Virus record (IMG/VR): IMGVR_UViG_3300027513_000017
Span: 1 to 58,289 of that record
Direction: 5' to 3' (one strand)
Length of the DNA stretch: 58,289 bases
DNA from: a virus
How positions within the stretch are numbered: the stretch's first letter is position 1; every line of letters starts with the position of its first letter. A model generated the notes under the pieces. That model was not told the DNA's origin, did no database searches, and was given only the letters and a program-made list of their open reading frames with translations. A program made the translations under genes and the position numbers. Positions 1 to 58,289 of the stretch are shown piece by piece.

Positions 1-158
1 AGAACGGGCAGATTGTTCCGTTAGGTTTGGATGAGCAGGACACGCCTCCGGTACTGACGGCAATCGTCAGAGGCCGGAAGATGCCGGTGCGTAACTCATC
101 GGGTGTTTATGGAGGTGAGGAGTGGTCTAACAATCCGGTGGATATTCTCCGTTTCATA
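1..158. repeat. Terminal overlap, left copy (circular genome)
   Basis: These bases match 58132-58289 at 157 of 158 positions. The single difference is T at 32 against C at 58163, which turns a GAT codon into GAC (both Asp). The repeat lies inside the tail-tip gene and the reading frame continues through it, so it is most simply the overlap of a circularly assembled genome. A true short direct terminal repeat is less likely because it would split a structural gene. The mismatch suggests mixed strains in the sample. Confidence 0.93.
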
Positions 159-3100
159 ATGACGGACTCCAAGTTTGTGAATGTTGATGAAGCATTCATG
201 GACGACGCGGTTCTCCATCTAACCGCGCAACATTGCGACGCTCCGATTCTCGATGATTCGGGTTCACAGATTATCGTTATCCCAAGCATTGAGGAACCGA
301 TCGCAGGTGATGCGTTTTCCCGGTATCGAGCAACAGGAATCTATACGCCTCGTTATTTCCTCTACAACAATCTTGGAGACGGATCGCTCATTCCCGAGTT
401 TGTGGATGGGCCATATATCGGTATCGATCAGGGTGGTTCACTTCCCGATCCGAGCGTATCAACTGATCCGACGTTTCTAAGTCAGAAACCCTTAATCAAG
501 AGATACACGTTCAACTCAACGATTAGTGAGGAAGTTAGGGCCACAGACTTCATCAACAAGACTCTCCTCCCGTCCTTCAAAGGCTTTTTAAGAGTCAACA
601 AGAACGGGAAGATAGAGATCCGCTCAGAAGTCTCTTCCGACTCCACGAGACTGCGAACGGCAACGGCAGTGGGAGCGACTTCAATCCCTGTTTTAGACGT
701 GACTCCGTGGAAGACAGGGCCGGAACTCTTGAAGGGGCGAGTCCTACTAGGCTTTGGATTAACTACCAGTGAGGTTAGAACGCCCTCCGCCGCTGATTAT
801 TCCACGTCAGGTAACGCGATAACCCTCACGGCGTCGGGAAGCGGCACAGTGACCGCTACAGCGTCAGGAGCCACGCTCTCAGGTGGGTCTACATCTGTTC
901 CAGCAACGGGGACGATAACGATCGGCGGCGGTTCAACTGTTCCGGCTGGCGTGAGCTATCAGAATGACTTCGGGATGACGACTGGAGCGGGCGGAGCGAT
1001 TACCGTCACGTCAGGAGGTTGGGGTAATTCCGGTGCCGCAACAGTTGCATCAATCGCACTGGCTGATGACGGTCAATTTGGTGGCGTGTTAGGACTTGGC
1101 ACGATTGTTTTGGGCTTAGGCTATTCGGACTCTCCGACCACTAACACCGATCTGGAATATGGACTGCAGTTGAATGGGCCATCAGGCATTGCGAGTTTGA
1201 TTATCAGTGGGGCCGCTCCGGTCGCCTTGATTCCCTGCTCTCCTGGAGATCGCTTTGATGTGATCAAACAGGATGGAGTGATTCGCTTCACTAAGAACGG
1301 AGCAATCATCAATACCGGCAGCATAGCCATTCCCGCTGTCACGGGAACGCTCTACGGGAACGTGGTCGGATTCACCAATGGCGCGAATCTTACCTCTGCG
1401 GAAATGGGCACAGCAGATGTAGCAGGCGGCACGGTCAACATTGCTATTGGCGGAATTGCAGTTAGCTACGAGTTTGGGGCCGACGTGATCGAAGGCATCG
1501 CAGCCATGATCGCCGCGTACATCAATGCTAATCAGAGATTGAATAAGTTTATTCGGGCGACGTGGGATTCAAGCAATCCTGAAGTAATCACGATTACTTG
1601 TCTACACGGGGCGTTGACTGTCCCTGCTTTACTCAAAGCTCACACAACGGCACTAGCCGATCCTACTTCTGCACCCACAGCAGCAGGATCGTCAGGCGGA
1701 TCACTTCCGGCAGGCACTTATTTTCTGGCGTATTCAGATGTGAATGCGATCGGTGAGACTTATCTAACTGCTTCGGCTTCTGTAGTCGTGACGGCTAATC
1801 AGAAGATCGACGTGAGTTCCATTGCTGCGTTAGTCGGCACCTCGAGAAATTACTATCTGAGTGAGAGTGCAGGATCGACAAATCTCCGTTTCGTTGCTAA
1901 CCGCACAAACAACACTAATTTCTCGATCACTGATGTTCCTGAAGTCGGGGCCGCGCAGTCTCCAACCTGGAACCAGACCGCAGAGGAACTATTAAGAGTT
2001 GCGAAGTCCTTTGCTACTAATTCACAGGATATTTATCCCGAGTGGAAAGCATCGTTCGGGGTAACGATGAGCGACACTTATCTCCCGACTGTTTTGAATG
2101 GTCATAAGTATCAGGTCACTACCGCAGGCACGACAGGCACCACAGAACCCACTTGGCCCACAACCGCAGGAGGTACTGTTGCTAGTGGGACAGCGGTCTT
2201 CACCGAAACAGGATCGACTGTCTTAGCGCAAGCCGGACTATCACGATCGAATGTAATTAAGAACTCCTTCAAGTGGCCTTTGGGTTCAAGACAGTCGACA
2301 GTCAACCAGATCAAGACTGCATATCGCTCGGCTAAGGATGACTTCGCCCTTCAACCTCTGACAGTTAATGACTACACGCATCAAGCCTATGTAAAGAAGA
2401 AATATCCGTTGGAGATCGATCTAAGTGGTGTCGATAACTTCAACCAGGCTAAACGTCTGTGCAATTTCAATCTCTCGAAGTATCGGGAAGGCGATCATTT
2501 CCATGCTCTCGGTACTGGGCCGTCAGGTCTGGTACTCGAAGAAGGAGACGTGATTTGCACGTCTGATGATTCAGGCGGGTTGATAAACGTAGTAACAAGA
2601 ATTGAAGAATTAAGAATCACCAAAGACCATGACGTTTATATAACGCAGGCGCGTAGATACTCCACTTTAATGTTTTCTGATGACGTGGGTTCGCATCGGA
2701 TTCCTCTAGCTTCCACTCTCAGATTCGCAGCCACTAAAGACACACTAGCAGAGTTCATCGACACGATAGCTATTCGAGATTCAGATGCGATGGTGCCCGG
2801 CTTCAAGATTGCTCTGTCTCACGATCTAGCTGTCGAAGGAGACTGGCGTGGAGCTTCTGTGTGGGCCGACTTTGGTGATGGCTACAAGTTCTTAAAGAAG
2901 CATGACGTAGCAGCGACAATTGGCACGTGTGACACCACACTCGGAGCCGTCAGCGACATAGAAGTCTTCGATGAGATCAATACAGTTGATTTCACCCTTG
3001 ACTATGAGGATGGACAGTTTGGCGATGACATGACTGAAGCCGAGTTGCTAGCTAACCCTTATCGTCGGCTGTTCTTAATTGGTGATGAGTATGTACAAGC

Positions 3101-4262
3101 AGGCACTAACGTCTCGAATGGAAGCCGCTCGTACACTGAATCGGACTTCTTACGCGGTAGGTTTGAAACTGATGATGATGTGATTCATTCAGCGAGTGAG
3201 CGCGTGGTCTATATGAATGGGGCAGAGATATTTGTTGAACTGCCGATCTCTCAAGTGGGCATTCCGTTCAATATAAAAGTTGTCACTACGAATCAGGACG
3301 TTGCAGATGCGACAGCGATTCCGTTTACGTGGGCGGGGAATAATGTTCGACCGCGCAAGATTACAGAGATCTACATTGCCAAAGACGGATCGAATGATTG
3401 GTTAATTCAATTCTTGGGCCATCCGCGACCGTTTGAAATGCCCGCTGAGTATGTGGTTGAGATTTGGGAAGACCACACGCGAAACGATCCGACCAAACTA
3501 AAACGGAGACTCCCCGTTACGGAGGGAACGACGCACGCGTGCTTGCTGAATTCGTCAGGGTCAACCTATGTGCAGGAAGACGATCCCGAAGGTGTACCAG
3601 GGGGTCTTATTCGCGTTGAAGATACTCACGCTGATAAGAACAATCTACACGGAGACGGCATTGCGGATGTCAACGGTCAAACGCTCGAAGACATCAAGAA
3701 CACGTTCACTCGTTTCAGTTTCACGTTGGCGATTGAAGACTCAGGTACTGGCATAGGTAAATCGGTGAGTGCTGGACTGATTAGCGAAGATGGAGTCACA
3801 ACACCACCGACATTCAATACAAGCCTCTCGCCCGCTGTAGTGAGGTTGTCCGATGACACAGGAACAGTAAACGAGATTGTTTCTACCTACGGCACAACAG
3901 TCTCATCCAGCACACTAGGAAGTGGTGGTGATATTTCCCAACGGTACGCCATCATTCTGAGCGGCACTGAGTATCGCGTTTATCGAGACTATGAGGCCGC
4001 AGGCGGGCAAGTGCCGTTAGCAATTATCCCTGCTCCAAGCGCAGGGTTCCCGTTCCCTCTGCGATTGAAAATGAACATCGACCAAATCAACGGCGATGAA
4101 GTACACGTCACTAACGTCACCGCAGGCGGCGCACTTAGACCAACAACCATCTATTCCTTGGCGGAACAACTGGAGGATTTCGGGGTTGAGCAGAGCATGT
4201 TATTTCTCCGCATCTACCAGAAAGGCAGATATGCAGACATCGGAGATCCGGTTGACTTCTAA
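1..4262 (+). CDS. Tail tip / central fibre protein, C-terminal 1,420 residues (gene continues from 57153)
   Basis: This is the 3' part of a gene that begins at 57153 and crosses the circle junction in frame, giving about 1,746 aa. Position 3 starts a whole codon, so the TTG at 27 is internal and not a start. The order after the distal tail gene is that of a siphophage tail-tip (lambda gpJ-like) protein. The middle of this part holds Gly/Ser/Thr-rich beta segments, a ConA/SPRY-like stretch (about 1030-1400, with SPGDRFDV and IRFTKNG) and a GTTEPTWPTT motif (about 2130-2165) common in phage tail proteins. The later part (about 2270-3250) looks like the TIM-barrel-associated tip region, followed by a VRPRKITEIYIAKDG module (about 3340-3500). 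The role is baseplate hub and fibre attachment. The family call is firm; domain borders are estimates. Confidence 0.85.
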   Translation, partial: NGQIVPLGLDEQDTPPVLTAIVRGRKMPVRNSSGVYGGEEWSNNPVDILRFIMTDSKFVNVDEAFMDDAVLHLTAQHCDAPILDDSGSQIIVIPSIEEPIAGDAFSRYRATGIYTPRYFLYNNLGDGSLIPEFVDGPYIGIDQGGSLPDPSVSTDPTFLSQKPLIKRYTFNSTISEEVRATDFINKTLLPSFKGFLRVNKNGKIEIRSEVSSDSTRLRTATAVGATSIPVLDVTPWKTGPELLKGRVLLGFGLTTSEVRTPSAADYSTSGNAITLTASGSGTVTATASGATLSGGSTSVPATGTITIGGGSTVPAGVSYQNDFGMTTGAGGAITVTSGGWGNSGAATVASIALADDGQFGGVLGLGTIVLGLGYSDSPTTNTDLEYGLQLNGPSGIASLIISGAAPVALIPCSPGDRFDVIKQDGVIRFTKNGAIINTGSIAIPAVTGTLYGNVVGFTNGANLTSAEMGTADVAGGTVNIAIGGIAVSYEFGADVIEGIAAMIAAYINANQRLNKFIRATWDSSNPEVITITCLHGALTVPALLKAHTTALADPTSAPTAAGSSGGSLPAGTYFLAYSDVNAIGETYLTASASVVVTANQKIDVSSIAALVGTSRNYYLSESAGSTNLRFVANRTNNTNFSITDVPEVGAAQSPTWNQTAEELLRVAKSFATNSQDIYPEWKASFGVTMSDTYLPTVLNGHKYQVTTAGTTGTTEPTWPTTAGGTVASGTAVFTETGSTVLAQAGLSRSNVIKNSFKWPLGSRQSTVNQIKTAYRSAKDDFALQPLTVNDYTHQAYVKKKYPLEIDLSGVDNFNQAKRLCNFNLSKYREGDHFHALGTGPSGLVLEEGDVICTSDDSGGLINVVTRIEELRITKDHDVYITQARRYSTLMFSDDVGSHRIPLASTLRFAATKDTLAEFIDTIAIRDSDAMVPGFKIALSHDLAVEGDWRGASVWADFGDGYKFLKKHDVAATIGTCDTTLGAVSDIEVFDEINTVDFTLDYEDGQFGDDMTEAELLANPYRRLFLIGDEYVQAGTNVSNGSRSYTESDFLRGRFETDDDVIHSASERVVYMNGAEIFVELPISQVGIPFNIKVVTTNQDVADATAIPFTWAGNNVRPRKITEIYIAKDGSNDWLIQFLGHPRPFEMPAEYVVEIWEDHTRNDPTKLKRRLPVTEGTTHACLLNSSGSTYVQEDDPEGVPGGLIRVEDTHADKNNLHGDGIADVNGQTLEDIKNTFTRFSFTLAIEDSGTGIGKSVSAGLISEDGVTTPPTFNTSLSPAVVRLSDDTGTVNEIVSTYGTTVSSSTLGSGGDISQRYAIILSGTEYRVYRDYEAAGGQVPLAIIPAPSAGFPFPLRLKMNIDQINGDEVHVTNVTAGGALRPTTIYSLAEQLEDFGVEQSMLFLRIYQKGRYADIGDPVDF

Positions 4263-4283
4263 AACTCAACAGGAAGGTTGTCA

Positions 4284-4419
4284 GGGTCGCTCTTGGTGCA
4301 AATTAGATTGCGCCCGACCTTGCGGCAGGTACGCTCGACGGGTAGCGGGGCGGTAACAGCTTCACCCGCAGACAGGCGACTAAAGCGGTCGCGTGATGGT
4401 TCAAATGGGTCTGCCGCAA
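4284..4419 (+). ncRNA. Structured RNA candidate between tail genes, partly tRNA-like
   Basis: The 292-base gap 4263-4554 has no convincing gene but contains nested inverted repeats. TTGCGGCAG (4320-4328) is a perfect complement of CTGCCGCAA (4411-4419). Just before it is a hairpin, GGTGCAA (4295-4301) with TTGCGCC (4308-4314), extended by GGGTCG (4284-4289) with CGACCT (4315-4320). Inside the long loop are CGCT/AGCG around an 8-nt loop, resembling a D arm, GCGAC/GTCGC around 7 nt, and GGTTCAAAT, like a T loop, beside the 9-bp helix. The T stem does not pair and no CCA follows, so it is not a canonical tRNA. It could be a tRNA relic, a processing element or an mRNA structure. Confidence 0.35.
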
Positions 4420-4554
4420 AAGGGGCACGAAGTAGAAGCATAAACAACGTAAAGGTGTGGAACATGTGTGGAATCGACTCGTTTCTTTGAGGTTTTCAAC
4501 CTAGCACTGAGAGTACCAGCAACCTCCGCACCGTTCAAAGCGAAAGGCGTACAA

Positions 4555-4716
4555 ATGGCGGACGACATTAAAGACGTGAGACCAAGACAAGTGACTGACA
4601 TTCGGATTGAACGCGATGGGCCATACGACTTGATTTGCTTCACCTCGGAGTCTCACCCCGAAGAAGAGCCAATGGACTACACCTTAGAGATTTGGAAAGA
4701 CGATAAACGTGGCTGA
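4555..4716 (+). CDS. 53-aa paralogue of an internal tail-tip domain
   Basis: The protein starts MADDIKDVRPRQVTDIRIER and aligns along most of its length with the segment of the tail-tip protein encoded near 3340-3500: VRPR(K/Q)(I/V)T(E/D)I, then (K/R)DG, HP, and Y..EIW.D..R occur in both, in order and spacing. It is therefore a free-standing copy of one structural module. ATG 4555 is preferred over upstream starts because GAAAGG lies just ahead and the similarity begins soon after it. It overlaps the next gene by 8 bp. A small accessory tail or fibre-connecting protein is a reasonable inference; function is otherwise unknown. Confidence 0.7.
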   Translation: MADDIKDVRPRQVTDIRIERDGPYDLICFTSESHPEEEPMDYTLEIWKDDKRG

Positions 4717-7471
4717 AGGAATAGGACTCACTAAAGAAGTAACTACGCTGCTGACTCCCTCGAAGTACGGGACGGTTCGCGCATGGTTCGACGCCTCACA
4801 AGAATCATTTGCTAACGATGATGCAGTAGCTAACTTCTCTGACTGGTCAGGGAATAATTACGATCTCCTCCAAGCTACGGGAGCGAATAAACCTCTCTTC
4901 AAGCTCAACGCTGCTAATGGGCGTCCAGCGTTGCTCTTTGATGGGGTCAACGACCGGATGGCTACGGCAAGTTTCGGGTCGAGTCCTCAGCCGATAACTA
5001 TCTACCTGGTTGCTAAATCCACAGGGTCAACAGCCGCGCACAGAGTCTTAGCTGATGGTATCGGGGCGAGCAATCGGCATCTCATTTACTCAGCGATCTC
5101 CACCGGACTCCCGACGTTCGGGGCGGGTTCGGCTGTTCAAGGATTTGAAGACTTCGGGGATGACTGGTTCCTGATTACCGCAGTTTTCAACGGCGCAGAT
5201 TCAAAGTTCATCGTTAATGACATTCTCTCTGCTACAGGGAACATCGGCACACAAACACTCACGGGAATAACTCTTGGTTCCGCGCACGATGGATCATCTC
5301 CGTGGGCCGGATACATTGCCCAAGCGATTTACTTTGACGGAACTCTAACCACTGACAGCGATTACACCGTCAGACGAGCCTTGCAAGCGCAGTACAAGAT
5401 TCCTTATTTCGATCCATCTTCGATCTCAGGTCTGCACAGTAAGTACATGGCCGACACGCTGAGACTCCGAGATGGAGAACTCGTAGACGAATGGGAAGAT
5501 ACTGTTAGCGCAAAGAACGTCCTGCAAGCGACAGCAGCCGATCAGCCTGCACTAATCCGTGATGAATTGAATCACCATCCGGTCTTGAGATTTGATGTAA
5601 CTAACTACCTCACGTCTGATTCGTTCACGACGATCAACCAACCAAGAACATTCTTTATAGTCGCTAAGAATAGTTCCACCGCAGCGCATCACGTTTTGTT
5701 TGATGGTGTCTCCGCTCCACCACAAAACCAGATGTACTTTGAGAACTCAACAGGAAAGTTAGTTATCTCTGCGGGTACAGAACTTAAAACTACTTACGGA
5801 GTCGGGACTGACTGGGCGGTGTGGGTAGCGGTCTACAACGGATCGTCGTCGGCCATCTATCAAAACGGGGAGCAGATAGCATCAGGAACGGCAAACACTC
5901 AAGGACTTGATCGGTTCAGAATTGGCGCGCTTCACAACGCCACGTTTCCATTTCTTGGTGACTACTACGCGCTGCTCCATTGGGACGGCGATCTGTCCGC
6001 TTCAAACAGTCTCCTTATCATTGTCGGGTGGCTAAGAGTCCTTACTGCACTTTACGATCCGATTCCTCTGCCGACGTTACCAGCCATCTTCTTTGCTGAT
6101 TACGATCTGAATCAACCGAACTATGGATCATACTCAGGTGATTCCATTCGGGTAGTAGATTCAGGAGCCGGAATACATGAGATTGGATTCGATGCGAATG
6201 GGAAACTAGACCGAGCACAGGCAGATGCCATCGAACCGGATCTAAAAGTAACAATCATTTATGACAAGTCGGGAAACGGGCGGAACGCGACGGCAACAGG
6301 TGGTGACTGGCTGTTGAAGTGGGACGTTCGCGGCGTTCCTTACCTCGAAGCGCAACACGTTGACGCTCGCTTTAAGACTGCCTCAACGTACAGTTGGGCC
6401 GCTCCAAAAGTGTTTTCCGTCGCTTCGACCAACGACGATGAGACGAACACTTATCTATGGGACTTGGGTGGCAATTTCTTTGCCTACAACGCGACCACAG
6501 AAGCAGTCTATGACTTACCTACATATCCACCGAACTTAGGGTTTGCTTATAACGGGACGCAGTTGTTTTCTCCGGTCTTCACGCCTGACAGTTTTCCTCT
6601 TTACACGAATGAGACGGCACCAGGACTACATCATCGCTATGTAAAGTTCCAAGCAGGCAATGATGAACTGTGGGCCGACGGTGCGCTACTCGTAACCGCT
6701 GGCAATGCAGGAGACACGGGACGCACAGGAGCAATCTGCATTGGCAACTTTGATACAGGAGGCTTTGGCGGCCTACAGCGTTACTACGATCTCAAGGTTG
6801 TCGAAGGCGCGATCACCGACGCTAATCGAGATACGATCATCGCTTATCAACAAGAGAACTCGCAGTGTAATCAGGAACACGTTTGCGTCGTACTTGGTGA
6901 CTCACTCGCCTATGGATATGACGGAGGATCGATCTACAGCGCACCGTTGCTAGGGAGCCTCAGCGATCATCTGCAAGACGCGTTAGGGATGGAGTGGAAC
7001 GTCTGGAACATGGGCCGGACAGGTGATACCACTGGAGAAGTCATCAGCAGTGGGATTCTGGACTATGCGATTGAAAAGTATCGTCCGGGTAAGTTGAACA
7101 AAGTCATTCTCAATGGTTGCTTTAACGACTTCAATGATGATGTTGCGGTAGCGACGACTAAAGCAAACTTGATAACCACTATCTCGACTCTACAAGCCGC
7201 AGGGTTTGAAGTTTATCTAAGGACACCCCCGCGATCGGCATTCACAAGCGAGAACTGGAAAGGCTATGACGCTTACCGTGCGGGCTTGATTACGTGGATG
7301 CTAGCGGGAACGTCCGGCGCGAATGGGATTGTTGATGAGACTGGAGATCCAAACATAGGAACCAGTGGAGACCCAACCAATACGACTTACTTCTTTAGTG
7401 ACAAGATCCACGGCAAGAGTCCTTACTATCAGATCGTTGCTGACTTAGCGTTACCGTTCATTGTTCCGTAG
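4709..7471 (+). CDS. Tail fibre with LamG-like repeats and a C-terminal SGNH/GDSL esterase domain
   Basis: 920 aa. Residues about 15-230, 240-450 and 460-715 are successive concanavalin-A/LamG-like units, recognisable by repeated W..S..N.N.LLQAT and G.P.L.F.G.N motifs. The C-terminal 200 residues carry SGNH hydrolase blocks: GDSLAYG (block I Ser), NMGRTGDT (Gly), NGCFNDF (block III Asn) and DKIHGKSPYY (Asp-His). All four catalytic blocks are present, so an active esterase, likely a glycan O-deacetylase on the host surface, is predicted. It follows the tail-tip genes and should sit on the virion as a receptor-binding depolymerase. Confidence 0.85.
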   Translation: MAEGIGLTKEVTTLLTPSKYGTVRAWFDASQESFANDDAVANFSDWSGNNYDLLQATGANKPLFKLNAANGRPALLFDGVNDRMATASFGSSPQPITIYLVAKSTGSTAAHRVLADGIGASNRHLIYSAISTGLPTFGAGSAVQGFEDFGDDWFLITAVFNGADSKFIVNDILSATGNIGTQTLTGITLGSAHDGSSPWAGYIAQAIYFDGTLTTDSDYTVRRALQAQYKIPYFDPSSISGLHSKYMADTLRLRDGELVDEWEDTVSAKNVLQATAADQPALIRDELNHHPVLRFDVTNYLTSDSFTTINQPRTFFIVAKNSSTAAHHVLFDGVSAPPQNQMYFENSTGKLVISAGTELKTTYGVGTDWAVWVAVYNGSSSAIYQNGEQIASGTANTQGLDRFRIGALHNATFPFLGDYYALLHWDGDLSASNSLLIIVGWLRVLTALYDPIPLPTLPAIFFADYDLNQPNYGSYSGDSIRVVDSGAGIHEIGFDANGKLDRAQADAIEPDLKVTIIYDKSGNGRNATATGGDWLLKWDVRGVPYLEAQHVDARFKTASTYSWAAPKVFSVASTNDDETNTYLWDLGGNFFAYNATTEAVYDLPTYPPNLGFAYNGTQLFSPVFTPDSFPLYTNETAPGLHHRYVKFQAGNDELWADGALLVTAGNAGDTGRTGAICIGNFDTGGFGGLQRYYDLKVVEGAITDANRDTIIAYQQENSQCNQEHVCVVLGDSLAYGYDGGSIYSAPLLGSLSDHLQDALGMEWNVWNMGRTGDTTGEVISSGILDYAIEKYRPGKLNKVILNGCFNDFNDDVAVATTKANLITTISTLQAAGFEVYLRTPPRSAFTSENWKGYDAYRAGLITWMLAGTSGANGIVDETGDPNIGTSGDPTNTTYFFSDKIHGKSPYYQIVADLALPFIVP

Positions 7472-7489
7472 GACTGACAGCGTTATAAT
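7461..7489 (+). promoter_or_regulatory. Predicted promoter with perfect -10, possibly giving a leaderless mRNA
   Basis: TTGTTC (7461-7466), a 17-bp spacer and a consensus TATAAT (7484-7489) lie over the end of the fibre gene. The next ATG is at 7497, only 7 nt after the -10 box, where transcription would normally start. The ATG has no purine-rich Shine-Dalgarno ahead of it. Together this suggests a leaderless transcript for the 92-aa gene. Confidence 0.45.
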
Positions 7490-7496
7490 TCAGGGC

Positions 7497-7775
7497 ATGA
7501 AAACGCTAACCCTTCAGAGTGGTACAGGCCAAACCGTAGACGTTCAACGCCCTTGCGATCTGCACGGAACTAACATGATCATCACTCAAACAATGAGTGG
7601 GCGTGAGTATGTTGATGTTAGTTGGAAATGCGAGATCGCTGGATGTGAATACGTCGTGCGGTATGAAGTTCCACCTGAGACCGCTTTCCCGAATACCTTT
7701 CCAAAAGAGACGCTAATGAGCGAGACGCTTTCGTTTGGCCGACGCGCTCCTATGCATACACTCTGGCCCTGCTAA
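7497..7775 (+). CDS. Hypothetical protein, 92 aa, cysteine-containing
   Basis: I do not recognise the family. The protein has CDLHG, then about 24 residues later CEIAGC, and ends in a Cys, a pattern compatible with metal binding. The start at ATG 7497 is chosen because it sits directly downstream of the TATAAT box at 7484-7489. It lies between the SGNH fibre gene and a Tat-signal gene, in the host-interaction part of the late region, so an accessory role there is possible. Confidence 0.55.
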   Translation: MKTLTLQSGTGQTVDVQRPCDLHGTNMIITQTMSGREYVDVSWKCEIAGCEYVVRYEVPPETAFPNTFPKETLMSETLSFGRRAPMHTLWPC

Positions 7776-7780
7776 GCAAA

Positions 7781-8158
7781 ATGCAAAGACGCTCCTTCAT
7801 CGGTGCTTTAATAGGTGGTCTAGCGGCCCTGCCGTTAGTGAATCGTTTTGTGTCGGCGGCTCCGACAGAATCGGACCGTTATGTGATGGACGCTGTTCAT
7901 TTGAACGATGCTGACTACGGAAGAATGGTAGAAAGCTGGCTTGACCGCTCAGGCAATGGAAACCACCTCATACAGAACGACGTTGTGAAGCGACCACAGT
8001 ACCGCGTTGAGGTTCGCGGAATCCATGATAGTGATGACAGCGCACCAAGACGCGTTTTCCTCGTTGACGAACCTCGCGTCACTTACACCGCCAAGATGCA
8101 GGAAATGGACTTCGGTTACACTCAAGCCGAAGTTTCCCTCTACGTAGTTCCTCTCTAA
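7781..8158 (+). CDS. Tat-signal protein with a LamG-like remnant, 125 aa
   Basis: The N-terminus is MQRRSFIGALIGGLAALPLV followed by NRFVSAA. The twin arginine with SF, a hydrophobic core and an A-x-A-like end match a twin-arginine (Tat) export signal, which is rare in phage proteins. After it comes ESWLDRSGNGNHLIQND, which matches the opening strand of the LamG-like units in the fibre gene just upstream. Only about half of such a domain is present, so the gene may be a truncated fibre unit that acquired a signal peptide. Export to the periplasm or cell surface is inferred; the purpose is unknown. Confidence 0.6.
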   Translation: MQRRSFIGALIGGLAALPLVNRFVSAAPTESDRYVMDAVHLNDADYGRMVESWLDRSGNGNHLIQNDVVKRPQYRVEVRGIHDSDDSAPRRVFLVDEPRVTYTAKMQEMDFGYTQAEVSLYVVPL

Positions 8159-8225
8159 AACTTAAATATCTTTCCAGTTGTAGTCTGTCCTCGCAGTTAT
8201 CCAGTCTGCTTTGGAAGGTGTTTAC

Positions 8226-11200
8226 ATGGCCGTTTGCACAGTTACAGGAATAACTCAAGGTCTTGCTCTGAACTCACTCACGGGTTTAGTTGAGTTCGTC
8301 CCCGTTGCAGGCGTCAAAATCTTCGTTAAGAAGATCAATCTTTCCGGCACAATAATCCAATACAGAGAAAAGAAAGTCGCTACCTCAAACTCTCTCGGTG
8401 AGGTCGAGTTTGAGCTTCCCCGTGCTTGCAACGCACTGATTGAGGGGCCATTCATAATCGGGTCAACCGACTTCTCAAGTGGAGTGTGGGTATCAATCCC
8501 TGACGCTGCTACGGCAGACTTAGAAGACTTGGGTGAGGCTGTTGTATTAGTTCCTAATGCAATGGCCGAACATCTAGCGGCGGCTGATCCTCATGCTCAA
8601 TATCTTCTAGCCGCAGAAGGGGCCGCGTTAATCACGGCTCACGAAGCAGCGGTTAATCCACATCCGACATATCTAACGCAAGCCGAAGGCGATGGCCTAT
8701 ATGGGCCAAAACAAGACTTCATAGTTGGGGATTACGCATCACTAGCACTTGCGGTGGCAGGGGCGACGGCGGTAGGCGGAACGCTGATCATTAACTCAGC
8801 GGCGACTTGTCCGACGAACTTAACGGTTCCGGCAGATGTCACTTTGCAGTTCACGCGCAAGGGTTCAATCTCGATTACTACAGGCGCAACGCTCACTATC
8901 GTTGGTCCAATTCAAGCAAGTCCTGTTCAAATCTTTAGTAATGCCGTCAGTGGACAGGGAACGGTTTCTTTCGCAGGCAACACGTCGTTAGAAAAGGTTT
9001 ACCCGCAATGGTGGGGCGCAGTCGGTGACGGATCAACTGACATTCGTGCAGCGGCTCAGGCAGCTCTCGACGCGGTGGGAACAGCGGGGGGCGGTTCGGT
9101 ACATTTCATTGCCGCCTCAAGCGGTTATTACACGACCGGATCGCTCCGCCCGTCATCGAACACCACTGTTTCAGGAGACGGCTATCTCTCGCAAATCAAA
9201 TGCCCTACTGCGGGCTGGACGTTATCGTATCCAACGAACTACGGCATCATCAACATTGACCGGAAATCGAATGTTCGCGTCACAGGTCTGAGGATTACCG
9301 GAACCAACTCAGTCGCTACCGCAACCACAGCTCCAAAACTCATTTTCCTTGATGGAACACTAGCAAGCCCGATAACAAACATTCAGATCGACCACAATTC
9401 TTTCGACACGACAGTTGATGAGGGCATTTGGCAGGGTGGCGCTCAGGCTTACATTACCAAGATAGATATTTCAAACAACTACTTTACCAACATTGCCTAC
9501 AAGGGAACGGCCTACGGTGGCCTGCCGACGATTCAGTTCAACGCTGAAGAAGGCACGATCTCCAATAACCGTTTTTATCAAGTAGGGATGGCGATCGGGG
9601 CTTCAGGCGCGAGAATCACGATTACAGGAAACGTAGTAAAGGATGTCTCAGCCAACGCGATTTCTATTGGAGATGACACAGAGATCGGCGTCACTACTAT
9701 TACCGGAAACACCGTCGAGTTTAATGAGCAGGCCTCGGGAAGTTCGCGCTCTGGCATATTGCTAGGTGGAGGCGTAACGAATCGATCAGCAGTAGTAAGC
9801 GGCAATATGGTTCGACTCATAGGCACGGCGGGAATAGGCAGCGCACGTTGTTATTACGTTGAAAATATTGGCGATGCTTTGGTGGTGGGTAATTGGGCGG
9901 AGATTCAGGTTCGGGGCAGAGGATTTGTAGTTGTAGGAACGGCGGCGGGGTCAACTGTTGACCTTAGATCCAACACCGTGAAGATCGTCTCTGAAAGTGG
10001 AACGTCGCTAGCTTTTAACGCTCGGCCAAATGGTGGCGGACAGACTCTCAACTTAATCTCTTCTGACAATCATGTATACGGCATCAGCGGAGAAGGTCAG
10101 GGATCGTTTGCCTACGACTACAGAGACGCTGGAGGTGGAACGCTTAATTCGGTTTCACAAGGGGATTGTGCTAGCGGGGGATACATTGCCACAGGGTCTA
10201 ATCAAATCTACCAGGCCGCAAACCTGAATCTCTCTAACGTCCCTGTCTACGACAATGCGAGTATTACCGCTTATAGCGCGTTCTTAAGTAACCCTTTACT
10301 TCGCACGCTAAGTATTGCTCCACCAGTCAGCACTCAGACCATCGCTTCAGGAGTTATCACAATCACCGGAGCGGGAGTTAGTATCGCAAACAGACAAACT
10401 CGGCTCCGCATTGATACCGAGAGCGCGGCGGCGAGTGACGATCTGGACACAATCAACGGCGGGCTAGATGGTGACATTCTTATCTTACAGACCATAGTTA
10501 GCACCAGAGATGTCGTGGTTAAGGACAACACTGGAAACATTCTCTGCGGCTCAAATGTGACACTAGGCACTACGAGTGATCGACTAGTCCTTCTATATGA
10601 CGGAGGTCTAAGTAAGTGGGTACAACTCGCTAGAAGTATCGGCGGCGCGTTTCAGATCACCTCGGCGGGCACTGACTACGCTACTAAGGCGTACATCCTA
10701 AGAAATAGCAGTGGCACGGTCTTGCAAACTGTCACCAGCGATGGGCGGACTTACATCGGTGCTGACACGGGGACAGACAGCAACCTCGTTGTCACGAATC
10801 CGTCGGGCTCTAGCAAGGTCTTGTTAGCAATGAAAGATTTGAATGCTACTGGCACCCCCGAGCTAACTTTTGCGGGGGGAAGTAGCGCGGTTAGTATTTA
10901 CCTAAGCGGAAGCAGCGGCCTAATAAATTTCGGTAACTCTGGAGTTCAAACCCAACAGGTTGTCTTAAACACAGCAAATAACATTCTTAGTTTTGGTGGA
11001 GCGGCGTCTGCGTCCTTTCCAGGTCTCAAGCCAAGTTCCACTACACTCCGCGTTCGACTCGCCAACGACTCAGCCGATGCGCCGTTCTCCGCATCTAACG
11101 CTACCTTCTCAGGGTACATCTCCAACACCGCTCCAGTAACTAAGACAGCAGACTTCACTTGGGCCGCTACTGAGAATTGGATCATTGCTGACAAGGCGGC

Positions 11201-11417
11201 GGGAACACTCACTGCGACACTCCCCGCAGCCGCATCCTTCACTGGTCGGACTCTTGTAATCAAAACCATTCAAGCGCAGACCGTTGTGAGCGCGAGTTCC
11301 AATGTGGTCCCGCAAGTTGGCGGTGCGGCAGGAACGGCGATACTTGCCGCCACAGCGGGCAAATGGGCGCGACTCATTTCAGACGGCTCAAATTGGATTG
11401 TAATGGAGAGTAATTAA
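8226..11417 (+). CDS. Tail spike with pectate-lyase-like right-handed beta-helix
   Basis: 1,063 aa from ATG 8226. The N-terminal 110 residues are a small beta domain that probably attaches to the tail. Residues about 115-165 contain HxxYL repeats (DPHAQYLL, NPHPTYL) typical of phage fibre linkers. PQWWGAVGDGSTDIRAAAQA (about residues 260-280) is the classic entry motif of the pectate-lyase superfamily helix, followed by many N-rich rungs (DHNSFD, ISNNYF, ITGNVV, VSGNMV) to about residue 650. The rest is a beta-rich C-terminal region. The likely role is a receptor-binding spike that cleaves or lyses host surface polysaccharide. Substrate cannot be read from sequence. Confidence 0.87.
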   Translation: MAVCTVTGITQGLALNSLTGLVEFVPVAGVKIFVKKINLSGTIIQYREKKVATSNSLGEVEFELPRACNALIEGPFIIGSTDFSSGVWVSIPDAATADLEDLGEAVVLVPNAMAEHLAAADPHAQYLLAAEGAALITAHEAAVNPHPTYLTQAEGDGLYGPKQDFIVGDYASLALAVAGATAVGGTLIINSAATCPTNLTVPADVTLQFTRKGSISITTGATLTIVGPIQASPVQIFSNAVSGQGTVSFAGNTSLEKVYPQWWGAVGDGSTDIRAAAQAALDAVGTAGGGSVHFIAASSGYYTTGSLRPSSNTTVSGDGYLSQIKCPTAGWTLSYPTNYGIINIDRKSNVRVTGLRITGTNSVATATTAPKLIFLDGTLASPITNIQIDHNSFDTTVDEGIWQGGAQAYITKIDISNNYFTNIAYKGTAYGGLPTIQFNAEEGTISNNRFYQVGMAIGASGARITITGNVVKDVSANAISIGDDTEIGVTTITGNTVEFNEQASGSSRSGILLGGGVTNRSAVVSGNMVRLIGTAGIGSARCYYVENIGDALVVGNWAEIQVRGRGFVVVGTAAGSTVDLRSNTVKIVSESGTSLAFNARPNGGGQTLNLISSDNHVYGISGEGQGSFAYDYRDAGGGTLNSVSQGDCASGGYIATGSNQIYQAANLNLSNVPVYDNASITAYSAFLSNPLLRTLSIAPPVSTQTIASGVITITGAGVSIANRQTRLRIDTESAAASDDLDTINGGLDGDILILQTIVSTRDVVVKDNTGNILCGSNVTLGTTSDRLVLLYDGGLSKWVQLARSIGGAFQITSAGTDYATKAYILRNSSGTVLQTVTSDGRTYIGADTGTDSNLVVTNPSGSSKVLLAMKDLNATGTPELTFAGGSSAVSIYLSGSSGLINFGNSGVQTQQVVLNTANNILSFGGAASASFPGLKPSSTTLRVRLANDSADAPFSASNATFSGYISNTAPVTKTADFTWAATENWIIADKAAGTLTATLPAAASFTGRTLVIKTIQAQTVVSASSNVVPQVGGAAGTAILAATAGKWARLISDGSNWIVMESN

Positions 11418-11418
11418 C

Positions 11419-11496
11419 ATGGACATTTCAGAATTCGATAATTTAGCAGACTGTCTTAATTCTCTGACTCCTGAAGAACGCGAAGAAGCAATCTAA
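11419..11496 (+). CDS. Very small acidic protein, 25 aa
   Basis: ATG 11419 starts 2 bases after the spike stop codon and encodes MDISEFDNLADCLNSLTPEE plus five more residues. It is acidic and probably helical. The tight spacing after the spike gene supports translation, but with only 25 codons it could be chance. No family is recognised. Confidence 0.4.
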   Translation: MDISEFDNLADCLNSLTPEEREEAI

Positions 11497-11504
11497 ACTA
11501 AACC

Positions 11505-12251
11505 GTGCCTTACTCCGAACCGCGAAAACTCAACACTAAACGCGGACAGCATAAGTACCTCAACAATGCGTGGTGTATTAAGTGTCGTCAGCCGATGGCT
11601 CGACACGCCCGCAACTTCACCTGTAGCAACTGCCATCTTGCAACCCGACTTAGTTCAGTCGCAACGGTTCGTTCTCCTCGGTCCGTTTCAACTAAAAGAA
11701 TTCAGCGGCCAGCGGCTACCCGCCCTTACTGTCTGAAAGACAGGAATCAGATGTCGCACTACGGCAAAAGGTGGCGTTGTTCAACGTGTGGCAGAGAGTT
11801 AAACAAGCATATTGTCAGGCCAATACGTCGCGGCACGATGAAGCAAAACGTAAGTCCAGAGAACCCGTGGTGTCTAACTTGTCGAATGAAGATGTATAGC
11901 AATGGCGAGAAGCGGCGCCGCTTCCGCTGTCGTCGTTGCAGGGTCAATGTGCTCCCGCAAACAACCCGCTATGTCTCATCAGTATTCAGATGGCAGACAC
12001 GCGGATTGGTAACTGATGCCAATCTCCCTAACGAGTTTTTGCAACGAATGGATCGTTCGGTTCCTTATGGATTACCACAAGAAATGCGGGAAGACATTTT
12101 GCAGGAGTTAATGATGGAAGTCTTGGAAGGCATCAACAGGGTTGTAGCGAACGTGCCTGAGTTCATTCGCAAGTACAAGAAGGAGTACCCATTCCGAATG
12201 TACTCGCTGGATGACCCGTATTCAGGTTTAGCAGAGAGGTTAGTAGGATGA
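11505..12251 (+). CDS. Three-zinc-ribbon protein with sigma-like C-terminus
   Basis: 248 aa with a GTG start at 11505. Three similar zinc-ribbon units occur at residues about 23-43, 74-96 and 122-144: WCIKC...FTCSNC, YCLKD...WRCSTC and WCLTC...FRCRRC. The second has Asp in place of one Cys, so it may not bind zinc. The C-terminal 70 residues (PQEMREDILQELMMEVLEGI and later FRMYSLDDPYSGLAERL) resemble phage sigma-like or transcription-regulator segments where SLD.P...L..L recurs. I infer a DNA-binding regulator, perhaps of late transcription. The family is not certain. It overlaps the next gene by 4 bp (ATGA). Confidence 0.65.
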   Translation: MPYSEPRKLNTKRGQHKYLNNAWCIKCRQPMARHARNFTCSNCHLATRLSSVATVRSPRSVSTKRIQRPAATRPYCLKDRNQMSHYGKRWRCSTCGRELNKHIVRPIRRGTMKQNVSPENPWCLTCRMKMYSNGEKRRRFRCRRCRVNVLPQTTRYVSSVFRWQTRGLVTDANLPNEFLQRMDRSVPYGLPQEMREDILQELMMEVLEGINRVVANVPEFIRKYKKEYPFRMYSLDDPYSGLAERLVG

Positions 12252-12559
12252 AAACACGAACTAAAGTAGGAATTGGCATTGCAGGAGCTGTTACCGCAGG
12301 AGCGGCCTTGATGTTTCAATTACAACAGCCGGCTCCAGTAGTTATCCAGGCTAAGGAGCCTGAGTGCATCTTTGATCCGCCGAAGTCCACGAACGCGATC
12401 AACGCTCCGTGCTTCACCGTCCTTACCGCGGTGGCCAAGGATGACAAAGGCGCGACTGGCGTCCATCCCGTAGTCATTCACTTCACCCCTAAACCATCAC
12501 CGACTCCACCGTGCAAGATTGTTTCGACTGTCAACGGGCCTCGGTGCGTTCCGCTCTAG
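12248..12559 (+). CDS. Small exported or membrane-anchored protein, 103 aa
   Basis: The N-terminus MKTRTKVGIGIAGAVTAGAA is a basic start plus hydrophobic segment, a signal peptide or anchor. The rest is Pro-rich with four Cys residues (CIFDPP, PCFTV, PPCKIV, RCVPL) that could form disulfides in the periplasm. No family recognised. It is the last gene of the rightward late region. Its stop ends at 12559 and the opposite-strand gene's stop starts at 12560, with no spacer for a terminator. Confidence 0.65.
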   Translation: MKTRTKVGIGIAGAVTAGAALMFQLQQPAPVVIQAKEPECIFDPPKSTNAINAPCFTVLTAVAKDDKGATGVHPVVIHFTPKPSPTPPCKIVSTVNGPRCVPL

Positions 12560-13171
12560 TTACTCATCCTCTGCTGAACGAGCAGCGGCTCGGTCGGCAA
12601 TCCAGCGGAAGCGTTCAGCCGCGTCACTGTTAGCATCGACACACTTGGCTCCTGCTTGGGCTACTTCAACAATTCTAAGCATCACTGAACGCAACAAGAC
12701 CAAGTCCGTCTCTTCGCTAACGCTGCTGGTGAACTCACACTTGCAGCCGCACTCTTTAGATTCAGGAGCCTCGTCGTGCTCGATCCACTTTTCACAGATA
12801 CCTCCTTCGTTGTCGCTGAATCGTTCTTCGTGTCGGCACAGAACACAGCGGCGAACGGCGACGTACTCTTGCGGTGGACAAGCTATGCACTCCATCGACC
12901 ACAGGACTCCGTGTTCACACTTGCTGCTGGCTGAGTCAGCGGGAAGAACAATCGCATCCGGCGCGTCGGGGTCTAACTCCCTGCGGAGCGCGAGCATTCG
13001 GATCATCTCATCGCGTTGGTCAGCGGGAGCGGTTACGTTTACCATCCACGCCCGACATTGTTCGCAGGTTACTCCCTGAACTTTTCGCCAATTGCACTTT
13101 GGGCATTCCCAAGTAACGTGATTCTTGTTGTCAGCGGGAGCGGGTGCGTCGCAAGGTTTAGCTATCGGCAT
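12560..13171 (-). CDS. Cys-rich zinc-binding early protein, 203 aa
   Basis: Last gene of the leftward operon. It has CPKCNW then CEQC (residues about 23-40), KCEHG...CIAC (about 84-98), RCVLC and a CGCKC cluster (about 107-145), so several zinc-ribbon or treble-clef sites are likely. The start ATG 13171 abuts the previous stop. Two APAD segments (near 13020-13032 and 13131-13143) are encoded by the same 13-bp sequence, which also occurs in the 13471-13974 gene. The function is not recognised; host takeover is the usual role for such operons. Confidence 0.7.
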   Translation of the reverse strand: MPIAKPCDAPAPADNKNHVTWECPKCNWRKVQGVTCEQCRAWMVNVTAPADQRDEMIRMLALRRELDPDAPDAIVLPADSASSKCEHGVLWSMECIACPPQEYVAVRRCVLCRHEERFSDNEGGICEKWIEHDEAPESKECGCKCEFTSSVSEETDLVLLRSVMLRIVEVAQAGAKCVDANSDAAERFRWIADRAAARSAEDE

Positions 13172-13468
13172 TTACTTCCCTCCTTCGGCTGCAAGGGTAA
13201 TGGACTCTAACGCGGTAATGAGTCTGTTAGTCCAGTCACGCACCACCGCTTCGTACTCGGCCTTTGAAAAGGTTAGAGATGGATCGCGCAGCCGCTTTTT
13301 CACCGCTTCAATACACTTCGCCTTCATTGCTTCTGCGCTTCGTTGGCGGGATTCTCTAATTGCCTTTTGTAGCGCAATAGCTAACTCGTCTTGCATCTGG
13401 TCAATAACGTCTGCGACCACGCGATCTACCACGTAATCTTCACCGTCGATTTTGATTGTTTGATTCAT
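13172..13468 (-). CDS. Hypothetical early protein, 98 aa
   Basis: Starts MNQTIKIDGEDYVVDRVVAD at ATG 13468, just after the upstream stop. The beginning is a short beta segment and the remainder is a charged helix (about residues 25-85), possibly a coiled coil. No family recognised. It abuts the downstream gene without a gap. Confidence 0.65.
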   Translation of the reverse strand: MNQTIKIDGEDYVVDRVVADVIDQMQDELAIALQKAIRESRQRSAEAMKAKCIEAVKKRLRDPSLTFSKAEYEAVVRDWTNRLITALESITLAAEGGK

Positions 13469-13470
13469 CT

Positions 13471-13974
13471 TTAATCCCACCATTCGCCGCCATCTGGCTT
13501 GCAGTTCTTGAGTGCTTCTGACGGATTACAAAAGTCACAACGAAAGACGTGTCCCGTACCTTTGCACGTACAGTCGGCTGGATGCTCGGTTCTAATTGGG
13601 TGCTCGGTGCATAGGTAGGAACTCATTGGAACGCCCATATCGCACTTATCGCATTCAGGGTCGCGCTCGATTACTTGCGCGTCCTTCTTCATTGCTTCTC
13701 CTGCATCAGCGGGAGCGGCTGCTAGGTGGCGGGAGATGGCGTCTACAAGTTTCAAGCCTTTGGCGTAGGACGTGTCGTTGCGGACGTATTCGAGAACATC
13801 GCGCAAGTCGTCCAGCGCGGTTTGCCACTCAGCGTCTACTGTAGTTGCTCGGCGTTCTAACCATGACTCGAACACGCCTACCAGCGCATCAATGTCAGCG
13901 TTCTCCAGCGAGCATCCAGCAATATCCGACTCCGCAATAGCGCGGGTTAATTCGGTTCGTTCCGCGTCGTTCAT
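13471..13974 (-). CDS. Early protein with C-terminal Cys-rich zinc module, 167 aa
   Basis: The first 110 residues are predominantly helical. The C-terminal part contains ECDKCDMG, then CTEH, DCTCKGTG and CDFC, a pattern close to a DnaJ-type CxxCxGxG zinc module. ATG 13974 is chosen because it overlaps the upstream stop as ATGA; an ATG 12 bases earlier is possible. An APAD segment is encoded by the repeat at 13706-13718. Function unknown. Confidence 0.65.
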   Translation of the reverse strand: MNDAERTELTRAIAESDIAGCSLENADIDALVGVFESWLERRATTVDAEWQTALDDLRDVLEYVRNDTSYAKGLKLVDAISRHLAAAPADAGEAMKKDAQVIERDPECDKCDMGVPMSSYLCTEHPIRTEHPADCTCKGTGHVFRCDFCNPSEALKNCKPDGGEWWD

Positions 13975-14078
13975 TTCAGCCACCATATTGTTGCGACTAC
14001 GACCACCACAAAGATGAGCATCTTCAAGTATTCTTGTTGAAATCCAGTTAGATTCTTATACCAAGACCAAACTTTCAT
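13971..14078 (-). CDS. Small single-pass membrane protein, 35 aa
   Basis: MKVWSWYKNLTGFQQEYLKM is followed by a hydrophobic stretch (LIFVVVVVATIWW) and a final Lys. Both ends overlap neighbours by 4 bp (ATGA), which supports translation. It is probably an inner-membrane micropeptide of unknown role. Confidence 0.6.
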   Translation of the reverse strand: MKVWSWYKNLTGFQQEYLKMLIFVVVVVATIWWLK

Positions 14079-14695
14079 TGTGGGCCATCCTTTCTCGAAT
14101 ATGCAGGACTATTCTCTATTGGCATCCAGAGTGTCGGGGTGATCGGTACGGTATTCCAGCAATCAAACTGACCGTCCCACACCGCTCCAATAAATTCTTC
14201 CCCATTGAATACGCACTCGACCGAACCCCACGGATTGAAGTCAGCGTGAACGAGTTCAGGACTGTAAGCACGAAAGGTTGTGCCATCACGCGGGATAGTT
14301 TCAAGAGGTTGCCATACTGTAGTTGCTGGTACAGGGGGAACCGTGGCGAGCAAGTCCATTGCCTTGCATATCGACTCATGCGCTTTTAGCCTTCGCTTCT
14401 GAATCTCTAGTCCGTCTTCCTTTGGTTTGAGATTCGGATCGTTTGTGAAATTGACTAAGCCATAAGTGCGAAAGTTAATGACGTGAAGATCACCCAGCAC
14501 ACTTGAAAGTAATTCGTTCACCGCTTCTCTCCCAATCAACTCACCTGGGGGAGAGACGGGAATGATTTTCATGGTTCGCATTCCTGAGCCTCCACAGTAT
14601 TTACACTCAACGGTCAGCGTGTTCATAAATGGGACTTTGCCCTTTCCCTTACACGGTTTGCACGTCTCCGGTGCTGGTTGGTTATCTGTAGTCAT
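14075..14695 (-). CDS. Early protein with DnaJ-like CxxCxGxG zinc module, 206 aa
   Basis: Start ATG 14695 has AAAGGAG 6 bases ahead. Residues 12-33 contain CKPCKGKGKV and CKYCGGSGM, two CxxCxGxG repeats of the DnaJ zinc-finger type. The centre is helical and the end has W and P rich segments around WQPLETIPRDGT and TLWMPIENSP. This second part resembles a phage DUF551-like domain (W.P....P......L). Function unknown. It overlaps the gene upstream by 14 bp and the next by 4. Confidence 0.68.
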   Translation of the reverse strand: MTTDNQPAPETCKPCKGKGKVPFMNTLTVECKYCGGSGMRTMKIIPVSPPGELIGREAVNELLSSVLGDLHVINFRTYGLVNFTNDPNLKPKEDGLEIQKRRLKAHESICKAMDLLATVPPVPATTVWQPLETIPRDGTTFRAYSPELVHADFNPWGSVECVFNGEEFIGAVWDGQFDCWNTVPITPTLWMPIENSPAYSRKDGPQ

Positions 14696-14903
14696 GGTTG
14701 CTCCTTTCGTATTCCGCACAATCAGCCATGAACCTGTCAGATGAATCATCAGGCGGTAGCAGGATGTTGTAGCGTGGATGGGCCACAAAGCGACGGTGGC
14801 AACGCTGACAGACGACTTCGTAAAGAATGAAAGCATTGCGTCCCGTAGCGACCGTATCATGCCCGTACCAACGACAGCGAAGCCACTTGAAAAACTTCTC
14901 CAT
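14682..14903 (-). CDS. Small zinc-ribbon protein, 73 aa
   Basis: The N-terminus MEKFFKWLRCRWYGHDTVAT has the W..RW.GHD motif of small phage or host DUF1660-like proteins, followed by VCQRCHRRF, a CxxC knuckle. One zinc site (Cys/His) is likely. The function is unknown. Confidence 0.65.
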   Translation of the reverse strand: MEKFFKWLRCRWYGHDTVATGRNAFILYEVVCQRCHRRFVAHPRYNILLPPDDSSDRFMADCAEYERSNHDYR

Positions 14904-14923
14904 CTACTTCCCTTCCTTTCCTG

Positions 14924-15055
14924 CTACCAAAGCGGCAGCTTCCAAACTAGCCACATCCAAGCGGCCTTTCCGACTATTGCGAGAATCAGGGCGAGCAGCG
15001 CAATTCCCGCGTGAATCCAACCGAGTTCGCTGTTATTACACCGGCAATCGGACAT
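14924..15055 (-). CDS. Small single-pass membrane protein, 43 aa
   Basis: ATG 15055 is adjacent to the upstream stop. The protein begins MSDCRCNNSELGWIHAGIAL and continues through one hydrophobic helix (about residues 14-40) rich in Leu, Ala and Trp. A downstream Shine-Dalgarno-like purine stretch (GGAAAGGAAGGGAAG) serves the next gene. Confidence 0.6.
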   Translation of the reverse strand: MSDCRCNNSELGWIHAGIALLALILAIVGKAAWMWLVWKLPLW

Positions 15056-15385
15056 CTACTTTTCCTTTCCTGCTGCTGCGGTTGCTTTCTGCGCTTGCTC
15101 GAATCGTTTAAGAATCTGGAAGCGGTCGTGTCTAACGACTTCCTCGCCCGACTCGGACAAGTATTTAGATCGCGGCGTTTCGTGTACCGCTAACGTCGCT
15201 TCAGCCCACACCTTTGCTCGCTCTGCTGCTAGAGCGGCTTCGTGTTCGGCTTCGACTTCTGCGAGCATTTCTAGTTCTCGCTCCGCACGAGTTTCTAAAG
15301 TTCGCTGGAGCATGTCTCGTTGCTTGGTTACTTTCGCTAACTCAGCGCGGAGTTCATCGTTAGGTACTGCATTGATGTCAGGCAT
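15056..15385 (-). CDS. Coiled-coil early protein, 109 aa
   Basis: Starts MPDINAVPNDELRAELAKVT. Residues about 8-60 are a strongly charged heptad-like helix rich in Glu, Arg and Ala. The opening DINA and its DNA (CTGCATTGATGTC, 15367-15379) are shared with the starts of the next two genes upstream in the operon. Function unknown. Confidence 0.65.
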   Translation of the reverse strand: MPDINAVPNDELRAELAKVTKQRDMLQRTLETRAERELEMLAEVEAEHEAALAAERAKVWAEATLAVHETPRSKYLSESGEEVVRHDRFQILKRFEQAQKATAAAGKEK

Positions 15386-15387
15386 GG

Positions 15388-15690
15388 CTAGATGTCCTCT
15401 CCGGCGAGCATTTCAACAATCTCATTTTCCAACCATTCGTTCTCTTTACTGAGTTCAAGGTACGCTCTGGCAATGTCCGGCGCGGCGGCGATGAACCTGC
15501 CAGTGTCGTCACGGAGTAGATCAGTCATCCCAACAGCAAGTCGCGGGCTTTCCACTACCGTCCAAGTTAGAACCTCTCCGTTGTGTATCTCGGTACTGGT
15601 TACGCGCTCAACATCGGAGTCGTAATCCCACACTCCCTGCGTAATCTTCTCCAGCAGTGCTGCTACCGTCTCTGCATTGATGTCGGTCAT
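15388..15690 (-). CDS. Hypothetical early protein, 100 aa
   Basis: Start ATG 15690 is chosen for the AAGGAG 7 bases upstream and because the shared MTDINAET opening begins here. It contains a central W..V.SPRLAVGMTDLLRD and FIAAAPDIARAYLEL, the latter typical of small phage proteins of the type seen in many early regions (IAAAPDLLAAL). No biochemical role is known to me. Confidence 0.68.
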   Translation of the reverse strand: MTDINAETVAALLEKITQGVWDYDSDVERVTSTEIHNGEVLTWTVVESPRLAVGMTDLLRDDTGRFIAAAPDIARAYLELSKENEWLENEIVEMLAGEDI

Positions 15691-15700
15691 TTGAGACTCC

Positions 15701-15910
15701 TTAAAGGTCGATGTCGCGGGCTTCGTGGTATTCACATGAAGGCTCGTGGTTAGGATAGTCGGCATTACAGCACCACCAAATCCCGACATTCTCTTGCCAA
15801 ATTGCGGGATGCGGTTCTGCGATGGGAATAAGCGTGCCTGCGTGGTGCTGTTTCTCATCGCAGCGCAAACATGCCTCGGTCTCTGCATTGATGTCTTTAG
15901 TGGTGGTCAC
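15701..15910 (-). CDS. Zinc-binding early protein, 69 aa
   Basis: Begins MTTTKDINAETEACLRCDEK: the DINAET opening of the next gene is repeated here. CLRC, WCC and SCEYHE supply several Cys and His ligands. It overlaps its upstream neighbour by 4 bp (ATGA). The function is unknown. Confidence 0.62.
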   Translation of the reverse strand: MTTTKDINAETEACLRCDEKQHHAGTLIPIAEPHPAIWQENVGIWWCCNADYPNHEPSCEYHEARDIDL

Positions 15911-16089
15911 TGAACTTGTGCTCCTTTACGTCTTTGCAACTCGCGCCACGCTCCGTAAGGGCCACGCCAAAGATTACCTTCAGGGTCTTTCCAGACGCTA
16001 AAACGCTCTTGCTTCCAGCCCGCGATTTCAAGATCGCGCTTCCACGTTTCAATGGAGTGAGAGTCGCCCACTGTTACTGATTCAGACAT
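15907..16089 (-). CDS. Hypothetical early protein, 60 aa
   Basis: MSESVTVGDSHSIETWKRDL opens a small Trp-rich protein with WKDPEGNLWRGPYGAW. A short beta-sheet fold is likely. No family recognised. Overlaps the next gene by 4 bp. Confidence 0.6.
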   Translation of the reverse strand: MSESVTVGDSHSIETWKRDLEIAGWKQERFSVWKDPEGNLWRGPYGAWRELQRRKGAQVQ

Positions 16090-16092
16090 TAG

Positions 16093-16293
16093 CTACTCCT
16101 TCGGGCACATCACGCAATTCATCGCGTCTCTGGCGGTGTCGTACATTTGATCGCAGTCGTCGGACGGACACCAATACTGTTCCGCGTATTCATTGAAACA
16201 AGGCTCGCCAGCGGGTGCGTCACAGTGAAGACATTTTTCTAATAACTTGCGGTCTCGCTGCTTGGGTTTGCCGTCGATATGTACGTGCCTCAT
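16093..16293 (-). CDS. Double Cys-motif zinc protein, 66 aa
   Basis: Contains CLHCDAPAGEPC and then CPSDDCDQMY plus a final CVMC, enough ligands for two zinc sites. It starts MRHVHIDGKPKQRDRKLLEK. The HCDAPAGEPC spacing resembles the CxxC...G.PC module seen again in the gene at 29169. Function unknown. Confidence 0.62.
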   Translation of the reverse strand: MRHVHIDGKPKQRDRKLLEKCLHCDAPAGEPCFNEYAEQYWCPSDDCDQMYDTARDAMNCVMCPKE

Positions 16294-16298
16294 CCCTG

Positions 16299-16751
16299 CT
16301 ACTTCCCTTTCGGCTTGTACTGTTCAGCCAAGTCTTCAAGTTCTAAGTATGTAAGTTTGCCGTGATCCCAACTGCGTCTCTCGAGTTCGTCGAATCGCTC
16401 AAGTCCTATCCTGGCTATCAACGCCAGCTTCATCGGCTCCTTATTTTCTTCATGTAAATAATTGCAGCGTTCACAGGTTGAAAGGCAGTTATCGGAATCA
16501 TATTCAGTTGCCGGAATTGCCCGACTAAAATAATGTCCGCAAGCCGTGGCGGGCGCACCGCAGTAGCAGAACGGATCTCGCTTGCGTATCCACTTGCTGA
16601 ACGCGATGGTGATCTTTTGCTTCATCCAGGCTTCCGAATTCGGGACCACCTTCCGCACAGGGCGCAGCCGCTTCCCTGATTTCTTCAAGGCTGTACGCAC
16701 CATTGGCTTGGAAGATGGTTTGATTTGAAATGTAGAGTTTGGGTAGTTCAT
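16299..16751 (-). CDS. ninG: NinG-like (Rap) recombination nuclease
   Basis: 150 aa. After a basic N-terminus comes FSKWIRKRDPFCYCGAPA, then CGHYFSRA, a DNC..TCERCNYL knuckle and LALIARIGLERFDELE, which follow the lambda NinG order: Cys pair, GHY, C..C, LI.RIG...DE. The family is a zinc-containing, HNH-related Holliday-junction endonuclease that acts in Red-type recombination. It fits with the ERF, YqaJ and SSB genes on the other strand at 21.9-23.7 kb. Confidence 0.87.
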   Translation of the reverse strand: MNYPNSTFQIKPSSKPMVRTALKKSGKRLRPVRKVVPNSEAWMKQKITIAFSKWIRKRDPFCYCGAPATACGHYFSRAIPATEYDSDNCLSTCERCNYLHEENKEPMKLALIARIGLERFDELERRSWDHGKLTYLELEDLAEQYKPKGK

Positions 16752-16754
16752 CTC

Positions 16755-16949
16755 TTATTTGCGCTTCTTCTTTTTCTTAGCGTCACTGCGTAGCTTGTCG
16801 ATTACCTTGTCCACGAACTTCCATCGAGCATCGTCGTCGTCAACCTTTGGGCGGCGAAATGTTAGGTGCCAATCAGACTCGTAGAACACGCTGAATACAG
16901 CCTCACGGATGTCACGTTCGCGTTTGGTAAAATCGCCCACTCTTTTCAC
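16755..16949 (-). CDS. Small basic protein, 64 aa
   Basis: Starts MKRVGDFTKRERDIREAVFS and ends in a Lys-rich tail (about ten Lys or Arg residues in the last twelve). Nucleic-acid binding is plausible. It overlaps the upstream gene by 4 bp and lies 3 bases before ninG. No family recognised. Confidence 0.6.
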   Translation of the reverse strand: MKRVGDFTKRERDIREAVFSVFYESDWHLTFRRPKVDDDDARWKFVDKVIDKLRSDAKKKKKRK

Positions 16950-17254
16950 GCTGCGTTTGATTCCCTTCTCTGTAGCTTCTTCCCCTGCTCAACTGCGCGA
17001 ATAAACCACGCCGCGATGTGAGCACAGCACCCAAAGTGCGGACACGATCCGCCGTAGATGCGCCGACACGTTGCAAACATTCCTGACTTCGTTTCCTTGA
17101 TCGTTACCGTGTACTGTCCGTGCGGCTTGCTCTTGTCTTTGCGGGCGACAAAGTAGAGACCTTGATCCAGGTGCTTCACAGTAAACCTATCGGCCCGCGC
17201 TAATTGGACTGCGCGTCGATGAGTCTTACGGAAGTTGTTGTCGATCAGGATCAT
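16946..17254 (-). CDS. SWIM-like zinc-finger protein, 102 aa
   Basis: The second half has FATCRRIYGGSCPHFGCCAH followed by IAAWFIRAVEQG. The Cys...CPHFGCCAH arrangement with a helix after the His resembles the SWIM zinc finger (CxC...CxH) linked to DNA or protein binding in recombination proteins. The match is partial because the first CxC pair is not strict. Its neighbours are NinG and small basic proteins. Confidence 0.6.
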   Translation of the reverse strand: MILIDNNFRKTHRRAVQLARADRFTVKHLDQGLYFVARKDKSKPHGQYTVTIKETKSGMFATCRRIYGGSCPHFGCCAHIAAWFIRAVEQGKKLQRRESNAA

Positions 17255-17379
17255 TGTTTCTGCTTCTTGTCTCTCAAGGGTTTATAGAGACGCTTAATTT
17301 CAACGCTCAAACATGAATCACAAACCCACTCGGGCGAGTAGAGCGCGTCTACTTTCTTGTGGCACTTGGGACAGGTCAT
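17251..17379 (-). CDS. Zinc-ribbon micropeptide, 42 aa
   Basis: MTCPKCHKKVDALYSPEWVC continues with DSC and a basic helix: two CxxC knuckles 14 residues apart make a complete minimal zinc ribbon. ATGA overlap with the downstream gene and stop/start overlap with the upstream gene support translation. Confidence 0.62.
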   Translation of the reverse strand: MTCPKCHKKVDALYSPEWVCDSCLSVEIKRLYKPLRDKKQKQ

Positions 17380-17633
17380 TAGCGTTTCCAGTAACCGTCT
17401 TTCGTGAGCGAGTCCTTAGCAATGCGAACGTAGCCTTTAGCCTTGTAGCAAGTGGGCTTACTAGTCGGATTGATATGCGTATAGGGTGGTGGCAGGTCAA
17501 CAGGAATATCTAACTTGCTCTCCATCATCGCTGAGGCAAGGTTCCAGCACCGCGTTACACCGAGATTGTTATGTCCGTTATAGAAGTCGTCACGACAGCC
17601 GTGACAGTCTTTGACCGTTGCCTTGTTAGTCAT
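17379..17633 (-). CDS. Cys-containing hypothetical protein, 84 aa
   Basis: MTNKATVKDCHGCRDDFYNG, then CWNLASA, PPPYTHINPTSKPTCYKAKG. The CxxC and two later Cys suggest one zinc site. The same kind of C..C...CW.......C appears in small phage early proteins. No function known to me. Confidence 0.62.
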   Translation of the reverse strand: MTNKATVKDCHGCRDDFYNGHNNLGVTRCWNLASAMMESKLDIPVDLPPPYTHINPTSKPTCYKAKGYVRIAKDSLTKDGYWKR

Positions 17634-17638
17634 CTCTG

Positions 17639-18088
17639 CTATTCCTTTTCTGCTTGGGCCAACGCCGGATAAATAGGTTCCGATCTGGCTCCGTAGCCCT
17701 GAGCAACATTGACGCTGTTGGGGTCAATCCACATCAGCGTCTTGAAAGGTAGCAAGCAAAAGCCGTCTCCAATTCCAGCGGCGTTTAATGCGTCTTCAAG
17801 AATCTGATCGGGATGATAGTCAACCCCAATCACGCGTGCGCCGCTTGCCCACATCGGATCATCTTCGCGCCAAGAGTCACCAGAAAACCCGAGTGCGCTA
17901 CTTAACGCGGTTGCTAACTCGGTTTCAAATCGCTCCACTTGTTCGCTAGTCGGACGTTTGAGCATTGAAGCCGTCACTGTGGCGAACGCACTTTGGAAAG
18001 CATCTCCGTTGTCATGTTTCGGTGTATCGCGTAACTGATCGGCCCACCACTTTGCGGCTACCGCAATCTCTGGTTTGATTTCGTTCAT
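17639..18088 (-). CDS. Hypothetical early protein, 149 aa
   Basis: Starts MNEIKPEIAVAAKWWADQLR. KWWADQL...D is a motif I associate with a phage family of unknown function that continues with F...L...L, matched here by VERFETELATAL. The last third has a P..KTLMWIDPNSVNV segment. No catalytic motif seen. Confidence 0.65.
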   Translation of the reverse strand: MNEIKPEIAVAAKWWADQLRDTPKHDNGDAFQSAFATVTASMLKRPTSEQVERFETELATALSSALGFSGDSWREDDPMWASGARVIGVDYHPDQILEDALNAAGIGDGFCLLPFKTLMWIDPNSVNVAQGYGARSEPIYPALAQAEKE

Positions 18089-18294
18089 CGTCTCTCCCTC
18101 ACATTCTCTAACACATCGTCAAAGTTCAGTGCCGCACTCTCAAACCGTCCCATGATGTAAGCAAACCTGACCATTGTTTCTACGTCTTTACCATTGGCTA
18201 GAATGAGTCTCACAGCACGATCTTGGGGTGACTCAGCCTCGGCTAGTGAAGTGACTTGAGCAGGGCATGTTGGCTGCTGTGCTTGGTGGTTCAT
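18085..18294 (-). CDS. Hypothetical early protein, 69 aa
   Basis: ATG 18294 overlaps the upstream stop as ATGA and is preferred over an ATG 36 bases earlier. The sequence MNHQAQQPTCPAQVTSLAEA is followed by a helical region with RFAYIMGRFESAAL. The function is unknown. Confidence 0.62.
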   Translation of the reverse strand: MNHQAQQPTCPAQVTSLAEAESPQDRAVRLILANGKDVETMVRFAYIMGRFESAALNFDDVLENVRERR

Positions 18295-19049
18295 GCGAAT
18301 AACTCCTCGCTTTCTTCCTTCGTGACGCATAGAGCCATCGGGAATGGGAGCGCGTCGATTGCCGCCGACAATTCTTCATCAGGTACGCGATCAAGTAACG
18401 CTCTCGCCGCTCGCAGTACGCGCTCGAATGGTTGTGTCTCGCGGTGCTTGTCTTCCCATTGCAGATCAAAACGGGCATTCTCTTTGCATTCATCGCAAAG
18501 ATGGTTGTCTATTTCTTCGCGCAATCTTCGATACGAATACCACGCGCCCCACAGCGATTGTTCAGCACTCAGAAGTTGTGCGTCTTTAAGTTGTAGTGAT
18601 CCGACGCGGTGTTGATTTATCCGCTCTGGTAACGCCTCAGCATCAAGAATGCGTTTGGTTGCTAACGCTTGCGCGTCTCGCTGGGCATCGTCTTCGCTGG
18701 CATGTAGCATTGACTCGTTCCAGATAGTTCCTGAGCCAACGCCCGTTTCCGCACACATGTAGGTCACAGGGTTGCGAACGTCATCGGTATCTATGCGAAT
18801 ACTGCCAATAGTCAACTTCTCAACGTAAGGCTCCCAAGTTACGCGGTTAAGACTTGGTATTGATGGGCCATAAAGCGATCCGCCCGTACAGCGAGCACAT
18901 GCGTACTCCAATTCGGAGCCCGCAGGAGTGATCACCTTCCAGACTTGCGAGCCTAGACAGTCGGGACACGGGAGGCGTTCCGTTGAACTACTTTCGCGTG
19001 CCGCCCACACTGTTTGACCTTTGGTATATTTTGGTTGGGGAATATTCAT
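18291..19049 (-). CDS. Zinc-ribbon protein, 252 aa
   Basis: Residues 1-60 look like a small beta domain carrying CPDCLG...ACARCTGG, a zinc ribbon, after YTKGQTVWAA. A central segment ends in HASEDDAQRDAQAL. A long helical region follows with a second knuckle, LCDECKENA (about residue 193). The arrangement suggests a metal-binding scaffold protein. No enzyme motif seen. Largest protein of the leftward operon. Confidence 0.68.
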   Translation of the reverse strand: MNIPQPKYTKGQTVWAARESSSTERLPCPDCLGSQVWKVITPAGSELEYACARCTGGSLYGPSIPSLNRVTWEPYVEKLTIGSIRIDTDDVRNPVTYMCAETGVGSGTIWNESMLHASEDDAQRDAQALATKRILDAEALPERINQHRVGSLQLKDAQLLSAEQSLWGAWYSYRRLREEIDNHLCDECKENARFDLQWEDKHRETQPFERVLRAARALLDRVPDEELSAAIDALPFPMALCVTKEESEELFA

Positions 19050-19348
19050 ACAACCTCCATCAACATTCGTTCTCTTTTATTCCGCTCGCACGGCTCTGAA
19101 TAACAGTCTTCAACCTCTGCTCTTGAATAGCGCGGCTCACGATCATATTGTCGCTTCCAGTAAGCAGCGGTAGCAGAATATTCCGCCTCGCAGGGATTAC
19201 AGCGATCGCCGTCTTCCGCAACCCGGTTCTGACAATCTGTGTACTCCCAGTTGGCGCACCTGTAACTGTCTTCCTCAATCGCATTACGTTCGCTTTCGAC
19301 TTCTGCAAGCGATCTCAACTGTGCGTGGTGTATCGGTAGTTGGTTCAT
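19046..19348 (-). CDS. Cys-rich hypothetical protein, 100 aa
   Basis: ATG 19348 overlaps the upstream TGA. The protein starts MNQLPIHHAQLRSLAEVESE and carries CANWEYTDCQNRV, CNPCEAEY and CYSEPCERN, giving six Cys. One or two zinc sites are likely; function unknown. Confidence 0.62.
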   Translation of the reverse strand: MNQLPIHHAQLRSLAEVESERNAIEEDSYRCANWEYTDCQNRVAEDGDRCNPCEAEYSATAAYWKRQYDREPRYSRAEVEDCYSEPCERNKRERMLMEVV

Positions 19349-19509
19349 GCACACCTCCCGCAAACATAGATCGTCGAGTAATAGCCGACGTTCGGATCAG
19401 AGTCATCAACTGCCCACGTGTTTACGTCTCTCGCTCCGCAGTTCGGGCAGTCGTGGTCTTCCGTCTCTTCGTCCGTCTCTTCAACTTCTGGTTCGTAGGT
19501 GGTTGTCAT
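19345..19509 (-). CDS. Zinc-ribbon protein, 54 aa
   Basis: An acidic N-terminus (MTTTYEPEVEETDEETEDHD) is followed by CPNCGARDVNTW and, 24 residues later, VCGRCA at the very end. The two CxxC pairs make a ribbon. Four-base overlaps with both neighbours support it as a real gene. Confidence 0.65.
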   Translation of the reverse strand: MTTTYEPEVEETDEETEDHDCPNCGARDVNTWAVDDSDPNVGYYSTIYVCGRCA

Positions 19510-19745
19510 ACGACCTCCTGGTATTCATGTGCGGGCAGCCCGATCTCCGTGAGTCCATACTTCTCAACACCTGCGGCCTCAGCGGTCGGGTATTGCATGG
19601 CCCACTTCTGCCCGAAGTAGCGAACCATTGTTTCGCGGGACGTGTTCACGTCTCCGTCGATGGATACGTACTTACCCGCTAACCGCTCACCCGTTACCGG
19701 ATGCGTCTGCCCAAAACCAAATGTAAATATCCACGTGCTTGTCAT
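19506..19745 (-). CDS. Conserved-type small phage protein, 79 aa; first gene of the leftward operon
   Basis: MTSTWIFTFGFGQTHPVTGE matches a small family widespread in phage and plasmid early operons, with WIFTFGFGQ, then SRE.M...FG.KWA.QY and G...Y.L.E. Its biochemical role is not known. CGGAGAG lies 8 bases upstream of ATG 19745. The promoter and operator at 19791-19820 would give a leader of about 40 nt. Confidence 0.72.
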   Translation of the reverse strand: MTSTWIFTFGFGQTHPVTGERLAGKYVSIDGDVNTSRETMVRYFGQKWAMQYPTAEAAGVEKYGLTEIGLPAHEYQEVV

Positions 19746-19790
19746 TTTGTTTCGCTCTCCGTTTCGTCCGCGTTGCTGTCAACGGAGCCT

Positions 19791-19820
19791 ATCTTAGCTT
19801 AAGAACCTTAAGGTTGTACA
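19791..19820 (-). promoter_or_regulatory. Leftward early promoter with operator copy 1
   Basis: On the minus strand a -10 TAAGAT (19791-19796) is preceded by the 17-bp sequence GCTTAAGAACCTTAAGG (19797-19813, plus-strand reading) and a -35-like TGTACA (19815-19820). The operator is two CTTAAG palindromes three bases apart and fills the promoter spacer. The same layout recurs at 20610-20637 and 20647-20676. A bound repressor would block the promoter. Confidence 0.6.
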
Positions 19821-19861
19821 GAACTATTTGAACTATTAAGGAATTATTTTTAGACAACAAG

Positions 19862-19887
19862 AAAACCCGCCAATTTCAGCGGGTTTT
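19862..19887 (-). terminator. Terminator after the S24 gene
   Basis: AAAACCCGC (19862-19870) and GCGGGTTTT (19879-19887) form a perfect 9-bp stem with an 8-nt loop. The T-rich flanks fit termination of leftward transcription leaving the S24 gene at 19909, just before the leftward operon promoter. The hairpin is nearly symmetrical and could also act on the other strand. Confidence 0.75.
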
Positions 19888-19908
19888 AGCGGTGGGGGTG
19901 GCTTGTCT

Positions 19909-20328
19909 TTACAGTTTGTGGATGGAGTATTTGACGATTCCCCACACGGAAAAGTCTTCATGTTTGGGCGGTGGGTAGGAACTATTAGCCGGAACCAGCC
20001 ACAGAGAACCGCTACAGCAACGGAAGCGTTTCACGGTGAATTGTCCGGCTATCTGAGCAATTACCACGTCCCCGTTCTTAGGTTCAATGTCGCGCTCAAC
20101 GACTAGCAGATCGCCTGGATTGATTCCGGCGTCAATCATGCTCTCACCTTCCACGCGAACCAAGAACGACTTTTCGGGGTGCGGGGTTAAGTGTTCGGAG
20201 AGGTCGATACGGTCTTCAACGTAGTCCTCTGCCGGTGCGGGCGGGCCTGCCGATATTTTCATAGCAAACAATCTTAAACGGATTCGGGGCTTGTCGTCGT
20301 GGGAGTCAACGACGCGGGATACTATCAT
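19909..20328 (-). CDS. UmuD-like S24 self-cleaving protein without DNA-binding domain
   Basis: 139 aa. ISAGPPAPAEDYVEDRIDL matches the N-terminal arm of UmuD, with an Ala-Gly pair at the usual self-cleavage site. VEGESMIDAGINPGDLL holds the catalytic Ser and GQFTVKRF the catalytic Lys. All elements for RecA-stimulated self-cleavage are present. No helix-turn-helix precedes it and no umuC gene is in the genome. Its ATG overlaps the stop of the RHH gene at 20325-20588, so the two are translationally coupled. I infer a regulatory or SOS-sensing partner of that RHH protein; a mutagenesis role with host UmuC is the alternative. Confidence 0.85.
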   Translation of the reverse strand: MIVSRVVDSHDDKPRIRLRLFAMKISAGPPAPAEDYVEDRIDLSEHLTPHPEKSFLVRVEGESMIDAGINPGDLLVVERDIEPKNGDVVIAQIAGQFTVKRFRCCSGSLWLVPANSSYPPPKHEDFSVWGIVKYSIHKL

Positions 20329-20588
20329 TGCTTTAACTTCTTACGGCGAACCTCTTCTGTTGTTGCTTTGAACACGTCCAGTTTGTTGTCCTTAGTCTTC
20401 GGACGGAGTAGCCCATCACGGCGGAACAACTCCAGTCCGCGCTCTAGCAGCGCACCCGCCACAAAGCTCATTGAGCGTTGATCGCGTTCGGCTATCTGCT
20501 CCAGTTCGGCCTTGATCGAGCTGGGAATCATCACGCCAACCATCGCGTCGCGTTTGGTTTTCTGCATAGCGGGAATGGCTTTTAACAT
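20325..20588 (-). CDS. Ribbon-helix-helix repressor candidate, 87 aa
   Basis: MVGVMIPSSIKAELEQIAER followed by SMSFVAGALLERGLELF is a ribbon-helix-helix (CopG/Arc-like) fold: beta strand, helix, turn and helix (residues about 16-55). A basic C-terminal tail ends KKLKQ. AAGG lies just before ATG 20588. The gene is divergent from the rightward RHH gene across a 98-bp region holding two operator copies, so autoregulation and control of both early promoters is the simplest inference. Confidence 0.78.
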   Translation of the reverse strand: MLKAIPAMQKTKRDAMVGVMIPSSIKAELEQIAERDQRSMSFVAGALLERGLELFRRDGLLRPKTKDNKLDVFKATTEEVRRKKLKQ

Positions 20589-20609
20589 CCTAAACCTTCA
20601 CTTTCTACC

Positions 20610-20637
20610 TTTATATGCTTAAGAATCTTCAGGACAA
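20610..20637 (-). promoter_or_regulatory. Promoter of the RHH/S24 pair with operator copy 2
   Basis: On the minus strand TTGTCC (20632-20637), a 16-bp spacer and TATAAA (20610-20615) form a promoter. The operator variant GCTTAAGAATCTTCAGG (20617-20633, plus-strand reading) overlaps the spacer. It differs from copy 1 at two bases, so binding may be weaker, as expected for an autoregulated gene. Confidence 0.6.
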
Positions 20638-20646
20638 AGAAAGTTG

Positions 20647-20676
20647 TAGACAAGATTAAGAACCTTAAGGTATAAG
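20647..20676 (+). promoter_or_regulatory. Rightward early promoter with operator copy 3
   Basis: TAGACA (20647-20652), an 18-bp spacer and TATAAG (20671-20676) precede ATG 20687 by 10 bases. The spacer contains GATTAAGAACCTTAAGG (20654-20670). The mRNA leader would be very short, a few bases at most, and no Shine-Dalgarno is evident. Confidence 0.6.
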
Positions 20677-20686
20677 TAATGCCGCA

Positions 20687-20884
20687 ATGGGCACACGAAC
20701 AAAAGATCAAACTCAAAGATTGCAGTTAGTCGCTGGTTTTGTCCCGCCTCCGGTGAAGGATTTCATTAAAGAAATCGCTGAGAAGGATGGCCGAACAGAG
20801 TCTCAAGTAGTGCGGCGATTGCTGGAACAATCTCCAGATGTTAAAGCCGAACTGCGGCGCGTTAAAAAGGTTCAAGCGGCTTAA
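20687..20884 (+). CDS. Ribbon-helix-helix protein, 65 aa
   Basis: LQLVAGFVPPPVKDFIKEIA followed by GRTESQVVRRLLEQ gives the strand-helix-helix order of RHH proteins. It is a counterpart of the divergent RHH gene, although the two sequences differ. As first gene of the rightward operon, read from an operator-covered promoter, it may be the antagonist of the leftward RHH (a Cro-like role). That is inference. Confidence 0.7.
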   Translation: MGTRTKDQTQRLQLVAGFVPPPVKDFIKEIAEKDGRTESQVVRRLLEQSPDVKAELRRVKKVQAA

Positions 20885-20924
20885 TCGCCCTTGATTGGTA
20901 ATTTTTGGATTGAAGGGATTCAAA

Positions 20925-21383
20925 ATGTTTCCAGTCTCTGAACTGCCAAAACTGTCAGTCGCTAACCGACATCAATTACCAAACTGCATCGCGGTTTACT
21001 TCGTGCTGTCACCTGAAGGCAACGTGCTTTATGTAGGGCAAACAACCTCTCTGTCATATCGCTGGCGGTATCGACAACACCACGTAATTACAAAGGTTTC
21101 CGATAGTGACCAGATCGCATGGATGGAAGTCGAAGCGGATTCCGCAAAAGCTAAAGAGTCTGAATTTATCCGCATGTTTCGGCCTCCGCTGAACGGGCAG
21201 ATTGGCGACAAGACGGCGCGACTTCCAGACGTTCGATTGACCAGCAGCGAGCTGCGCCAATTGCTGAGAGATGCGGAAATCGTTGGTGAAACTCCGTCTG
21301 ATTTCATTCGCAAGGCTCTTGAGGAGAAGGTCAACAGATTAGCCAGTCGGTGTCCCGAACTTGTTAGAGATGCGGCGAACTAG
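20925..21383 (+). CDS. GIY-YIG nuclease domain fused to a ribbon-helix-helix domain
   Basis: 152 aa from ATG 20925, which has GAAGGG 9 bases upstream. Residues about 18-90 carry the GIY-YIG core in variant form: IAVYFVLSPEGNVLYVGQT, then SYRWRYRQHH with the conserved Arg, and KESEFIRMFRPPLN with the catalytic Glu and terminal Asn. The C-terminal 50 residues (VRLTSSELRQLLRDA, ETPSDFIRKALEEK) look like an RHH DNA-binding domain. A site-directed nicking or regulatory protein is inferred. The active site looks intact. Confidence 0.75.
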   Translation: MFPVSELPKLSVANRHQLPNCIAVYFVLSPEGNVLYVGQTTSLSYRWRYRQHHVITKVSDSDQIAWMEVEADSAKAKESEFIRMFRPPLNGQIGDKTARLPDVRLTSSELRQLLRDAEIVGETPSDFIRKALEEKVNRLASRCPELVRDAAN

Positions 21384-21557
21384 GCGGGTGTCCAGATTTC
21401 CGTCTCCGCACTAGACGAAAGGCCCGAACCGAATGGACGGCATCTTGGGCCAACTTTTGAAAAATGCAAGTTGTGATTATCTAACGAAAGAATGTGGGAG
21501 CGAGTCTTTGATCGGGGCAAACGATGATTGAAGGCTCGCCCTAAAGGAGAACTAATC
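21384..21557 (+). other. Non-coding leader with short inverted repeats
   Basis: No gene is seen in this 174-base gap. GGCCC (21421-21425) can pair with GGGCC (21447-21451), and GCGAG with CTCGC lies just upstream of the Shine-Dalgarno AAAGGAG of the next gene. A structured 5' leader or weak terminator is possible. Confidence 0.35.
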
Positions 21558-21779
21558 ATGGGTGTCCTACTCGGAGACGACCCAAAACTTTACAAAGCGC
21601 GAGAGAGTTACCGGCCTAGTCAGTGGTCTTTAAGACCTGAAGATCGGGAACGGATGAAACGCTGGTCAGAGAAGGACTACGAGCCACAGCCTGACCCTAA
21701 AGGCGGGATGCTGATTGTTGGGCTGACGCTGATGTTCGTGGCTGTACTTGGACTTTATCTGCTAGTGAGGGCGATGTGA
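21558..21779 (+). CDS. Small tail-anchored membrane protein, 73 aa
   Basis: ATG 21558 has AAAGGAGAA 8 bases upstream. A charged N-terminal half (residues 1-48) is followed by one hydrophobic helix (MLIVGLTLMFVAVLGLYLLV) near the C-terminus. Its stop overlaps the GTG of the next micropeptide. Function unknown. Confidence 0.68.
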   Translation: MGVLLGDDPKLYKARESYRPSQWSLRPEDRERMKRWSEKDYEPQPDPKGGMLIVGLTLMFVAVLGLYLLVRAM

Positions 21780-21868
21780 ACAACGGCAAGCGTGAGGACT
21801 TAGTAGGTCTACTAATAGTCGTAATCGCTATCGGGATCATGTGGTGTTTATTCGCTTTAGCGCACTGA
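21776..21868 (+). CDS. Membrane micropeptide, 30 aa
   Basis: GTG 21776 overlaps the previous TGA. The peptide MNNGKREDLVGLLIVVIAIG continues IMWCLFALAH, a single hydrophobic helix with a charged N-terminus. The coupling and sequence character support a real gene; the role is unknown. Confidence 0.5.
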   Translation: MNNGKREDLVGLLIVVIAIGIMWCLFALAH

Positions 21869-21912
21869 GTAGTTAAACCTAAACCTAATTTGACACTTAA
21901 AGGAGAAGCCTA

Positions 21913-22647
21913 ATGAGCACGAAACAGCAAGCGTTACAAACCACGTCACCTCAGCTTCCATCGGATTTAGCGGCGTATGCCAGGATCATTAGTGATGCCG
22001 CTTCCAATCCTGATGTCGATGTAAACAAGCTGGAAAAGCTCCTCGATATGCAGGAGCGGATACTAACCCGAAATGCGGAAATGGCTTTCAATGCCGCGAT
22101 GACGAAAGCACAAAGTGAAGTCAAGCGCATAGCTGCTGATGCTTCCAATCCGCAGACCCGAAGCCGCTACGCTTCTTATGCGGCTCTCGACCGAGTTCTT
22201 CGACCTGTATACACCGAGAACGGATTTGCTCTCAGCTTCAATACCGGCGATTCACCGCCTGACTACGTGCGCGTTGTTTGTGACGTGTCACACGCGGGCG
22301 GCTTTAGTCGGCAGTACCAGATTGATATGCCCGCCGACGGTAAAGGAGCAAAGGGCGGCGACGTAATGACCAAGACCCACGCGGTGGGCGCTGGAATGTC
22401 CTATGGAATGCGCTACTTGTTGAAGATGGTGTTTAACGTTGCTGTGGGAGAAGACGACGTTGACGGAAACGAAACGCAACCACTCATCACCGAGAAGCAG
22501 GCGGCTGACCTCAAGGCGTTAGCGGAAGAAGTGAAAGCTGACATTCCAAAATTCTGCGCGTATTTCAAAGTAGAAAAGCTGGCTGATATTCCGGCTGGAA
22601 AATATATCAGTGCGGTGACTGCGCTACAGAGAAAGAGAGAGAAGTAA
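21913..22647 (+). CDS. erf: ERF-family single-strand annealing recombinase
   Basis: 244 aa with GGAGAAG before ATG 21913. Residues about 45-185 follow the ERF superfamily: MAFNAAMTKAQSEVKRI, then YASYAALDRVLRPVYTENGF, and a GAGMSYGMRYLLKMVFNVAV motif with DD after it. The C-terminal 50 residues are a variable helical tail. ERF proteins anneal complementary single strands during phage recombination and replication. It is directly followed by the YqaJ exonuclease that would make its substrate. Confidence 0.92.
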   Translation: MSTKQQALQTTSPQLPSDLAAYARIISDAASNPDVDVNKLEKLLDMQERILTRNAEMAFNAAMTKAQSEVKRIAADASNPQTRSRYASYAALDRVLRPVYTENGFALSFNTGDSPPDYVRVVCDVSHAGGFSRQYQIDMPADGKGAKGGDVMTKTHAVGAGMSYGMRYLLKMVFNVAVGEDDVDGNETQPLITEKQAADLKALAEEVKADIPKFCAYFKVEKLADIPAGKYISAVTALQRKREK

Positions 22648-23276
22648 TGGAGCAACGATCTGCGGAATGGTACGCGGCACGGTGCGGCAACGTAACGGCT
22701 TCTCGAATCTCTGATGTTATCGCTCGCACAAAAACAGGTTGGGGCGCGTCCAGGCACAATTACATGGCCCAACTCGTTACCGAAAGGCTGACGGGCGCTC
22801 CCAGTGAGGGCTACGTCAGCAAGCCGATGCAGTGGGGCATAGATACCGAGCCTGAGGCGCGAGCGGCTTACGAGTTTTACGCAGGGGTAACGGTTGATGA
22901 AGTTGGATTTATCGTGCATCCGCGACTCGCTCAGTGTGGCGCATCGCCGGACGGTCATGTTGGCGCAGAAGGTTCCACGGAGATGAAATGCCCCAACACC
23001 GCGACACATATCGAACTTCTACTCTCAGGGATTATCGACAGTAACTACCTGAATCAAATGCAATTCCAAATGGCCTGTAGTGGGCGTAAGTGGTGTGACT
23101 TTGTTTCTTACGATCCACGAATGCCAGAAGAGTTGAAGTTATTCGTTCGCAGGGTCTATCGAGACGATAACTGCATAACCAAACTTGAAGACGCTGCCGT
23201 GGAATTTCTCGAGGAAGTAGATACGAAGGTTAAGCAGTTACTCAACTTGAAACTGTCACTACCGGAGGCCGCATGA
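22647..23276 (+). CDS. YqaJ-type (lambda-exo-like) 5'-3' exonuclease
   Basis: 209 aa. It opens EQRSAEWYAARCGNVTASRI, the standard start of the YqaJ/lambda-exonuclease family. GIDTEPEARAAYEFYAGV, CGASPDGHVG, TEMKCPNTATH and QMQFQMACSGRKWCDFVSY supply the PD-(D/E)XK residues (Asp in SPDG, Glu and Lys in EMKC). It degrades one strand of linear DNA to feed the ERF annealing protein. Start and stop overlap the neighbouring genes. Confidence 0.93.
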   Translation: MEQRSAEWYAARCGNVTASRISDVIARTKTGWGASRHNYMAQLVTERLTGAPSEGYVSKPMQWGIDTEPEARAAYEFYAGVTVDEVGFIVHPRLAQCGASPDGHVGAEGSTEMKCPNTATHIELLLSGIIDSNYLNQMQFQMACSGRKWCDFVSYDPRMPEELKLFVRRVYRDDNCITKLEDAAVEFLEEVDTKVKQLLNLKLSLPEAA

Positions 23277-23686
23277 GCTTCAACAAAATCATTCTCGTTG
23301 GAAACCTCGGGCGCGATCCTGAATTGCGATACACAGGCAGTGGCACTCCAGTGTGTTCCTTCAGTGTCGCAACAACCGAAAAGCGGAAAGATGCCAGCGG
23401 GCAGTACACCGAAGAGACGACGTGGTTCCGCGTGACCGCGTGGCAAAAGATGGCCGAGACTGCCAGCCAGTATTTACAGAAGGGTCGTCAGGTTTATATC
23501 GAGGGACGATTGAGATCCGACAGTTACACCGATCGTGATGGCAAGGAACGTTACAACCTTGAGGTGACGGCTACTGATATGAAGTTTATCGGCGGCAATC
23601 AAAACGAGCACAGAGAGAGTCCTGTCACTGGCGGCCACAAACAGGAACCTAATCACGAACTATCAGACGAAGACGTGCCTTTTTAG
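23273..23686 (+). CDS. ssb: Single-stranded DNA-binding protein
   Basis: 137 aa. The OB fold starts MSFNKIILVGNLGRDPELRY and contains TTWFRVTAWQKMAE, GRQVYIEGRLRS and the DR.G..RY..EV strand. A short linker ends in DEDVPF, the acidic tip that recruits partner proteins. The length is normal for phage SSB. It completes the recombination module. Confidence 0.96.
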   Translation: MSFNKIILVGNLGRDPELRYTGSGTPVCSFSVATTEKRKDASGQYTEETTWFRVTAWQKMAETASQYLQKGRQVYIEGRLRSDSYTDRDGKERYNLEVTATDMKFIGGNQNEHRESPVTGGHKQEPNHELSDEDVPF

Positions 23687-23689
23687 CCC

Positions 23690-24376
23690 ATGCAAATCAA
23701 TCGCTGCTTAATCATCGACACCGAAACATCTGGCTTGGAAGAGTCAGCGGCTGTAATCGAGGTCGGCGCCATTCTCTACTCAGTAACGAATCGTTGTTCG
23801 ATTCAGGAACTTTCAACCCTATTACCAGCGGAGACGAACGAAGCCGAGTCGATCAATCGGATCAAGCCATCGGCACTTCAGGAGTTAATCGACGTTGGCG
23901 CTGGCTACTTACTCGAATCTCTCTACACGATGAGCAAGAAGGCAGATGTCTACGTTGCTCATAACGCTGAGTTTGACAGAAAGAAGATTCAGAACAACCC
24001 GACGTTCGTACCGATCGCGAATCTGCCCTGGGTTGACACGATGGATATGAAATGGCCGCAAGCAACACGAGAGCAAGGCTCACTAATCAATCTCGCGTTA
24101 GACCACGGTATCGGCGTAGCGAGCGCGCACAGAGCCTTAACCGACTGTCGGCTGATCGCTTCCCTCTTCGACCGCATGGAAGACTTACAGGGAATGTTCG
24201 CAATCGCGATGAGACCTAAGGGCGTCTTTCAAGCATTGGTGTCCTACGACGACCGCGAGCAGGCAAAGCAAGCGGGTTTTAAGTGGGACGGGACCGCGAA
24301 GACCTGGACGCGACGAATGGCAATCGAAGACGCCACAGCGTTGACGTTCAAAGTCAGACAGTTAGAAGCGGCTTAG
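23690..24376 (+). CDS. DnaQ-like DEDDh 3'-5' exonuclease with C-terminal extension
   Basis: 228 aa. IDTETSGLEES carries the first Asp and Glu, VAHNAEFDRKKI the second Asp, and HRALTDCRLIASLF the catalytic His and last Asp. Residues about 170-228 form a separate domain with YDDREQAKQAGFKWDGTAKT, the DUF3799/'DNA polymerase III epsilon-associated' type W-rich module that often ends such phage exonucleases. It could proofread, or trim ends during recombination. Confidence 0.9.
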   Translation: MQINRCLIIDTETSGLEESAAVIEVGAILYSVTNRCSIQELSTLLPAETNEAESINRIKPSALQELIDVGAGYLLESLYTMSKKADVYVAHNAEFDRKKIQNNPTFVPIANLPWVDTMDMKWPQATREQGSLINLALDHGIGVASAHRALTDCRLIASLFDRMEDLQGMFAIAMRPKGVFQALVSYDDREQAKQAGFKWDGTAKTWTRRMAIEDATALTFKVRQLEAA

Positions 24377-24387
24377 TTCTTTTCACA

Positions 24388-24552
24388 TTCAGGACGGGGT
24401 TATTCCTTTCCCCTATTCCCTGAAACGAGGCGTGTATCAATGATCGCGAGTCTCGGTATGCGCCTCTCTAAATCTCTAGGTCGTAAGGGGATGAGGTAAC
24501 GACCGGAGCGGCAAGGGAAGGCTCGACCCGATCCAATTGGGAATCTTCCCTT
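24388..24552 (+). ncRNA. Array of four hairpins, structured RNA candidate
   Basis: The 200-base gap between the exonuclease gene and the 24577 gene holds four consecutive inverted repeats: TTCAGG/CCTGAA (24388-24393, 24419-24424, with GGGG/CCCC inside), GAGGCG/CGCCTC (24427-24432, 24461-24466), GGTCGT/ACGACC (24479-24484, 24499-24504) and AAGGGAAG/CTTCCCTT (24513-24520, 24545-24552, containing the palindrome CCAATTGG). Such regular order is unlikely by chance. It may be a regulatory 5' leader, a small RNA or part of a replication origin. Confidence 0.5.
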
Positions 24553-24576
24553 CCGTCACATTCTTGAAAGGTAAAC

Positions 24577-24804
24577 ATGGCGAAGAAATCAACCAAGCGT
24601 GACGTGATTCTTACTGATGCCCGAATACGACTAGAGAACGCGAAGACGAATCTAGCAGAGCAGCAACGTCTCTTATTGGCCGCTGAGTTAGTAGTCCAGG
24701 CGCATCAGGAATCTTATGACGCCCTAGAGCGTTCGTTGGCTGCTACTCCACGAAAGAAAGCAGTCAAGAAAGATCAGCCTACGCTAGTGAAGGACGTAGC
24801 GTGA
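24577..24804 (+). CDS. Coiled-coil protein, 75 aa
   Basis: MAKKSTKRDVILTDARIRLE begins a heptad-rich helix (about residues 10-55) ending in a basic tail with RKKAVKKDQ. GAAAGG lies 9 bases upstream. It is isolated between two structured non-coding stretches. A DNA- or RNA-binding helper is possible but unproven. Confidence 0.62.
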   Translation: MAKKSTKRDVILTDARIRLENAKTNLAEQQRLLLAAELVVQAHQESYDALERSLAATPRKKAVKKDQPTLVKDVA

Positions 24805-25321
24805 AAAGGTTGAATCAAATCACTGATTCTGTAGTAAGATTATCCCGTTCTTTGAGAATGCTGCTAGACCCAGCACCGACTCACACCAACAGCGACTTTT
24901 CACAGTCGCGTTACGTTGCTTTTCTGACTTGTTGGCGGGTCGGTTTAGCGGTCTAACGTGCGCGACTTTGAAAGGTCGTTTTCGTTTTAGCGGCGACTTA
25001 AAAGAATAGGGCTGTGAGAATTGACCCCTAAGTCACAAAACTCACAGCCCAAAATACATCGGCTTGTTGAGGGTAACTTTACCATGTTTAAGCGTTCATC
25101 CACAACCTTGAGTGCGCGAGAAAATCAAGGTTCCTCGACAAGCAACTGTACGGGCAAACGGAAACCAGGCAACGGTGCAGTAGTTGATCTGCAAAGCGGG
25201 CTACGTCCTGGTCCTTAATCTGAGACTGGTTTATTCCAGACCCTACTAAGTTTGCTGCTGACGGTTACACGGTAAAGCCGAACCTGAGTCCCTCTCAGAA
25301 GGGAAGCCCTGTGTCTGAAAT
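24805..25321 (+). ncRNA. Long structured non-coding RNA candidate, about 450-500 nt
   Basis: This 517-base stretch has no supported gene and is dense in helices. A long compound stem is formed by TAGACC (24865-24870) with GGTCTA (24950-24955), ACCGACTC (24875-24882) with GGGTCGGT (24937-24944), CCAACA (24886-24891) with TGTTGG (24930-24935) and the hairpin GCGACT/AGTCGC (24892-24897, 24904-24909). Then come GCGACTT/AGGTCGT (24962-24979), a perfect 10-bp stem GGGCTGTGAG/CTCACAGCCC (25009-25018, 25041-25050), CTTGTTGAGG/CCTCGACAAG (25063-25072, 25133-25142) enclosing AACCTTGA/TCAAGGTT, ACTGTA/TGCAGT (25145-25181), and TCAGA-AGGG/CCCT-TCTGA (25295-25318). No tRNA or known riboswitch is recognised. 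Confidence 0.6.
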
Positions 25322-25582
25322 ATGATTTTCTTCACCGTAGCAAGAGCCAGATTCGAGACAGGAGAAGCATGTTGCCTCTGTTTGAAGTTCATCAACCCAG
25401 GTCAATCGTATGTGAGAACGGAATCGAGAACAGCGCATTACAAGTGCGCGAAGAACAAAGGGTGGCGCAGACGGTCACGAGCCAAGCCGAAACCGAAGCC
25501 GCAAGAGATTCGAGAGCAGTCGAGCAAGGTGTTAAAGGTCGTCAGAAGCGGCGAAGTAATCAAGCGGATTCCGCCGCCGTAA
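25322..25582 (+). CDS. Zinc-finger protein, 86 aa
   Basis: The protein has CCLCLKFINPGQSYVRTE and then AHYKC, a Cys/His set like that of PARP-type or related small phage zinc fingers (C..C...G........H..C). A very basic middle (KGWRRRSRAKPKPKPQ) follows. The ATG at 25322 directly follows the structured region and has no clear Shine-Dalgarno. Confidence 0.6.
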   Translation: MIFFTVARARFETGEACCLCLKFINPGQSYVRTESRTAHYKCAKNKGWRRRSRAKPKPKPQEIREQSSKVLKVVRSGEVIKRIPPP

Positions 25583-25584
25583 AG

Positions 25585-25953
25585 GTGTGGCGCGAGACTT
25601 TCAAACTGAACTTAAAACTCGGATTCAAAATCGACATAGATGTCACTGTCACGAACTTGGACGCATGGCGATCATTACTAAACGAGTGGAAAGAAAAGAA
25701 GTGGAATCCTCTGAGTATCAAGGAGCAATTAAGTGAGTACGAACGTAGACAGTCGAACAGCTACACCAGAAGCGTTCAGCAACCTCCTCAGCGGAGAACG
25801 AATGCGGAAAATAATCCAGATGGGCTACCCGAACGGCGGGACTCTCGAGTGTCCGTTTTGCGGCAAAGGGAAAGAGTTGACGCTAGAACAGGTGGTCAAA
25901 CTCTTGACGACATCTTGGCCCAAGCTTTGTCGAGAGTGTCAAAAACCGGCTGA
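25585..25953 (+). CDS. Hypothetical protein, up to 122 aa; 3' half overlaps another gene
   Basis: GTG 25585 lies 2 bases after the previous stop and opens MWRETFKLNLKLGFKIDIDV, followed by LDAWRSLLNEWKEKKWNPLS. This first part (25585-25735) is the only plausible coding frame in its stretch. The frame stays open to 25953 but from 25733 it overlaps a zinc-ribbon gene in another frame, so the true C-terminus is uncertain. A sequencing frameshift joining the two is also possible. Confidence 0.45.
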   Translation: MWRETFKLNLKLGFKIDIDVTVTNLDAWRSLLNEWKEKKWNPLSIKEQLSEYERRQSNSYTRSVQQPPQRRTNAENNPDGLPERRDSRVSVLRQRERVDARTGGQTLDDILAQALSRVSKTG

Positions 25954-25969
25954 CTTGAAAACGAAATGA
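25733..25969 (+). CDS. Zinc-ribbon protein, 78 aa
   Basis: GTG start. The second half contains LECPFCGKGKELTLEQVVK and LCRECQKPAD, two CxxC knuckles 24 residues apart. The ATG of the next gene overlaps the stop (ATGA), which supports this frame over the one it overlaps. Confidence 0.65.
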   Translation: MSTNVDSRTATPEAFSNLLSGERMRKIIQMGYPNGGTLECPFCGKGKELTLEQVVKLLTTSWPKLCRECQKPADLKTK

Positions 25970-26220
25970 GACTCAAACTCTGTCGAGATAAAAATTGCTT
26001 GCGGCGAGGGATAGAGTTACCGATCACGGACTTCCCTAAGAACGTCAAGTATCTGACCCAGGGGGAGCGCGACGGGCGACACCCTTACTGCCGTCGATGC
26101 AGCGTCCGTCGAACAGCAGAGTACAAAGAGAACATCCGAACATTGATTGCTAGAGGTGCGATGATCACAGTTCCGCCCTCGTTCCGTACTGACTACCACA
26201 AGAAAGAGCAGGCAGCGTGA
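25966..26220 (+). CDS. Zinc-ribbon protein, 84 aa
   Basis: MRLKLCRDKNCLRRGIELPI with a later YCRRCSVRR gives a C....C...C..C ribbon. P.TDFPKN resembles the F.KN segment that sits between the two Cys pairs in phage HNH-adjacent zinc proteins. The end is basic. Overlaps the next gene by 4 bp. Confidence 0.62.
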   Translation: MRLKLCRDKNCLRRGIELPITDFPKNVKYLTQGERDGRHPYCRRCSVRRTAEYKENIRTLIARGAMITVPPSFRTDYHKKEQAA

Positions 26221-26462
26221 GCGAAGCAGAACGCATAGCAGCAATCCAAGAGGCGCAGATGGAACTCTTTCAAGTTCGTTCTGAGTTTCAGGCGAAGCGA
26301 AAAGAGATCAAGCGACGACTCGAGCAGTTACGCGCTAACGGACTCAAGATGTGTCGGGCTTGCCGCTTAGATATGCCGTTCGAGCAGTTCGCGGTTGATC
26401 GTCAGAAGCTACTCCAGTTAGACAGCTATTGTCGTGAGTGTAGGAAGAAGAAAGCAGCATGA
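26217..26462 (+). CDS. Coiled-coil plus zinc-ribbon protein, 81 aa
   Basis: A GTG start gives MSEAERIAAIQEAQMELFQV and a 40-residue charged helix, then MCRACRLDMPFEQFAVDRQK and SYCRECRKKKAA. The CxxC...F..F...C..C ribbon is the same type as in the preceding gene, so the two may be diverged duplicates. Overlaps the next gene by 4 bp. Confidence 0.63.
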   Translation: MSEAERIAAIQEAQMELFQVRSEFQAKRKEIKRRLEQLRANGLKMCRACRLDMPFEQFAVDRQKLLQLDSYCRECRKKKAA

Positions 26463-26596
26463 CCCCAACACCACCACTACCGAACTACAAGTGTTTCGAG
26501 CGCGGCTCAGGTCGGGGGAAAGCGCATCTCTTTTTGAATAACGCGATTGTCTGTGAGTGTGGGGAGAGACGAAGAAAGTTTGAGAAGCAGAGATAG
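26459..26596 (+). CDS. Small Cys-containing protein, 45 aa
   Basis: MTPTPPLPNYKCFERGSGRG is followed by KAHLF and VCECGERRRKFEKQR. One isolated Cys, a His and a CEC cluster could hold a zinc. The ATGA overlap with the upstream gene and 2-base spacing to the next support translation. Confidence 0.55.
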   Translation: MTPTPPLPNYKCFERGSGRGKAHLFLNNAIVCECGERRRKFEKQR

Positions 26597-26598
26597 CA

Positions 26599-26931
26599 AT
26601 GTCCGCATCACTTCCACTATTTGACTCGATCTTTGCTGGACAGCCAGTAGCGATCCCGCGTCAAGAGTTGGAAGCAGCAAGCCGCAAGCATGATCCCGAA
26701 TCGAGCAAACGGGCGGCAAGAGAGATTGAGAGTTCCGGCGCACTCAAGGGGCAGCGGTTGATCGCGCTTCGATTGGTTGAGCAGTATCCAGGCAGAAGCA
26801 GCAAGGAACTCGCACAACTTGGGACGCTGGATAGATACCAGTTGGCCCGCAGACTTCCAGAGATGGTGAAAGAGAATCACTTGAGAGTTACGCAGGAAGG
26901 ATCAGAAGATCAAAGGTGGTGGTTGAAATGA
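26599..26931 (+). CDS. Winged-helix DNA-binding protein, 110 aa
   Basis: Residues about 40-110 read as a winged helix: HDPESSKRAAREIESSGALK leads into LIALRLVEQYPGRSSKELAQ, a recognition helix TLDRYQLARRLPEMV and a wing ending in WWLK. The same layout is found in small phage helix-turn-helix proteins near replication or nuclease genes. A transcription or replication role is inferred. Confidence 0.65.
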   Translation: MSASLPLFDSIFAGQPVAIPRQELEAASRKHDPESSKRAAREIESSGALKGQRLIALRLVEQYPGRSSKELAQLGTLDRYQLARRLPEMVKENHLRVTQEGSEDQRWWLK

Positions 26932-27203
26932 CTCTAATCCTGGCATCGCTAACCGTCTTGCTCTTGAGTCACGTAGGCCACTGCCTTTGGTTCGACCGTA
27001 AGCAGCTCAGCTTAAAAGAAGAAGTGAAAGAGTTGAAGGACGTGATTCTGACACTTGAATCAATGGAGTCGAAAGCAATCAAGGACTTAGCGAAACGAGA
27101 CATTGAATACGACAAGTCCGTCACAGATCACTATCGAGAGCATAGATGTATTAAGCGAGAGAGGCCGGAAGAATGGCCGGAGATTGTTGGAATAGGAGAT
27201 TGA
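26928..27203 (+). CDS. Membrane-anchored coiled-coil protein, 91 aa
   Basis: ATG 26928 overlaps the upstream stop. An N-terminal hydrophobic helix (TLILASLTVLLLSHVGHCLW) is followed by a charged coiled coil. This architecture directly before the endolysin gene fits an inner-membrane spanin (Rz-like) or a lysis accessory, but no outer partner overlaps it. Confidence 0.62.
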   Translation: MTLILASLTVLLLSHVGHCLWFDRKQLSLKEEVKELKDVILTLESMESKAIKDLAKRDIEYDKSVTDHYREHRCIKRERPEEWPEIVGIGD

Positions 27204-27683
27204 ATGTTAACCACGAAATCAAACGAACGACTAGCAAAGGTCCATCCACTTCTTGCTGAGAAGGTACGGCTAATCTGCCAGACGTTGGCCCGCGATGGTC
27301 TGGACATTCAGATAGTACAAGGACTCCGCACCTTCGCAGAGCAGGATGCCTTATTCGCTCAAGGGCGCACGAAGGCAGGACCGAAGGTGACGAACGCGAG
27401 AGGAGGGCAGAGCAATCACAACTTCGGCCTTGCAGTCGATCTATGTCCGTTCGTGAATGGCAAGCCTCAGTGGGAAGACAGCGCGACGTTTCAGAAGATC
27501 GGCAAGGAAGCGAAGTTACTCAAGTTGGAATGGGGCGGCGATTGGGTGAAGTTTAACGACAGGCCGCATGTGCAGTTGCCAGGATTAACGATGAAGGACT
27601 GCAACACGATTTACAACAAGAGCGGGCGCGTCTTACAGAAAGTTTGGGACGCAGCTACAGCAGCGTTCGTGAAGAAAGTTTAG
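27204..27683 (+). CDS. M15 peptidase endolysin (L-Ala-D-Glu type)
   Basis: 159 aa. VQGLRTFAEQDALFAQGRTK, then SNHNFGLAVDLCPF (zinc ligands His and Asp) and DRPHVQLPG (catalytic and third ligand His region) form the M15C/VanY-like zinc peptidase core seen in T5-type endolysins. It cuts the peptide stem of peptidoglycan. No signal peptide is present, so a holin is required. It sits in the middle operon, about 3 kb away from the holin candidate at 30851. Confidence 0.92.
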   Translation: MLTTKSNERLAKVHPLLAEKVRLICQTLARDGLDIQIVQGLRTFAEQDALFAQGRTKAGPKVTNARGGQSNHNFGLAVDLCPFVNGKPQWEDSATFQKIGKEAKLLKLEWGGDWVKFNDRPHVQLPGLTMKDCNTIYNKSGRVLQKVWDAATAAFVKKV

Positions 27684-27687
27684 CCCA

Positions 27688-27774
27688 ATGAAACGCCTCC
27701 TACCTTACACAACTATTCCGGTGTTGATTGTATTGGTATCTATGGTGGCTTTACTGAGGGAGAAGAAGCGATAG
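27688..27774 (+). CDS. Membrane micropeptide, 28 aa, possible lysis helper
   Basis: ATG 27688 lies 4 bases after the endolysin stop. MKRLLPYTTIPVLIVLVSMV continues ALLREKKR: a basic N-terminus, one short hydrophobic helix and a basic end. Its place behind the endolysin suggests a pinholin- or antiholin-like role. Only inferred. Confidence 0.48.
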   Translation: MKRLLPYTTIPVLIVLVSMVALLREKKR

Positions 27775-27835
27775 GGAAAGACGCCTGACCGAGTAGCGAC
27801 GTCATGGATCGAAAGACAGAACGGAGCGTGTAGCG

Positions 27836-28222
27836 ATGCTACCTGAAGAATTAAAAGCGGCACTACTGGCGGACGGCTGGCGCATTGAACGTGATGGTTA
27901 TCAATGGCGCAACAGTGGTGTTGATTGGTGGGCGTGGAAGCGGTTTGTCGAAACTGTCGATTGTCAGTGCAATGACAAGCCTCCGCACATAGCTATTTTG
28001 CCGTGGCATCACGAAGACAGACGTTCGGTGGAGTTCTCCATTACAGGCGAAGTGCAAGGCGGATTGTGGGTGAAGCTCGACGTGTACAGCGTAGCGATGG
28101 ATGACGCAATGGCTACGATTGAAAGTGCCAAGAGCATTTTAATAACAGCGTGGAATGCCGCCGCTTCCAAGCCCGTTGAGATTCTGCAATCTCAGGACGT
28201 AGCAACACGGTCAGGCGTCTAG
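27836..28222 (+). CDS. Hypothetical protein, 128 aa
   Basis: MLPEELKAALLADGWRIERD is followed by a Trp-rich region (YQWRNSGVDWWAWKRF), CQCNDKPPH and a beta segment RSVEFSITGEVQGGLWVKL, ending in a helix. A small alpha/beta domain is likely. I recognise no family. Confidence 0.62.
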   Translation: MLPEELKAALLADGWRIERDGYQWRNSGVDWWAWKRFVETVDCQCNDKPPHIAILPWHHEDRRSVEFSITGEVQGGLWVKLDVYSVAMDDAMATIESAKSILITAWNAAASKPVEILQSQDVATRSGV

Positions 28223-28287
28223 CTTGAATCTTAGTTTTGAGGCCCACCAATGAAACCGATGACTAATCCAGAGAGGGAGCGGGAGAA

Positions 28288-28596
28288 ATGATTGTTTCAT
28301 GTAGTCAATGCGGCGGCTTGCAGACAACGAAGCCGCTAGAGTCGTTTGCGGGGAGGCCTTGCAAGTGCCCGATCCAGCCTAAGCCTATAAAGAGCTACCC
28401 AAACATGACTCCGATCTTTTCAGCGATAGCAGATCGTGATGAGCATCGGCGGCTGATTCTAGCCGTAGTAGAAGCAGCGAATCCGTGGGCGAAGGCATGG
28501 GCAACAATGGGAAGCAGTCCGACTGACTCGGAGGAGCACGCTCTAGCACAGGCAGTGTTTGCTCTCCTTCACTTTGAGGAGCTACAAGGGAAATGA
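28288..28596 (+). CDS. Protein with N-terminal zinc ribbon, 102 aa
   Basis: MIVSCSQCGGLQTTKPLESF and PCKCP place two CxC/CxxC knuckles at residues 5-27. The rest is helical with HRRLILAVVEAANPWAKAWA. GGGAG lies 8 bases before the ATG. Function unknown. Confidence 0.62.
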   Translation: MIVSCSQCGGLQTTKPLESFAGRPCKCPIQPKPIKSYPNMTPIFSAIADRDEHRRLILAVVEAANPWAKAWATMGSSPTDSEEHALAQAVFALLHFEELQGK

Positions 28597-28784
28597 GTAA
28601 GGAACTGGTTTCAATCACGCGCACGATTAACGATCTGGAAATCTATGTTGACGATGAAGTGGCCGAGGACGAGATTGAGGTTGACTACTTTCTACCGCGT
28701 AACAAACATCGGATTACTGTGCGACTTAAAACAAAAGACGTGTTACCCGAATTGTGGGCACGGCTTCAACAGGATCACAAGTAA
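28593..28784 (+). CDS. Hypothetical protein, 63 aa
   Basis: MSKELVSITRTINDLEIYVD leads into an acidic beta-rich segment (EVAEDEIEVDYFLPRNKHRI). Overlaps the upstream gene by 4 bp and the next by 1. No family recognised. Confidence 0.6.
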   Translation: MSKELVSITRTINDLEIYVDDEVAEDEIEVDYFLPRNKHRITVRLKTKDVLPELWARLQQDHK

Positions 28785-28987
28785 TGGAAACACGGAGTTG
28801 GATCGACTTAACACTAGATCGCAATCTCACCCCTCGTGCTGAATCAATCATGGCTGAGATACACGGAGTACGCGAAGACGAGCCAGAAGACGTACCGGAC
28901 ACGAAGTACAGCATGGCAGAGATCGCAAGCTGGATTCAGTCGGGGCAGAAGCCGCGTACATGGAGACGAGTATGGTTCGTGCGGTGA
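28784..28987 (+). CDS. Hypothetical protein, 67 aa
   Basis: ATG 28784 shares its first base with the previous stop codon. METRSWIDLTLDRNLTPRAE continues with an acidic centre and SMAEIASWIQSGQKPRTWRR. Two short helices are likely. No family recognised. Confidence 0.58.
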   Translation: METRSWIDLTLDRNLTPRAESIMAEIHGVREDEPEDVPDTKYSMAEIASWIQSGQKPRTWRRVWFVR

Positions 28988-29172
28988 CTCGATTAGAAAA
29001 GGCGGCATGGGTAGTGGGCCTACTCACTGTCGCGCTAATCCTGTGGTCACTAATCACGCAGGAGCCTGTCACTAACGAGCGCACCGTCATCGGCAAAACA
29101 ACCTACTACGGCGAGAATCCACCTCGGGTAACGGTCTACTACTCCGATGGAACGAAGGAAGTGGTTAAGTGA
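28972..29172 (+). CDS. Single-pass membrane protein, 66 aa
   Basis: The ATG at 28972 gives MVRAVTRLEKAAWVVGLLTV; an ATG at 28960 is equally possible. One hydrophobic helix is followed by a beta-like tail PRVTVYYSDGTKEVV. Overlaps the next gene by 4 bp. The function is unknown. Confidence 0.58.
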   Translation: MVRAVTRLEKAAWVVGLLTVALILWSLITQEPVTNERTVIGKTTYYGENPPRVTVYYSDGTKEVVK

Positions 29173-29378
29173 GCCGCAAGAATCCTAATCAAGCGGAGGC
29201 AGACAGTAAGGCACTGAAGGTCGCGTGTCCCTACTGCCACGCAGCGATAGGCGAGCCGTGTTGGATATTGAAGGCCAAGAACGGCAAGCCGCAGGAAGTT
29301 GCTTATGTTCCACACCGGCACCGAGTCAAGGAAGCGTGGCGCAAGCGATTTCAGAGGGTCAACGGCAATGGCGCATAG
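29169..29378 (+). CDS. Phage zinc-binding protein (CPxC...PC...H type), 69 aa
   Basis: ACPYCHAAIGEPCWI followed by YVPHRHRVKEAW is a compact module common in phage early proteins: CPxC, G.PC and H..R on a helix. Nucleic-acid binding is likely. A GTG start at 29169 overlaps the upstream stop. Confidence 0.68.
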   Translation: MSRKNPNQAEADSKALKVACPYCHAAIGEPCWILKAKNGKPQEVAYVPHRHRVKEAWRKRFQRVNGNGA

Positions 29379-29733
29379 CGATATCTGGACACCTGAACAG
29401 TTAGCTACCTATCGAGCGATGCAGGCTGAGTACATCGAGAGCACGAACAAAATGGCGAAACGAATTGACGACAACCACAAGAGCATCGTTGACGGACTCA
29501 GGGCCGTTGGTGCAACAGTGCAATCGCTCGCGGCACTTGGCAAAGGCGCACCGGACATCCTCTGCGGTTTTAGAAATCAGAACTGGACGTTTGAAATTAA
29601 GAATCCATTGATGCCGCCGTCGAAGCGAAAGCTAACTGAAGCGGAGGAGGACTGGCACGATCAATGGAAGGGACAGGTGTCAGTTATCGAGACTTTGGAC
29701 GAAGCCTTGATAGCTATTGGAGCGGCGAAATGA
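29368..29733 (+). CDS. VRR-NUC-like PD-(D/E)XK nuclease
   Basis: 121 aa from ATG 29368. IVDGLRAVGATVQSLAALGK, GAPDILCGFRNQNWTFEIKN and DWHDQWKGQVSVIETLDEAL follow the VRR-NUC order: a Gly-rich start, PD, E-x-K and the closing W....GQV helix. The catalytic Asp, Glu and Lys are visible. This family includes Holliday-junction or structure-specific nucleases. It overlaps the gene before it by 11 bp. Confidence 0.83.
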   Translation: MAHSDIWTPEQLATYRAMQAEYIESTNKMAKRIDDNHKSIVDGLRAVGATVQSLAALGKGAPDILCGFRNQNWTFEIKNPLMPPSKRKLTEAEEDWHDQWKGQVSVIETLDEALIAIGAAK

Positions 29734-29787
29734 ACTCAAACGAACCTCACCCGACTTAAACGATCTTAACGTGGGGAGATTAACAAA

Positions 29788-30606
29788 TTGAATGAATCAC
29801 CTGTATTCAAAGAGCTAAAAGACGGACTCCTCGAATATTGCGGGCCGACTGACGATTCCTCTCTCGCGGTGGAGAAGTGGCGCGAGTTGGACGCATCGAT
29901 CGACATCGGGATATGGGGTCAAGCCTCGATAGCCGCGGCGATTGTTCCGACCTATGGGCAGCAACAAATAGACGAGTTTGCGGGCGCAGTAGAAAAACAC
30001 CCTTCCTACGTTCGCAGAATGGCGAAGACCTACAGGTACTTCATTATTGAAAACAAGACCCGGGTCTCAAATCTCTCATTTAAGCATCACTGTATTGCCC
30101 TGCGACATCCTTACCCTCTCGAAGCGCTTGAGACCGCATCGTTAAACGGTTGGGGCTGCGCCAAGCTCGAGGAGTGGATACTTAACGAGGCACAGGCAAA
30201 CTCAGGTGTTAAGAAGGCCATCAGCCATCTGAGACAGAGCGATTATCGAGAGTTTCTTGAGCGGGTAGACAGCATTATTCTCAGCGACTTCATGCAAACG
30301 TGTCCTAATGCCAAGTGGGGCCAACGGGTCTTTAAGAACTGGCGAGATGAAATTGCGTGGGAATTAAGACAAGTTGACCACGATGACGTGGCTGGAATGA
30401 TAATGGCGGCTATGGACGAAGGTGCTCATACCGTTGCAGACATTAAATCGGCAACCGGATTAGCGGCTCGGGACATTGAAGGGGTGATCGGTATCAAAGT
30501 GGCTGAGGGTGCATGGGAATGGGTTCGAGAAGGCGGGGAAACTGATATGGCCCGGGGATCGCGGCGGGCAATTCTTCATCGCGTCGGAACGCCTGTGTTT
30601 ACTTAA
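29788..30606 (+). CDS. Possible replication or regulatory DNA-binding protein, 272 aa
   Basis: A TTG start at 29788 has GGGGAGA about 8 bases ahead. The N-terminal 130 residues (KWRELDASIDIGIWGQASIA, SYVRRMAKTYRYFI, ALRHPYPLEALETASLNGWG) resemble the helical domain of phage proteins in which a pairing of W..A..NGW...L.EWI recurs. The C-terminus (AGMIMAAMDEGAHTVADIKS, then ARDIEGVIGIKVAEG) looks like a winged helix. As the last gene before the terminator at 30.75 kb it may be the replication initiator missing elsewhere. The function is inferred. Confidence 0.6.
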   Translation: MNESPVFKELKDGLLEYCGPTDDSSLAVEKWRELDASIDIGIWGQASIAAAIVPTYGQQQIDEFAGAVEKHPSYVRRMAKTYRYFIIENKTRVSNLSFKHHCIALRHPYPLEALETASLNGWGCAKLEEWILNEAQANSGVKKAISHLRQSDYREFLERVDSIILSDFMQTCPNAKWGQRVFKNWRDEIAWELRQVDHDDVAGMIMAAMDEGAHTVADIKSATGLAARDIEGVIGIKVAEGAWEWVREGGETDMARGSRRAILHRVGTPVFT

Positions 30607-30734
30607 ACATAAGAATCCTTATCCGCGCATAATCTCTTTTACGGTTCGCCGCGAAAGTACATTCCAGAAAGGTCTCAAAGCTAAGGGCTAAAGAGTAGGT
30701 TGAGATAGAAAACATTTACACAGGAACCTGAAGG

Positions 30735-30772
30735 AGACCGCCGAGGATTGATACCCCGTGGCGGTCTTTTTT
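30735..30772 (+). terminator. Strong rho-independent terminator
   Basis: AGACCGCC (30735-30742) pairs perfectly with GGCGGTCT (30760-30767) around a 17-nt loop, followed by a run of T to 30772. It ends the 20.7-30.6 kb operon and separates it from the late genes. The rest of the 30607-30850 gap contains a second small hairpin, GAGGCA/TGCCTC (30804-30819), ahead of the holin gene. Confidence 0.88.
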
Positions 30773-30850
30773 CTTCTGCCTTGAAAACGTAAATCAGCAA
30801 ACTGAGGCATTCTTGCCTCCTCTAAGAGAGAACAGGAGACCTCTACCTAT

Positions 30851-31234
30851 ATGCTGACACTCATGTTTATTTGGTTTCAAGTCCCACAACCAGGGGGAGA
30901 GGTGGCTGACGGCGGTATGAGCGGTCAAGCCATCATTGCGGTATCGGCGGCTGTAGTCGCCCTCACACAATTACTCAAGTTTGCGAATGTTATTAACGAC
31001 CGACGCGGGCCTTTGGGTGTTTTGGTGTTGGCTGCGCTAGGAGTTGGTTTTTGGGCGTGGTCAACAGGGGATTTCACGCGAGCGTCAGCGTTTGCTTATT
31101 TCGCTGGTTGGATTGCGGTGGCAACTTCGGCGGCGGGCGTCTTTGGTTTCTCTCGCGCCTTTCCAGGGGCAGTAACGAGCACAACACCGCCTCCTGCGGG
31201 GCCACAGGGAGCAGGGTCCAACACGACTACTTAA
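30851..31234 (+). CDS. Holin-like membrane protein, 127 aa
   Basis: Three hydrophobic segments are visible (about residues 24-45, 52-70 and 80-102: AIIAVSAAVVALTQLLKF, LGVLVLAALGVGFWAW, FAYFAGWIAVATSAAGVF), followed by a Pro/Thr-rich tail. The size and topology match phage holins. AGGAG lies 13 bases before the ATG. The separation from the endolysin gene by a terminator is unusual, since it would put the holin under late control. Confidence 0.65.
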   Translation: MLTLMFIWFQVPQPGGEVADGGMSGQAIIAVSAAVVALTQLLKFANVINDRRGPLGVLVLAALGVGFWAWSTGDFTRASAFAYFAGWIAVATSAAGVFGFSRAFPGAVTSTTPPPAGPQGAGSNTTT

Positions 31235-31733
31235 GGTGTTTCCACGAATGACCGCTACAAAGATAACTAACCATCGCGCGGTTGATACCGAAATCAGCAG
31301 CAATTGTTTTCTGAGATTCTGTGCCAGAAGCATAGCGCAGTCGAATCTCCTTCACTTGGTCAGCCGTCAGTTTAGAGGCTCCGTTCTTTTCGCCCGTCGT
31401 CCATCGTCCCTTATTAACAGCGTCCATCGAATTGTCCTGATGTGTTCCGGCAAACAGATGAGTCGGTCTTACGCAGGGACGGTTATCACAACGATGGCAA
31501 ACAAGCAGTCCATCGGGGATAGGGCCGTTAGTAAGTGCGTAAGAAAAGCGGTGAGCCTGAGTGTAAGCACTATGACTGTGGCAAAACATGCCGTAGCCGT
31601 ATCGCTTATTGATCTTGCCCGTCCAAATCCAGCACGGGCCAATTTCGGGCCGAATAATAGGACCGTCCTTATTAACCTTTGCCCAAAAGCGTTGATTGAT
31701 AGGGATGGGGCGCTTAGTATGCTGATTAGCCAT
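31227..31733 (-). CDS. HNH homing endonuclease, antisense insertion
   Basis: 168 aa. CWIWTGKINKRYGYGMF, AHRFSYALTNGPIPDGLLVC, HRCDNRPCVRPTHLFAGTHQ and DNSMDAVNKGRW form the HNH_3 core with zinc-binding Cys residues. The C-terminus (KLTADQVKEIRLRY, KTIAADFGINRAMVSYL) is a DNA-recognition helix-turn-helix as in seg/NUMOD-type proteins. It lies on the opposite strand and overlaps the holin gene end by 8 bp. It is a typical selfish element; it leaves no broken gene that I can see. Confidence 0.9.
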   Translation of the reverse strand: MANQHTKRPIPINQRFWAKVNKDGPIIRPEIGPCWIWTGKINKRYGYGMFCHSHSAYTQAHRFSYALTNGPIPDGLLVCHRCDNRPCVRPTHLFAGTHQDNSMDAVNKGRWTTGEKNGASKLTADQVKEIRLRYASGTESQKTIAADFGINRAMVSYLCSGHSWKHLK

Positions 31734-31849
31734 TGCGAGAACCTCCGAGATAGGTTTGAACTTTGGTCAGGCTCGTTCAGAAGCGACAACTTCTGCGCGG
31801 GCCGTTTGTATTTTAGCACGTCCCAACAGACTGACGCGGGGTGTAACTA

Positions 31850-32080
31850 ATGGGATATTCACACACACGACCTGACCTCGTTGACCCGTGGGTGACAATG
31901 ATTTGTCCTAAGCCAGAATGTAAAGCCTGGTATCCAGTGGGAGCGAAGCACGAGTGCAGCGATCCGGTCGCGATGAAAATGCACCGACTAGCCTTGCGAT
32001 CTATCTACGAAGCAGAGCGTAAACGCGATGAGCGAACATTTGCTCGCGATCACGGTTTCGATGAATGGCTCAACCATTGA
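31850..32080 (+). CDS. Hypothetical protein with Cys motif, 76 aa
   Basis: MGYSHTRPDLVDPWVTMICP and CKAWYPVGAKHEC give C....C........H.C, a likely zinc site, followed by a charged helix. The gap 31734-31849 behind the homing endonuclease shows no other gene. Function unknown. Confidence 0.6.
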   Translation: MGYSHTRPDLVDPWVTMICPKPECKAWYPVGAKHECSDPVAMKMHRLALRSIYEAERKRDERTFARDHGFDEWLNH

Positions 32081-32103
32081 AAACTTAAACGGAGCTTCTG
32101 TGT

Positions 32104-32394
32104 ATGCAAGTACCTCCAAACCTCGCCCCACCACAAACTGAGTTCTATGAGAATCCCGCTCATGCTCAATTATGGCGTGAGGTACTGCGACTCCGCATCA
32201 CCGACACGTTTGTTGATCGAACACCGGAGTTCTCTCGCGTGTTGAGTGATATAGCTTGGAGGCTTGAGCCAATGCTTTGTAACGAATGTGAAACGCCGGT
32301 GGAGAACGTGGCAAAACACGATGGAACCCATTTGAAGTGTCCTGAGTGTGGGTGGGAGCCGATAACGGTTACTGAAAGGTGTTTAACTGATTAG
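32104..32394 (+). CDS. Zinc-ribbon protein, 96 aa
   Basis: A 55-residue helical start (MQVPPNLAPPQTEFYENPAH) precedes LCNECETPV...LKCPECGWEP, a regular zinc ribbon. The function is unknown. Confidence 0.62.
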   Translation: MQVPPNLAPPQTEFYENPAHAQLWREVLRLRITDTFVDRTPEFSRVLSDIAWRLEPMLCNECETPVENVAKHDGTHLKCPECGWEPITVTERCLTD

Positions 32395-32422
32395 GAAGCG
32401 CAACTAGCGCAGAGAGGGCAAG

Positions 32423-32620
32423 GTGATCCACTTGGGCGGTATTAGTTCTTGGTTATTTCCTTTGATGCAGGTAAGCGAAGCACTGAGTCACCGACACACT
32501 TTCGCTCTTGAGCGCGATGGACGCCCGACCTGCTATTGCGGAACCAACACAATCGAAGCGGCGCAGGGATGCGACGTTCTTGTGTTCGAGTTGCCGCCGA
32601 TTGCAATCAATTTCAACTGA
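32423..32620 (+). CDS. Hypothetical protein, 65 aa
   Basis: GTG start behind AGGGCAAGG. MIHLGGISSWLFPLMQVSEA is moderately hydrophobic; HTFALERDGRPTCYCGTNTI resembles a small zinc or beta-hairpin motif. Coding potential is moderate. Confidence 0.48.
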   Translation: MIHLGGISSWLFPLMQVSEALSHRHTFALERDGRPTCYCGTNTIEAAQGCDVLVFELPPIAINFN

Positions 32621-32629
32621 AAGGAATTT

Positions 32630-33142
32630 ATGCAGAGGATAAGAAAGTTTGTATCGACGTTAATGCTGGGCGCATCGCTCAGTTTCGCAATTGTCTCGCC
32701 TGTAATTCTCCCGCTAGGCGTGGCGTCATTGGTAGTTACCCAAACATCCTGTGACAAGAACAAGATTCGTGAGGCTCGCAAGGCCGCATTCAGAATCCAG
32801 GTTGTCACTGGCGCCGCAATCGACACCACAGCATCTCTGTTCAATCGGGGCGTAATCACCAAAGAGCAAACAAACAAGATTGCTAACGCGCTCCTGAAGG
32901 TGAATCACGCCAACAGAATCCTAATCGAAAAGGCAGCGGCCATGACGGAGGACACCGCAGGCAATCGCGCCGCGTTGTTCGCTACTGTGAGAGACATATC
33001 CGCAGCGATTAAAGAACTGAAAGACGCAGGCGTACTCGGTGTGAAGAATCCTGACGGGAGCCTCGCGTTCGATTCGGCTATTGCTGCACTCGATACCGCT
33101 TTGGCCTTGATTGAAGCGTCACTTGCGGCAGGAGGTAACTAA
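32630..33142 (+). CDS. Exported protein, probable lipoprotein, 170 aa
   Basis: A basic start (MQRIRKFVSTLMLGASLSFA) leads into a long hydrophobic signal ending VVTQTSCDKNK, in which the Cys may be lipidated although the lipobox is imperfect. The mature part is entirely helical with Ala-rich heptads. A lipoprotein with a helical body close to the holin could be an outer-membrane spanin or a superinfection-exclusion factor. Not decided by the sequence. Confidence 0.65.
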   Translation: MQRIRKFVSTLMLGASLSFAIVSPVILPLGVASLVVTQTSCDKNKIREARKAAFRIQVVTGAAIDTTASLFNRGVITKEQTNKIANALLKVNHANRILIEKAAAMTEDTAGNRAALFATVRDISAAIKELKDAGVLGVKNPDGSLAFDSAIAALDTALALIEASLAAGGN

Positions 33143-33345
33143 TGCCTGACACAAATTCACTAGCGTCTATTCTCGCGTTGATTACTAAAGCACTTGAGAT
33201 TGGCGGCGACATTGTCCCAGTTGCGTTGAGAGCCTATGCCGCGTTGAAAGCGGATCACACCGACGAAGAATTCATTCAGTTGGCCCGCGAACAGAACGAT
33301 CTTGATGAGCAGAAGATTCTGGACTTGATTGAGCGTACAAAATGA
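33142..33345 (+). CDS. Hypothetical helical protein, 67 aa
   Basis: MPDTNSLASILALITKALEI and PVALRAYAALKADHTDEEF make two amphipathic helices with an acidic C-terminal half. Its first base is shared with the previous stop, and it overlaps the next gene by 4 bp. No family recognised. Confidence 0.6.
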   Translation: MPDTNSLASILALITKALEIGGDIVPVALRAYAALKADHTDEEFIQLAREQNDLDEQKILDLIERTK

Positions 33346-33503
33346 AAGACCAACAGAAAACAGACGTGTTAGCGAAAGCCCTACGGCAGATTCGGCAGAT
33401 CCAAAAGAATTCCATTGGTCTCTATCGTGGCCGTGAGGAAGTGCGGCAGGTAGTGATCGACGGTATCGCGGAGAGTGCGCTGACAACGATCAAGAAGAAG
33501 TAA
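33342..33503 (+). CDS. Small basic helical protein, 53 aa
   Basis: MKDQQKTDVLAKALRQIRQI continues to a Lys-rich end (TTIKKK). The ATGA overlap upstream and direct abutment with the next ATG at 33504 support it. Function unknown. Confidence 0.58.
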   Translation: MKDQQKTDVLAKALRQIRQIQKNSIGLYRGREEVRQVVIDGIAESALTTIKKK

Positions 33504-33671
33504 ATGTGGGAACTCTTTTTAGTTGGGGTAAGCCTCTTGGTAGGACTAATGGCTGGCTTACTTATGCGCCCCAAAGCACGAAACAAGCAACGATACGCGG
33601 CAATGAGATTCAAACTAAGTAAAGCACGAGTCGCGTTGCAGCAGTCAATTAAACGAAATAAGGAGAGATAG
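33504..33671 (+). CDS. Small membrane protein with basic tail, 55 aa
   Basis: MWELFLVGVSLLVGLMAGLL is an N-terminal transmembrane helix, followed by a strongly basic cytoplasmic tail (RPKARNKQRY, SIKRNKER). Starts directly at the previous stop. Role unknown. Confidence 0.6.
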   Translation: MWELFLVGVSLLVGLMAGLLMRPKARNKQRYAAMRFKLSKARVALQQSIKRNKER

Positions 33672-33673
33672 AA

Positions 33674-33901
33674 GTGGCACAAAACATCGAAGCACTGGAG
33701 ACAGAAGTATCTGAAACCGTAGGCGTAATGCAGTCAGCTAAGACGTTGATTGATGGCTTCGCAGCGCGGCTCGCGGATGCAGGCGTGGATCCGGCGAAGT
33801 TGGAAGCGTTACGTAATGACCTGGATTCAAATTCAACATCACTGGCCGAAGCGGTAGCGGCTAATTCACCGGACGCGCCAAACGGTGGCGATGTGGTCTA
33901 A
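33674..33901 (+). CDS. Helical hypothetical protein, 75 aa
   Basis: A GTG start with AGGAGAG ahead. MAQNIEALETEVSETVGVMQ and LIDGFAARLADAGVDPAKLE followed by SLAEAVAANS match a short coiled-coil protein type frequent upstream of phage terminase genes. No biochemical role is known to me. Confidence 0.65.
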   Translation: MAQNIEALETEVSETVGVMQSAKTLIDGFAARLADAGVDPAKLEALRNDLDSNSTSLAEAVAANSPDAPNGGDVV

Positions 33902-34035
33902 GAAGTTTTTCAAGGCTCTGTAGAGTGTCTTGCTGGCGGGCCGATTGAACTCGTTTTGAAGGGTAAGCATGTGACTAGGGCACAGTGAGACACCTCTACA
34001 GATAAGTTTGAATTGAAAGCGTGACGCGTTGTTAG

Positions 34036-34629
34036 ATGGTAAATCAGAAGCAATCGGTGCCGGGACTGGGGGTGGACGCTCAGGGCAACGCCGTCGTGGA
34101 CCCGACAGCCAACGTCATTGCCCTGAACGAAGCGAGTCATAAGCGTCAGGACGACCTGCGCGAGATGCACAATCGCTATCTCGAAGCGAAGATTCTATGG
34201 ATGGAAGAAAAGGTCAGACGGGTCGAGCAAGTATCGGAACTGAGAGCGAGTTACTCCGAGAGCATCAGCGTTGTTCATCAGTCCCATGATCGAGAAATTC
34301 ACAAAATGGAGCAGGACAAACTGGCTGCGTTTCGAGCGAGTGACGAGATGGCCCGGATTACCGAAGCCAACCGGAGCCTAGCAGCAATTCAAGTAGTCGA
34401 GCGAACCCTGAACTCAACCGCCACCGCGCTGGCGAGCCAGAACGCGGAGAACAACGTGGAAGTCAATCGGAGATTAGCCGCACTGGAGAAGACGAGCTAT
34501 GAGGGCGCAGGCAAAGGAACAGGCGCAAAGAACACCGTCGCTTACTTATTGGTAGCGGTGGGGATGCTCGTCTCATTGATAACTATTGGTTCAGTGATCG
34601 TTGCGATAGCGTTCGCAATAAGGAAGTAA
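34036..34629 (+). CDS. Coiled-coil protein with C-terminal membrane anchor, 197 aa
   Basis: After a Gly/Asp-rich start, residues about 35-150 form a long charged coiled coil, and YLLVAVGMLVSLITIGSVIV is a tail anchor. The type could be an i-spanin in reverse orientation or a membrane-tethered structural scaffold. The 134-base gap before it has no gene. Confidence 0.65.
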   Translation: MVNQKQSVPGLGVDAQGNAVVDPTANVIALNEASHKRQDDLREMHNRYLEAKILWMEEKVRRVEQVSELRASYSESISVVHQSHDREIHKMEQDKLAAFRASDEMARITEANRSLAAIQVVERTLNSTATALASQNAENNVEVNRRLAALEKTSYEGAGKGTGAKNTVAYLLVAVGMLVSLITIGSVIVAIAFAIRK

Positions 34630-34746
34630 AAAGAGGCGGGCCAAAGCACTCGCGTGACTCTGGCCCAACCACACTCGACGGTACTCCCGCTAAGAAACAC
34701 CGCCGAGGCAGGTAGGAAGTTAATGCAACTCGCCCAGGAGAAGCAA

Positions 34747-34917
34747 ATGAAAGATCCGAAAGACAAAGATGAGCATGACCCAAAGGATCCAAAAGATCCG
34801 CAGAAGCCATCAAAGCCAGAACCGCTTGAACCCCTCGGAGATCCTCAAGGCCCAGGTCGTGAGGACGACGAAGACGAAGAGGATGGCGATCCTCAAGGGC
34901 CGGGAGGCGGTGGGTAA
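34747..34917 (+). CDS. Low-complexity acidic/Pro-rich protein, 56 aa
   Basis: The sequence is built of short DPKDPKDPQ and DPQGPG repeats with an acidic patch (REDDEDEEDGD). An ATG at 34747 behind GGAGAAG is preferred; an upstream ATG at 34654 would add 31 residues. It may be disordered linker or a phage-specific mimic of nucleic acid. Low-complexity DNA makes the call less certain. Confidence 0.5.
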   Translation: MKDPKDKDEHDPKDPKDPQKPSKPEPLEPLGDPQGPGREDDEDEEDGDPQGPGGGG

Positions 34918-35356
34918 GGTGGTGGCGCTTGAGCAAGACGTTGTACCGGAAGATGTTTGTCTAATGACCAACGTCCAACCGATTACTGTCTTGCCAAAGT
35001 GGGCGCAATGGATGGTGCGCTGCATCTACTTTCGTTATGGCTGGGCAGCGACAGCGAAGCGCGGCGATATGTACTACTCGGTTGAGTATCGAGGGGTGAC
35101 GCCGGACGAAGCCGAAGCGCGCTACCTATCGAGTGAAGATAATGCTTCGTACACGAAAGTACCCTGGCGATCATGCTTACCAATGGAGACGGGACAGTAC
35201 GGCACTCACGACTTTCCTTTCTCTGAAGTATCGAATGAGTATCGGAATCGAAGTCTTCCCTTCTTGCAAGTACCTCGCGTGGGAGTCGAGAGATTGAGGG
35301 AAACGATCCGAGACACCGATCCTATTGTTGAGAGGTTTAGAACAAAGACTGCATGA
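34910..35356 (+). CDS. Hypothetical protein, 148 aa
   Basis: GTG 34910, after GGGAGGCGG, gives MGKVVALEQDVVPEDVCLMT. Residues 30-110 (KWAQWMVRCIYFRYGWAATA, GVTPDEAEARYLSSED) look like a folded alpha/beta domain. No family recognised. The reading frame is open further upstream but lies across the low-complexity gene there. Confidence 0.6.
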   Translation: MGKVVALEQDVVPEDVCLMTNVQPITVLPKWAQWMVRCIYFRYGWAATAKRGDMYYSVEYRGVTPDEAEARYLSSEDNASYTKVPWRSCLPMETGQYGTHDFPFSEVSNEYRNRSLPFLQVPRVGVERLRETIRDTDPIVERFRTKTA

Positions 35357-35363
35357 GAACCGA

Positions 35364-35738
35364 ATGCAAGAACACTCATCAGCAACCCCTCATGCGCTAC
35401 TCGATTTTCTGTACGTGTTAGCAATACCTATTGCAGGTGCGCTAGGTGCTTTAGTTAATAGATTTCTGAATCGCAGGCGGGTTAGACCAGAATTATCGAT
35501 CCTTGAAGCCAGTGCAGAGAAGACCCGAGCAGAAGTAAGAAGGCTGGACGGTGAAACAATTGACCTGGCCTACGATCGGATCCTCGAACTTGTGGAAATC
35601 AATCGGGAGTTAAGCAAGCAACTGGACTTGTGTGAGATACGCGGTCGCCACCACGAGGCCCAGGAAAAGCGGATGCTCGCAATCATGTCACTACATGGAA
35701 TCAAGTACAGCGAATTTGATGAGCCGAAAGAAAAATGA
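35364..35738 (+). CDS. Membrane-anchored coiled-coil protein, 124 aa
   Basis: ATG 35364 gives MQEHSSATPHALLDFLYVLA with one hydrophobic helix (residues about 10-35), then a coiled coil (RRRVRPELSILEASAEKTRA to about residue 105). This N-in anchored helix is spanin-like. It overlaps the next gene by 4 bp. Confidence 0.6.
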   Translation: MQEHSSATPHALLDFLYVLAIPIAGALGALVNRFLNRRRVRPELSILEASAEKTRAEVRRLDGETIDLAYDRILELVEINRELSKQLDLCEIRGRHHEAQEKRMLAIMSLHGIKYSEFDEPKEK

Positions 35739-35974
35739 GTCCCATCAATCAAGTTAAAGCGTCGTACTCACCGAAGGGTGAGACAGAAGACAGTGTTTGG
35801 CGCGGAGCAGAGTTGTTCGATATGAGCGAAAAGCCTAACAAATATGCTACCTCTCCACAGGGCCAGTACCCACGATCTAAGGCAGGCTATTCAACTCTGA
35901 TTGTCTTCATAATTGTGATTGGATTTGTGATCTTATTAGGCATAGGAACTTTGGTTAGTTGGTGGGTGAGGTAA
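35735..35974 (+). CDS. Single-pass membrane protein, 79 aa
   Basis: A soluble 50-residue start (MSPINQVKASYSPKGETEDS) precedes LIVFIIVIGFVILLGIGTLV and a Trp-rich basic end. Role unknown. Confidence 0.6.
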   Translation: MSPINQVKASYSPKGETEDSVWRGAELFDMSEKPNKYATSPQGQYPRSKAGYSTLIVFIIVIGFVILLGIGTLVSWWVR

Positions 35975-35978
35975 CAAA

Positions 35979-36170
35979 ATGCCGTTAATAACAATAGTTG
36001 TCGTGCTCATTATTGTGGGCGTTCTTTTGTGGCTAGTGAATCAATACATTCCGATGGACGCAAAAATCAAGACCATACTCAACATCGTGGTACTCATCGC
36101 GGTAGTGCTGTGGTTGCTAAATGTGTTTGGGCTATTCGCGGGGCTGTCGCATATCAAGGTGGGAAGTTGA
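35979..36170 (+). CDS. Two-helix membrane protein, 63 aa
   Basis: MPLITIVVVLIIVGVLLWLV, NQYIPMDAKIKTILN and IVVLIAVVLWLLNVFGLF form two membrane helices joined by a short polar loop. The layout with NQYIPMD..IK.I.N matches the Thivi_2564-type family of small bacterial and phage membrane proteins of unknown function. A holin role is possible. Confidence 0.68.
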   Translation: MPLITIVVVLIIVGVLLWLVNQYIPMDAKIKTILNIVVLIAVVLWLLNVFGLFAGLSHIKVGS

Positions 36171-36192
36171 AAGACTGAAAAAGAAATCAGAA

Positions 36193-36651
36193 ATGAAGAA
36201 CGGTGGAGCAAGGCCGGGGGCAGGCAGGAAGCCCGGAGGAAAGAACAAGGCCACACTTGAACAGCAGAAGGTCTTAGCGGCTTTCAATCAGCGAGTGATG
36301 GCTAAGGCCGATGCTCTATTCAACGCTCAATTAACACTCGCAGTTGGCTCGATGAAGGTCTTCCGTATCGACGAGGAAGAGGTAGACGGAAAGACGAAAC
36401 GAGTTCATACGCACGTCACTGACGCTGATGAAATCAAAGCGTTACTTGATGAGCATGAAGGTGGCCCGGGTGTTGTTGACGGGGTTTATTACTACTTCAC
36501 GGATATTCACCCTGACAACAGGGCGCTTGATTCGATGTTGAATAGGGCGTTTGGCAGAGCGGCAGAAACCATTAAGCATGAGAACACTGATGGCTCCCCG
36601 TTACTTCAGCCACTGGCCGAGGCGATGATGAAAGTTTATGGCGGTAAGTAG
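36193..36651 (+). CDS. Terminase small subunit
   Basis: 152 aa from ATG 36193. The opening MKNGGARPGAGRKPGGKNKA is the Gly/Arg-rich DNA-binding arm seen in many phage small terminases, followed by a helical domain and ending beside the large-subunit start (14-bp overlap). It should recognise packaging sites and load the motor. The assignment rests on the N-terminal motif and the gene order. Confidence 0.78.
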   Translation: MKNGGARPGAGRKPGGKNKATLEQQKVLAAFNQRVMAKADALFNAQLTLAVGSMKVFRIDEEEVDGKTKRVHTHVTDADEIKALLDEHEGGPGVVDGVYYYFTDIHPDNRALDSMLNRAFGRAAETIKHENTDGSPLLQPLAEAMMKVYGGK

Positions 36652-38053
36652 TTACGTTCCCACTAATCAAGCCTTACACAGTGCTGCTTTGCTGTTAGCG
36701 CAGACCGCTAAGACTGCCGGTGTTCCGCAAGACTCTCTCGATCGGTTTCTTCGCGCTGGTTATGTACCGCAACCCAAGCAATTAGAGTTTCATGGTGCAG
36801 CTCGTGAGTGTGACGCTCCCGATGGCCCGACACAGGTTGGTTTTGGTGGTGCGCGTGGCCCCGGTAAGTCACACGCTGTATTCGCTCAGGCAGCATTAGA
36901 TGACTGTCAGCGAGTAGCGGGGTTGAAGGTTCTCTACCTGAGAAAGATCCAGAAGAACGCCAAAGAGCAGTTTGAAGACTTGAGACGGTCAGTTCTCTTC
37001 CAGACTCCGCACACGTTCACAAACGGGGTGCTTCACTTCCCGAACTCCTCAAGGTTGTTTCTCGGTCACTTCAGAAACGAGTCAGACATCGATCAGTATC
37101 TCGGCATTGAATATGACCTGATTGTGATTGAAGAGGCTACTACTCTTTCATTGGTGAAGTATCGAGCGTTAAGAGACTCGAACAGAACATCCAAGCAAGG
37201 GTTTCGACCGCGTATCTACTCAACGACCAATCCTGGCGGTGTAGGTCATGCTTGGTTCAAGGCGACGTTCATTAAACCTGCCCGTGAGATGGGCGAAGAA
37301 GATACGCGGTTCATCTTTGGCACAGTTGAAGACAATGCTTTCAACGATCCTGACTACAAGAAGAAACTGGAAGAGAACACGGGCTGGAGACTCAAGGCGT
37401 ATCGTTACGGTGATTGGGACATTGCCGCAGGTCAGTATTTCTCCACCTGGAACCATGAAGCGATAGTCAAGAAAGACCTGAAGATTATGCCGGGGTCAGA
37501 TGTGTGGTGTTCGCTGGACTATGGCTATCAGCATCCCACGGTCTGTTATCTATTCGCTGAGTATGACGGGAAGAAGCAGGTCATAGATGAGCACTGGAGA
37601 CGCCACGCTTTAGCCGTAGACCACGCCGCTGACATCAAGAGGATGCTCGCGCGACACGGACTAACCCTAGCGTCGTTAAAGTCATTTGTAGCGAGTCCTG
37701 ACGCCTTTGCTCAACGGGGTAACGAGTCAGGGAAGACGATTGCTGATCAGTATGCAGACAACGGAATCAGGCTGACGCGAGCGAACGATGATCGAGTGAA
37801 CGGCGCCGCGTATCTCTTAAAGCTCTTAGGGCGGGTAGAGTCGCAGACCGAAAAAGCGATCGCGCCGCAGATAGAAATCTCTGACAAGTGCGTGAAGTTG
37901 ATCGAGAACATCCCTACGTTGCAGCACGATCCGCACAGGCCAGAGGACGTGTTGAAGGTGGACATTGATGATGACGGGAACGGTGGCGATGATCCTTACG
38001 ACGCAGCCCGTTATGGTCTGATGGTGAGACACCGCGAACTCCGAATGTACTAA
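36638..38053 (+). CDS. terL: Terminase large subunit (ATPase and nuclease)
   Basis: 471 aa. GFGGARGPGKSHAVF is the Walker A loop, YDLIVIEEAT the Walker B with catalytic Glu, and YSTTNPGGVGHAWFKATF the coupling motif. The nuclease half has SLDYGYQHPTVCYLF with its first Asp and a late DDDGNGGDDPYDAARYGL motif with the last acidic residues. It packages DNA into the prohead and cuts it. Length is normal. Confidence 0.95.
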   Translation: MAVSSYVPTNQALHSAALLLAQTAKTAGVPQDSLDRFLRAGYVPQPKQLEFHGAARECDAPDGPTQVGFGGARGPGKSHAVFAQAALDDCQRVAGLKVLYLRKIQKNAKEQFEDLRRSVLFQTPHTFTNGVLHFPNSSRLFLGHFRNESDIDQYLGIEYDLIVIEEATTLSLVKYRALRDSNRTSKQGFRPRIYSTTNPGGVGHAWFKATFIKPAREMGEEDTRFIFGTVEDNAFNDPDYKKKLEENTGWRLKAYRYGDWDIAAGQYFSTWNHEAIVKKDLKIMPGSDVWCSLDYGYQHPTVCYLFAEYDGKKQVIDEHWRRHALAVDHAADIKRMLARHGLTLASLKSFVASPDAFAQRGNESGKTIADQYADNGIRLTRANDDRVNGAAYLLKLLGRVESQTEKAIAPQIEISDKCVKLIENIPTLQHDPHRPEDVLKVDIDDDGNGGDDPYDAARYGLMVRHRELRMY

Positions 38054-39502
38054 ATGAAAATAATTACTCCCATACTCAATCGACTTGGCTTACAGCATAA
38101 GGCCGCGAGCGACGTACCCGATCTCGGTCCACAGAGCCTTGCTGAGCCCACTTATCGTTTTAACGGGTGGGGTTGGAATCGCTTTCGCGGGCGAATAGAC
38201 CACAGAGCCGAGGTGGGCGATCTGGATGGTAATTCACTAGCGATGGCGGTAGTAAATTACACCGCATCGAGAATCCCCGAAGCCAAGCCGGTAGTGGTTA
38301 CGACAAAGGGTGACGAGGTTATTAGTGATCCGTTTCACCCGATGGCGAAGTTAATCCGTCGTCCCAACAATCATCATGTGTGGGCGAACTATGTTCTGGC
38401 CTGTTCTATGTCGTGGTGGTTCTCAGGTAACTGCTATTTCTACAAAGCTCGTTCCGTCTCAGGTGAGGTTGTTGCCCTTTGGTATCTGCCACACTTCTTA
38501 GTCAGACCCCGCTGGCCGAATGATCGGGCTAATCCGCAAGTTCCCTCTGACGCTAAGAACGATCCGTTTCTTTCCCATTATGAGTATCGGGTGCCTGGGC
38601 GCGAGCCGGTTCTGTACCCCGCAAAGGATATTGTTCACTTAAAGCGCGGCGTGGATCTCAGTAATGCAAGGCTAGGATTGGGCGCGTTTGAGTCGTTGTT
38701 TAAGGAGTTGTATGGCGATGAAAAGATGGCCCTATATACAGCGGCGATAATGTCCAATATGGGCATTCAGGTGCCTGTAATCTCTCCGAAAGACGGGGGG
38801 ACGGTTAGCGAGACACAGGCGGGCGCAATGAAGGAGATGTGGCTATCGAAGACCACCGGGGAAAACGCGGGCGAGCCGGTAATCCTTACTGAGGCAATTG
38901 ACATTGAGAAGTTTGGGTTTAACCCTTCCGAGTTGGATCTATCTGTCTTACGGATGATCCCCGAGTCTCGAGTAGCGGCAGTGACCGGCATTCCGGCAGC
39001 GACGTTACAGTTGATGGTCGGGCTACAAAATGGGACTTCCTATGCATCGAGTGAGCAGGCAAGACAGCAAGGATATGAAGAGGTGATTATCCCGATTCAG
39101 TCTGTGTGGGCGGAAGAGTTTACGTGGCAGTTACTGGCCGACTTCAAAGGTTCACAGAACTCCGAGTTTGCGTTCGATACTTCGAGCGTGCGGGTACTGC
39201 AGGAAGATCGTGACAATCTCTTCCGTAGAGAGACAGACGCACTAAGGTCAGGTGGACAGACGCTTAACCAATTCCTGCAAGCGGTCGGAAAGAAGCCAAT
39301 AGGGCCAGAGGGTGACATCTATTATGTACCCGGTATGTGTAAGCCAATGACCGCAGAGCGAATTCTAGCCTCGGCTGATGGTTCATTAGCGCCTGATCCG
39401 ATTGATCCATCTGTTGAGGCGGCTCAACAAGCGGCTGATATTGAGAAGATGTTTGCAGACCTTGAGGCGCAGATGAAAGGCTTCCATGCAAACGCTCGCT
39501 GA
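38054..39502 (+). CDS. Portal protein (HK97 family)
   Basis: 482 aa. NSLAMAVVNYTASRIPEAKP, NNHHVWANYVLACSMSWWFS with GNCYFYKAR, LWYLPHFLVRPRW and DIVHLKRGVD follow the HK97-type portal order. TGIPAATLQLMVGLQNGTSY is the conserved wing/stem segment. It forms the dodecameric vertex through which DNA passes. It follows the terminase gene without a gap and overlaps the next by 17 bp. Confidence 0.95.
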   Translation: MKIITPILNRLGLQHKAASDVPDLGPQSLAEPTYRFNGWGWNRFRGRIDHRAEVGDLDGNSLAMAVVNYTASRIPEAKPVVVTTKGDEVISDPFHPMAKLIRRPNNHHVWANYVLACSMSWWFSGNCYFYKARSVSGEVVALWYLPHFLVRPRWPNDRANPQVPSDAKNDPFLSHYEYRVPGREPVLYPAKDIVHLKRGVDLSNARLGLGAFESLFKELYGDEKMALYTAAIMSNMGIQVPVISPKDGGTVSETQAGAMKEMWLSKTTGENAGEPVILTEAIDIEKFGFNPSELDLSVLRMIPESRVAAVTGIPAATLQLMVGLQNGTSYASSEQARQQGYEEVIIPIQSVWAEEFTWQLLADFKGSQNSEFAFDTSSVRVLQEDRDNLFRRETDALRSGGQTLNQFLQAVGKKPIGPEGDIYYVPGMCKPMTAERILASADGSLAPDPIDPSVEAAQQAADIEKMFADLEAQMKGFHANAR

Positions 39503-40373
39503 GAAAGTCCAGACTCTAAGACTCCATGCGTACAAGGCCGTGAAGCTGGTTCAGTTTTGGGAGTCAGCACTAAAGGAGCATGGTGAACTTCGCGCAGAGC
39601 AGTTTTACCTCCACCTCGGCCTAAATCACATTCAAAGGAAAGGTGTTGAGTGGGAAGGACTCACCCTCTCCCGTGAGCCCACCGAAGCAGAAAAGATCGC
39701 TGTCAAAGGTGTTTCAGTCACTCAGGAATCAGCTAAGGAAGCAATTAACAAAACGCTTCTAAAACTCCGCACCGAGTTGATTGATGATGGTCTGCACCAG
39801 ATAGCTAAACTTGAGCCATCGGAGTATCACGCGCTCATTCTGGAAGCCCCAAAGGATCTCGAAAAAGAATTACGTGGCAAGCTCAGTGCGATCCACAAGC
39901 AGGGCCGACAGTTAGTCGCTAACGAGTTGGGCAAGAAAGACGCGCTCCCTGATTACGATGATGAAGAACTCGATACGCTGACAGGCTTAACAAATGCGCG
40001 GGTAGCAAATGACGTGCAGTCACGTATTGCTGACGCGGCAGCAAGGCATCGACAGGCGGGACTTGAAGGCGATGAGTTGATGGTCGCGATCGCTGATGAG
40101 ATTAGCGGCGGGTCGGTGTCGTACATCGACCGGGCAAGTATTGGGCTAGGCAACAAGGTGATCGGTCTAGGTAGGAGTTGGGAGGCGCAACGCAGGTCTG
40201 ATAGTTGGGGGCGGGTAGAATATTCAGCTCTGCTTGATAACAACGTGTGTGGCCCGTGCGCGAGTGAGGACGGTAAAACCGCGAATAGTGAAGATGATTT
40301 ACAGCCCGCGCCAAATCCTGAATGTGAAGGGAGTGACTATTGCCGTTGCTTCCACGTGTACATCAATCAATGA
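39486..40373 (+). CDS. Minor head protein (Mu gpF / SPP1 gp7-like)
   Basis: 295 aa. The N-terminal 170 residues are helical. The C-terminus has VEYSALLDNNVCGPCASEDG, a central D...C..C.ED.K, and CRCFHV at the end. This matches the phage head morphogenesis module found in Mu gpF-like proteins. It is present in a few copies inside the head. It is the last head gene before the glycan cassette begins. Confidence 0.87.
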   Translation: MQTLAEKVQTLRLHAYKAVKLVQFWESALKEHGELRAEQFYLHLGLNHIQRKGVEWEGLTLSREPTEAEKIAVKGVSVTQESAKEAINKTLLKLRTELIDDGLHQIAKLEPSEYHALILEAPKDLEKELRGKLSAIHKQGRQLVANELGKKDALPDYDDEELDTLTGLTNARVANDVQSRIADAAARHRQAGLEGDELMVAIADEISGGSVSYIDRASIGLGNKVIGLGRSWEAQRRSDSWGRVEYSALLDNNVCGPCASEDGKTANSEDDLQPAPNPECEGSDYCRCFHVYINQ

Positions 40374-40984
40374 ACCCCTGGCAATTCTTCGACCGCAAAG
40401 TCTGTCTTTCTCTCCAAGACCACGAGTGGCAAAAGGGTGTGGCCGAGTTTGAGCGCATTGGCCTTCATGGTGTCGAGCGGTATCAGGCAGTAAAAGAGAT
40501 TGGTCCACACCAGAGCTTTAGTCATTCAGAACGAAACATTCTCATTGACTTCTACCATTCAGACGCGGACACGCTGTTACATCTTGAGGATGACGTTGCA
40601 TTCAGGGAGATGGATCACCTTGAACGCGCTCTGGCAGAGTTACCGATGGATTGGGACATTCTTTATCTCGGGGCTAATTTGATCTGTTGGGACAATGGCG
40701 AGCCGCAACCGGAGAGATATTCACCGCACTTGTTCAGGGTGTACGCCGCATGGACAACTCACGCAGTGGCGTACAACAAGAAGTGTGTGTTTGAAATCTT
40801 AGCGAAGCAGTCAGAGTTCAGCGTGCAGATGTTCGACAATTATTTGTCGGGTAGGTTGAGTGAGTTCAACGCTTACGTTGTGGCGCCAATGGTTGCTTAT
40901 CAGAGACCACGTTACAGCAGTATTTGGGAACGAGAAGACGATTACACCCCAATCTTTGAAGCGAGTGACGGGAAACTGAAATGA
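40370..40984 (+). CDS. GT25-like glycosyltransferase 1
   Basis: 204 aa from ATG 40370, overlapping the head gene by 4 bp. LLHLEDDVAF holds the DxD-type metal site (EDD), preceded by a short Rossmann-like start, and WDILYLGANLICW plus VYAAWTTHAVAYNKKCVFEI follow the GT25 (LPS-type) order. VQMFDNYLSG continues the family with an acidic catalytic region. It transfers a sugar from a nucleotide donor. Donor and acceptor are unknown. First gene of the cassette. Confidence 0.78.
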   Translation: MNPWQFFDRKVCLSLQDHEWQKGVAEFERIGLHGVERYQAVKEIGPHQSFSHSERNILIDFYHSDADTLLHLEDDVAFREMDHLERALAELPMDWDILYLGANLICWDNGEPQPERYSPHLFRVYAAWTTHAVAYNKKCVFEILAKQSEFSVQMFDNYLSGRLSEFNAYVVAPMVAYQRPRYSSIWEREDDYTPIFEASDGKLK

Positions 40985-41169
40985 CACCCGGCAAGAAAGG
41001 TTACAACCCTGAAATAGCGGAGCTATTCTTCAAGCGTCTCCGGCAGTGTGAGGGTAATGTCACTCTTGTTTGTAAGCGACTGGACATAGCCCACGCTACG
41101 CCTTACGCATGGAAGCAGAAGTATCCAGAGTTTGCGAAGCGGTGGGAGGAGTTGAAGAAGGCCGCATGA
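40981..41169 (+). CDS. Small helix-turn-helix protein, 62 aa
   Basis: MTPGKKGYNPEIAELFFKRL, then EGNVTLVCKRLDIAHATPYA and WKQKYPEFAKRWEEL form a helix-turn-helix similar to those in terminase small subunits and transposases. It is nested between two glycosyltransferase genes, with 4-bp overlaps on both sides. It may bind phage DNA or regulate the cassette. Confidence 0.65.
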   Translation: MTPGKKGYNPEIAELFFKRLRQCEGNVTLVCKRLDIAHATPYAWKQKYPEFAKRWEELKKAA

Positions 41170-41942
41170 TTCATTTAGTCACATTTGCAGATGAGTCGAT
41201 GAGCAGAGCGCGTCAGTTATGTGCTGATAGCGCAATTCGCCACGGTGTTAATCAGGTGCATCTGTGTTCGCCTGAATTCCCAACAACGGAACGCGGTTAC
41301 GGCTTTTGGCGTTGGAAGCCGGAGATGATAATCGATCGCATGAACGGTACTGAGTTCGTTGACCCGCTCAAAGACGGAGAAATCTTGATCTACAGCGATG
41401 CCGGAATCGAGTTCATCAACTCCGTCTCCCACATCATCGAGCGCATGGATCAGGACATCTTTCTATTTGGAAACAACTGGGAACACGCGCATTGGTGCAA
41501 GAGAGACATTGTTCAATGCGTCTGGCCCACTGGTAACGATGCTCCACCAGATGAAACGGTCGTGTTAGATCCGCGCCCGTGGTCGGATTTCGGCAAGCAA
41601 GTGCAAGCCTCAGTAATCTTCTTTCGTGTCTCTGACTACTCTAGAAAGTTTGTGGCTGAATGGTTGCAGTGGTGCTTGTTTGAAGGTGGGCGATTGATAG
41701 ACGACTCACCAAGCAGGGTTCCAAACCATCCAGAGTTTAGAGAGAACAGACACGATCAAGCGATACTGACTACGCTGGCGTATAGGGAAGGGATTAAACT
41801 TCATTATTGGCCTAGTGTGTACAACAAGGGCGGTTCCCCTGAGTTTGTGTACGACAAGTTGCCTGAGTATCAGAGTGACGACTATCCCGTGTTGTTTTCT
41901 CACCACAGGAAACGCAATCACGAATGGAGCGAAGCTGCATGA
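41166..41942 (+). CDS. GT-A-type glycosyltransferase
   Basis: 258 aa from ATG 41166. MIHLVTFADESMSRARQLCA starts a nucleotide-sugar fold. RGYGFWRWKPEMI and ILIYSDAGIEF (metal-binding Asp) are hallmarks of a family of small bacterial glycosyltransferases near polysaccharide genes. NRHDQAILTTLAYREGI follows as the acceptor-side helix. No signal peptide or membrane helix is seen, so it acts in the cytoplasm. Confidence 0.75.
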   Translation: MIHLVTFADESMSRARQLCADSAIRHGVNQVHLCSPEFPTTERGYGFWRWKPEMIIDRMNGTEFVDPLKDGEILIYSDAGIEFINSVSHIIERMDQDIFLFGNNWEHAHWCKRDIVQCVWPTGNDAPPDETVVLDPRPWSDFGKQVQASVIFFRVSDYSRKFVAEWLQWCLFEGGRLIDDSPSRVPNHPEFRENRHDQAILTTLAYREGIKLHYWPSVYNKGGSPEFVYDKLPEYQSDDYPVLFSHHRKRNHEWSEAA

Positions 41943-42538
41943 CATTCGTTCCACGCGTAACCCTCAACGAAGAATCACAAGCAATCTGGCAAGGTGAAAA
42001 CCTTGAGCATCTGCGCTATGAATACGACCTCAAGCCTGACGATGTTGTAATCGACATTGGGGCGCACACAGGGGAATTCAGCCAGCGGATGGTTGAGAAG
42101 TTTCATTGTAAGGCAATCGCTATCGAGCCAACGGGATTCATTACTGATGAGGTGATGGCGAATAAGTCAATCGAAGTGATTCCACAGGCGGCATCGGATT
42201 ACGATGGGCTGCAATCATTTGGCGGTCTCTCACTTTACACTTCCATTTATGAACCGTCAGCGCATCGTTACCCTTGCTTTGATATTTGCACGCTGCTTGA
42301 AAAGTATCCTGACATTGGGTTGGTCAAAATAAACATCGAGGGCGGGGAGTATCGACTGTTGAAGCACGTTCTGCAATCAGGACTACATACCAGGATAAGG
42401 AACTTACAAGTGCAGTTCCATCAGCTTGAAGATCAACCTTATGAGCGGTGGTACGCGGAGATCGCAAATGAGCTGGCAGACACGCATGTTCTGTCGTTCC
42501 AGTATGAATACTGTTGGGAGAATTGGAGGCGAATGTGA
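41939..42538 (+). CDS. FkbM-family methyltransferase
   Basis: 199 aa. DVVIDIGAHTGEFSQRMVEK is SAM motif I, AIEPT motif II, and LVKINIEGGEYRLLKHVL the FkbM signature (usually KIDVEG.E). FkbM enzymes O-methylate sugars or small molecules, which fits the neighbouring glycosyltransferase genes. The ATGA overlaps both neighbours. Confidence 0.88.
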   Translation: MTFVPRVTLNEESQAIWQGENLEHLRYEYDLKPDDVVIDIGAHTGEFSQRMVEKFHCKAIAIEPTGFITDEVMANKSIEVIPQAASDYDGLQSFGGLSLYTSIYEPSAHRYPCFDICTLLEKYPDIGLVKINIEGGEYRLLKHVLQSGLHTRIRNLQVQFHQLEDQPYERWYAEIANELADTHVLSFQYEYCWENWRRM

Positions 42539-42735
42539 ACGCTAATTTTGAGGTTCGAGTTGGGCAAGAATGTTTCGGGAATATCGGGCTAGGTATAGTG
42601 CCGAAGCCAGACGGCCTCAAGGCTGTGTTGGTGGAAGTAAAGAACGGCGTCACCTACTTCAACACGGTCAAGGAATTGGACGCAGCCATTGATCTACTGA
42701 CAAAGGCCCGCGCTGAGGCGTTTCCCAATGCTTAG
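42535..42735 (+). CDS. Hypothetical protein within glycan cassette, 66 aa
   Basis: GTG 42535 overlaps the upstream stop. MNANFEVRVGQECFGNIGLG is followed by LVEVKNGVTYFNTVKELDAA and a C-terminal helix. A small alpha/beta fold. No relation to sugar enzymes is seen. It overlaps the next gene by 8 bp. Confidence 0.6.
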   Translation: MNANFEVRVGQECFGNIGLGIVPKPDGLKAVLVEVKNGVTYFNTVKELDAAIDLLTKARAEAFPNA

Positions 42736-43375
42736 TTTTGTAAACAAGTACGCGAAGAACATCTACGCCTCACAAAACGGCGAAGAAGGTATTTTGATCG
42801 AGTGCTGCAAGCGTCTTGGTATCGTTAAAGGTCATTCGGTAGAAGCTGGTGGTGCGAACGGATTATTTTGCAGTAACTCCGCGTTACTACTAAAAGACCA
42901 TCAATGGTCGGGTCTATTTGTCGAAGTGTCATACGACTTGCACCAACAGAGCAAAGCAAATTGGATTGACCGACCTGACGTAAGACACCAGTGTTCAAAG
43001 GTAGATGAGAAGAACATAAACGCCTTCGTAGATGAACGCTGTGATCTCGTCAGCTTAGATACTGACGGAAGCGACTATCGAATCTTTGAAGGCATGACAG
43101 CCAAGCCGAAGATCGTCATCGTGGAGATCGACAGCCGCATCCCGCCAGATGTGGATGAATTTAGCGCGCAGGGGGGTTCAGGATTCCGGCCAATGGTGCA
43201 ACTTGGGATCTCAAAAGGCTATTTTCTCCTTTGTCACGTTGGAAACTTGATATTCGTTGATCGTCAGTATAAAGAATTATTTCCAGAGATAGATGCTGAT
43301 CCATTGGAATATCCAGAAGCGTACTTTCTCGATGCGATCCTGACAGGTGATCGCTCGTACTTAGCCAATGTTTAA
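42728..43375 (+). CDS. FkbM-like methyltransferase 2
   Basis: 215 aa. SQNGEEGILIECCKRLGI and SVEAGGANGLFCSNSALLL form a variant SAM-binding start, GLFVEVSYD the second motif, and CDLVSLDTDGSDYRIFEGM the FkbM LD.DG.(D/E) motif. The layout is that of proteins annotated as NAD- or SAM-dependent methyltransferases of surface polysaccharides. Overlaps the next gene by 8 bp. Confidence 0.8.
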   Translation: MLSFVNKYAKNIYASQNGEEGILIECCKRLGIVKGHSVEAGGANGLFCSNSALLLKDHQWSGLFVEVSYDLHQQSKANWIDRPDVRHQCSKVDEKNINAFVDERCDLVSLDTDGSDYRIFEGMTAKPKIVIVEIDSRIPPDVDEFSAQGGSGFRPMVQLGISKGYFLLCHVGNLIFVDRQYKELFPEIDADPLEYPEAYFLDAILTGDRSYLANV

Positions 43376-43964
43376 TTTTGCCGCCATCCCGAAGTATTGC
43401 ATCAACCTGGCTCGCAGGGTAGACAGACGCGAACATGCGGAGCGGGAATTCCGGCAGCACGGGCTAGACGTTGAATTCATTACCGCCATTGACGGCAACG
43501 ATATTATCCTCCCTGAACTTAGCACTAAGGCACACGAGTATTACGCAAAGGGGAATTGGGCCTGCGTTCTGTCTCACTTATCAATTATCAAACAAGCGTC
43601 TACGGAATATATCTGCATTTTTGAAGACGACGTAAAATTGTGTGACGGGTTTACTGACCGCATGGCAAATATCGAACCACCGGCCTTTGATATTTTCTAT
43701 CTTGCGGGCGGGTACAAAGAAGGTGAAGACATTGGCAACGGATTCCATTCCGTAAAGGTGATGAATGGGACGTGGGCCTACATTCTTGGAAAAACTGCAG
43801 GGGAATTTATCGCGAGAAACATTACCTATAATTGGGGGCCGGATCAATTCTATTCTGACGTGCTGCTAAGTCGGTTTAGGGGCATCACCTACTTACCGTC
43901 AATGGCCACACCTTCGGCGTTAGCCGCAGACGGCGACATAGGGGGGCCGAGTACCGCAAGATGA
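43368..43964 (+). CDS. GT25 glycosyltransferase 2 (LPS type)
   Basis: 198 aa. PKYCINLARRVDRREHAERE with EFITAIDG is the textbook GT25 opening (INL.RR.DR...F...AIDG). WACVLSHLSIIKQA and YICIFEDDVKL (EDD) supply the acceptor loop and metal site. It is a better match than the first GT25 gene. The family adds galactose or glucose to LPS in known cases. Donor use here is open. Confidence 0.92.
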   Translation: MFNFAAIPKYCINLARRVDRREHAEREFRQHGLDVEFITAIDGNDIILPELSTKAHEYYAKGNWACVLSHLSIIKQASTEYICIFEDDVKLCDGFTDRMANIEPPAFDIFYLAGGYKEGEDIGNGFHSVKVMNGTWAYILGKTAGEFIARNITYNWGPDQFYSDVLLSRFRGITYLPSMATPSALAADGDIGGPSTAR

Positions 43965-44506
43965 GCGAGCACCTGGGAGGAGCATTCGAGGAAGGAGATC
44001 CACTCACGTTCATGCCCGACATTTGGGGCTACTTGTTGGTCAAGTATGCATTGAAATCGGTGCTTGATATTGGTTGTGGATTTGGTTATGCGTTGAAATG
44101 GTTTGCCGAGCAAGGCTGTCAGATTCTAGGTGTCGAGGGATGGCATGAAGCAGTGGAGAGGTCGCAAGTGCCGAGTGTTATTGAGCACGACTTTCAGGAC
44201 GGTATCCCTGAAATCAGCCAGTCGTTTGACCTCGTTTGGAGTGCGGAATTTTTAGAACACGTTGAGGAGCAATATCTACCGAACATCATGCCTGTTTTCC
44301 AAAAGGCGACGTATTCCTGTATTACTCATGGAGAACCAGGACAACCCGGGTATCATCACGTCAACTGTCAGTCTGACGGTTACTGGATTGATAAATTTGC
44401 TGAGTATGGAATGATCCTGAACGAACAAGAGACAGCACTGTTAAGGCGGACTGATCGAGGGGGATTGTACGGCAGACGGACGCTGATGTTGTTTACGACG
44501 CAATGA
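43961..44506 (+). CDS. Class I SAM methyltransferase
   Basis: 181 aa. SVLDIGCGFGYALKWFAEQG is motif I, ILGVEGW motif II, and FDLVWSAEFLEHVEEQYLPN the motif IV and EHV segment. A His-rich part (THGEPGQPGYHHVNCQSDGY) is typical of a methyltransferase family next to glycosyltransferase genes. Probably modifies a sugar. Confidence 0.86.
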   Translation: MSEHLGGAFEEGDPLTFMPDIWGYLLVKYALKSVLDIGCGFGYALKWFAEQGCQILGVEGWHEAVERSQVPSVIEHDFQDGIPEISQSFDLVWSAEFLEHVEEQYLPNIMPVFQKATYSCITHGEPGQPGYHHVNCQSDGYWIDKFAEYGMILNEQETALLRRTDRGGLYGRRTLMLFTTQ

Positions 44507-45264
44507 CAAACCTCGTTACCTTTAACATGCTAGGCCGCTATGGGCGACTCTGCAATCAGATGTACCAGATCGCGGGAGTGATTGGCGTAGCACGCAAGAA
44601 CGGCTTTGACTTCGCCTTCCCTCAGTGGCGCAACTGGGACCACGTTGAACGCTTTGGTTCAAGCGATGACTGCGATGTCTACAAGCATTTTGTTAATCCA
44701 CTTCCCTTATACGATGGCCCGTCACTCCCTAATCAATCAGTCGAGTGGGGCTATCACGATGTCAAACTAACTCAAGCCGTAAGCCTCTCAGGTCACTTTC
44801 AGTCAGAGAAATACTTTGAACACGCGATCGATGAGGTCAAGTGGTACTTCACAATGAAGGACGAACCTCTGTGTAATGACTATGTGGCGATCCACGTTCG
44901 GCGGGGGGATTACGATGACGCCTATCACCCGCGAGTCCCTGAGAGTTACTACCGAGCGGCAATGAGTGAGTTTCCCGATGCTCAGTTTCTAGTTTTCAGT
45001 GATGACATTGCGGAATGTAAAGAAATGTTTGGCTCGGAGGTCGATTACTCCGATGGACGTGATTACCTAGAGGACTTCAAGTTACTGAAACGCTGTAGGC
45101 ACTTCATCATTGGTAACAGCTCCTACGGGGCAATGGCGGCAGTATTAGGCGAAGCGGAAGACAAGAGAGTGGTGACACCGCGTCCGTGGTTTGGCCCTAA
45201 GTACACCGGAATTACGGGTGCAGATATTTATCCTTCAGGCGCGGTGATTATTGACTACGCATGA
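44503..45264 (+). CDS. GT11 fucosyltransferase (alpha-1,2 type)
   Basis: 253 aa. [20 protein letters not shown] is the GT11 motif (GR.GN.MFQ variant), and [20 protein letters not shown] is the conserved H.RRGDY donor-binding motif. [16 protein letters not shown] and [16 protein letters not shown] are further GT11 blocks. It uses GDP-L-fucose, which the two genes directly downstream would make. The linkage type is inferred from the family. Confidence 0.93.
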
Positions 45265-46235
45265 CTAGAGCGTTAATAACCGGAATCACGGGTCAAGACG
45301 GTAGTTACTTAGCTGAACTGCTTCTGAGTAAGGGATATGAAGTACACGGCATCGTCCGACGATCTTCTTCCTTCAATACGGGTCGCATAGACCACATCTT
45401 TGAACAGTTACACCTTCACTTTGCCGATCTCACCGACTCTTGCTCGTTAATGAATCTCTTGCAGAAGGTTCAGCCTCACGAAGTCTACAACCTCGGCGCA
45501 CAGTCGCACGTACAAGTCTCGTTTGACATTCCTGAATACACCGGAAATGCCACCGGTCTTAGTGCTACTCGATTACTAGAGTCCATTCGAGGGCTACAAC
45601 TTGAACCGAAGTTCTACCAGGCATCATCTTCTGAGCTGTTTGGTCAGGTCAAAGAGATCCCACAACGGGAAACGACACCGTTCTACCCACGCTCCCCGTA
45701 TGGATGCGCGAAGGCTTATGCATATTACGTGACGGTAAACTACCGAGAAGCATTCGGGATGCAGGCGAGCAACGGGATTCTCTTTAACCATGAGTCCGAA
45801 CGGCGCGGGGAGACATTCGTATCGCGCAAGATTACGCGAGCAGCCACTAGAATTAAACTCGGCCTACAGGACAAACTGTTCTTAGGGAACCTTGATGCAC
45901 AGCGCGATTGGGGCCACGCAAAAGACTATGTGAGAGCGATGTACCTAATGCTCCAGCATGATGCGGATGACTACGTAATCGCTACAGGTGAGACGCACTC
46001 AGTCAGAGAGTTTCTGACGGCGGCATTTGGTTATCTGGATCTCGATTGGAAGCGATATGTAGAGGTTGATCAGCGATACTTCCGACCGGCAGAGGTTGAT
46101 TTCCTGCAAGGTGACGCAAGCAAGGCAAGAAGGGTTTTAGGATGGGAGCCGGAAATAGGATTCACCGACTTAGTGCAATCAATGGTTGATGCAGATCTGA
46201 AATTAGCGCGGAATGAGGTACTTCTAGCCGCGTGA
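45261..46235 (+). CDS. gmd: GDP-mannose 4,6-dehydratase
   Basis: 324 aa, a normal length for the shorter members of this family. [20 protein letters not shown] is the NADP-binding start and [18 protein letters not shown] the second family signature. SSSELFGQV with [20 protein letters not shown] contains the Ser/Glu and the YxxxK catalytic residues. [19 protein letters not shown] is the GMD-specific substrate segment. It converts GDP-mannose to the 4-keto-6-deoxy intermediate used by the next enzyme. Overlaps both neighbours by 4 bp. Confidence 0.97.
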
Positions 46236-47119
46236 AGACGTATATATCAGGACATACAGGATTAGTTGGCTCTGCTTTACTCCGGCGTCTCCCTGACTCT
46301 ATCACGCGCACGCGGGCAGAACTAGACCTGACCGACCAAAGGGCTGTTGACTACTTCTTCCACAAAGAGAAACCGGAATACGTTTACCTGGCAGCGGCTA
46401 AAGTCGGCGGGATACACGCTAATCAAACCTATCCGGCAGACTTCATTAGACACAATCTCGCCATCCAAACGAACGTGGTTCATTCCGCGTGGCAGCATGG
46501 CGTAAAGAAACTAATCTTTCTTGGCTCATCATGTATCTACCCTCGTGATTGTCCACAACCGATGAAGGAAGAATATCTATTGTCAGGCCAGTTGGAACCT
46601 ACAAATCAGTGGTACGCGGTCGCCAAGATAGCCGGCTTGAAGATGTGTGAGGCTTATCGGAATCAGTATGGGTTGAATTGCGTGTCAGTGATGCCTACAA
46701 ACCTTTACGGTCCTAACGATCATTTTGATTCGGTGAACTCTCATGTAGTTCCGAGTCTGATTAGTAAGTTTGCTAAGGGTGGCAAGGTAACGGTGTGGGG
46801 AACAGGCAAGCCAAAACGCGAACTGCTTCATGTTGATGACCTGGCTGATGCGCTCTTGACCATCATGGAGTCCTACGAAGGAGACCTAATCAACATCGGT
46901 TCAGGTGATGAAGTAACGATTCGGGAACTGGCAGAAATGATCGGAGAGATAGCCGGACACAGAGGGCCGGTTGAGTTTGACGAGACGAAACCAGACGGAC
47001 CAATGAGGAAACTGGTTGACGGTTCAAAACTTAAAGCTTTCTGGCAACCTAAAATCACGTTACATGAAGGTCTCCGCGCAACCTTTCAACACTATCAAGC
47101 ACGACTGGTACTTGCTTGA
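46232..47119 (+). CDS. fcl: GDP-L-fucose synthase
   Basis: 295 aa with a GTG start overlapping the gmd stop. [17 protein letters not shown] is the NADP loop, [20 protein letters not shown] a family signature, and [15 protein letters not shown] with [18 protein letters not shown] contains the catalytic Ser, Cys and Yxxx[11 protein letters not shown] closes the active site. It epimerises and reduces the GMD product to GDP-L-fucose, completing the two-step pathway from host GDP-mannose. Confidence 0.97.
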
Positions 47120-47243
47120 TCACGGTTATGGATATTGTTTACGGTGCGGTACTGAGACTCCTGACAGTTATTGCGTAAAAGATGAGTTACCCACAGAACA
47201 AAGTCCCGAACATGCCGAACATTCCGCCTCCACCTGTACGTGA
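47064..47243 (+). CDS. Possible small Cys protein overlapping fcl, 59 aa
   Basis: ATG 47064 gives [20 protein letters not shown], then GYGYCLRCGTETPDSYC, a plausible zinc knuckle. It overlaps fcl by 56 bp and the next small gene by 62 bp in other frames, so only part may be real. The Cys motif argues for it, the overlaps against it. Confidence 0.42.
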   Translation: MKVSAQPFNTIKHDWYLLDHGYGYCLRCGTETPDSYCVKDELPTEQSPEHAEHSASTCT

Positions 47244-47346
47244 AGAACGTAAGTTGTCGGAACGTGATAAGAATCTGGAGATTGAGAGTATTAAGCGCAC
47301 GTTATACAACGCGCTCGATAAGTTGGAACGATTAAAGACTAAGTAG
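47182..47346 (+). CDS. Small helical protein, 54 aa
   Basis: MSYPQNKVPNMPNIPPPPVR followed by a charged helix to KLERLKTK. The Pro-rich start and helical end resemble small head-associated proteins. It is the last gene before the hairpin at 47393. Confidence 0.5.
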   Translation: MSYPQNKVPNMPNIPPPPVREERKLSERDKNLEIESIKRTLYNALDKLERLKTK

Positions 47347-47392
47347 TTTGACAATCATTTAGCGAGCCAGTGTACGCCTTTGAGCGTTACCC

Positions 47393-47434
47393 GCCCGCCG
47401 TGATCTTCGAAAGAGGATTGCGACGGGCTTTTTC
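47393..47434 (+). terminator. Terminator or attenuator ahead of the prohead protease
   Basis: GCCCG (47393-47397) pairs with CGGGC (47424-47428), enclosing a hairpin ATCTTC-GAAA-GAGGAT (47403-47418) closed on a GAAA tetraloop. TTTTTCGTTTT follows directly. A perfect TTGACA lies upstream at 47349-47354 but no good -10 box goes with it. It would reduce read-through from the glycan cassette into the head genes, or end a short transcript. Confidence 0.65.
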
Positions 47435-47453
47435 GTTTTGGAGCACTCCCAAG

Positions 47454-48497
47454 ATGCCCATTGAACGCAAGTCTTACCCTATTGCCGAACTCAAGAGCGA
47501 CGACGACTCAGGAATTATTGAGGCGATTGTCAGCGTGTTTTCGAACATTGATCTCGGCAACGAGAAGGTAATGCCGGGGTTCTTCGCCAAGTCGATCGAG
47601 AAGAAACTCCCTAAAGGCGTGTGGGCGCATGACTGGAAGCAGCCCATCGCAAAGACACTCGAAGCGAAAGAACTTCTTCCTGGCGATCCGCTTCTTCCTG
47701 CTCATCTGAAGAAACTCGGCGGGGCATACATCAAGGGCCAATTCAATCGAGACACCCAACGAGGACGCGAAGCCTACTCCGACATCAAGTTTGGAATCAT
47801 TGACGAATTCTCCATCGGTTACTCAGTCACTAAAGACGGCAAGGACAACGATACCGGAGCACGAGAACTGATCGAGGGTGAATGGAAAGAGTGGAGTCCA
47901 GTGCTGGTCGGAATGAACGATCAAACCGCGTTGATCTCCATCAAGTCTGACGATCACGAAGTTCAAGGTGTTCCAACTAAAGGAATGTTGGCCGAAGAGA
48001 TGGCCCAGACCACGCCTTCGACTTGGGAGGTGCAGTCGGCGTTCTCTCGTGTGATTCGCAAGATTGCCGAGTCAGCCAAAAATTCAGACATAACAGATTT
48101 AGAGTTCGATTGGAAAGCTAAAGCTACGCTGGCGTGTTCTGAGTTGGGATCGGAATTGACGCCGTTAGTCATCGCTCAGATCGAAGAATACCTGAACAGT
48201 TCAGACAGTGAGTTTTACCTCAAAGGTTCGGTAGCCGATCCCTTTGAGTCCTTCGAAAAAGCGGTAGCCGCAATTGAGAAGAACACCGCCAATTTAGAGC
48301 GCAACCACGAGAACCGGGTCAAAGAAGGCCGGATTCTCTCTTCCTCAAATCGAGCCAAAGTTCAATCCGCTTATGACGCTCTCGGAGCGTTGCTGGCCGC
48401 GTCTGAACCCCCGCCGAAAGAGAAAGAGATCGATGGTGCCGCGCTAAGGACTCAATCGCTACGGATGCAGAGCAAGGCAATAGCAGCTCTGCTATGA
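47454..48497 (+). CDS. Prohead protease with C-terminal extension
   Basis: 347 aa from ATG 47454. IEAIVSVFSNIDLGNEKVMP, GVWAHDWKQPIAKTLEAKEL (catalytic His) and FGIIDEFSIGYSV (catalytic Ser) match the HK97/U35 assembly protease. Family members are usually about 200 aa. The additional residues from about 170 on are helical and acidic and may serve as internal scaffold. Confidence 0.9.
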   Translation: MPIERKSYPIAELKSDDDSGIIEAIVSVFSNIDLGNEKVMPGFFAKSIEKKLPKGVWAHDWKQPIAKTLEAKELLPGDPLLPAHLKKLGGAYIKGQFNRDTQRGREAYSDIKFGIIDEFSIGYSVTKDGKDNDTGARELIEGEWKEWSPVLVGMNDQTALISIKSDDHEVQGVPTKGMLAEEMAQTTPSTWEVQSAFSRVIRKIAESAKNSDITDLEFDWKAKATLACSELGSELTPLVIAQIEEYLNSSDSEFYLKGSVADPFESFEKAVAAIEKNTANLERNHENRVKEGRILSSSNRAKVQSAYDALGALLAASEPPPKEKEIDGAALRTQSLRMQSKAIAALL

Positions 48498-48508
48498 GGG
48501 ATTAAACG

Positions 48509-49807
48509 ATGCCTTTAGAGCAGGATGCCGCGCTACTGCAAACAAAAGTAGCCGAGACACGCGCTTTTTGGGACAAGGTTGGCGATGCCGATCTAACCCA
48601 AGAGCAGAAGCAGGAAATCGACGGGATCAACAAGACGGTTGAAGAGTTGAGCGCGAAGGTTTCCGAGTCAAAAAAATACCAACAAATTAGAGCAGAGCAA
48701 GAAGCGTTAGCCGCTGGCTTGAATGCACCGGTTCACACTCCTGACTTTGGTAGCAAGGATCTCAAAGGTCGCGAACCTGAGCGTGAGACCAAGAGTGTTG
48801 GTGAGCGGTTCACTGACCGCAAGGAATTCAAGGAATGGTTCAAGAGCGTTGCGCCGTCCGGCGAGATCAACGAAACCTCATCGATCGGATTCTCCTGTCC
48901 ACCGTTGACTCTCGAGGGTAAGGCTCTCGTGACTGGTTCGTCCGCTGCTTCCGGTGGCGCGTTGGTGCGACGTGACTATGCCGGTCTCGTTGATTTTCCG
49001 TTCCGTCCAATGACGTTGCGAGATGTCATTACGATTGGCCGAACGGGGTCAGATCTGATCGAGTTCCCGCGCGTAGTTAGCTACACCTCGGCTGCTGCCA
49101 CCGTGGCCGAAGCAACGACTGCTCCAACATCCTTTAGTCAGGCAAGCAACGGTTTGAAGCCTGAGTCATCGATGGTCCTAGAGAAGGTTACGGCGACAGT
49201 GAAGACCATTGCTCACTGGATACCGCTAACCCGACGCGCTCTGTCTGATGCACCGCAAATCGAAACCCTCATCAACAACTTTCTCGAGTTTGGCTTGGAT
49301 GATGCCGAGGAAACTCAGATCGTAACCGGCAACGGATCGGGCGAGAACTTCCTCGGTCTCGACAACACTCCAAACATCACTCTCCAGGCATTCGACACGG
49401 ACATCCTGACCACGACCCGCAAAGCCAGAACAGCGGCAGCCGTAACAGGTCGCGCGCGGTCTACCGCGTTTGTGATGCACCCGTATGACTGGGAAGCCTT
49501 CGACCTCTTGAAGGACGCAGAGAACCGCTACTACTGGGGTGGCCCAACGGTTCTCGGACAGAAGATGTTGTGGGGTCTCCCGGTTGTTGAGTCTGAGGCG
49601 ATGCGCCTAAAGACTTTTTACACAGGCGATCTCAAGCAGGCAATTTTGTGGGACAGAGAAATGATGACGATTCGCATGAGCGATGCGCCTAACGATTTCT
49701 TCCTGCGAAACATGTTGGCGATTCTCGCAGAACGCAGAGCGGCCTTCGGTGTGTTTAGACCGCCCGCAATCGTTCGCGGAGACCTTCTGGCAGGTCCTAA
49801 CAGTTAA
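48509..49807 (+). CDS. Major capsid protein (HK97 fold)
   Basis: 432 aa. Residues 1-110 are a charged coiled coil (LTQEQKQEIDGINKTVEELS), the delta or scaffold domain removed by the protease in HK97. The fold begins around GGALVRRDYAGLVDFPF. KTIAHWIPLTRRALSDAPQI, GNGSGENFLGL, WGGPTVLGQKMLWGLPVVES and ERRAAFGVFRPPAIVRG are standard HK97 capsid segments. It forms the icosahedral shell and is the likely acceptor if the virion is glycosylated. Confidence 0.96.
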   Translation: MPLEQDAALLQTKVAETRAFWDKVGDADLTQEQKQEIDGINKTVEELSAKVSESKKYQQIRAEQEALAAGLNAPVHTPDFGSKDLKGREPERETKSVGERFTDRKEFKEWFKSVAPSGEINETSSIGFSCPPLTLEGKALVTGSSAASGGALVRRDYAGLVDFPFRPMTLRDVITIGRTGSDLIEFPRVVSYTSAAATVAEATTAPTSFSQASNGLKPESSMVLEKVTATVKTIAHWIPLTRRALSDAPQIETLINNFLEFGLDDAEETQIVTGNGSGENFLGLDNTPNITLQAFDTDILTTTRKARTAAAVTGRARSTAFVMHPYDWEAFDLLKDAENRYYWGGPTVLGQKMLWGLPVVESEAMRLKTFYTGDLKQAILWDREMMTIRMSDAPNDFFLRNMLAILAERRAAFGVFRPPAIVRGDLLAGPNS

Positions 49808-49844
49808 TTAACCTCGTGGCGGTCCATAGCCCGTTACGCCAGCA

Positions 49845-49886
49845 GGCGGCTTCTCTTGCTCCCGTAGGAGGAGCCGCCCTTACTTT
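49845..49886 (+). terminator. Hairpin between capsid and glycosyltransferase genes
   Basis: GGCGGCT (49845-49851) pairs with AGCCGCC (49872-49878) and contains a nested CTCC/GGAG, followed by CTTACTTT up to the ATG at 49887. The T tract is short, so it is probably a partial terminator that keeps the capsid transcript high and the next gene low. Confidence 0.55.
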
Positions 49887-51191
49887 ATGAAACTACTTTT
49901 TATCCTTCACATGTATCAGCCTTACCACAATGCGGGTGGTGAGACGACCGCGCACACTGCGATGAAGGCGATGGTAGATCGAGGCCACGATGTAACGGTA
50001 GTTTTTAGGCCGCAGAATGAAACCGAAGGCGACAAGTGTCCTGACATCTATGAATACGAGGGCGTGAAATGCATTAAGAGTCCGCTGAACACCGCCCAAG
50101 CATTCATTAAGGATGTGATCACTCGCATAGATCCAGACCTCTTAATCACTCACCTCGACCTGACCACCTTAGCGATGCAGTTGAGTCTTGATACTCATAA
50201 ACCTTTGGCCCATTGGGTACACAACACAATGAGTCTTGATGTGTTTCATGTGTCCCCGCAGAAGTGCCAACTAGCAATCTTTAACTCAAATTGGGTGGCT
50301 GAGTTCTACAAGTGGAAAGGTCCACAGATCGTGATCCATCCCACGGTGGAGCCAGATCGCTATCGGTGTGAAAAAGGCACGAAGATCACGCTCGTTAATC
50401 CAACCCCAGGCAAAGGCGCGGATCAGTTTTATCAACTCTCCAAGATGCTCCCTGATTATGAATTTCTGACAGTGAAGAGTGTTTATGGCGAACAGATCGC
50501 GGTGCCGAATATATCGGCTCATCTTCACCCGAACGTGGAAACGATGGAGCACACGGCAGACATCAGGGAAGCGTTACGCAAGACAAAAGTTCTCCTGATG
50601 CCCTCGCAGTACGAGTCCTATGGTCGCGTAGCAGTCGAGGCGGCGTGTTCTGGTATTCCGACTATCGCTCACCCGACCCCCGGGCTATTGGAAGCGTTGG
50701 GTGACGCGGGAATCTTCTGCGATAGAGACGATCTCCCGTCATGGAAGAACGCTATCGAGCGGTTAATGACAGATGATGTCTATTACCGCAAACGCTCAGA
50801 TTTAGCCCTCGAACTAGCTAACAGTCTCGATCCTGAGAGCGAATTCGATCGATTGGAGGAAGCATTGTTAGTCACTAGCAGAGCATTTAACCAGGAGGAC
50901 GTAATGGAAAGAGTTTTGTACGCCAATCGAAGGTTTGGAAAGAAGCCTGATGGCAGTCTGAGCGATCAGATGCACGAGTGTCGCTCGCTCGTTTGCGGTG
51001 GTCCAGGTGCGCCAATTCCTTTCGAGTGTTTAGAGGAAGCAAAGGCGTTGGGTTATGCCGATATACCCGCAGATCAGCCGTCAGAGAAGACCGAGATTCT
51101 TCTGGACACGAAAGCACTAACTGAAGCTCCAGAGAACAAGGCGATTCAGGAACCTGAGCAGAAGAAAACAAGGAAGCGAAAGACCGCCTGA
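49887..51191 (+). CDS. GT4 glycosyltransferase with basic C-terminal extension
   Basis: 434 aa. LLFILHMYQPYHNAGGETTA starts a GT-B fold, TLVNPTPGKGADQFYQLSKM is the donor-side domain, and LLMPSQYESYGRVAVEAACS has the E(x7)E-type motif; GIPTIAHPTPGLLEALGDAG closes it. Residues about 330-434 are an added part with CGGPGAPIPFECLEE and a Lys-rich end (KKTRKRK). GT4 genes in phage capsid operons are known to glycosylate virion proteins in some phages. A direct role on the capsid is inferred from position. Confidence 0.88.
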   Translation: MKLLFILHMYQPYHNAGGETTAHTAMKAMVDRGHDVTVVFRPQNETEGDKCPDIYEYEGVKCIKSPLNTAQAFIKDVITRIDPDLLITHLDLTTLAMQLSLDTHKPLAHWVHNTMSLDVFHVSPQKCQLAIFNSNWVAEFYKWKGPQIVIHPTVEPDRYRCEKGTKITLVNPTPGKGADQFYQLSKMLPDYEFLTVKSVYGEQIAVPNISAHLHPNVETMEHTADIREALRKTKVLLMPSQYESYGRVAVEAACSGIPTIAHPTPGLLEALGDAGIFCDRDDLPSWKNAIERLMTDDVYYRKRSDLALELANSLDPESEFDRLEEALLVTSRAFNQEDVMERVLYANRRFGKKPDGSLSDQMHECRSLVCGGPGAPIPFECLEEAKALGYADIPADQPSEKTEILLDTKALTEAPENKAIQEPEQKKTRKRKTA

Positions 51192-51763
51192 TGTACGTCG
51201 AGAACGAAGATGTCAGAGATGCAGCCGAGGGGATGGCTGTTGATGAACTCGGAGAACATGAGTTGGAACAGATAATTCTCCGCGCTTCACGCATGTTCGA
51301 TCTCGCTTGCGGAGTTGAGCCTGAATACTTCGAGGCTAATGACGCCGACGCTACCGAGCGAACATTCTATGGCGATGGGTCGAACTTTCTAAGGCTTGAT
51401 CCTTATGTTCCGGGTTCTTTGAATACAACGATCACCTTTCCTGAAGGCTATTCGGATCTCAGTTTTGTTGAGCGTGATGGTTACTTAGTGAGAACAGAGA
51501 ACTCGTTTCTTGTTTCGCGTCACGTTTACGGTGGGTGGTATGTGAACGCTCCGATTACAGTGTCGGCCCAGTGGGGTCTTGAAGCCACTCCTGATGACGT
51601 AAAACAGGCGGTCATTGAACTAACGATCAACTTGTGGCGCGAGATTGATCCGGCGCATTTGAAGTTAGTCGGTGTCGATAATCAACCTCTCAGGGAGACG
51701 TTACCGCCGAGGGTATCCGCAATCGCTAAGAAGTATCGGGTTAAGAATGGAGTGATGGTTTGA
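51191..51763 (+). CDS. Head-tail connector protein
   Basis: 190 aa, sharing one base with the upstream stop. A helical start (EHELEQIILRASRMFDLACG) is followed by a beta region with ERTFYGDGSNFLRLDPY and QWGLEATPDDVKQAVIELTI, resembling the HK97 gp6-type adaptor family. It should bind the portal after packaging. The position after the capsid gene supports this. Confidence 0.75.
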   Translation: MYVENEDVRDAAEGMAVDELGEHELEQIILRASRMFDLACGVEPEYFEANDADATERTFYGDGSNFLRLDPYVPGSLNTTITFPEGYSDLSFVERDGYLVRTENSFLVSRHVYGGWYVNAPITVSAQWGLEATPDDVKQAVIELTINLWREIDPAHLKLVGVDNQPLRETLPPRVSAIAKKYRVKNGVMV

Positions 51764-52260
51764 TTCGCTTCGAGCTTCAAATCGACGGGGCAACGGAGAT
51801 TGATAGAGCCTTCAATCGCATAGATCGCTTCATCTCGGATTTTAGAAATGTATGGCCGGCAGTTACGGATGAGTTCTACGCGATTGAAGAGAGTCAGTTT
51901 GCTTCTCAAGGATCTAAAGGGGCGTCAGGTAGGTGGGCACCGTTGAGCAAGGCTTATGCGGCTTACAAAGCGCAAGCGTTTCCCGGTCAACCGATATTGA
52001 GAGCAGAGAATAGTTTGTATGAATCGCTCACTAGTCCTGAAGGTTTGGACTCGATTTATCGGGCCACACAGTTTGAATTAACGATTGGGTCAAAAGCTCC
52101 TTATGCAACGGCACATCAACGCGGATCAGGAAGGATGCCAGCACGCCCTCCGATCTCTTTGACTGAGAGCGACAAGCGCAGGATGCAGAAAGCAATTCAA
52201 CAGGGGCTAGTGAGATTCACGCGCGAGTGTGGATTCCAAGTGGAAGAGAGAGCGGCCTAA
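51760..52260 (+). CDS. Virion morphogenesis / neck protein (gpG or gp10-like)
   Basis: 166 aa with a TTG start overlapping the upstream gene by 4 bp. EESQFASQGSKGASGRWAPL, LYESLTSPEGLDSIY and SKAPYATAHQRGSGRMPARP with PRPP-like end match the phage virion morphogenesis (HK97 gp10/Mu gpG-like) family. It takes part in closing the head or starting the tail. Confidence 0.83.
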   Translation: MIRFELQIDGATEIDRAFNRIDRFISDFRNVWPAVTDEFYAIEESQFASQGSKGASGRWAPLSKAYAAYKAQAFPGQPILRAENSLYESLTSPEGLDSIYRATQFELTIGSKAPYATAHQRGSGRMPARPPISLTESDKRRMQKAIQQGLVRFTRECGFQVEERAA

Positions 52261-52286
52261 AACTTAAAGGCTGAAAGTTACCTAAG

Positions 52287-52784
52287 ATGCCGTGGACGCC
52301 GAACGCAAACGAACCTAGTGCGGTCTTTGAAGAACCGATAATCAATAACACGCTGGCGATCATTGAAAGAGATTTCAAGAACGCGCTCGATTACTTCTAC
52401 GCAAGCGATCGTCTACCAGACTTCAAAGAGCGAGCGTTAGGCCAGATACGTGATCTGGCTTTTCCCACACTGGCAATCACGCCTCGGGTAAACGACACGG
52501 AAGAAGCGGCGGATCGCTCACACATTGTCGAGGCTTGCACGCTTGATATTTACCTCGGGGTCAAGGGGAGTTCAGCGAATGAAGTTACGCGATTGATTAT
52601 GAAGTACGTCAGGGTCATGGATGCAATTTTACGAACAGCGCGAGCAGACTTCTTTACCGATATGAGCAATCCATTTGGCGTGGTCTTACAAATAAGACAT
52701 TCATACGGGCCAGTAGGCTCAAAAGAAACGCAATATTTTCGGGCGGCAATAGTAGAACTCACAGTTAACTTGAGAGAGCGATAG
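52287..52784 (+). CDS. Tail terminator / completion protein candidate
   Basis: 165 aa. Position, size and strand-helix pattern (IVEACTLDIYLGVKGSSANE, VMDAILRTARADFF, RHSYGPVGSKETQYFRAAIV) fit the lambda gpU-like tail completion family. The match is by order and shape rather than by a firm motif. Confidence 0.68.
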   Translation: MPWTPNANEPSAVFEEPIINNTLAIIERDFKNALDYFYASDRLPDFKERALGQIRDLAFPTLAITPRVNDTEEAADRSHIVEACTLDIYLGVKGSSANEVTRLIMKYVRVMDAILRTARADFFTDMSNPFGVVLQIRHSYGPVGSKETQYFRAAIVELTVNLRER

Positions 52785-52794
52785 GAGATAACAC

Positions 52795-53418
52795 ATGGCA
52801 GACAATTGGCTAACTACTCGGGTGGCACTAGGGCCAGGTAAGCTCTATGCCAACTTGGGAGGCACGACAAACTCTCCGTGGGACGGAGCTTCTGGTGTTC
52901 GTCTCCTACTGGCTTCTGATGGGCAGCCAAACGCTACTCAGAACCCGAACTACCTTCATCTCGGCATGACCGAGGGCGGCGAAGAGTGGTCAGTTAAAGA
53001 CACTGCTACCCACTTTAAGGCCGACGAGTTTCCCACTCCGATCATCTCGCGCATTACCGATCAGGAAATCGTGATCACTGGGTCGCTGTTACAGATCAGT
53101 GATATGGCTGTGCAGGCGATGATGAATACCACGGCAACGAGATCGGACGTGGGCGGATCTGAGGGTCTAACTTGGGGCAGTCTGACGCCGACAATTACCT
53201 ATCGATCGTTTGCGGTGATCTGGCCTGTCGAAGGTGATACGACCAAATTCACCGTGTTCCATGTCTACAAAGCGTTTAACGACACCGGAATGGCCGCGCA
53301 AATCTCCAGCACCAAACTGGGAGCATCACCTTTTGCCATTCGTGGTTATCCGATTACCACCAGAACGGCGGGCGACATGAGTGCACGCTTCTTTAGACAA
53401 GTTTCGGGAACAAGCTGA
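52795..53418 (+). CDS. Major tail protein
   Basis: 207 aa with AGGAG 9 bases upstream. The beta-rich sequence with MTEGGEEWSVKDTATHFKAD and ITDQEIVITGSLLQISD is typical of siphophage tail-tube subunits, and it is followed by the chaperone pair and the tape measure. No Ig-like extension is present. Confidence 0.85.
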   Translation: MADNWLTTRVALGPGKLYANLGGTTNSPWDGASGVRLLLASDGQPNATQNPNYLHLGMTEGGEEWSVKDTATHFKADEFPTPIISRITDQEIVITGSLLQISDMAVQAMMNTTATRSDVGGSEGLTWGSLTPTITYRSFAVIWPVEGDTTKFTVFHVYKAFNDTGMAAQISSTKLGASPFAIRGYPITTRTAGDMSARFFRQVSGTS

Positions 53419-53933
53419 TGAATAAACCGATGAACGCGGCTGCTTACCGCGCACACGCAGAACAGGTAAAAGCCCAACGTCCTTCCGATTTGGTTACGTT
53501 GAAATCAGGGTCGGTGTTTGAGCTATGCCGACCCAACATTCAGACGTGGGTGATGACCGGGAGAGTGCCACAATCCCTCTTAGAAGCAGGCATAAAGGCG
53601 TGGAAGGAACAGGGTAAGGTTCCTGTGAGCGCACAGAAGGGTAGCCCGTCAATCGTCACGGACTCCGCTATCTTCTTTGTCCGACTCGTGCAGGAATGCA
53701 CTGTTAATCCCAAACTGGTTGAGTTTCCTGATCCTGATAAGAACGAGATTGGGCCAGAGACAATGTTGGATGAAGACTTTTGGGAGATTGTTGGATGGGC
53801 CATGACGGGACAGGGGGTGGCAGGCATAGACGGCCTGCAGACGTTTCGTGCAGGACGAAAACGGGGAACTTCTGGCAGTCGCTCTAAGCGCAAGAAACTT
53901 CAGCCTGAGACCGTCAGCTCTGCTGCAAATTGA
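53418..53933 (+). CDS. Tail assembly chaperone (short form)
   Basis: 171 aa, first base shared with the upstream stop. LVTLKSGSVFELCRPNIQTW, FFVRLVQECTVNPKLVEFPD and IGPETMLDEDFWEIVGWAMT are typical of gpG-like chaperones (DLT.DD..E...). It guides tape-measure folding. The basic C-terminus (RAGRKRGTSGSRSKRKK) overlaps a second frame that continues to 54126. Confidence 0.83.
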   Translation: MNKPMNAAAYRAHAEQVKAQRPSDLVTLKSGSVFELCRPNIQTWVMTGRVPQSLLEAGIKAWKEQGKVPVSAQKGSPSIVTDSAIFFVRLVQECTVNPKLVEFPDPDKNEIGPETMLDEDFWEIVGWAMTGQGVAGIDGLQTFRAGRKRGTSGSRSKRKKLQPETVSSAAN

Positions 53934-54126
53934 GGATGAGGTTTTAGCCTTCGATTTCGATCTGACCTGTACTACTCGGTTGCTTTATTACGATCAGGAC
54001 GCAGAGAATGTCAGATTAGACGCAATGACGATGGGTCAATTCTCGAAAGCAATGGGTTCAAGCCCGATAGGAAATGTCCCAACCAACGTCATCACACAGG
54101 CTGATTTTCGAGATCAGGGACTCTAA
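53848..54126 (+). CDS. Downstream frame of the tail chaperone, probable frameshift product
   Basis: The frame is open from 53830 to 54126 in the +1 register relative to the short chaperone. Its conserved-looking part starts at LRPSALLQIEDEVLAFDFDL and continues TCTTRLLYYDQDAEN, which resembles the C-terminal extension of gpG-T proteins. There is no Shine-Dalgarno before the GTG at 53848, so translation by programmed frameshifting is more likely. ACG-TTT-CGT (53841-53849), where Phe-tRNA could slip from TTT to TTC, is one candidate site. Confidence 0.65.
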   Translation: MQDENGELLAVALSARNFSLRPSALLQIEDEVLAFDFDLTCTTRLLYYDQDAENVRLDAMTMGQFSKAMGSSPIGNVPTNVITQADFRDQGL

Positions 54127-54289
54127 GACGGTTTTGATTTGCCAGTGTTGCGATAAGCCAATTCTCGATATTGTCGGCGGTGAGTTACAGATTATTTCCA
54201 AGCATGGGAGCGCGAAACACACAAACATTCTGAGCGTTGAATACTTAAAGATGCTCGTCTTTGAAATGGAAAGACAGAAGGGTAGTTAG
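54074..54289 (+). CDS. Small Cys-containing protein before the tape measure, 71 aa
   Basis: The core CQCCDKPILDIVGGELQIIS with KHTNILSVEYLKMLV is a short zinc-hairpin type followed by a helix. ATG 54074 overlaps the chaperone frame by 53 bp; a TTG at 54134 without that overlap is an alternative start. Small Com-like zinc proteins occur at this position in other phages. Function unknown. Confidence 0.55.
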   Translation: MSQPTSSHRLIFEIRDSKTVLICQCCDKPILDIVGGELQIISKHGSAKHTNILSVEYLKMLVFEMERQKGS

Positions 54290-54320
54290 ACAACTTAATC
54301 CTGAGTGATTCCTTGTGAGT

Positions 54321-54351
54321 CCAGTTCTCTTGAGCTGGGCTTTCTTGTTTT
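54321..54351 (+). terminator. Hairpin with T tract directly before the tape measure
   Basis: CCAGTTC (54321-54327) and GAGCTGG (54332-54338) form a 7-bp stem (one G-U) on a TCTT loop, followed by GCTTTCTTGTTTTT up to the start codon at 54353. It has the form of an intrinsic terminator. It leaves no room for a normal Shine-Dalgarno, so it may limit tape-measure expression at two levels. Confidence 0.6.
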
Positions 54352-54352
54352 T

Positions 54353-56740
54353 ATGGCAGACGATCTTTCATTACTGTTTCGACTGCGCGCGCAGAACCAA
54401 GCCTCACCCGCAATCAAGCAGGTGCAGGGCGATGTCTCTAGACTCACCAAGACAACCTCCACAGAGTTCAACGCCATGCAGCAGGTCACTACCTCTGCAC
54501 TGGGCCGGATCACGTCTTCACTAACTAACTTTTCTTCTCAGATTCCGGTTGTTGGTAATGCCGTATCCGGCCTGTCAGATGAACTGACGACAATGGCAAC
54601 GTCAACAGGGGCATCGGGGAGCCAGTTTGCCGCCCTTGCGGGACCGATTGGGATCGCAGTTACGGTCATCGGAGCACTTACTGGGGCCGCAGTGTTAGGC
54701 GGTAAGGCTTTATTTGATCTAACAGTAACGACCGCAGACTTTCAGGGGAAGCTATTTGATCTTGGTCAGCAAGTCGGGGTGAGCGTCGAGACTCTTTCCA
54801 CGCTGGACATTATTGCTACGCAGACGGGCGGCAGTATTGAAACGGTCACAGCAAGCCTCGGAATCTTTCAGAAGACACTAGAAGCGGCGCAAGATCCAAC
54901 CTCAAAAGAAGCCGAACTATTAGCCGAACTCGGAATTACTTCAAGTGATACCGAAGTCGCTTTAAGACAAGCACTCAAGGCGCTTTTTGATCTAGGTGAA
55001 GGATCGGAGCAGACAGCCAAGAGTCTCGAGTTGTTCGGGCGTGGTGGCCGATTTGTTAATGCCATCATGAAAGAGAGCGGCGGCAATATCGACGTGCTCA
55101 TGGAGAAGTATCGTGACCTCGGAATCCTCATCACCACAGACGTAGCCTCCGCGTCGGATCAATTCAACGACGACCTCGACACGATCAATCGACAGGTAAG
55201 AGCACTCACGGCAGAGATCGGCAACGAGTTGATGCCGACCGTGTTGGCGGCGATTCAGCAGATAGGTCAATTCTTAGAGCAGAATCGTGGAGTCCTGGCG
55301 AATTGGGTCACGGACGTTGAAGACGCCATCAGGGGGGTATCAAGGTTCGCTGATGCTATCTATCCGTTAGTCGATGCAATCACCGCGCTCGTGGTGGTTC
55401 TCGAACGGGCCAACCTCTTACAAGGAACAATCGGCTCGCTTATCGACGCCGCGCAACTACTCGGGCAGAACCCAGAGATTGCCCCGCTCAAGATTCCCGA
55501 TCTTGCGGTCCCGATTCGGCCCAGTACGACTCTGCCAGGATCTATTTCAGCCCCTAAGAAATCGGGTAAATCAGAAGCTGATGCTTCTCTCCAATTACTA
55601 AAGCAACTTCAGACAGAGATGTTGCGACTTGAAGATGCAACGAAGACTCAAATTGTAGCGGCTGAATTACTGGACGAGAAGTACAAGAACATCAATCCAG
55701 AGATTAAGAGACAGATTGAGCTGTTGGCCCGCCTGATTGATACCAAGAAGGATCAGCAAGAAGTAGATGAGCAAATAGAAGCGGCGGCGAAGGAATTAAA
55801 GCAGGCCATCGACGCAGAGGTTAAGTCGCTTATCTCGTTTATCGAAGCGCAGAGATTAACGATTAGAGGAACACAGTCAGCTATTGACGCGGCAGATGAA
55901 TATATTTTGCGGTTTGACAATCTCAGCGGGGCAATGGATGAGGTAATTCAGGCCCATCTGCGATTTCAAGCCATCCTCATTGACTCATCCAAACACGCCC
56001 AGCAATTAGCCGAAGACTTAGCCCGAGTTGCAGAAATCACTCCACCCATCGGTGGTACTCCACCGTTTGACGGAACTACCGTTCCCGAACCTGGCACCGT
56101 CCCGATTGACATTGAGGGTGAGATTGGCCCACCACCTGAGTTAACGATTTGGGAAGAAGCGATCGGGTCTCTCCAAGATCGGATGGTGAACTTCTCTGAC
56201 TTCCTCGGCGGCACGTTTATCGACTCCCTCCACGGTGTGGCCGACGCGCTCGCGCAAGGCATTGAAGCATGGGCTTTATACGGCGGCTCGTTTGGTCAGG
56301 CAATGAAGCAAGCCCTAGCTGCACTTGCCGCGAAGATTGCCGCAGAAGCCACGTTACAAGCCGCGTTGCATGCTGCTTATGCCATCGCATCTCTCGCCTT
56401 TGGAGACTTTGGTAGCGCAGCAAGGCACGGAATTGCAGCGGCGAAGTTTGCGGCTATTGCTGGAGGCGCGGCGTTAGGCGCGCGCGCGTTAGCAGGCGGC
56501 GCATTCGATCAAGGCGGTAGTGGTTCATCATCAGGGAGTGGGAATCGATCCACCTCACGCAATAACACACAGAACCAGAATGAGAAGTTGGCACCTATCG
56601 ACATTCCGCGTAACGCTCAAGGCCAACATTTGACCGTGAAGATTCAACCGCCTGAAGGATGGGTGGGCCAAGAGTTTCGTAAGGACTACAACTTAAACGG
56701 AGTGACCCGACTAACGATCTTGACTGACGGACAGAGTTAA
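54353..56740 (+). CDS. Tape measure protein
   Basis: 795 aa from ATG 54353. LLFRLRAQNQASPAIKQVQG is the usual opening of tape-measure proteins. A hydrophobic segment (GPIGIAVTVIGALTGAAVLG, about residues 95-125), long helical and Ala/Gln-rich regions (to about 560) and a second membrane-like Ala-rich part (AALAAKIAAEATLQAALHAA, about 640-700) follow. The C-terminus is Gly/Ser/Asn-rich. It sets tail length and may form the DNA channel. At about 1.5 angstroms per residue the tail would be near 120 nm. Confidence 0.93.
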   Translation: MADDLSLLFRLRAQNQASPAIKQVQGDVSRLTKTTSTEFNAMQQVTTSALGRITSSLTNFSSQIPVVGNAVSGLSDELTTMATSTGASGSQFAALAGPIGIAVTVIGALTGAAVLGGKALFDLTVTTADFQGKLFDLGQQVGVSVETLSTLDIIATQTGGSIETVTASLGIFQKTLEAAQDPTSKEAELLAELGITSSDTEVALRQALKALFDLGEGSEQTAKSLELFGRGGRFVNAIMKESGGNIDVLMEKYRDLGILITTDVASASDQFNDDLDTINRQVRALTAEIGNELMPTVLAAIQQIGQFLEQNRGVLANWVTDVEDAIRGVSRFADAIYPLVDAITALVVVLERANLLQGTIGSLIDAAQLLGQNPEIAPLKIPDLAVPIRPSTTLPGSISAPKKSGKSEADASLQLLKQLQTEMLRLEDATKTQIVAAELLDEKYKNINPEIKRQIELLARLIDTKKDQQEVDEQIEAAAKELKQAIDAEVKSLISFIEAQRLTIRGTQSAIDAADEYILRFDNLSGAMDEVIQAHLRFQAILIDSSKHAQQLAEDLARVAEITPPIGGTPPFDGTTVPEPGTVPIDIEGEIGPPPELTIWEEAIGSLQDRMVNFSDFLGGTFIDSLHGVADALAQGIEAWALYGGSFGQAMKQALAALAAKIAAEATLQAALHAAYAIASLAFGDFGSAARHGIAAAKFAAIAGGAALGARALAGGAFDQGGSGSSSGSGNRSTSRNNTQNQNEKLAPIDIPRNAQGQHLTVKIQPPEGWVGQEFRKDYNLNGVTRLTILTDGQS

Positions 56741-56742
56741 AG

Positions 56743-57153
56743 ATGCCAGCAGAATTTCCATTTCCGAGTGTTAGTGGTTCAAACCCAATCCCGCTTTTCT
56801 ATGAGAAGTTGCCGGAGCGTTTCAATGTGGGCCGGACTATCTACGACGACAGCGGCGTCGATAAGAAACTTCAATCAGGTGGAGCGGGAGTCAAGACTTA
56901 CGTAATCCGCTATGACGGACTCACTGCCGCAGAGGCGGCCATCCTTGATAACTGGGCCGCAACGATGTTCTACAGCGAAGATGAAGGAAGCGCCTACGCC
57001 TGTAACTTCAGGGAGCACGTAGCGGGAACAGCATGGACAGACACGAGCGGAACACTCCTTTCAAATGTCTACATAGCAGCGGGTGGTTACAAGAAGTCCC
57101 ACGAGAAAACATGGTCTAACGCGCGTGAATTCCTGATGGAGAAATACGGCTAA
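56743..57153 (+). CDS. Distal tail / tip-proximal protein, 136 aa
   Basis: A small beta-rich protein with FERFNVGRTIYDD-like opening region (KLPERFNVGRTIYDDSG), VKTYVIRYDGLTAAEAAILD and SHEKTWSNAREFLMEKYG. Its place between tape measure and tip gene and the length match a minor tail (gpM/L-like) protein. It shares its final base with the next start. Confidence 0.75.
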   Translation: MPAEFPFPSVSGSNPIPLFYEKLPERFNVGRTIYDDSGVDKKLQSGGAGVKTYVIRYDGLTAAEAAILDNWAATMFYSEDEGSAYACNFREHVAGTAWTDTSGTLLSNVYIAAGGYKKSHEKTWSNAREFLMEKYG

Positions 57154-58289
57154 TGCAGGCTGTGAACTCCGCGCTTCAGACCGAATTAGACAAGGGACTT
57201 GGTAGTCCTGTTGTGCTCGTAGACTTGTTCGAGTTCTACGCGGCAGACGAAGTACCAGGCGCAACCGGATTCGATCCGGCTGATGCTATCGAGACTTTTG
57301 CGGCTCAAGAGATTACGTGGAACTCCATCGCTTATCGACGCGAAGTAATCAATCGCTCGGACATCATCAAGTCGATCACTGAGAAGATCAATTCAGTAAC
57401 CCTCACCTTCAGCAACATCAGTCGTTATCTTGCAACATTGGCGCAGAGTCAGGACATGGAAGGAATGATCGTCGTCATTCGCTGTGTCGCACCCTCGGTC
57501 ACTGATGACAGTTTGGTGTTGTTTACAGGAAGATGCGGGAAACCGTCAGACATTGACAAGCAAACATTCTCGATTACCGCTACGCAGGATTTCGGCAATA
57601 TCAACATCACGATCCCGCCAAACAAGTTTGAGTCAGACGATCCAGAGGGCCGCTTACCTTCCGATCCCGAATTTGAGGGAATCCCATTTAATGCTATTGG
57701 AGGTTCTTTAACCTTCCCGCAAGTAGTCCCTGCCACTTCCTTCTTCGGGCGGCTCTTTGGGCGTCGGAAAACTGTTCAGACTACCGCGCAGTGGTCGTCT
57801 ACAGATAACACTCCTTATGGTCAGGTGATCCGAGAATGTTTTGGGCGCACCCAGGTTGAACTAATCATTTTCAACTGGGCCGATAAGGGAACACACGTGG
57901 GCTATTTGGCGGCTGTTTCACGTGGCCCGGTTGCCGCTATTACCAACATTAAATCTCGCACCGAAGGACTCAGCGATCCCGTTTGTAACTTTGCGAATCC
58001 TCCTGCTCCCGCTGTCACGCACTTAGGAAATGTGGGCACCGCGAATGGAGCGGCTACGTGTCAGTCCGATCTGGCCAGAGGTTTGTACTTCTCGAAACTG
58101 GCTTACATCGAAGGGGCTGCTATCGGCTTTCAGAACGGGCAGATTGTTCCGTTAGGTTTGGACGAGCAGGACACGCCTCCGGTACTGACGGCAATCGTCA
58201 GAGGCCGGAAGATGCCGGTGCGTAACTCATCGGGTGTTTATGGAGGTGAGGAGTGGTCTAACAATCCGGTGGATATTCTCCGTTTCATA
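57153..58289 (+). CDS. Tail tip / central fibre protein, N-terminal part (continues at position 1)
   Basis: ATG 57153 overlaps the preceding stop. The first 160 residues (MQAVNSALQTELDKGLGSPV, RREVINRSDIIKSITEKINS, LFTGRCGKPSDIDKQTFSI) resemble the DUF2163-like N-terminus of tail-tip proteins, with an N-terminal hub fold. It then continues through IPPNKFESDDPEGRLPSDPE and an FGRTQVELIIFNWADKG segment to the end of the window, and in the same frame from base 3 on the other side. 326 complete codons and the first base of the next lie before 58132. Confidence 0.88.
   Translation, partial: MQAVNSALQTELDKGLGSPVVLVDLFEFYAADEVPGATGFDPADAIETFAAQEITWNSIAYRREVINRSDIIKSITEKINSVTLTFSNISRYLATLAQSQDMEGMIVVIRCVAPSVTDDSLVLFTGRCGKPSDIDKQTFSITATQDFGNINITIPPNKFESDDPEGRLPSDPEFEGIPFNAIGGSLTFPQVVPATSFFGRLFGRRKTVQTTAQWSSTDNTPYGQVIRECFGRTQVELIIFNWADKGTHVGYLAAVSRGPVAAITNIKSRTEGLSDPVCNFANPPAPAVTHLGNVGTANGAATCQSDLARGLYFSKLAYIEGAAIGFQNGQIVPLGLDEQDTPPVLTAIVRGRKMPVRNSSGVYGGEEWSNNPVDILRFI
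58132..58289. repeat. Terminal overlap, right copy
   Basis: Identical to 1-158 except C at 58163 instead of T at 32. Removing one copy leaves a 58,131-bp circle with an uninterrupted tail-tip gene. Confidence 0.93.

What the first reader, a model, noticed from the sequence alone, without database searches (positions are those of the whole stretch)
24865..25318. Long, highly structured non-coding RNA candidate in a compact phage genome
Over 500 bases have no credible gene, yet helices are stacked along the whole length: a compound stem of 6, 8 and 6 bp from 24865 to 24955 ending in a perfect 6-bp hairpin, a perfect 10-bp stem at 25009-25050, and a coaxial 10-bp plus 8-bp stem at 25063-25142. 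A G-U pair within two helices keeps pairing, as selection would. Phages rarely keep this much non-coding DNA. It may be a new large RNA class of the kind exemplified by GOLLD-type phage RNAs, or a replication origin transcript.
Basis: seen in the sequence. Interest (0 to 1): 0.82.

Follow-up and report, generated by a model that had tools for sequence, protein, structure and literature searches.

The report
New large RNA of phages, islands
The gene-free stretch encodes a large folded RNA, not a chance fold: a matching RNA with compensating base-pair changes sits elsewhere in a related phage, and its core recurs in integrase islands of Planctomycetota bacteria, so it looks like an undescribed RNA family carried by mobile DNA, with unknown job.

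Summary
The 517-nt gap 24805-25321 has no credible gene and is by far the most structured 460-nt stretch scanned in this phage (z about -5; sub-domain 24878-25290 z -5.1 to -6.1). Rfam has no match. A related phage (L007, terminase about 63% identical) carries a homolog of about 488 nt, on the opposite strand relative to its neighbours and at another place (between terminase and portal). A two-sequence hand alignment gives 59 shared pairs, 25 changed on both sides. A covariance model then found the core in Planctomycetota; a second model built on four sequences found three further copies at 59-68 bits, giving five copies in four genomes of one order. The 50-nt core has 100% standard pairs and 6 of 10 pairs with double-sided changes. 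At least three copies lie in tyrosine-integrase islands, several beside restriction genes. Different neighbours and orientation argue for a trans-acting non-coding RNA rather than a leader or origin. It resembles GOLLD/ROOL in kind but matches neither family and no tRNA is nearby. Molecular function is inferred only; there is no transcript evidence.

The parts
24805..25321 (+). Non-coding gap holding the RNA gene; fills the space between the stop of ORF 24577-24804 and the ATG of ORF 25322-25582
   Evidence: homologous gap in L007 4038-4525 (minus strand) also fills the space between two genes
24843..24856 (+). 5' strand of a possible outer closing helix (UCCCgUUCUuuGAG) pairing with 25292-25304
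   Evidence: fold only, P 0.38-0.64; not demonstrated in L007
24878..24883 (+). H1 5' strand GACUCA, pairs with 25285-25290 UGAGUC (L007: CAGCAG/CUGCUG)
   Evidence: P 0.88; 5 of 6 pairs changed on both sides in L007, but placed by eye in a divergent region
24891..24980 (+). Arm A: long irregular hairpin, 12+8+4+4+8 bp
   Evidence: P 0.86-0.99; shape not conserved in L007
24987..25000 (+). H2 5' strand, pairs with 25247-25261; closes the multi-branch domain
   Evidence: P 0.88-0.89; 4 both-side changes of 8 pairs compared, 1 broken
25009..25050 (+). H3: perfect 10-bp hairpin with inner 4-bp stem
   Evidence: P 1.00; 2 both-side changes in L007
25062..25143 (+). H4: 12-bp stem GCUUGUUGAGGG/UCCUCGACAAGC closing the H5 subdomain
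   Evidence: P 0.93; 5 both-side changes in L007
25092..25117 (+). Candidate pseudoknot GCGU (25092-25095) with GCGC (25114-25117) in the H5 loop
   Evidence: L007 has GCGU/ACGC; planctomycete L201 and L209 have GGCGU/ACGCC in the same arrangement
25106..25130 (+). H5: hairpin CCUUGA/UCAAGG with conserved loop GUnnCGCGAGAAAA
   Evidence: 4 of 6 pairs changed on both sides, loop conserved
25148..25246 (+). H6: GUAcGGG (25148-25154) with CCCUAC (25241-25246)
   Evidence: 5 pairs invariant, 1 one-side change
25165..25213 (+). Conserved core: H7 (CCAGG/CCUGG, 25165-25169/25207-25211) enclosing H8 (UGCAG/CUGCA, 25176-25180/25189-25193); invariant ACGG, GUAnnnGAUC and ACGUCC
   Evidence: 7 sequences, 100% standard pairs, 6 of 10 pairs with both-side changes; three independent matches of 59-68 bits
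25226..25239 (+). H9: hairpin CUGG/CCAG next to conserved ACCCUACUAA
   Evidence: 2 both-side changes in L007
25263..25284 (+). Arm B: hairpin GGUU/AACC and CGGU/GCCG
   Evidence: P 0.79-0.92; not conserved in L007
25299..25321 (+). Likely 3' boundary motif AAGGGAAG...GUCUG.AAUA, ending next to the neighbouring gene in both phages
   Evidence: alignment; L007 4030-4051

Best explanation
The region encodes a discrete structured non-coding RNA of about 410-500 nt, the founding example of an undescribed RNA family carried by mobile DNA (at least two tailed phages and five loci in four Planctomycetota genomes). Shown: excess folding, homologs, covariation in conserved helices, unrelated genomic contexts. 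Inferred: it is transcribed from the window's + strand as its own small gene, folds into a multi-branched RNA with a pseudoknotted hairpin (H5) and an invariant core (H7-H8), and acts in trans like GOLLD and ROOL, as an RNA scaffold whose invariant loops bind a partner (a host protein, the ribosome or another copy of itself) that the element needs to control. Association with restriction and integrase genes suggests, but does not show, a part in the contest between mobile elements and host defences. I put about 0.9 on a real structured RNA family, 0.6 on a trans-acting free RNA, and 0.25 or less on the binding or scaffold mechanism.
For: Fold excess. RNA parameters give a stronger excess than DNA parameters on the same strand (z -5.1 against -2.3). 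In L007, a gap with another location and opposite orientation aligns with Smith-Waterman score 71; the next best of 11,066 comparisons are 59 and 53, both inside coding genes. Core alignment: 9 of 26 pairs changed on both sides, 96% of cells paired, against 0-1 such changes when partners are slid by 1-3 columns. Extended hand structure: 59 pairs, 25 both-side, 4 one-side, 28 same, 2 broken. Model R1 found two planctomycete cores in non-coding DNA; model R2 then found three that were not used to build it, at 67.7, 63.8 and 59.2 bits, E 8e-12 to 9e-10 per genome. Seven-sequence core: 100% paired, 6 of 10 pairs with both-side changes. The H5 loop and pseudoknot pattern recurs in L201 and L209. 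Contexts differ: recombination-gene region (window), terminase/portal (L007), HTH_17-RNA-integrase (L209, L210) and ParB_N-RNA-integrase (L201).
Against: No transcript data. The whole-length alignment rests on two sequences and was made by hand; H1 and H3 were placed with freedom. A single-sequence nhmmer search does not recover L007. Planctomycete loci share only the roughly 50-nt core (plus the H5 pattern in two), and their wider regions fold no better than shuffles (z -1.2 and -0.7). The transcribed strand is uncertain: in the window the + strand folds better, but in L007 the strand opposite to the modelled one folds better. No promoter or terminator was recognised for the RNA itself apart from one terminator-like hairpin inside it, fewer than in shuffles. 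Nothing tests a binding partner.
Confidence: 0.6

Rival explanations
1. Cis-acting leader: a large regulatory 5' UTR of the adjoining small zinc-ribbon gene (25322-25582), or in other hosts of the integrase operon.
For: The RNA ends next to the ATG at 25322. In L201, L209 and L210 the RNA lies upstream of and co-directional with an integrase.
Against: The zinc-ribbon protein has no relatives in the searches made or among the planctomycete neighbours. In L007 the RNA runs opposite to both neighbours. The distance to the integrase varies and other genes intervene.
Confidence: 0.17
2. A folded single-stranded DNA element (origin, transfer site or recombination site) rather than an RNA.
For: Compensatory stems with conserved loops also occur in folded DNA sites. 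Three loci lie near tyrosine integrases; both phages are DNA viruses.
Against: Excess stability is larger with RNA than DNA parameters (z -5.1 against -2.3). The predicted fold uses 14 G-U pairs. No integrase was seen among the window ORFs scanned, and L007 has the element between two late structural genes.
Confidence: 0.1
3. A ribozyme: a self-cleaving RNA, or a relic of a self-splicing intron.
For: Invariant loops (ACGG, GUAnnnGAUC, ACGUCC) around a compact pseudoknotted core resemble catalytic RNAs in style (inference).
Against: No Rfam ribozyme or intron model matches, even at E<=5; it does not interrupt a gene in the window or L007; no reverse transcriptase or homing endonuclease was recognised directly beside it.
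Confidence: 0.1
4. A chance or composition-driven fold, with the L007 similarity accidental.
For: Other 160-nt windows in the genome score as well.
Against: Extreme at 460 nt; independent model hits at 59-68 bits with covarying stems.
Confidence: 0.03

Closest known systems
GOLLD RNA
   Same: Large multi-branched non-coding RNA of phages and prophages, conserved 3' part and variable 5' part, unknown function (PMC12286853)
   Different: No match in Rfam scans; no tRNA in the window; shorter (about 410-500 nt against often more than 800)
ROOL RNA
   Same: Large, pseudoknotted, phage/prophage-borne, no fixed protein partner (PMC12286853)
   Different: No match in Rfam scans; not near tRNAs; conserved core (CCGGGnnACGG..GUAnnnGAUC..ACGUCCCGGUC) not recognised by any model
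int-alpA RNA (Rfam RF02996)
   Same: An RNA family whose name points to integrase/alpA neighbourhoods; here an HTH_17 gene and an integrase flank the core in L209 and L210
   Different: 71-nt model, no match to any copy of this RNA; this RNA also occurs in phages away from any integrase seen
Rhodopirellula-1 motif (listed in PMC2864571)
   Same: A candidate RNA reported from Planctomycetes and Proteobacteria
   Different: Listed there without an Rfam accession, so it could not be compared

Membership tests
GOLLD | Match to the family's covariance model | tested here: not met
   No match at gathering score on the window nor at E<=5 on 24360-25600 or L007
GOLLD | Frequent neighbourhood of tRNA genes in phages or prophages | tested here: not met
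   0 tRNAs in the window
GOLLD | Homo-oligomeric nanocage assembly | not testable with these tools
   needs cryo-EM or native gels
ROOL | Match to the family's covariance model | tested here: not met
OLE / HEARO and the other Rfam families | Match to any of 4227 Rfam 15 models | tested here: not met
   Only insignificant sub-threshold hits
Group I or group II intron | Match to intron models and interruption of a gene | tested here: not met
   No model match; flanking ORFs are separate genes
New family defined here | Core H7/H8 with invariant ACGG, GUAnnnGAUC, ACGUCC and covarying stems | tested here: met
   7 sequences
New family defined here | Expression as a discrete RNA | not testable with these tools
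   needs RNA-seq or northern blot
Rhodopirellula-1 motif | Consensus sequence and structure | not tested
   Listed without an Rfam accession; supplements not available

The most novel reading that the evidence does not exclude
A previously undescribed class of large, pseudoknotted, trans-acting RNA, shared between tailed phages and integrase islands of Planctomycetota, that serves mobile DNA during its conflict with, or takeover of, the host, for example as an RNA-only assembly or decoy.
Probability: 0.4. Interest if true: 0.85.

Novelty: new variant of a known kind. Interest (0 to 1): 0.72.

Why it matters
Few large structured RNA classes are known in phages, and their roles are open. A family found both in tailed-phage contigs and in integrase islands, with an invariant roughly 50-nt core and movable position and orientation, gives a compact, testable example. 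The core model is specific enough to map the family further, and the planctomycete copies offer a bacterial context for tests of function.

Tried and rejected
DNA similarity of the region in phage and plasmid collections: nothing credible. A 25-nt exact match in Vibrio phage VCPH lies in a coding gene and the model does not score it. Protein neighbours 24577-24804, 25322-25582 and 25369-25953: no relatives in viral contigs. A strict pattern in viral contigs found only L007; a looser one added two coding-region chance hits, L114 and L115. A genome contigs pattern scan gave zero. R1 in fetched viral records, terminase relatives and 388 + 400 genomes of the phyla of G061 (a Verrucomicrobia genome) and G051 (a Caldilineaceae genome): nothing beyond chance hits L019 and L198 in coding genes and the weak L126. 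R2 in samples of the same two phyla: only L211, 29 bits inside a helicase gene, rejected. A Smith-Waterman score of 53 in L107 lies in a coding gene and does not resemble L007. MAFFT alone misaligned the window with L007, so the alignment was anchored by hand, with L007 insertions left out and missing positions set to N for the model.

Full report
Setting. The window is a 58,289-base virus record. It is a tailed phage: an Erf-like annealing protein, YqaJ-type exonuclease, single-strand binding protein and an RNase T-type exonuclease at 21913-24376, an endolysin at 27204-27683, and terminase and portal at 36638-39502. The finding lies between a small ORF (24577-24804, positive codon score) and a small zinc-ribbon-like ORF (25322-25582).

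Observation. The 517 bases 24805-25321 are not coding by stop distribution or codon use. The + strand folds to -174.9 kcal/mol against a shuffled mean of -146.5, z -4.3; the - strand has z -3.1. The sub-domain closed by 24878-24883/25285-25290 has z -5.1 to -6.1. In the 460-nt scan the region is the clear extreme, while 160-nt windows elsewhere score as well: the signal is the long-range architecture. Base-pair probabilities give arm 24891-24980, helix 24987-25000/25247-25261, hairpin 25009-25050 and stem 25062-25073/25132-25143 with P 0.86-1.00.

First homolog. No DNA relative was found in the phage collection and Rfam gave nothing. Terminase relatives were fetched and long non-coding gaps of all fetched loci folded. 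The 488-nt gap between terminase and portal of L007 aligns, on its minus strand, with the window gap at score 71, against a null mean of 25.5 and sd 3.4; the next best of 11,066 comparisons, 59 and 53, are in coding genes. Conserved blocks are AUGUUUAnGCGUU, CGCGAGAAAAUC, CAAGC, GGCAACGG, GCUACGUCC, ACCCUACUAA and AAGGGAAG. Stems between the blocks changed on both sides: 9 of 26 core pairs, 96% of cells paired, against 0 or 1 both-side changes when partners are slid. Extending by hand to the whole element gives 59 pairs, 25 both-side, 4 one-side, 28 same and 2 broken. H1 and H3 in that list were placed with freedom and count for less. In both phages the element fills the space between two genes, but the places and orientations differ. 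The energy-only fold of the window does not show H7 fully; there the comparison of sequences was followed.

More homologs. Covariance model R1 found nothing new in viral records or in Verrucomicrobia and Chloroflexi genomes. In 392 genomes of the phylum of G080 (the genome of a contig titled Planctomycetota) it found two matches in non-coding DNA. By E-value alone these were borderline for so many genomes, but each carried the same loops with changed stems. A second model, R2, of the 50-nt core from four sequences, was run over 170 genomes of the order of those hits. It recovered both and found three places not used in training: 67.7, 63.8 and 59.2 bits. In the seven-sequence alignment every cell is a standard pair; six of ten pairs have both-side changes and none of 500 shuffles reaches the covariation score. 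None of the copies matches Rfam. In L201 and L209 the region upstream also repeats the H5 pattern: GGCGU, a hairpin and a loop with ACGCCGCGA, matching the window's GCGU...GCGCGAG and L007's GCGU...ACGCGAG.

Context. L201, L209 and L210 carry homologous tyrosine integrases (42-76% identical). L209 and L210 have an HTH_17 gene upstream of the RNA; L201 has a ParB_N gene. Around the copies are an AbiTii gene and an HsdM gene (L201), a type ISP restriction enzyme (L209), an ArdC antirestriction gene (L208), and, in L202, genes resembling the type I restriction genes of L201 plus a D12 methylase fragment. No protein of the window resembles these neighbours. What travels with the RNA is mobility, not one gene.

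Strand. In the window the + strand folds better; RNA parameters give more excess than DNA parameters. In three planctomycete loci the modelled strand is co-directional with the flanking HTH or ParB_N and integrase genes. Against this, in L007 the opposite strand folds better. I favour the + strand of the window, without certainty.

Mechanism. Non-conserved neighbours and orientation make a cis-regulatory or origin role unlikely and a free, trans-acting RNA the best reading. How it acts is inference: the invariant loops of the core and the pseudoknotted H5 are the likely contact sites for a partner. The conserved CGCG in the H5 loop of both phages is self-complementary and could support loop-loop dimers, like the kissing loops described for OLE and GOLLD (PMC12286853), or it may be used by the internal pseudoknot. 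Neither was tested.

Known relatives. GOLLD and ROOL are the nearest in kind (PMC12286853), but this RNA fails their model match and their frequent tRNA neighbourhood, so it is not filed as a member. One planctomycete candidate from an earlier survey (Rhodopirellula-1, PMC2864571) is listed without an Rfam accession and could not be compared.

Verdict. A real, apparently undescribed structured RNA family of mobile DNA with good comparative support in its core, moderate support for the full architecture and no functional evidence.

Noticed in passing
window 24377-24576: A second non-coding gap just upstream, with two strong hairpins (z -2.3, 4 of 200 shuffles as good).
   Followed up: partly
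window 30692-30850, 49761-49920, about 36161-36320: Other local stretches with strong folding in 160-nt windows (z -3.4 to -4.1).
   Followed up: no
L077:4354-4648, L095:2354-2668, L072:3191-3677 and dozens of similar contigs: Contigs with a YqaJ exonuclease share a conserved non-coding, partly structured gap about 1.5-3 kb upstream of that gene; L072 has an Rfam int-alpA RNA at 3065-3141.
   Followed up: no
L018:4415-5072: A 658-nt structured non-coding gap upstream of a related terminase (z about -3.8 and -4.3 on the two strands, few shuffles).
   Followed up: no
window 25322-25582 and 25369-25953: Overlapping ORFs: the first has a CxxC...HxxC zinc-ribbon pattern but a poor ribosome-binding site, the second a good ribosome-binding site; neither has relatives in the searches made.
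   Followed up: partly
L202:8461-8511 and L208:8209-8258 with flanks: These two planctomycete copies share further conserved upstream blocks (ACGGGCUG, CCUCCACAC, GGAAAGUUUUCC) unlike L201/L209, suggesting sub-families.
   Followed up: partly
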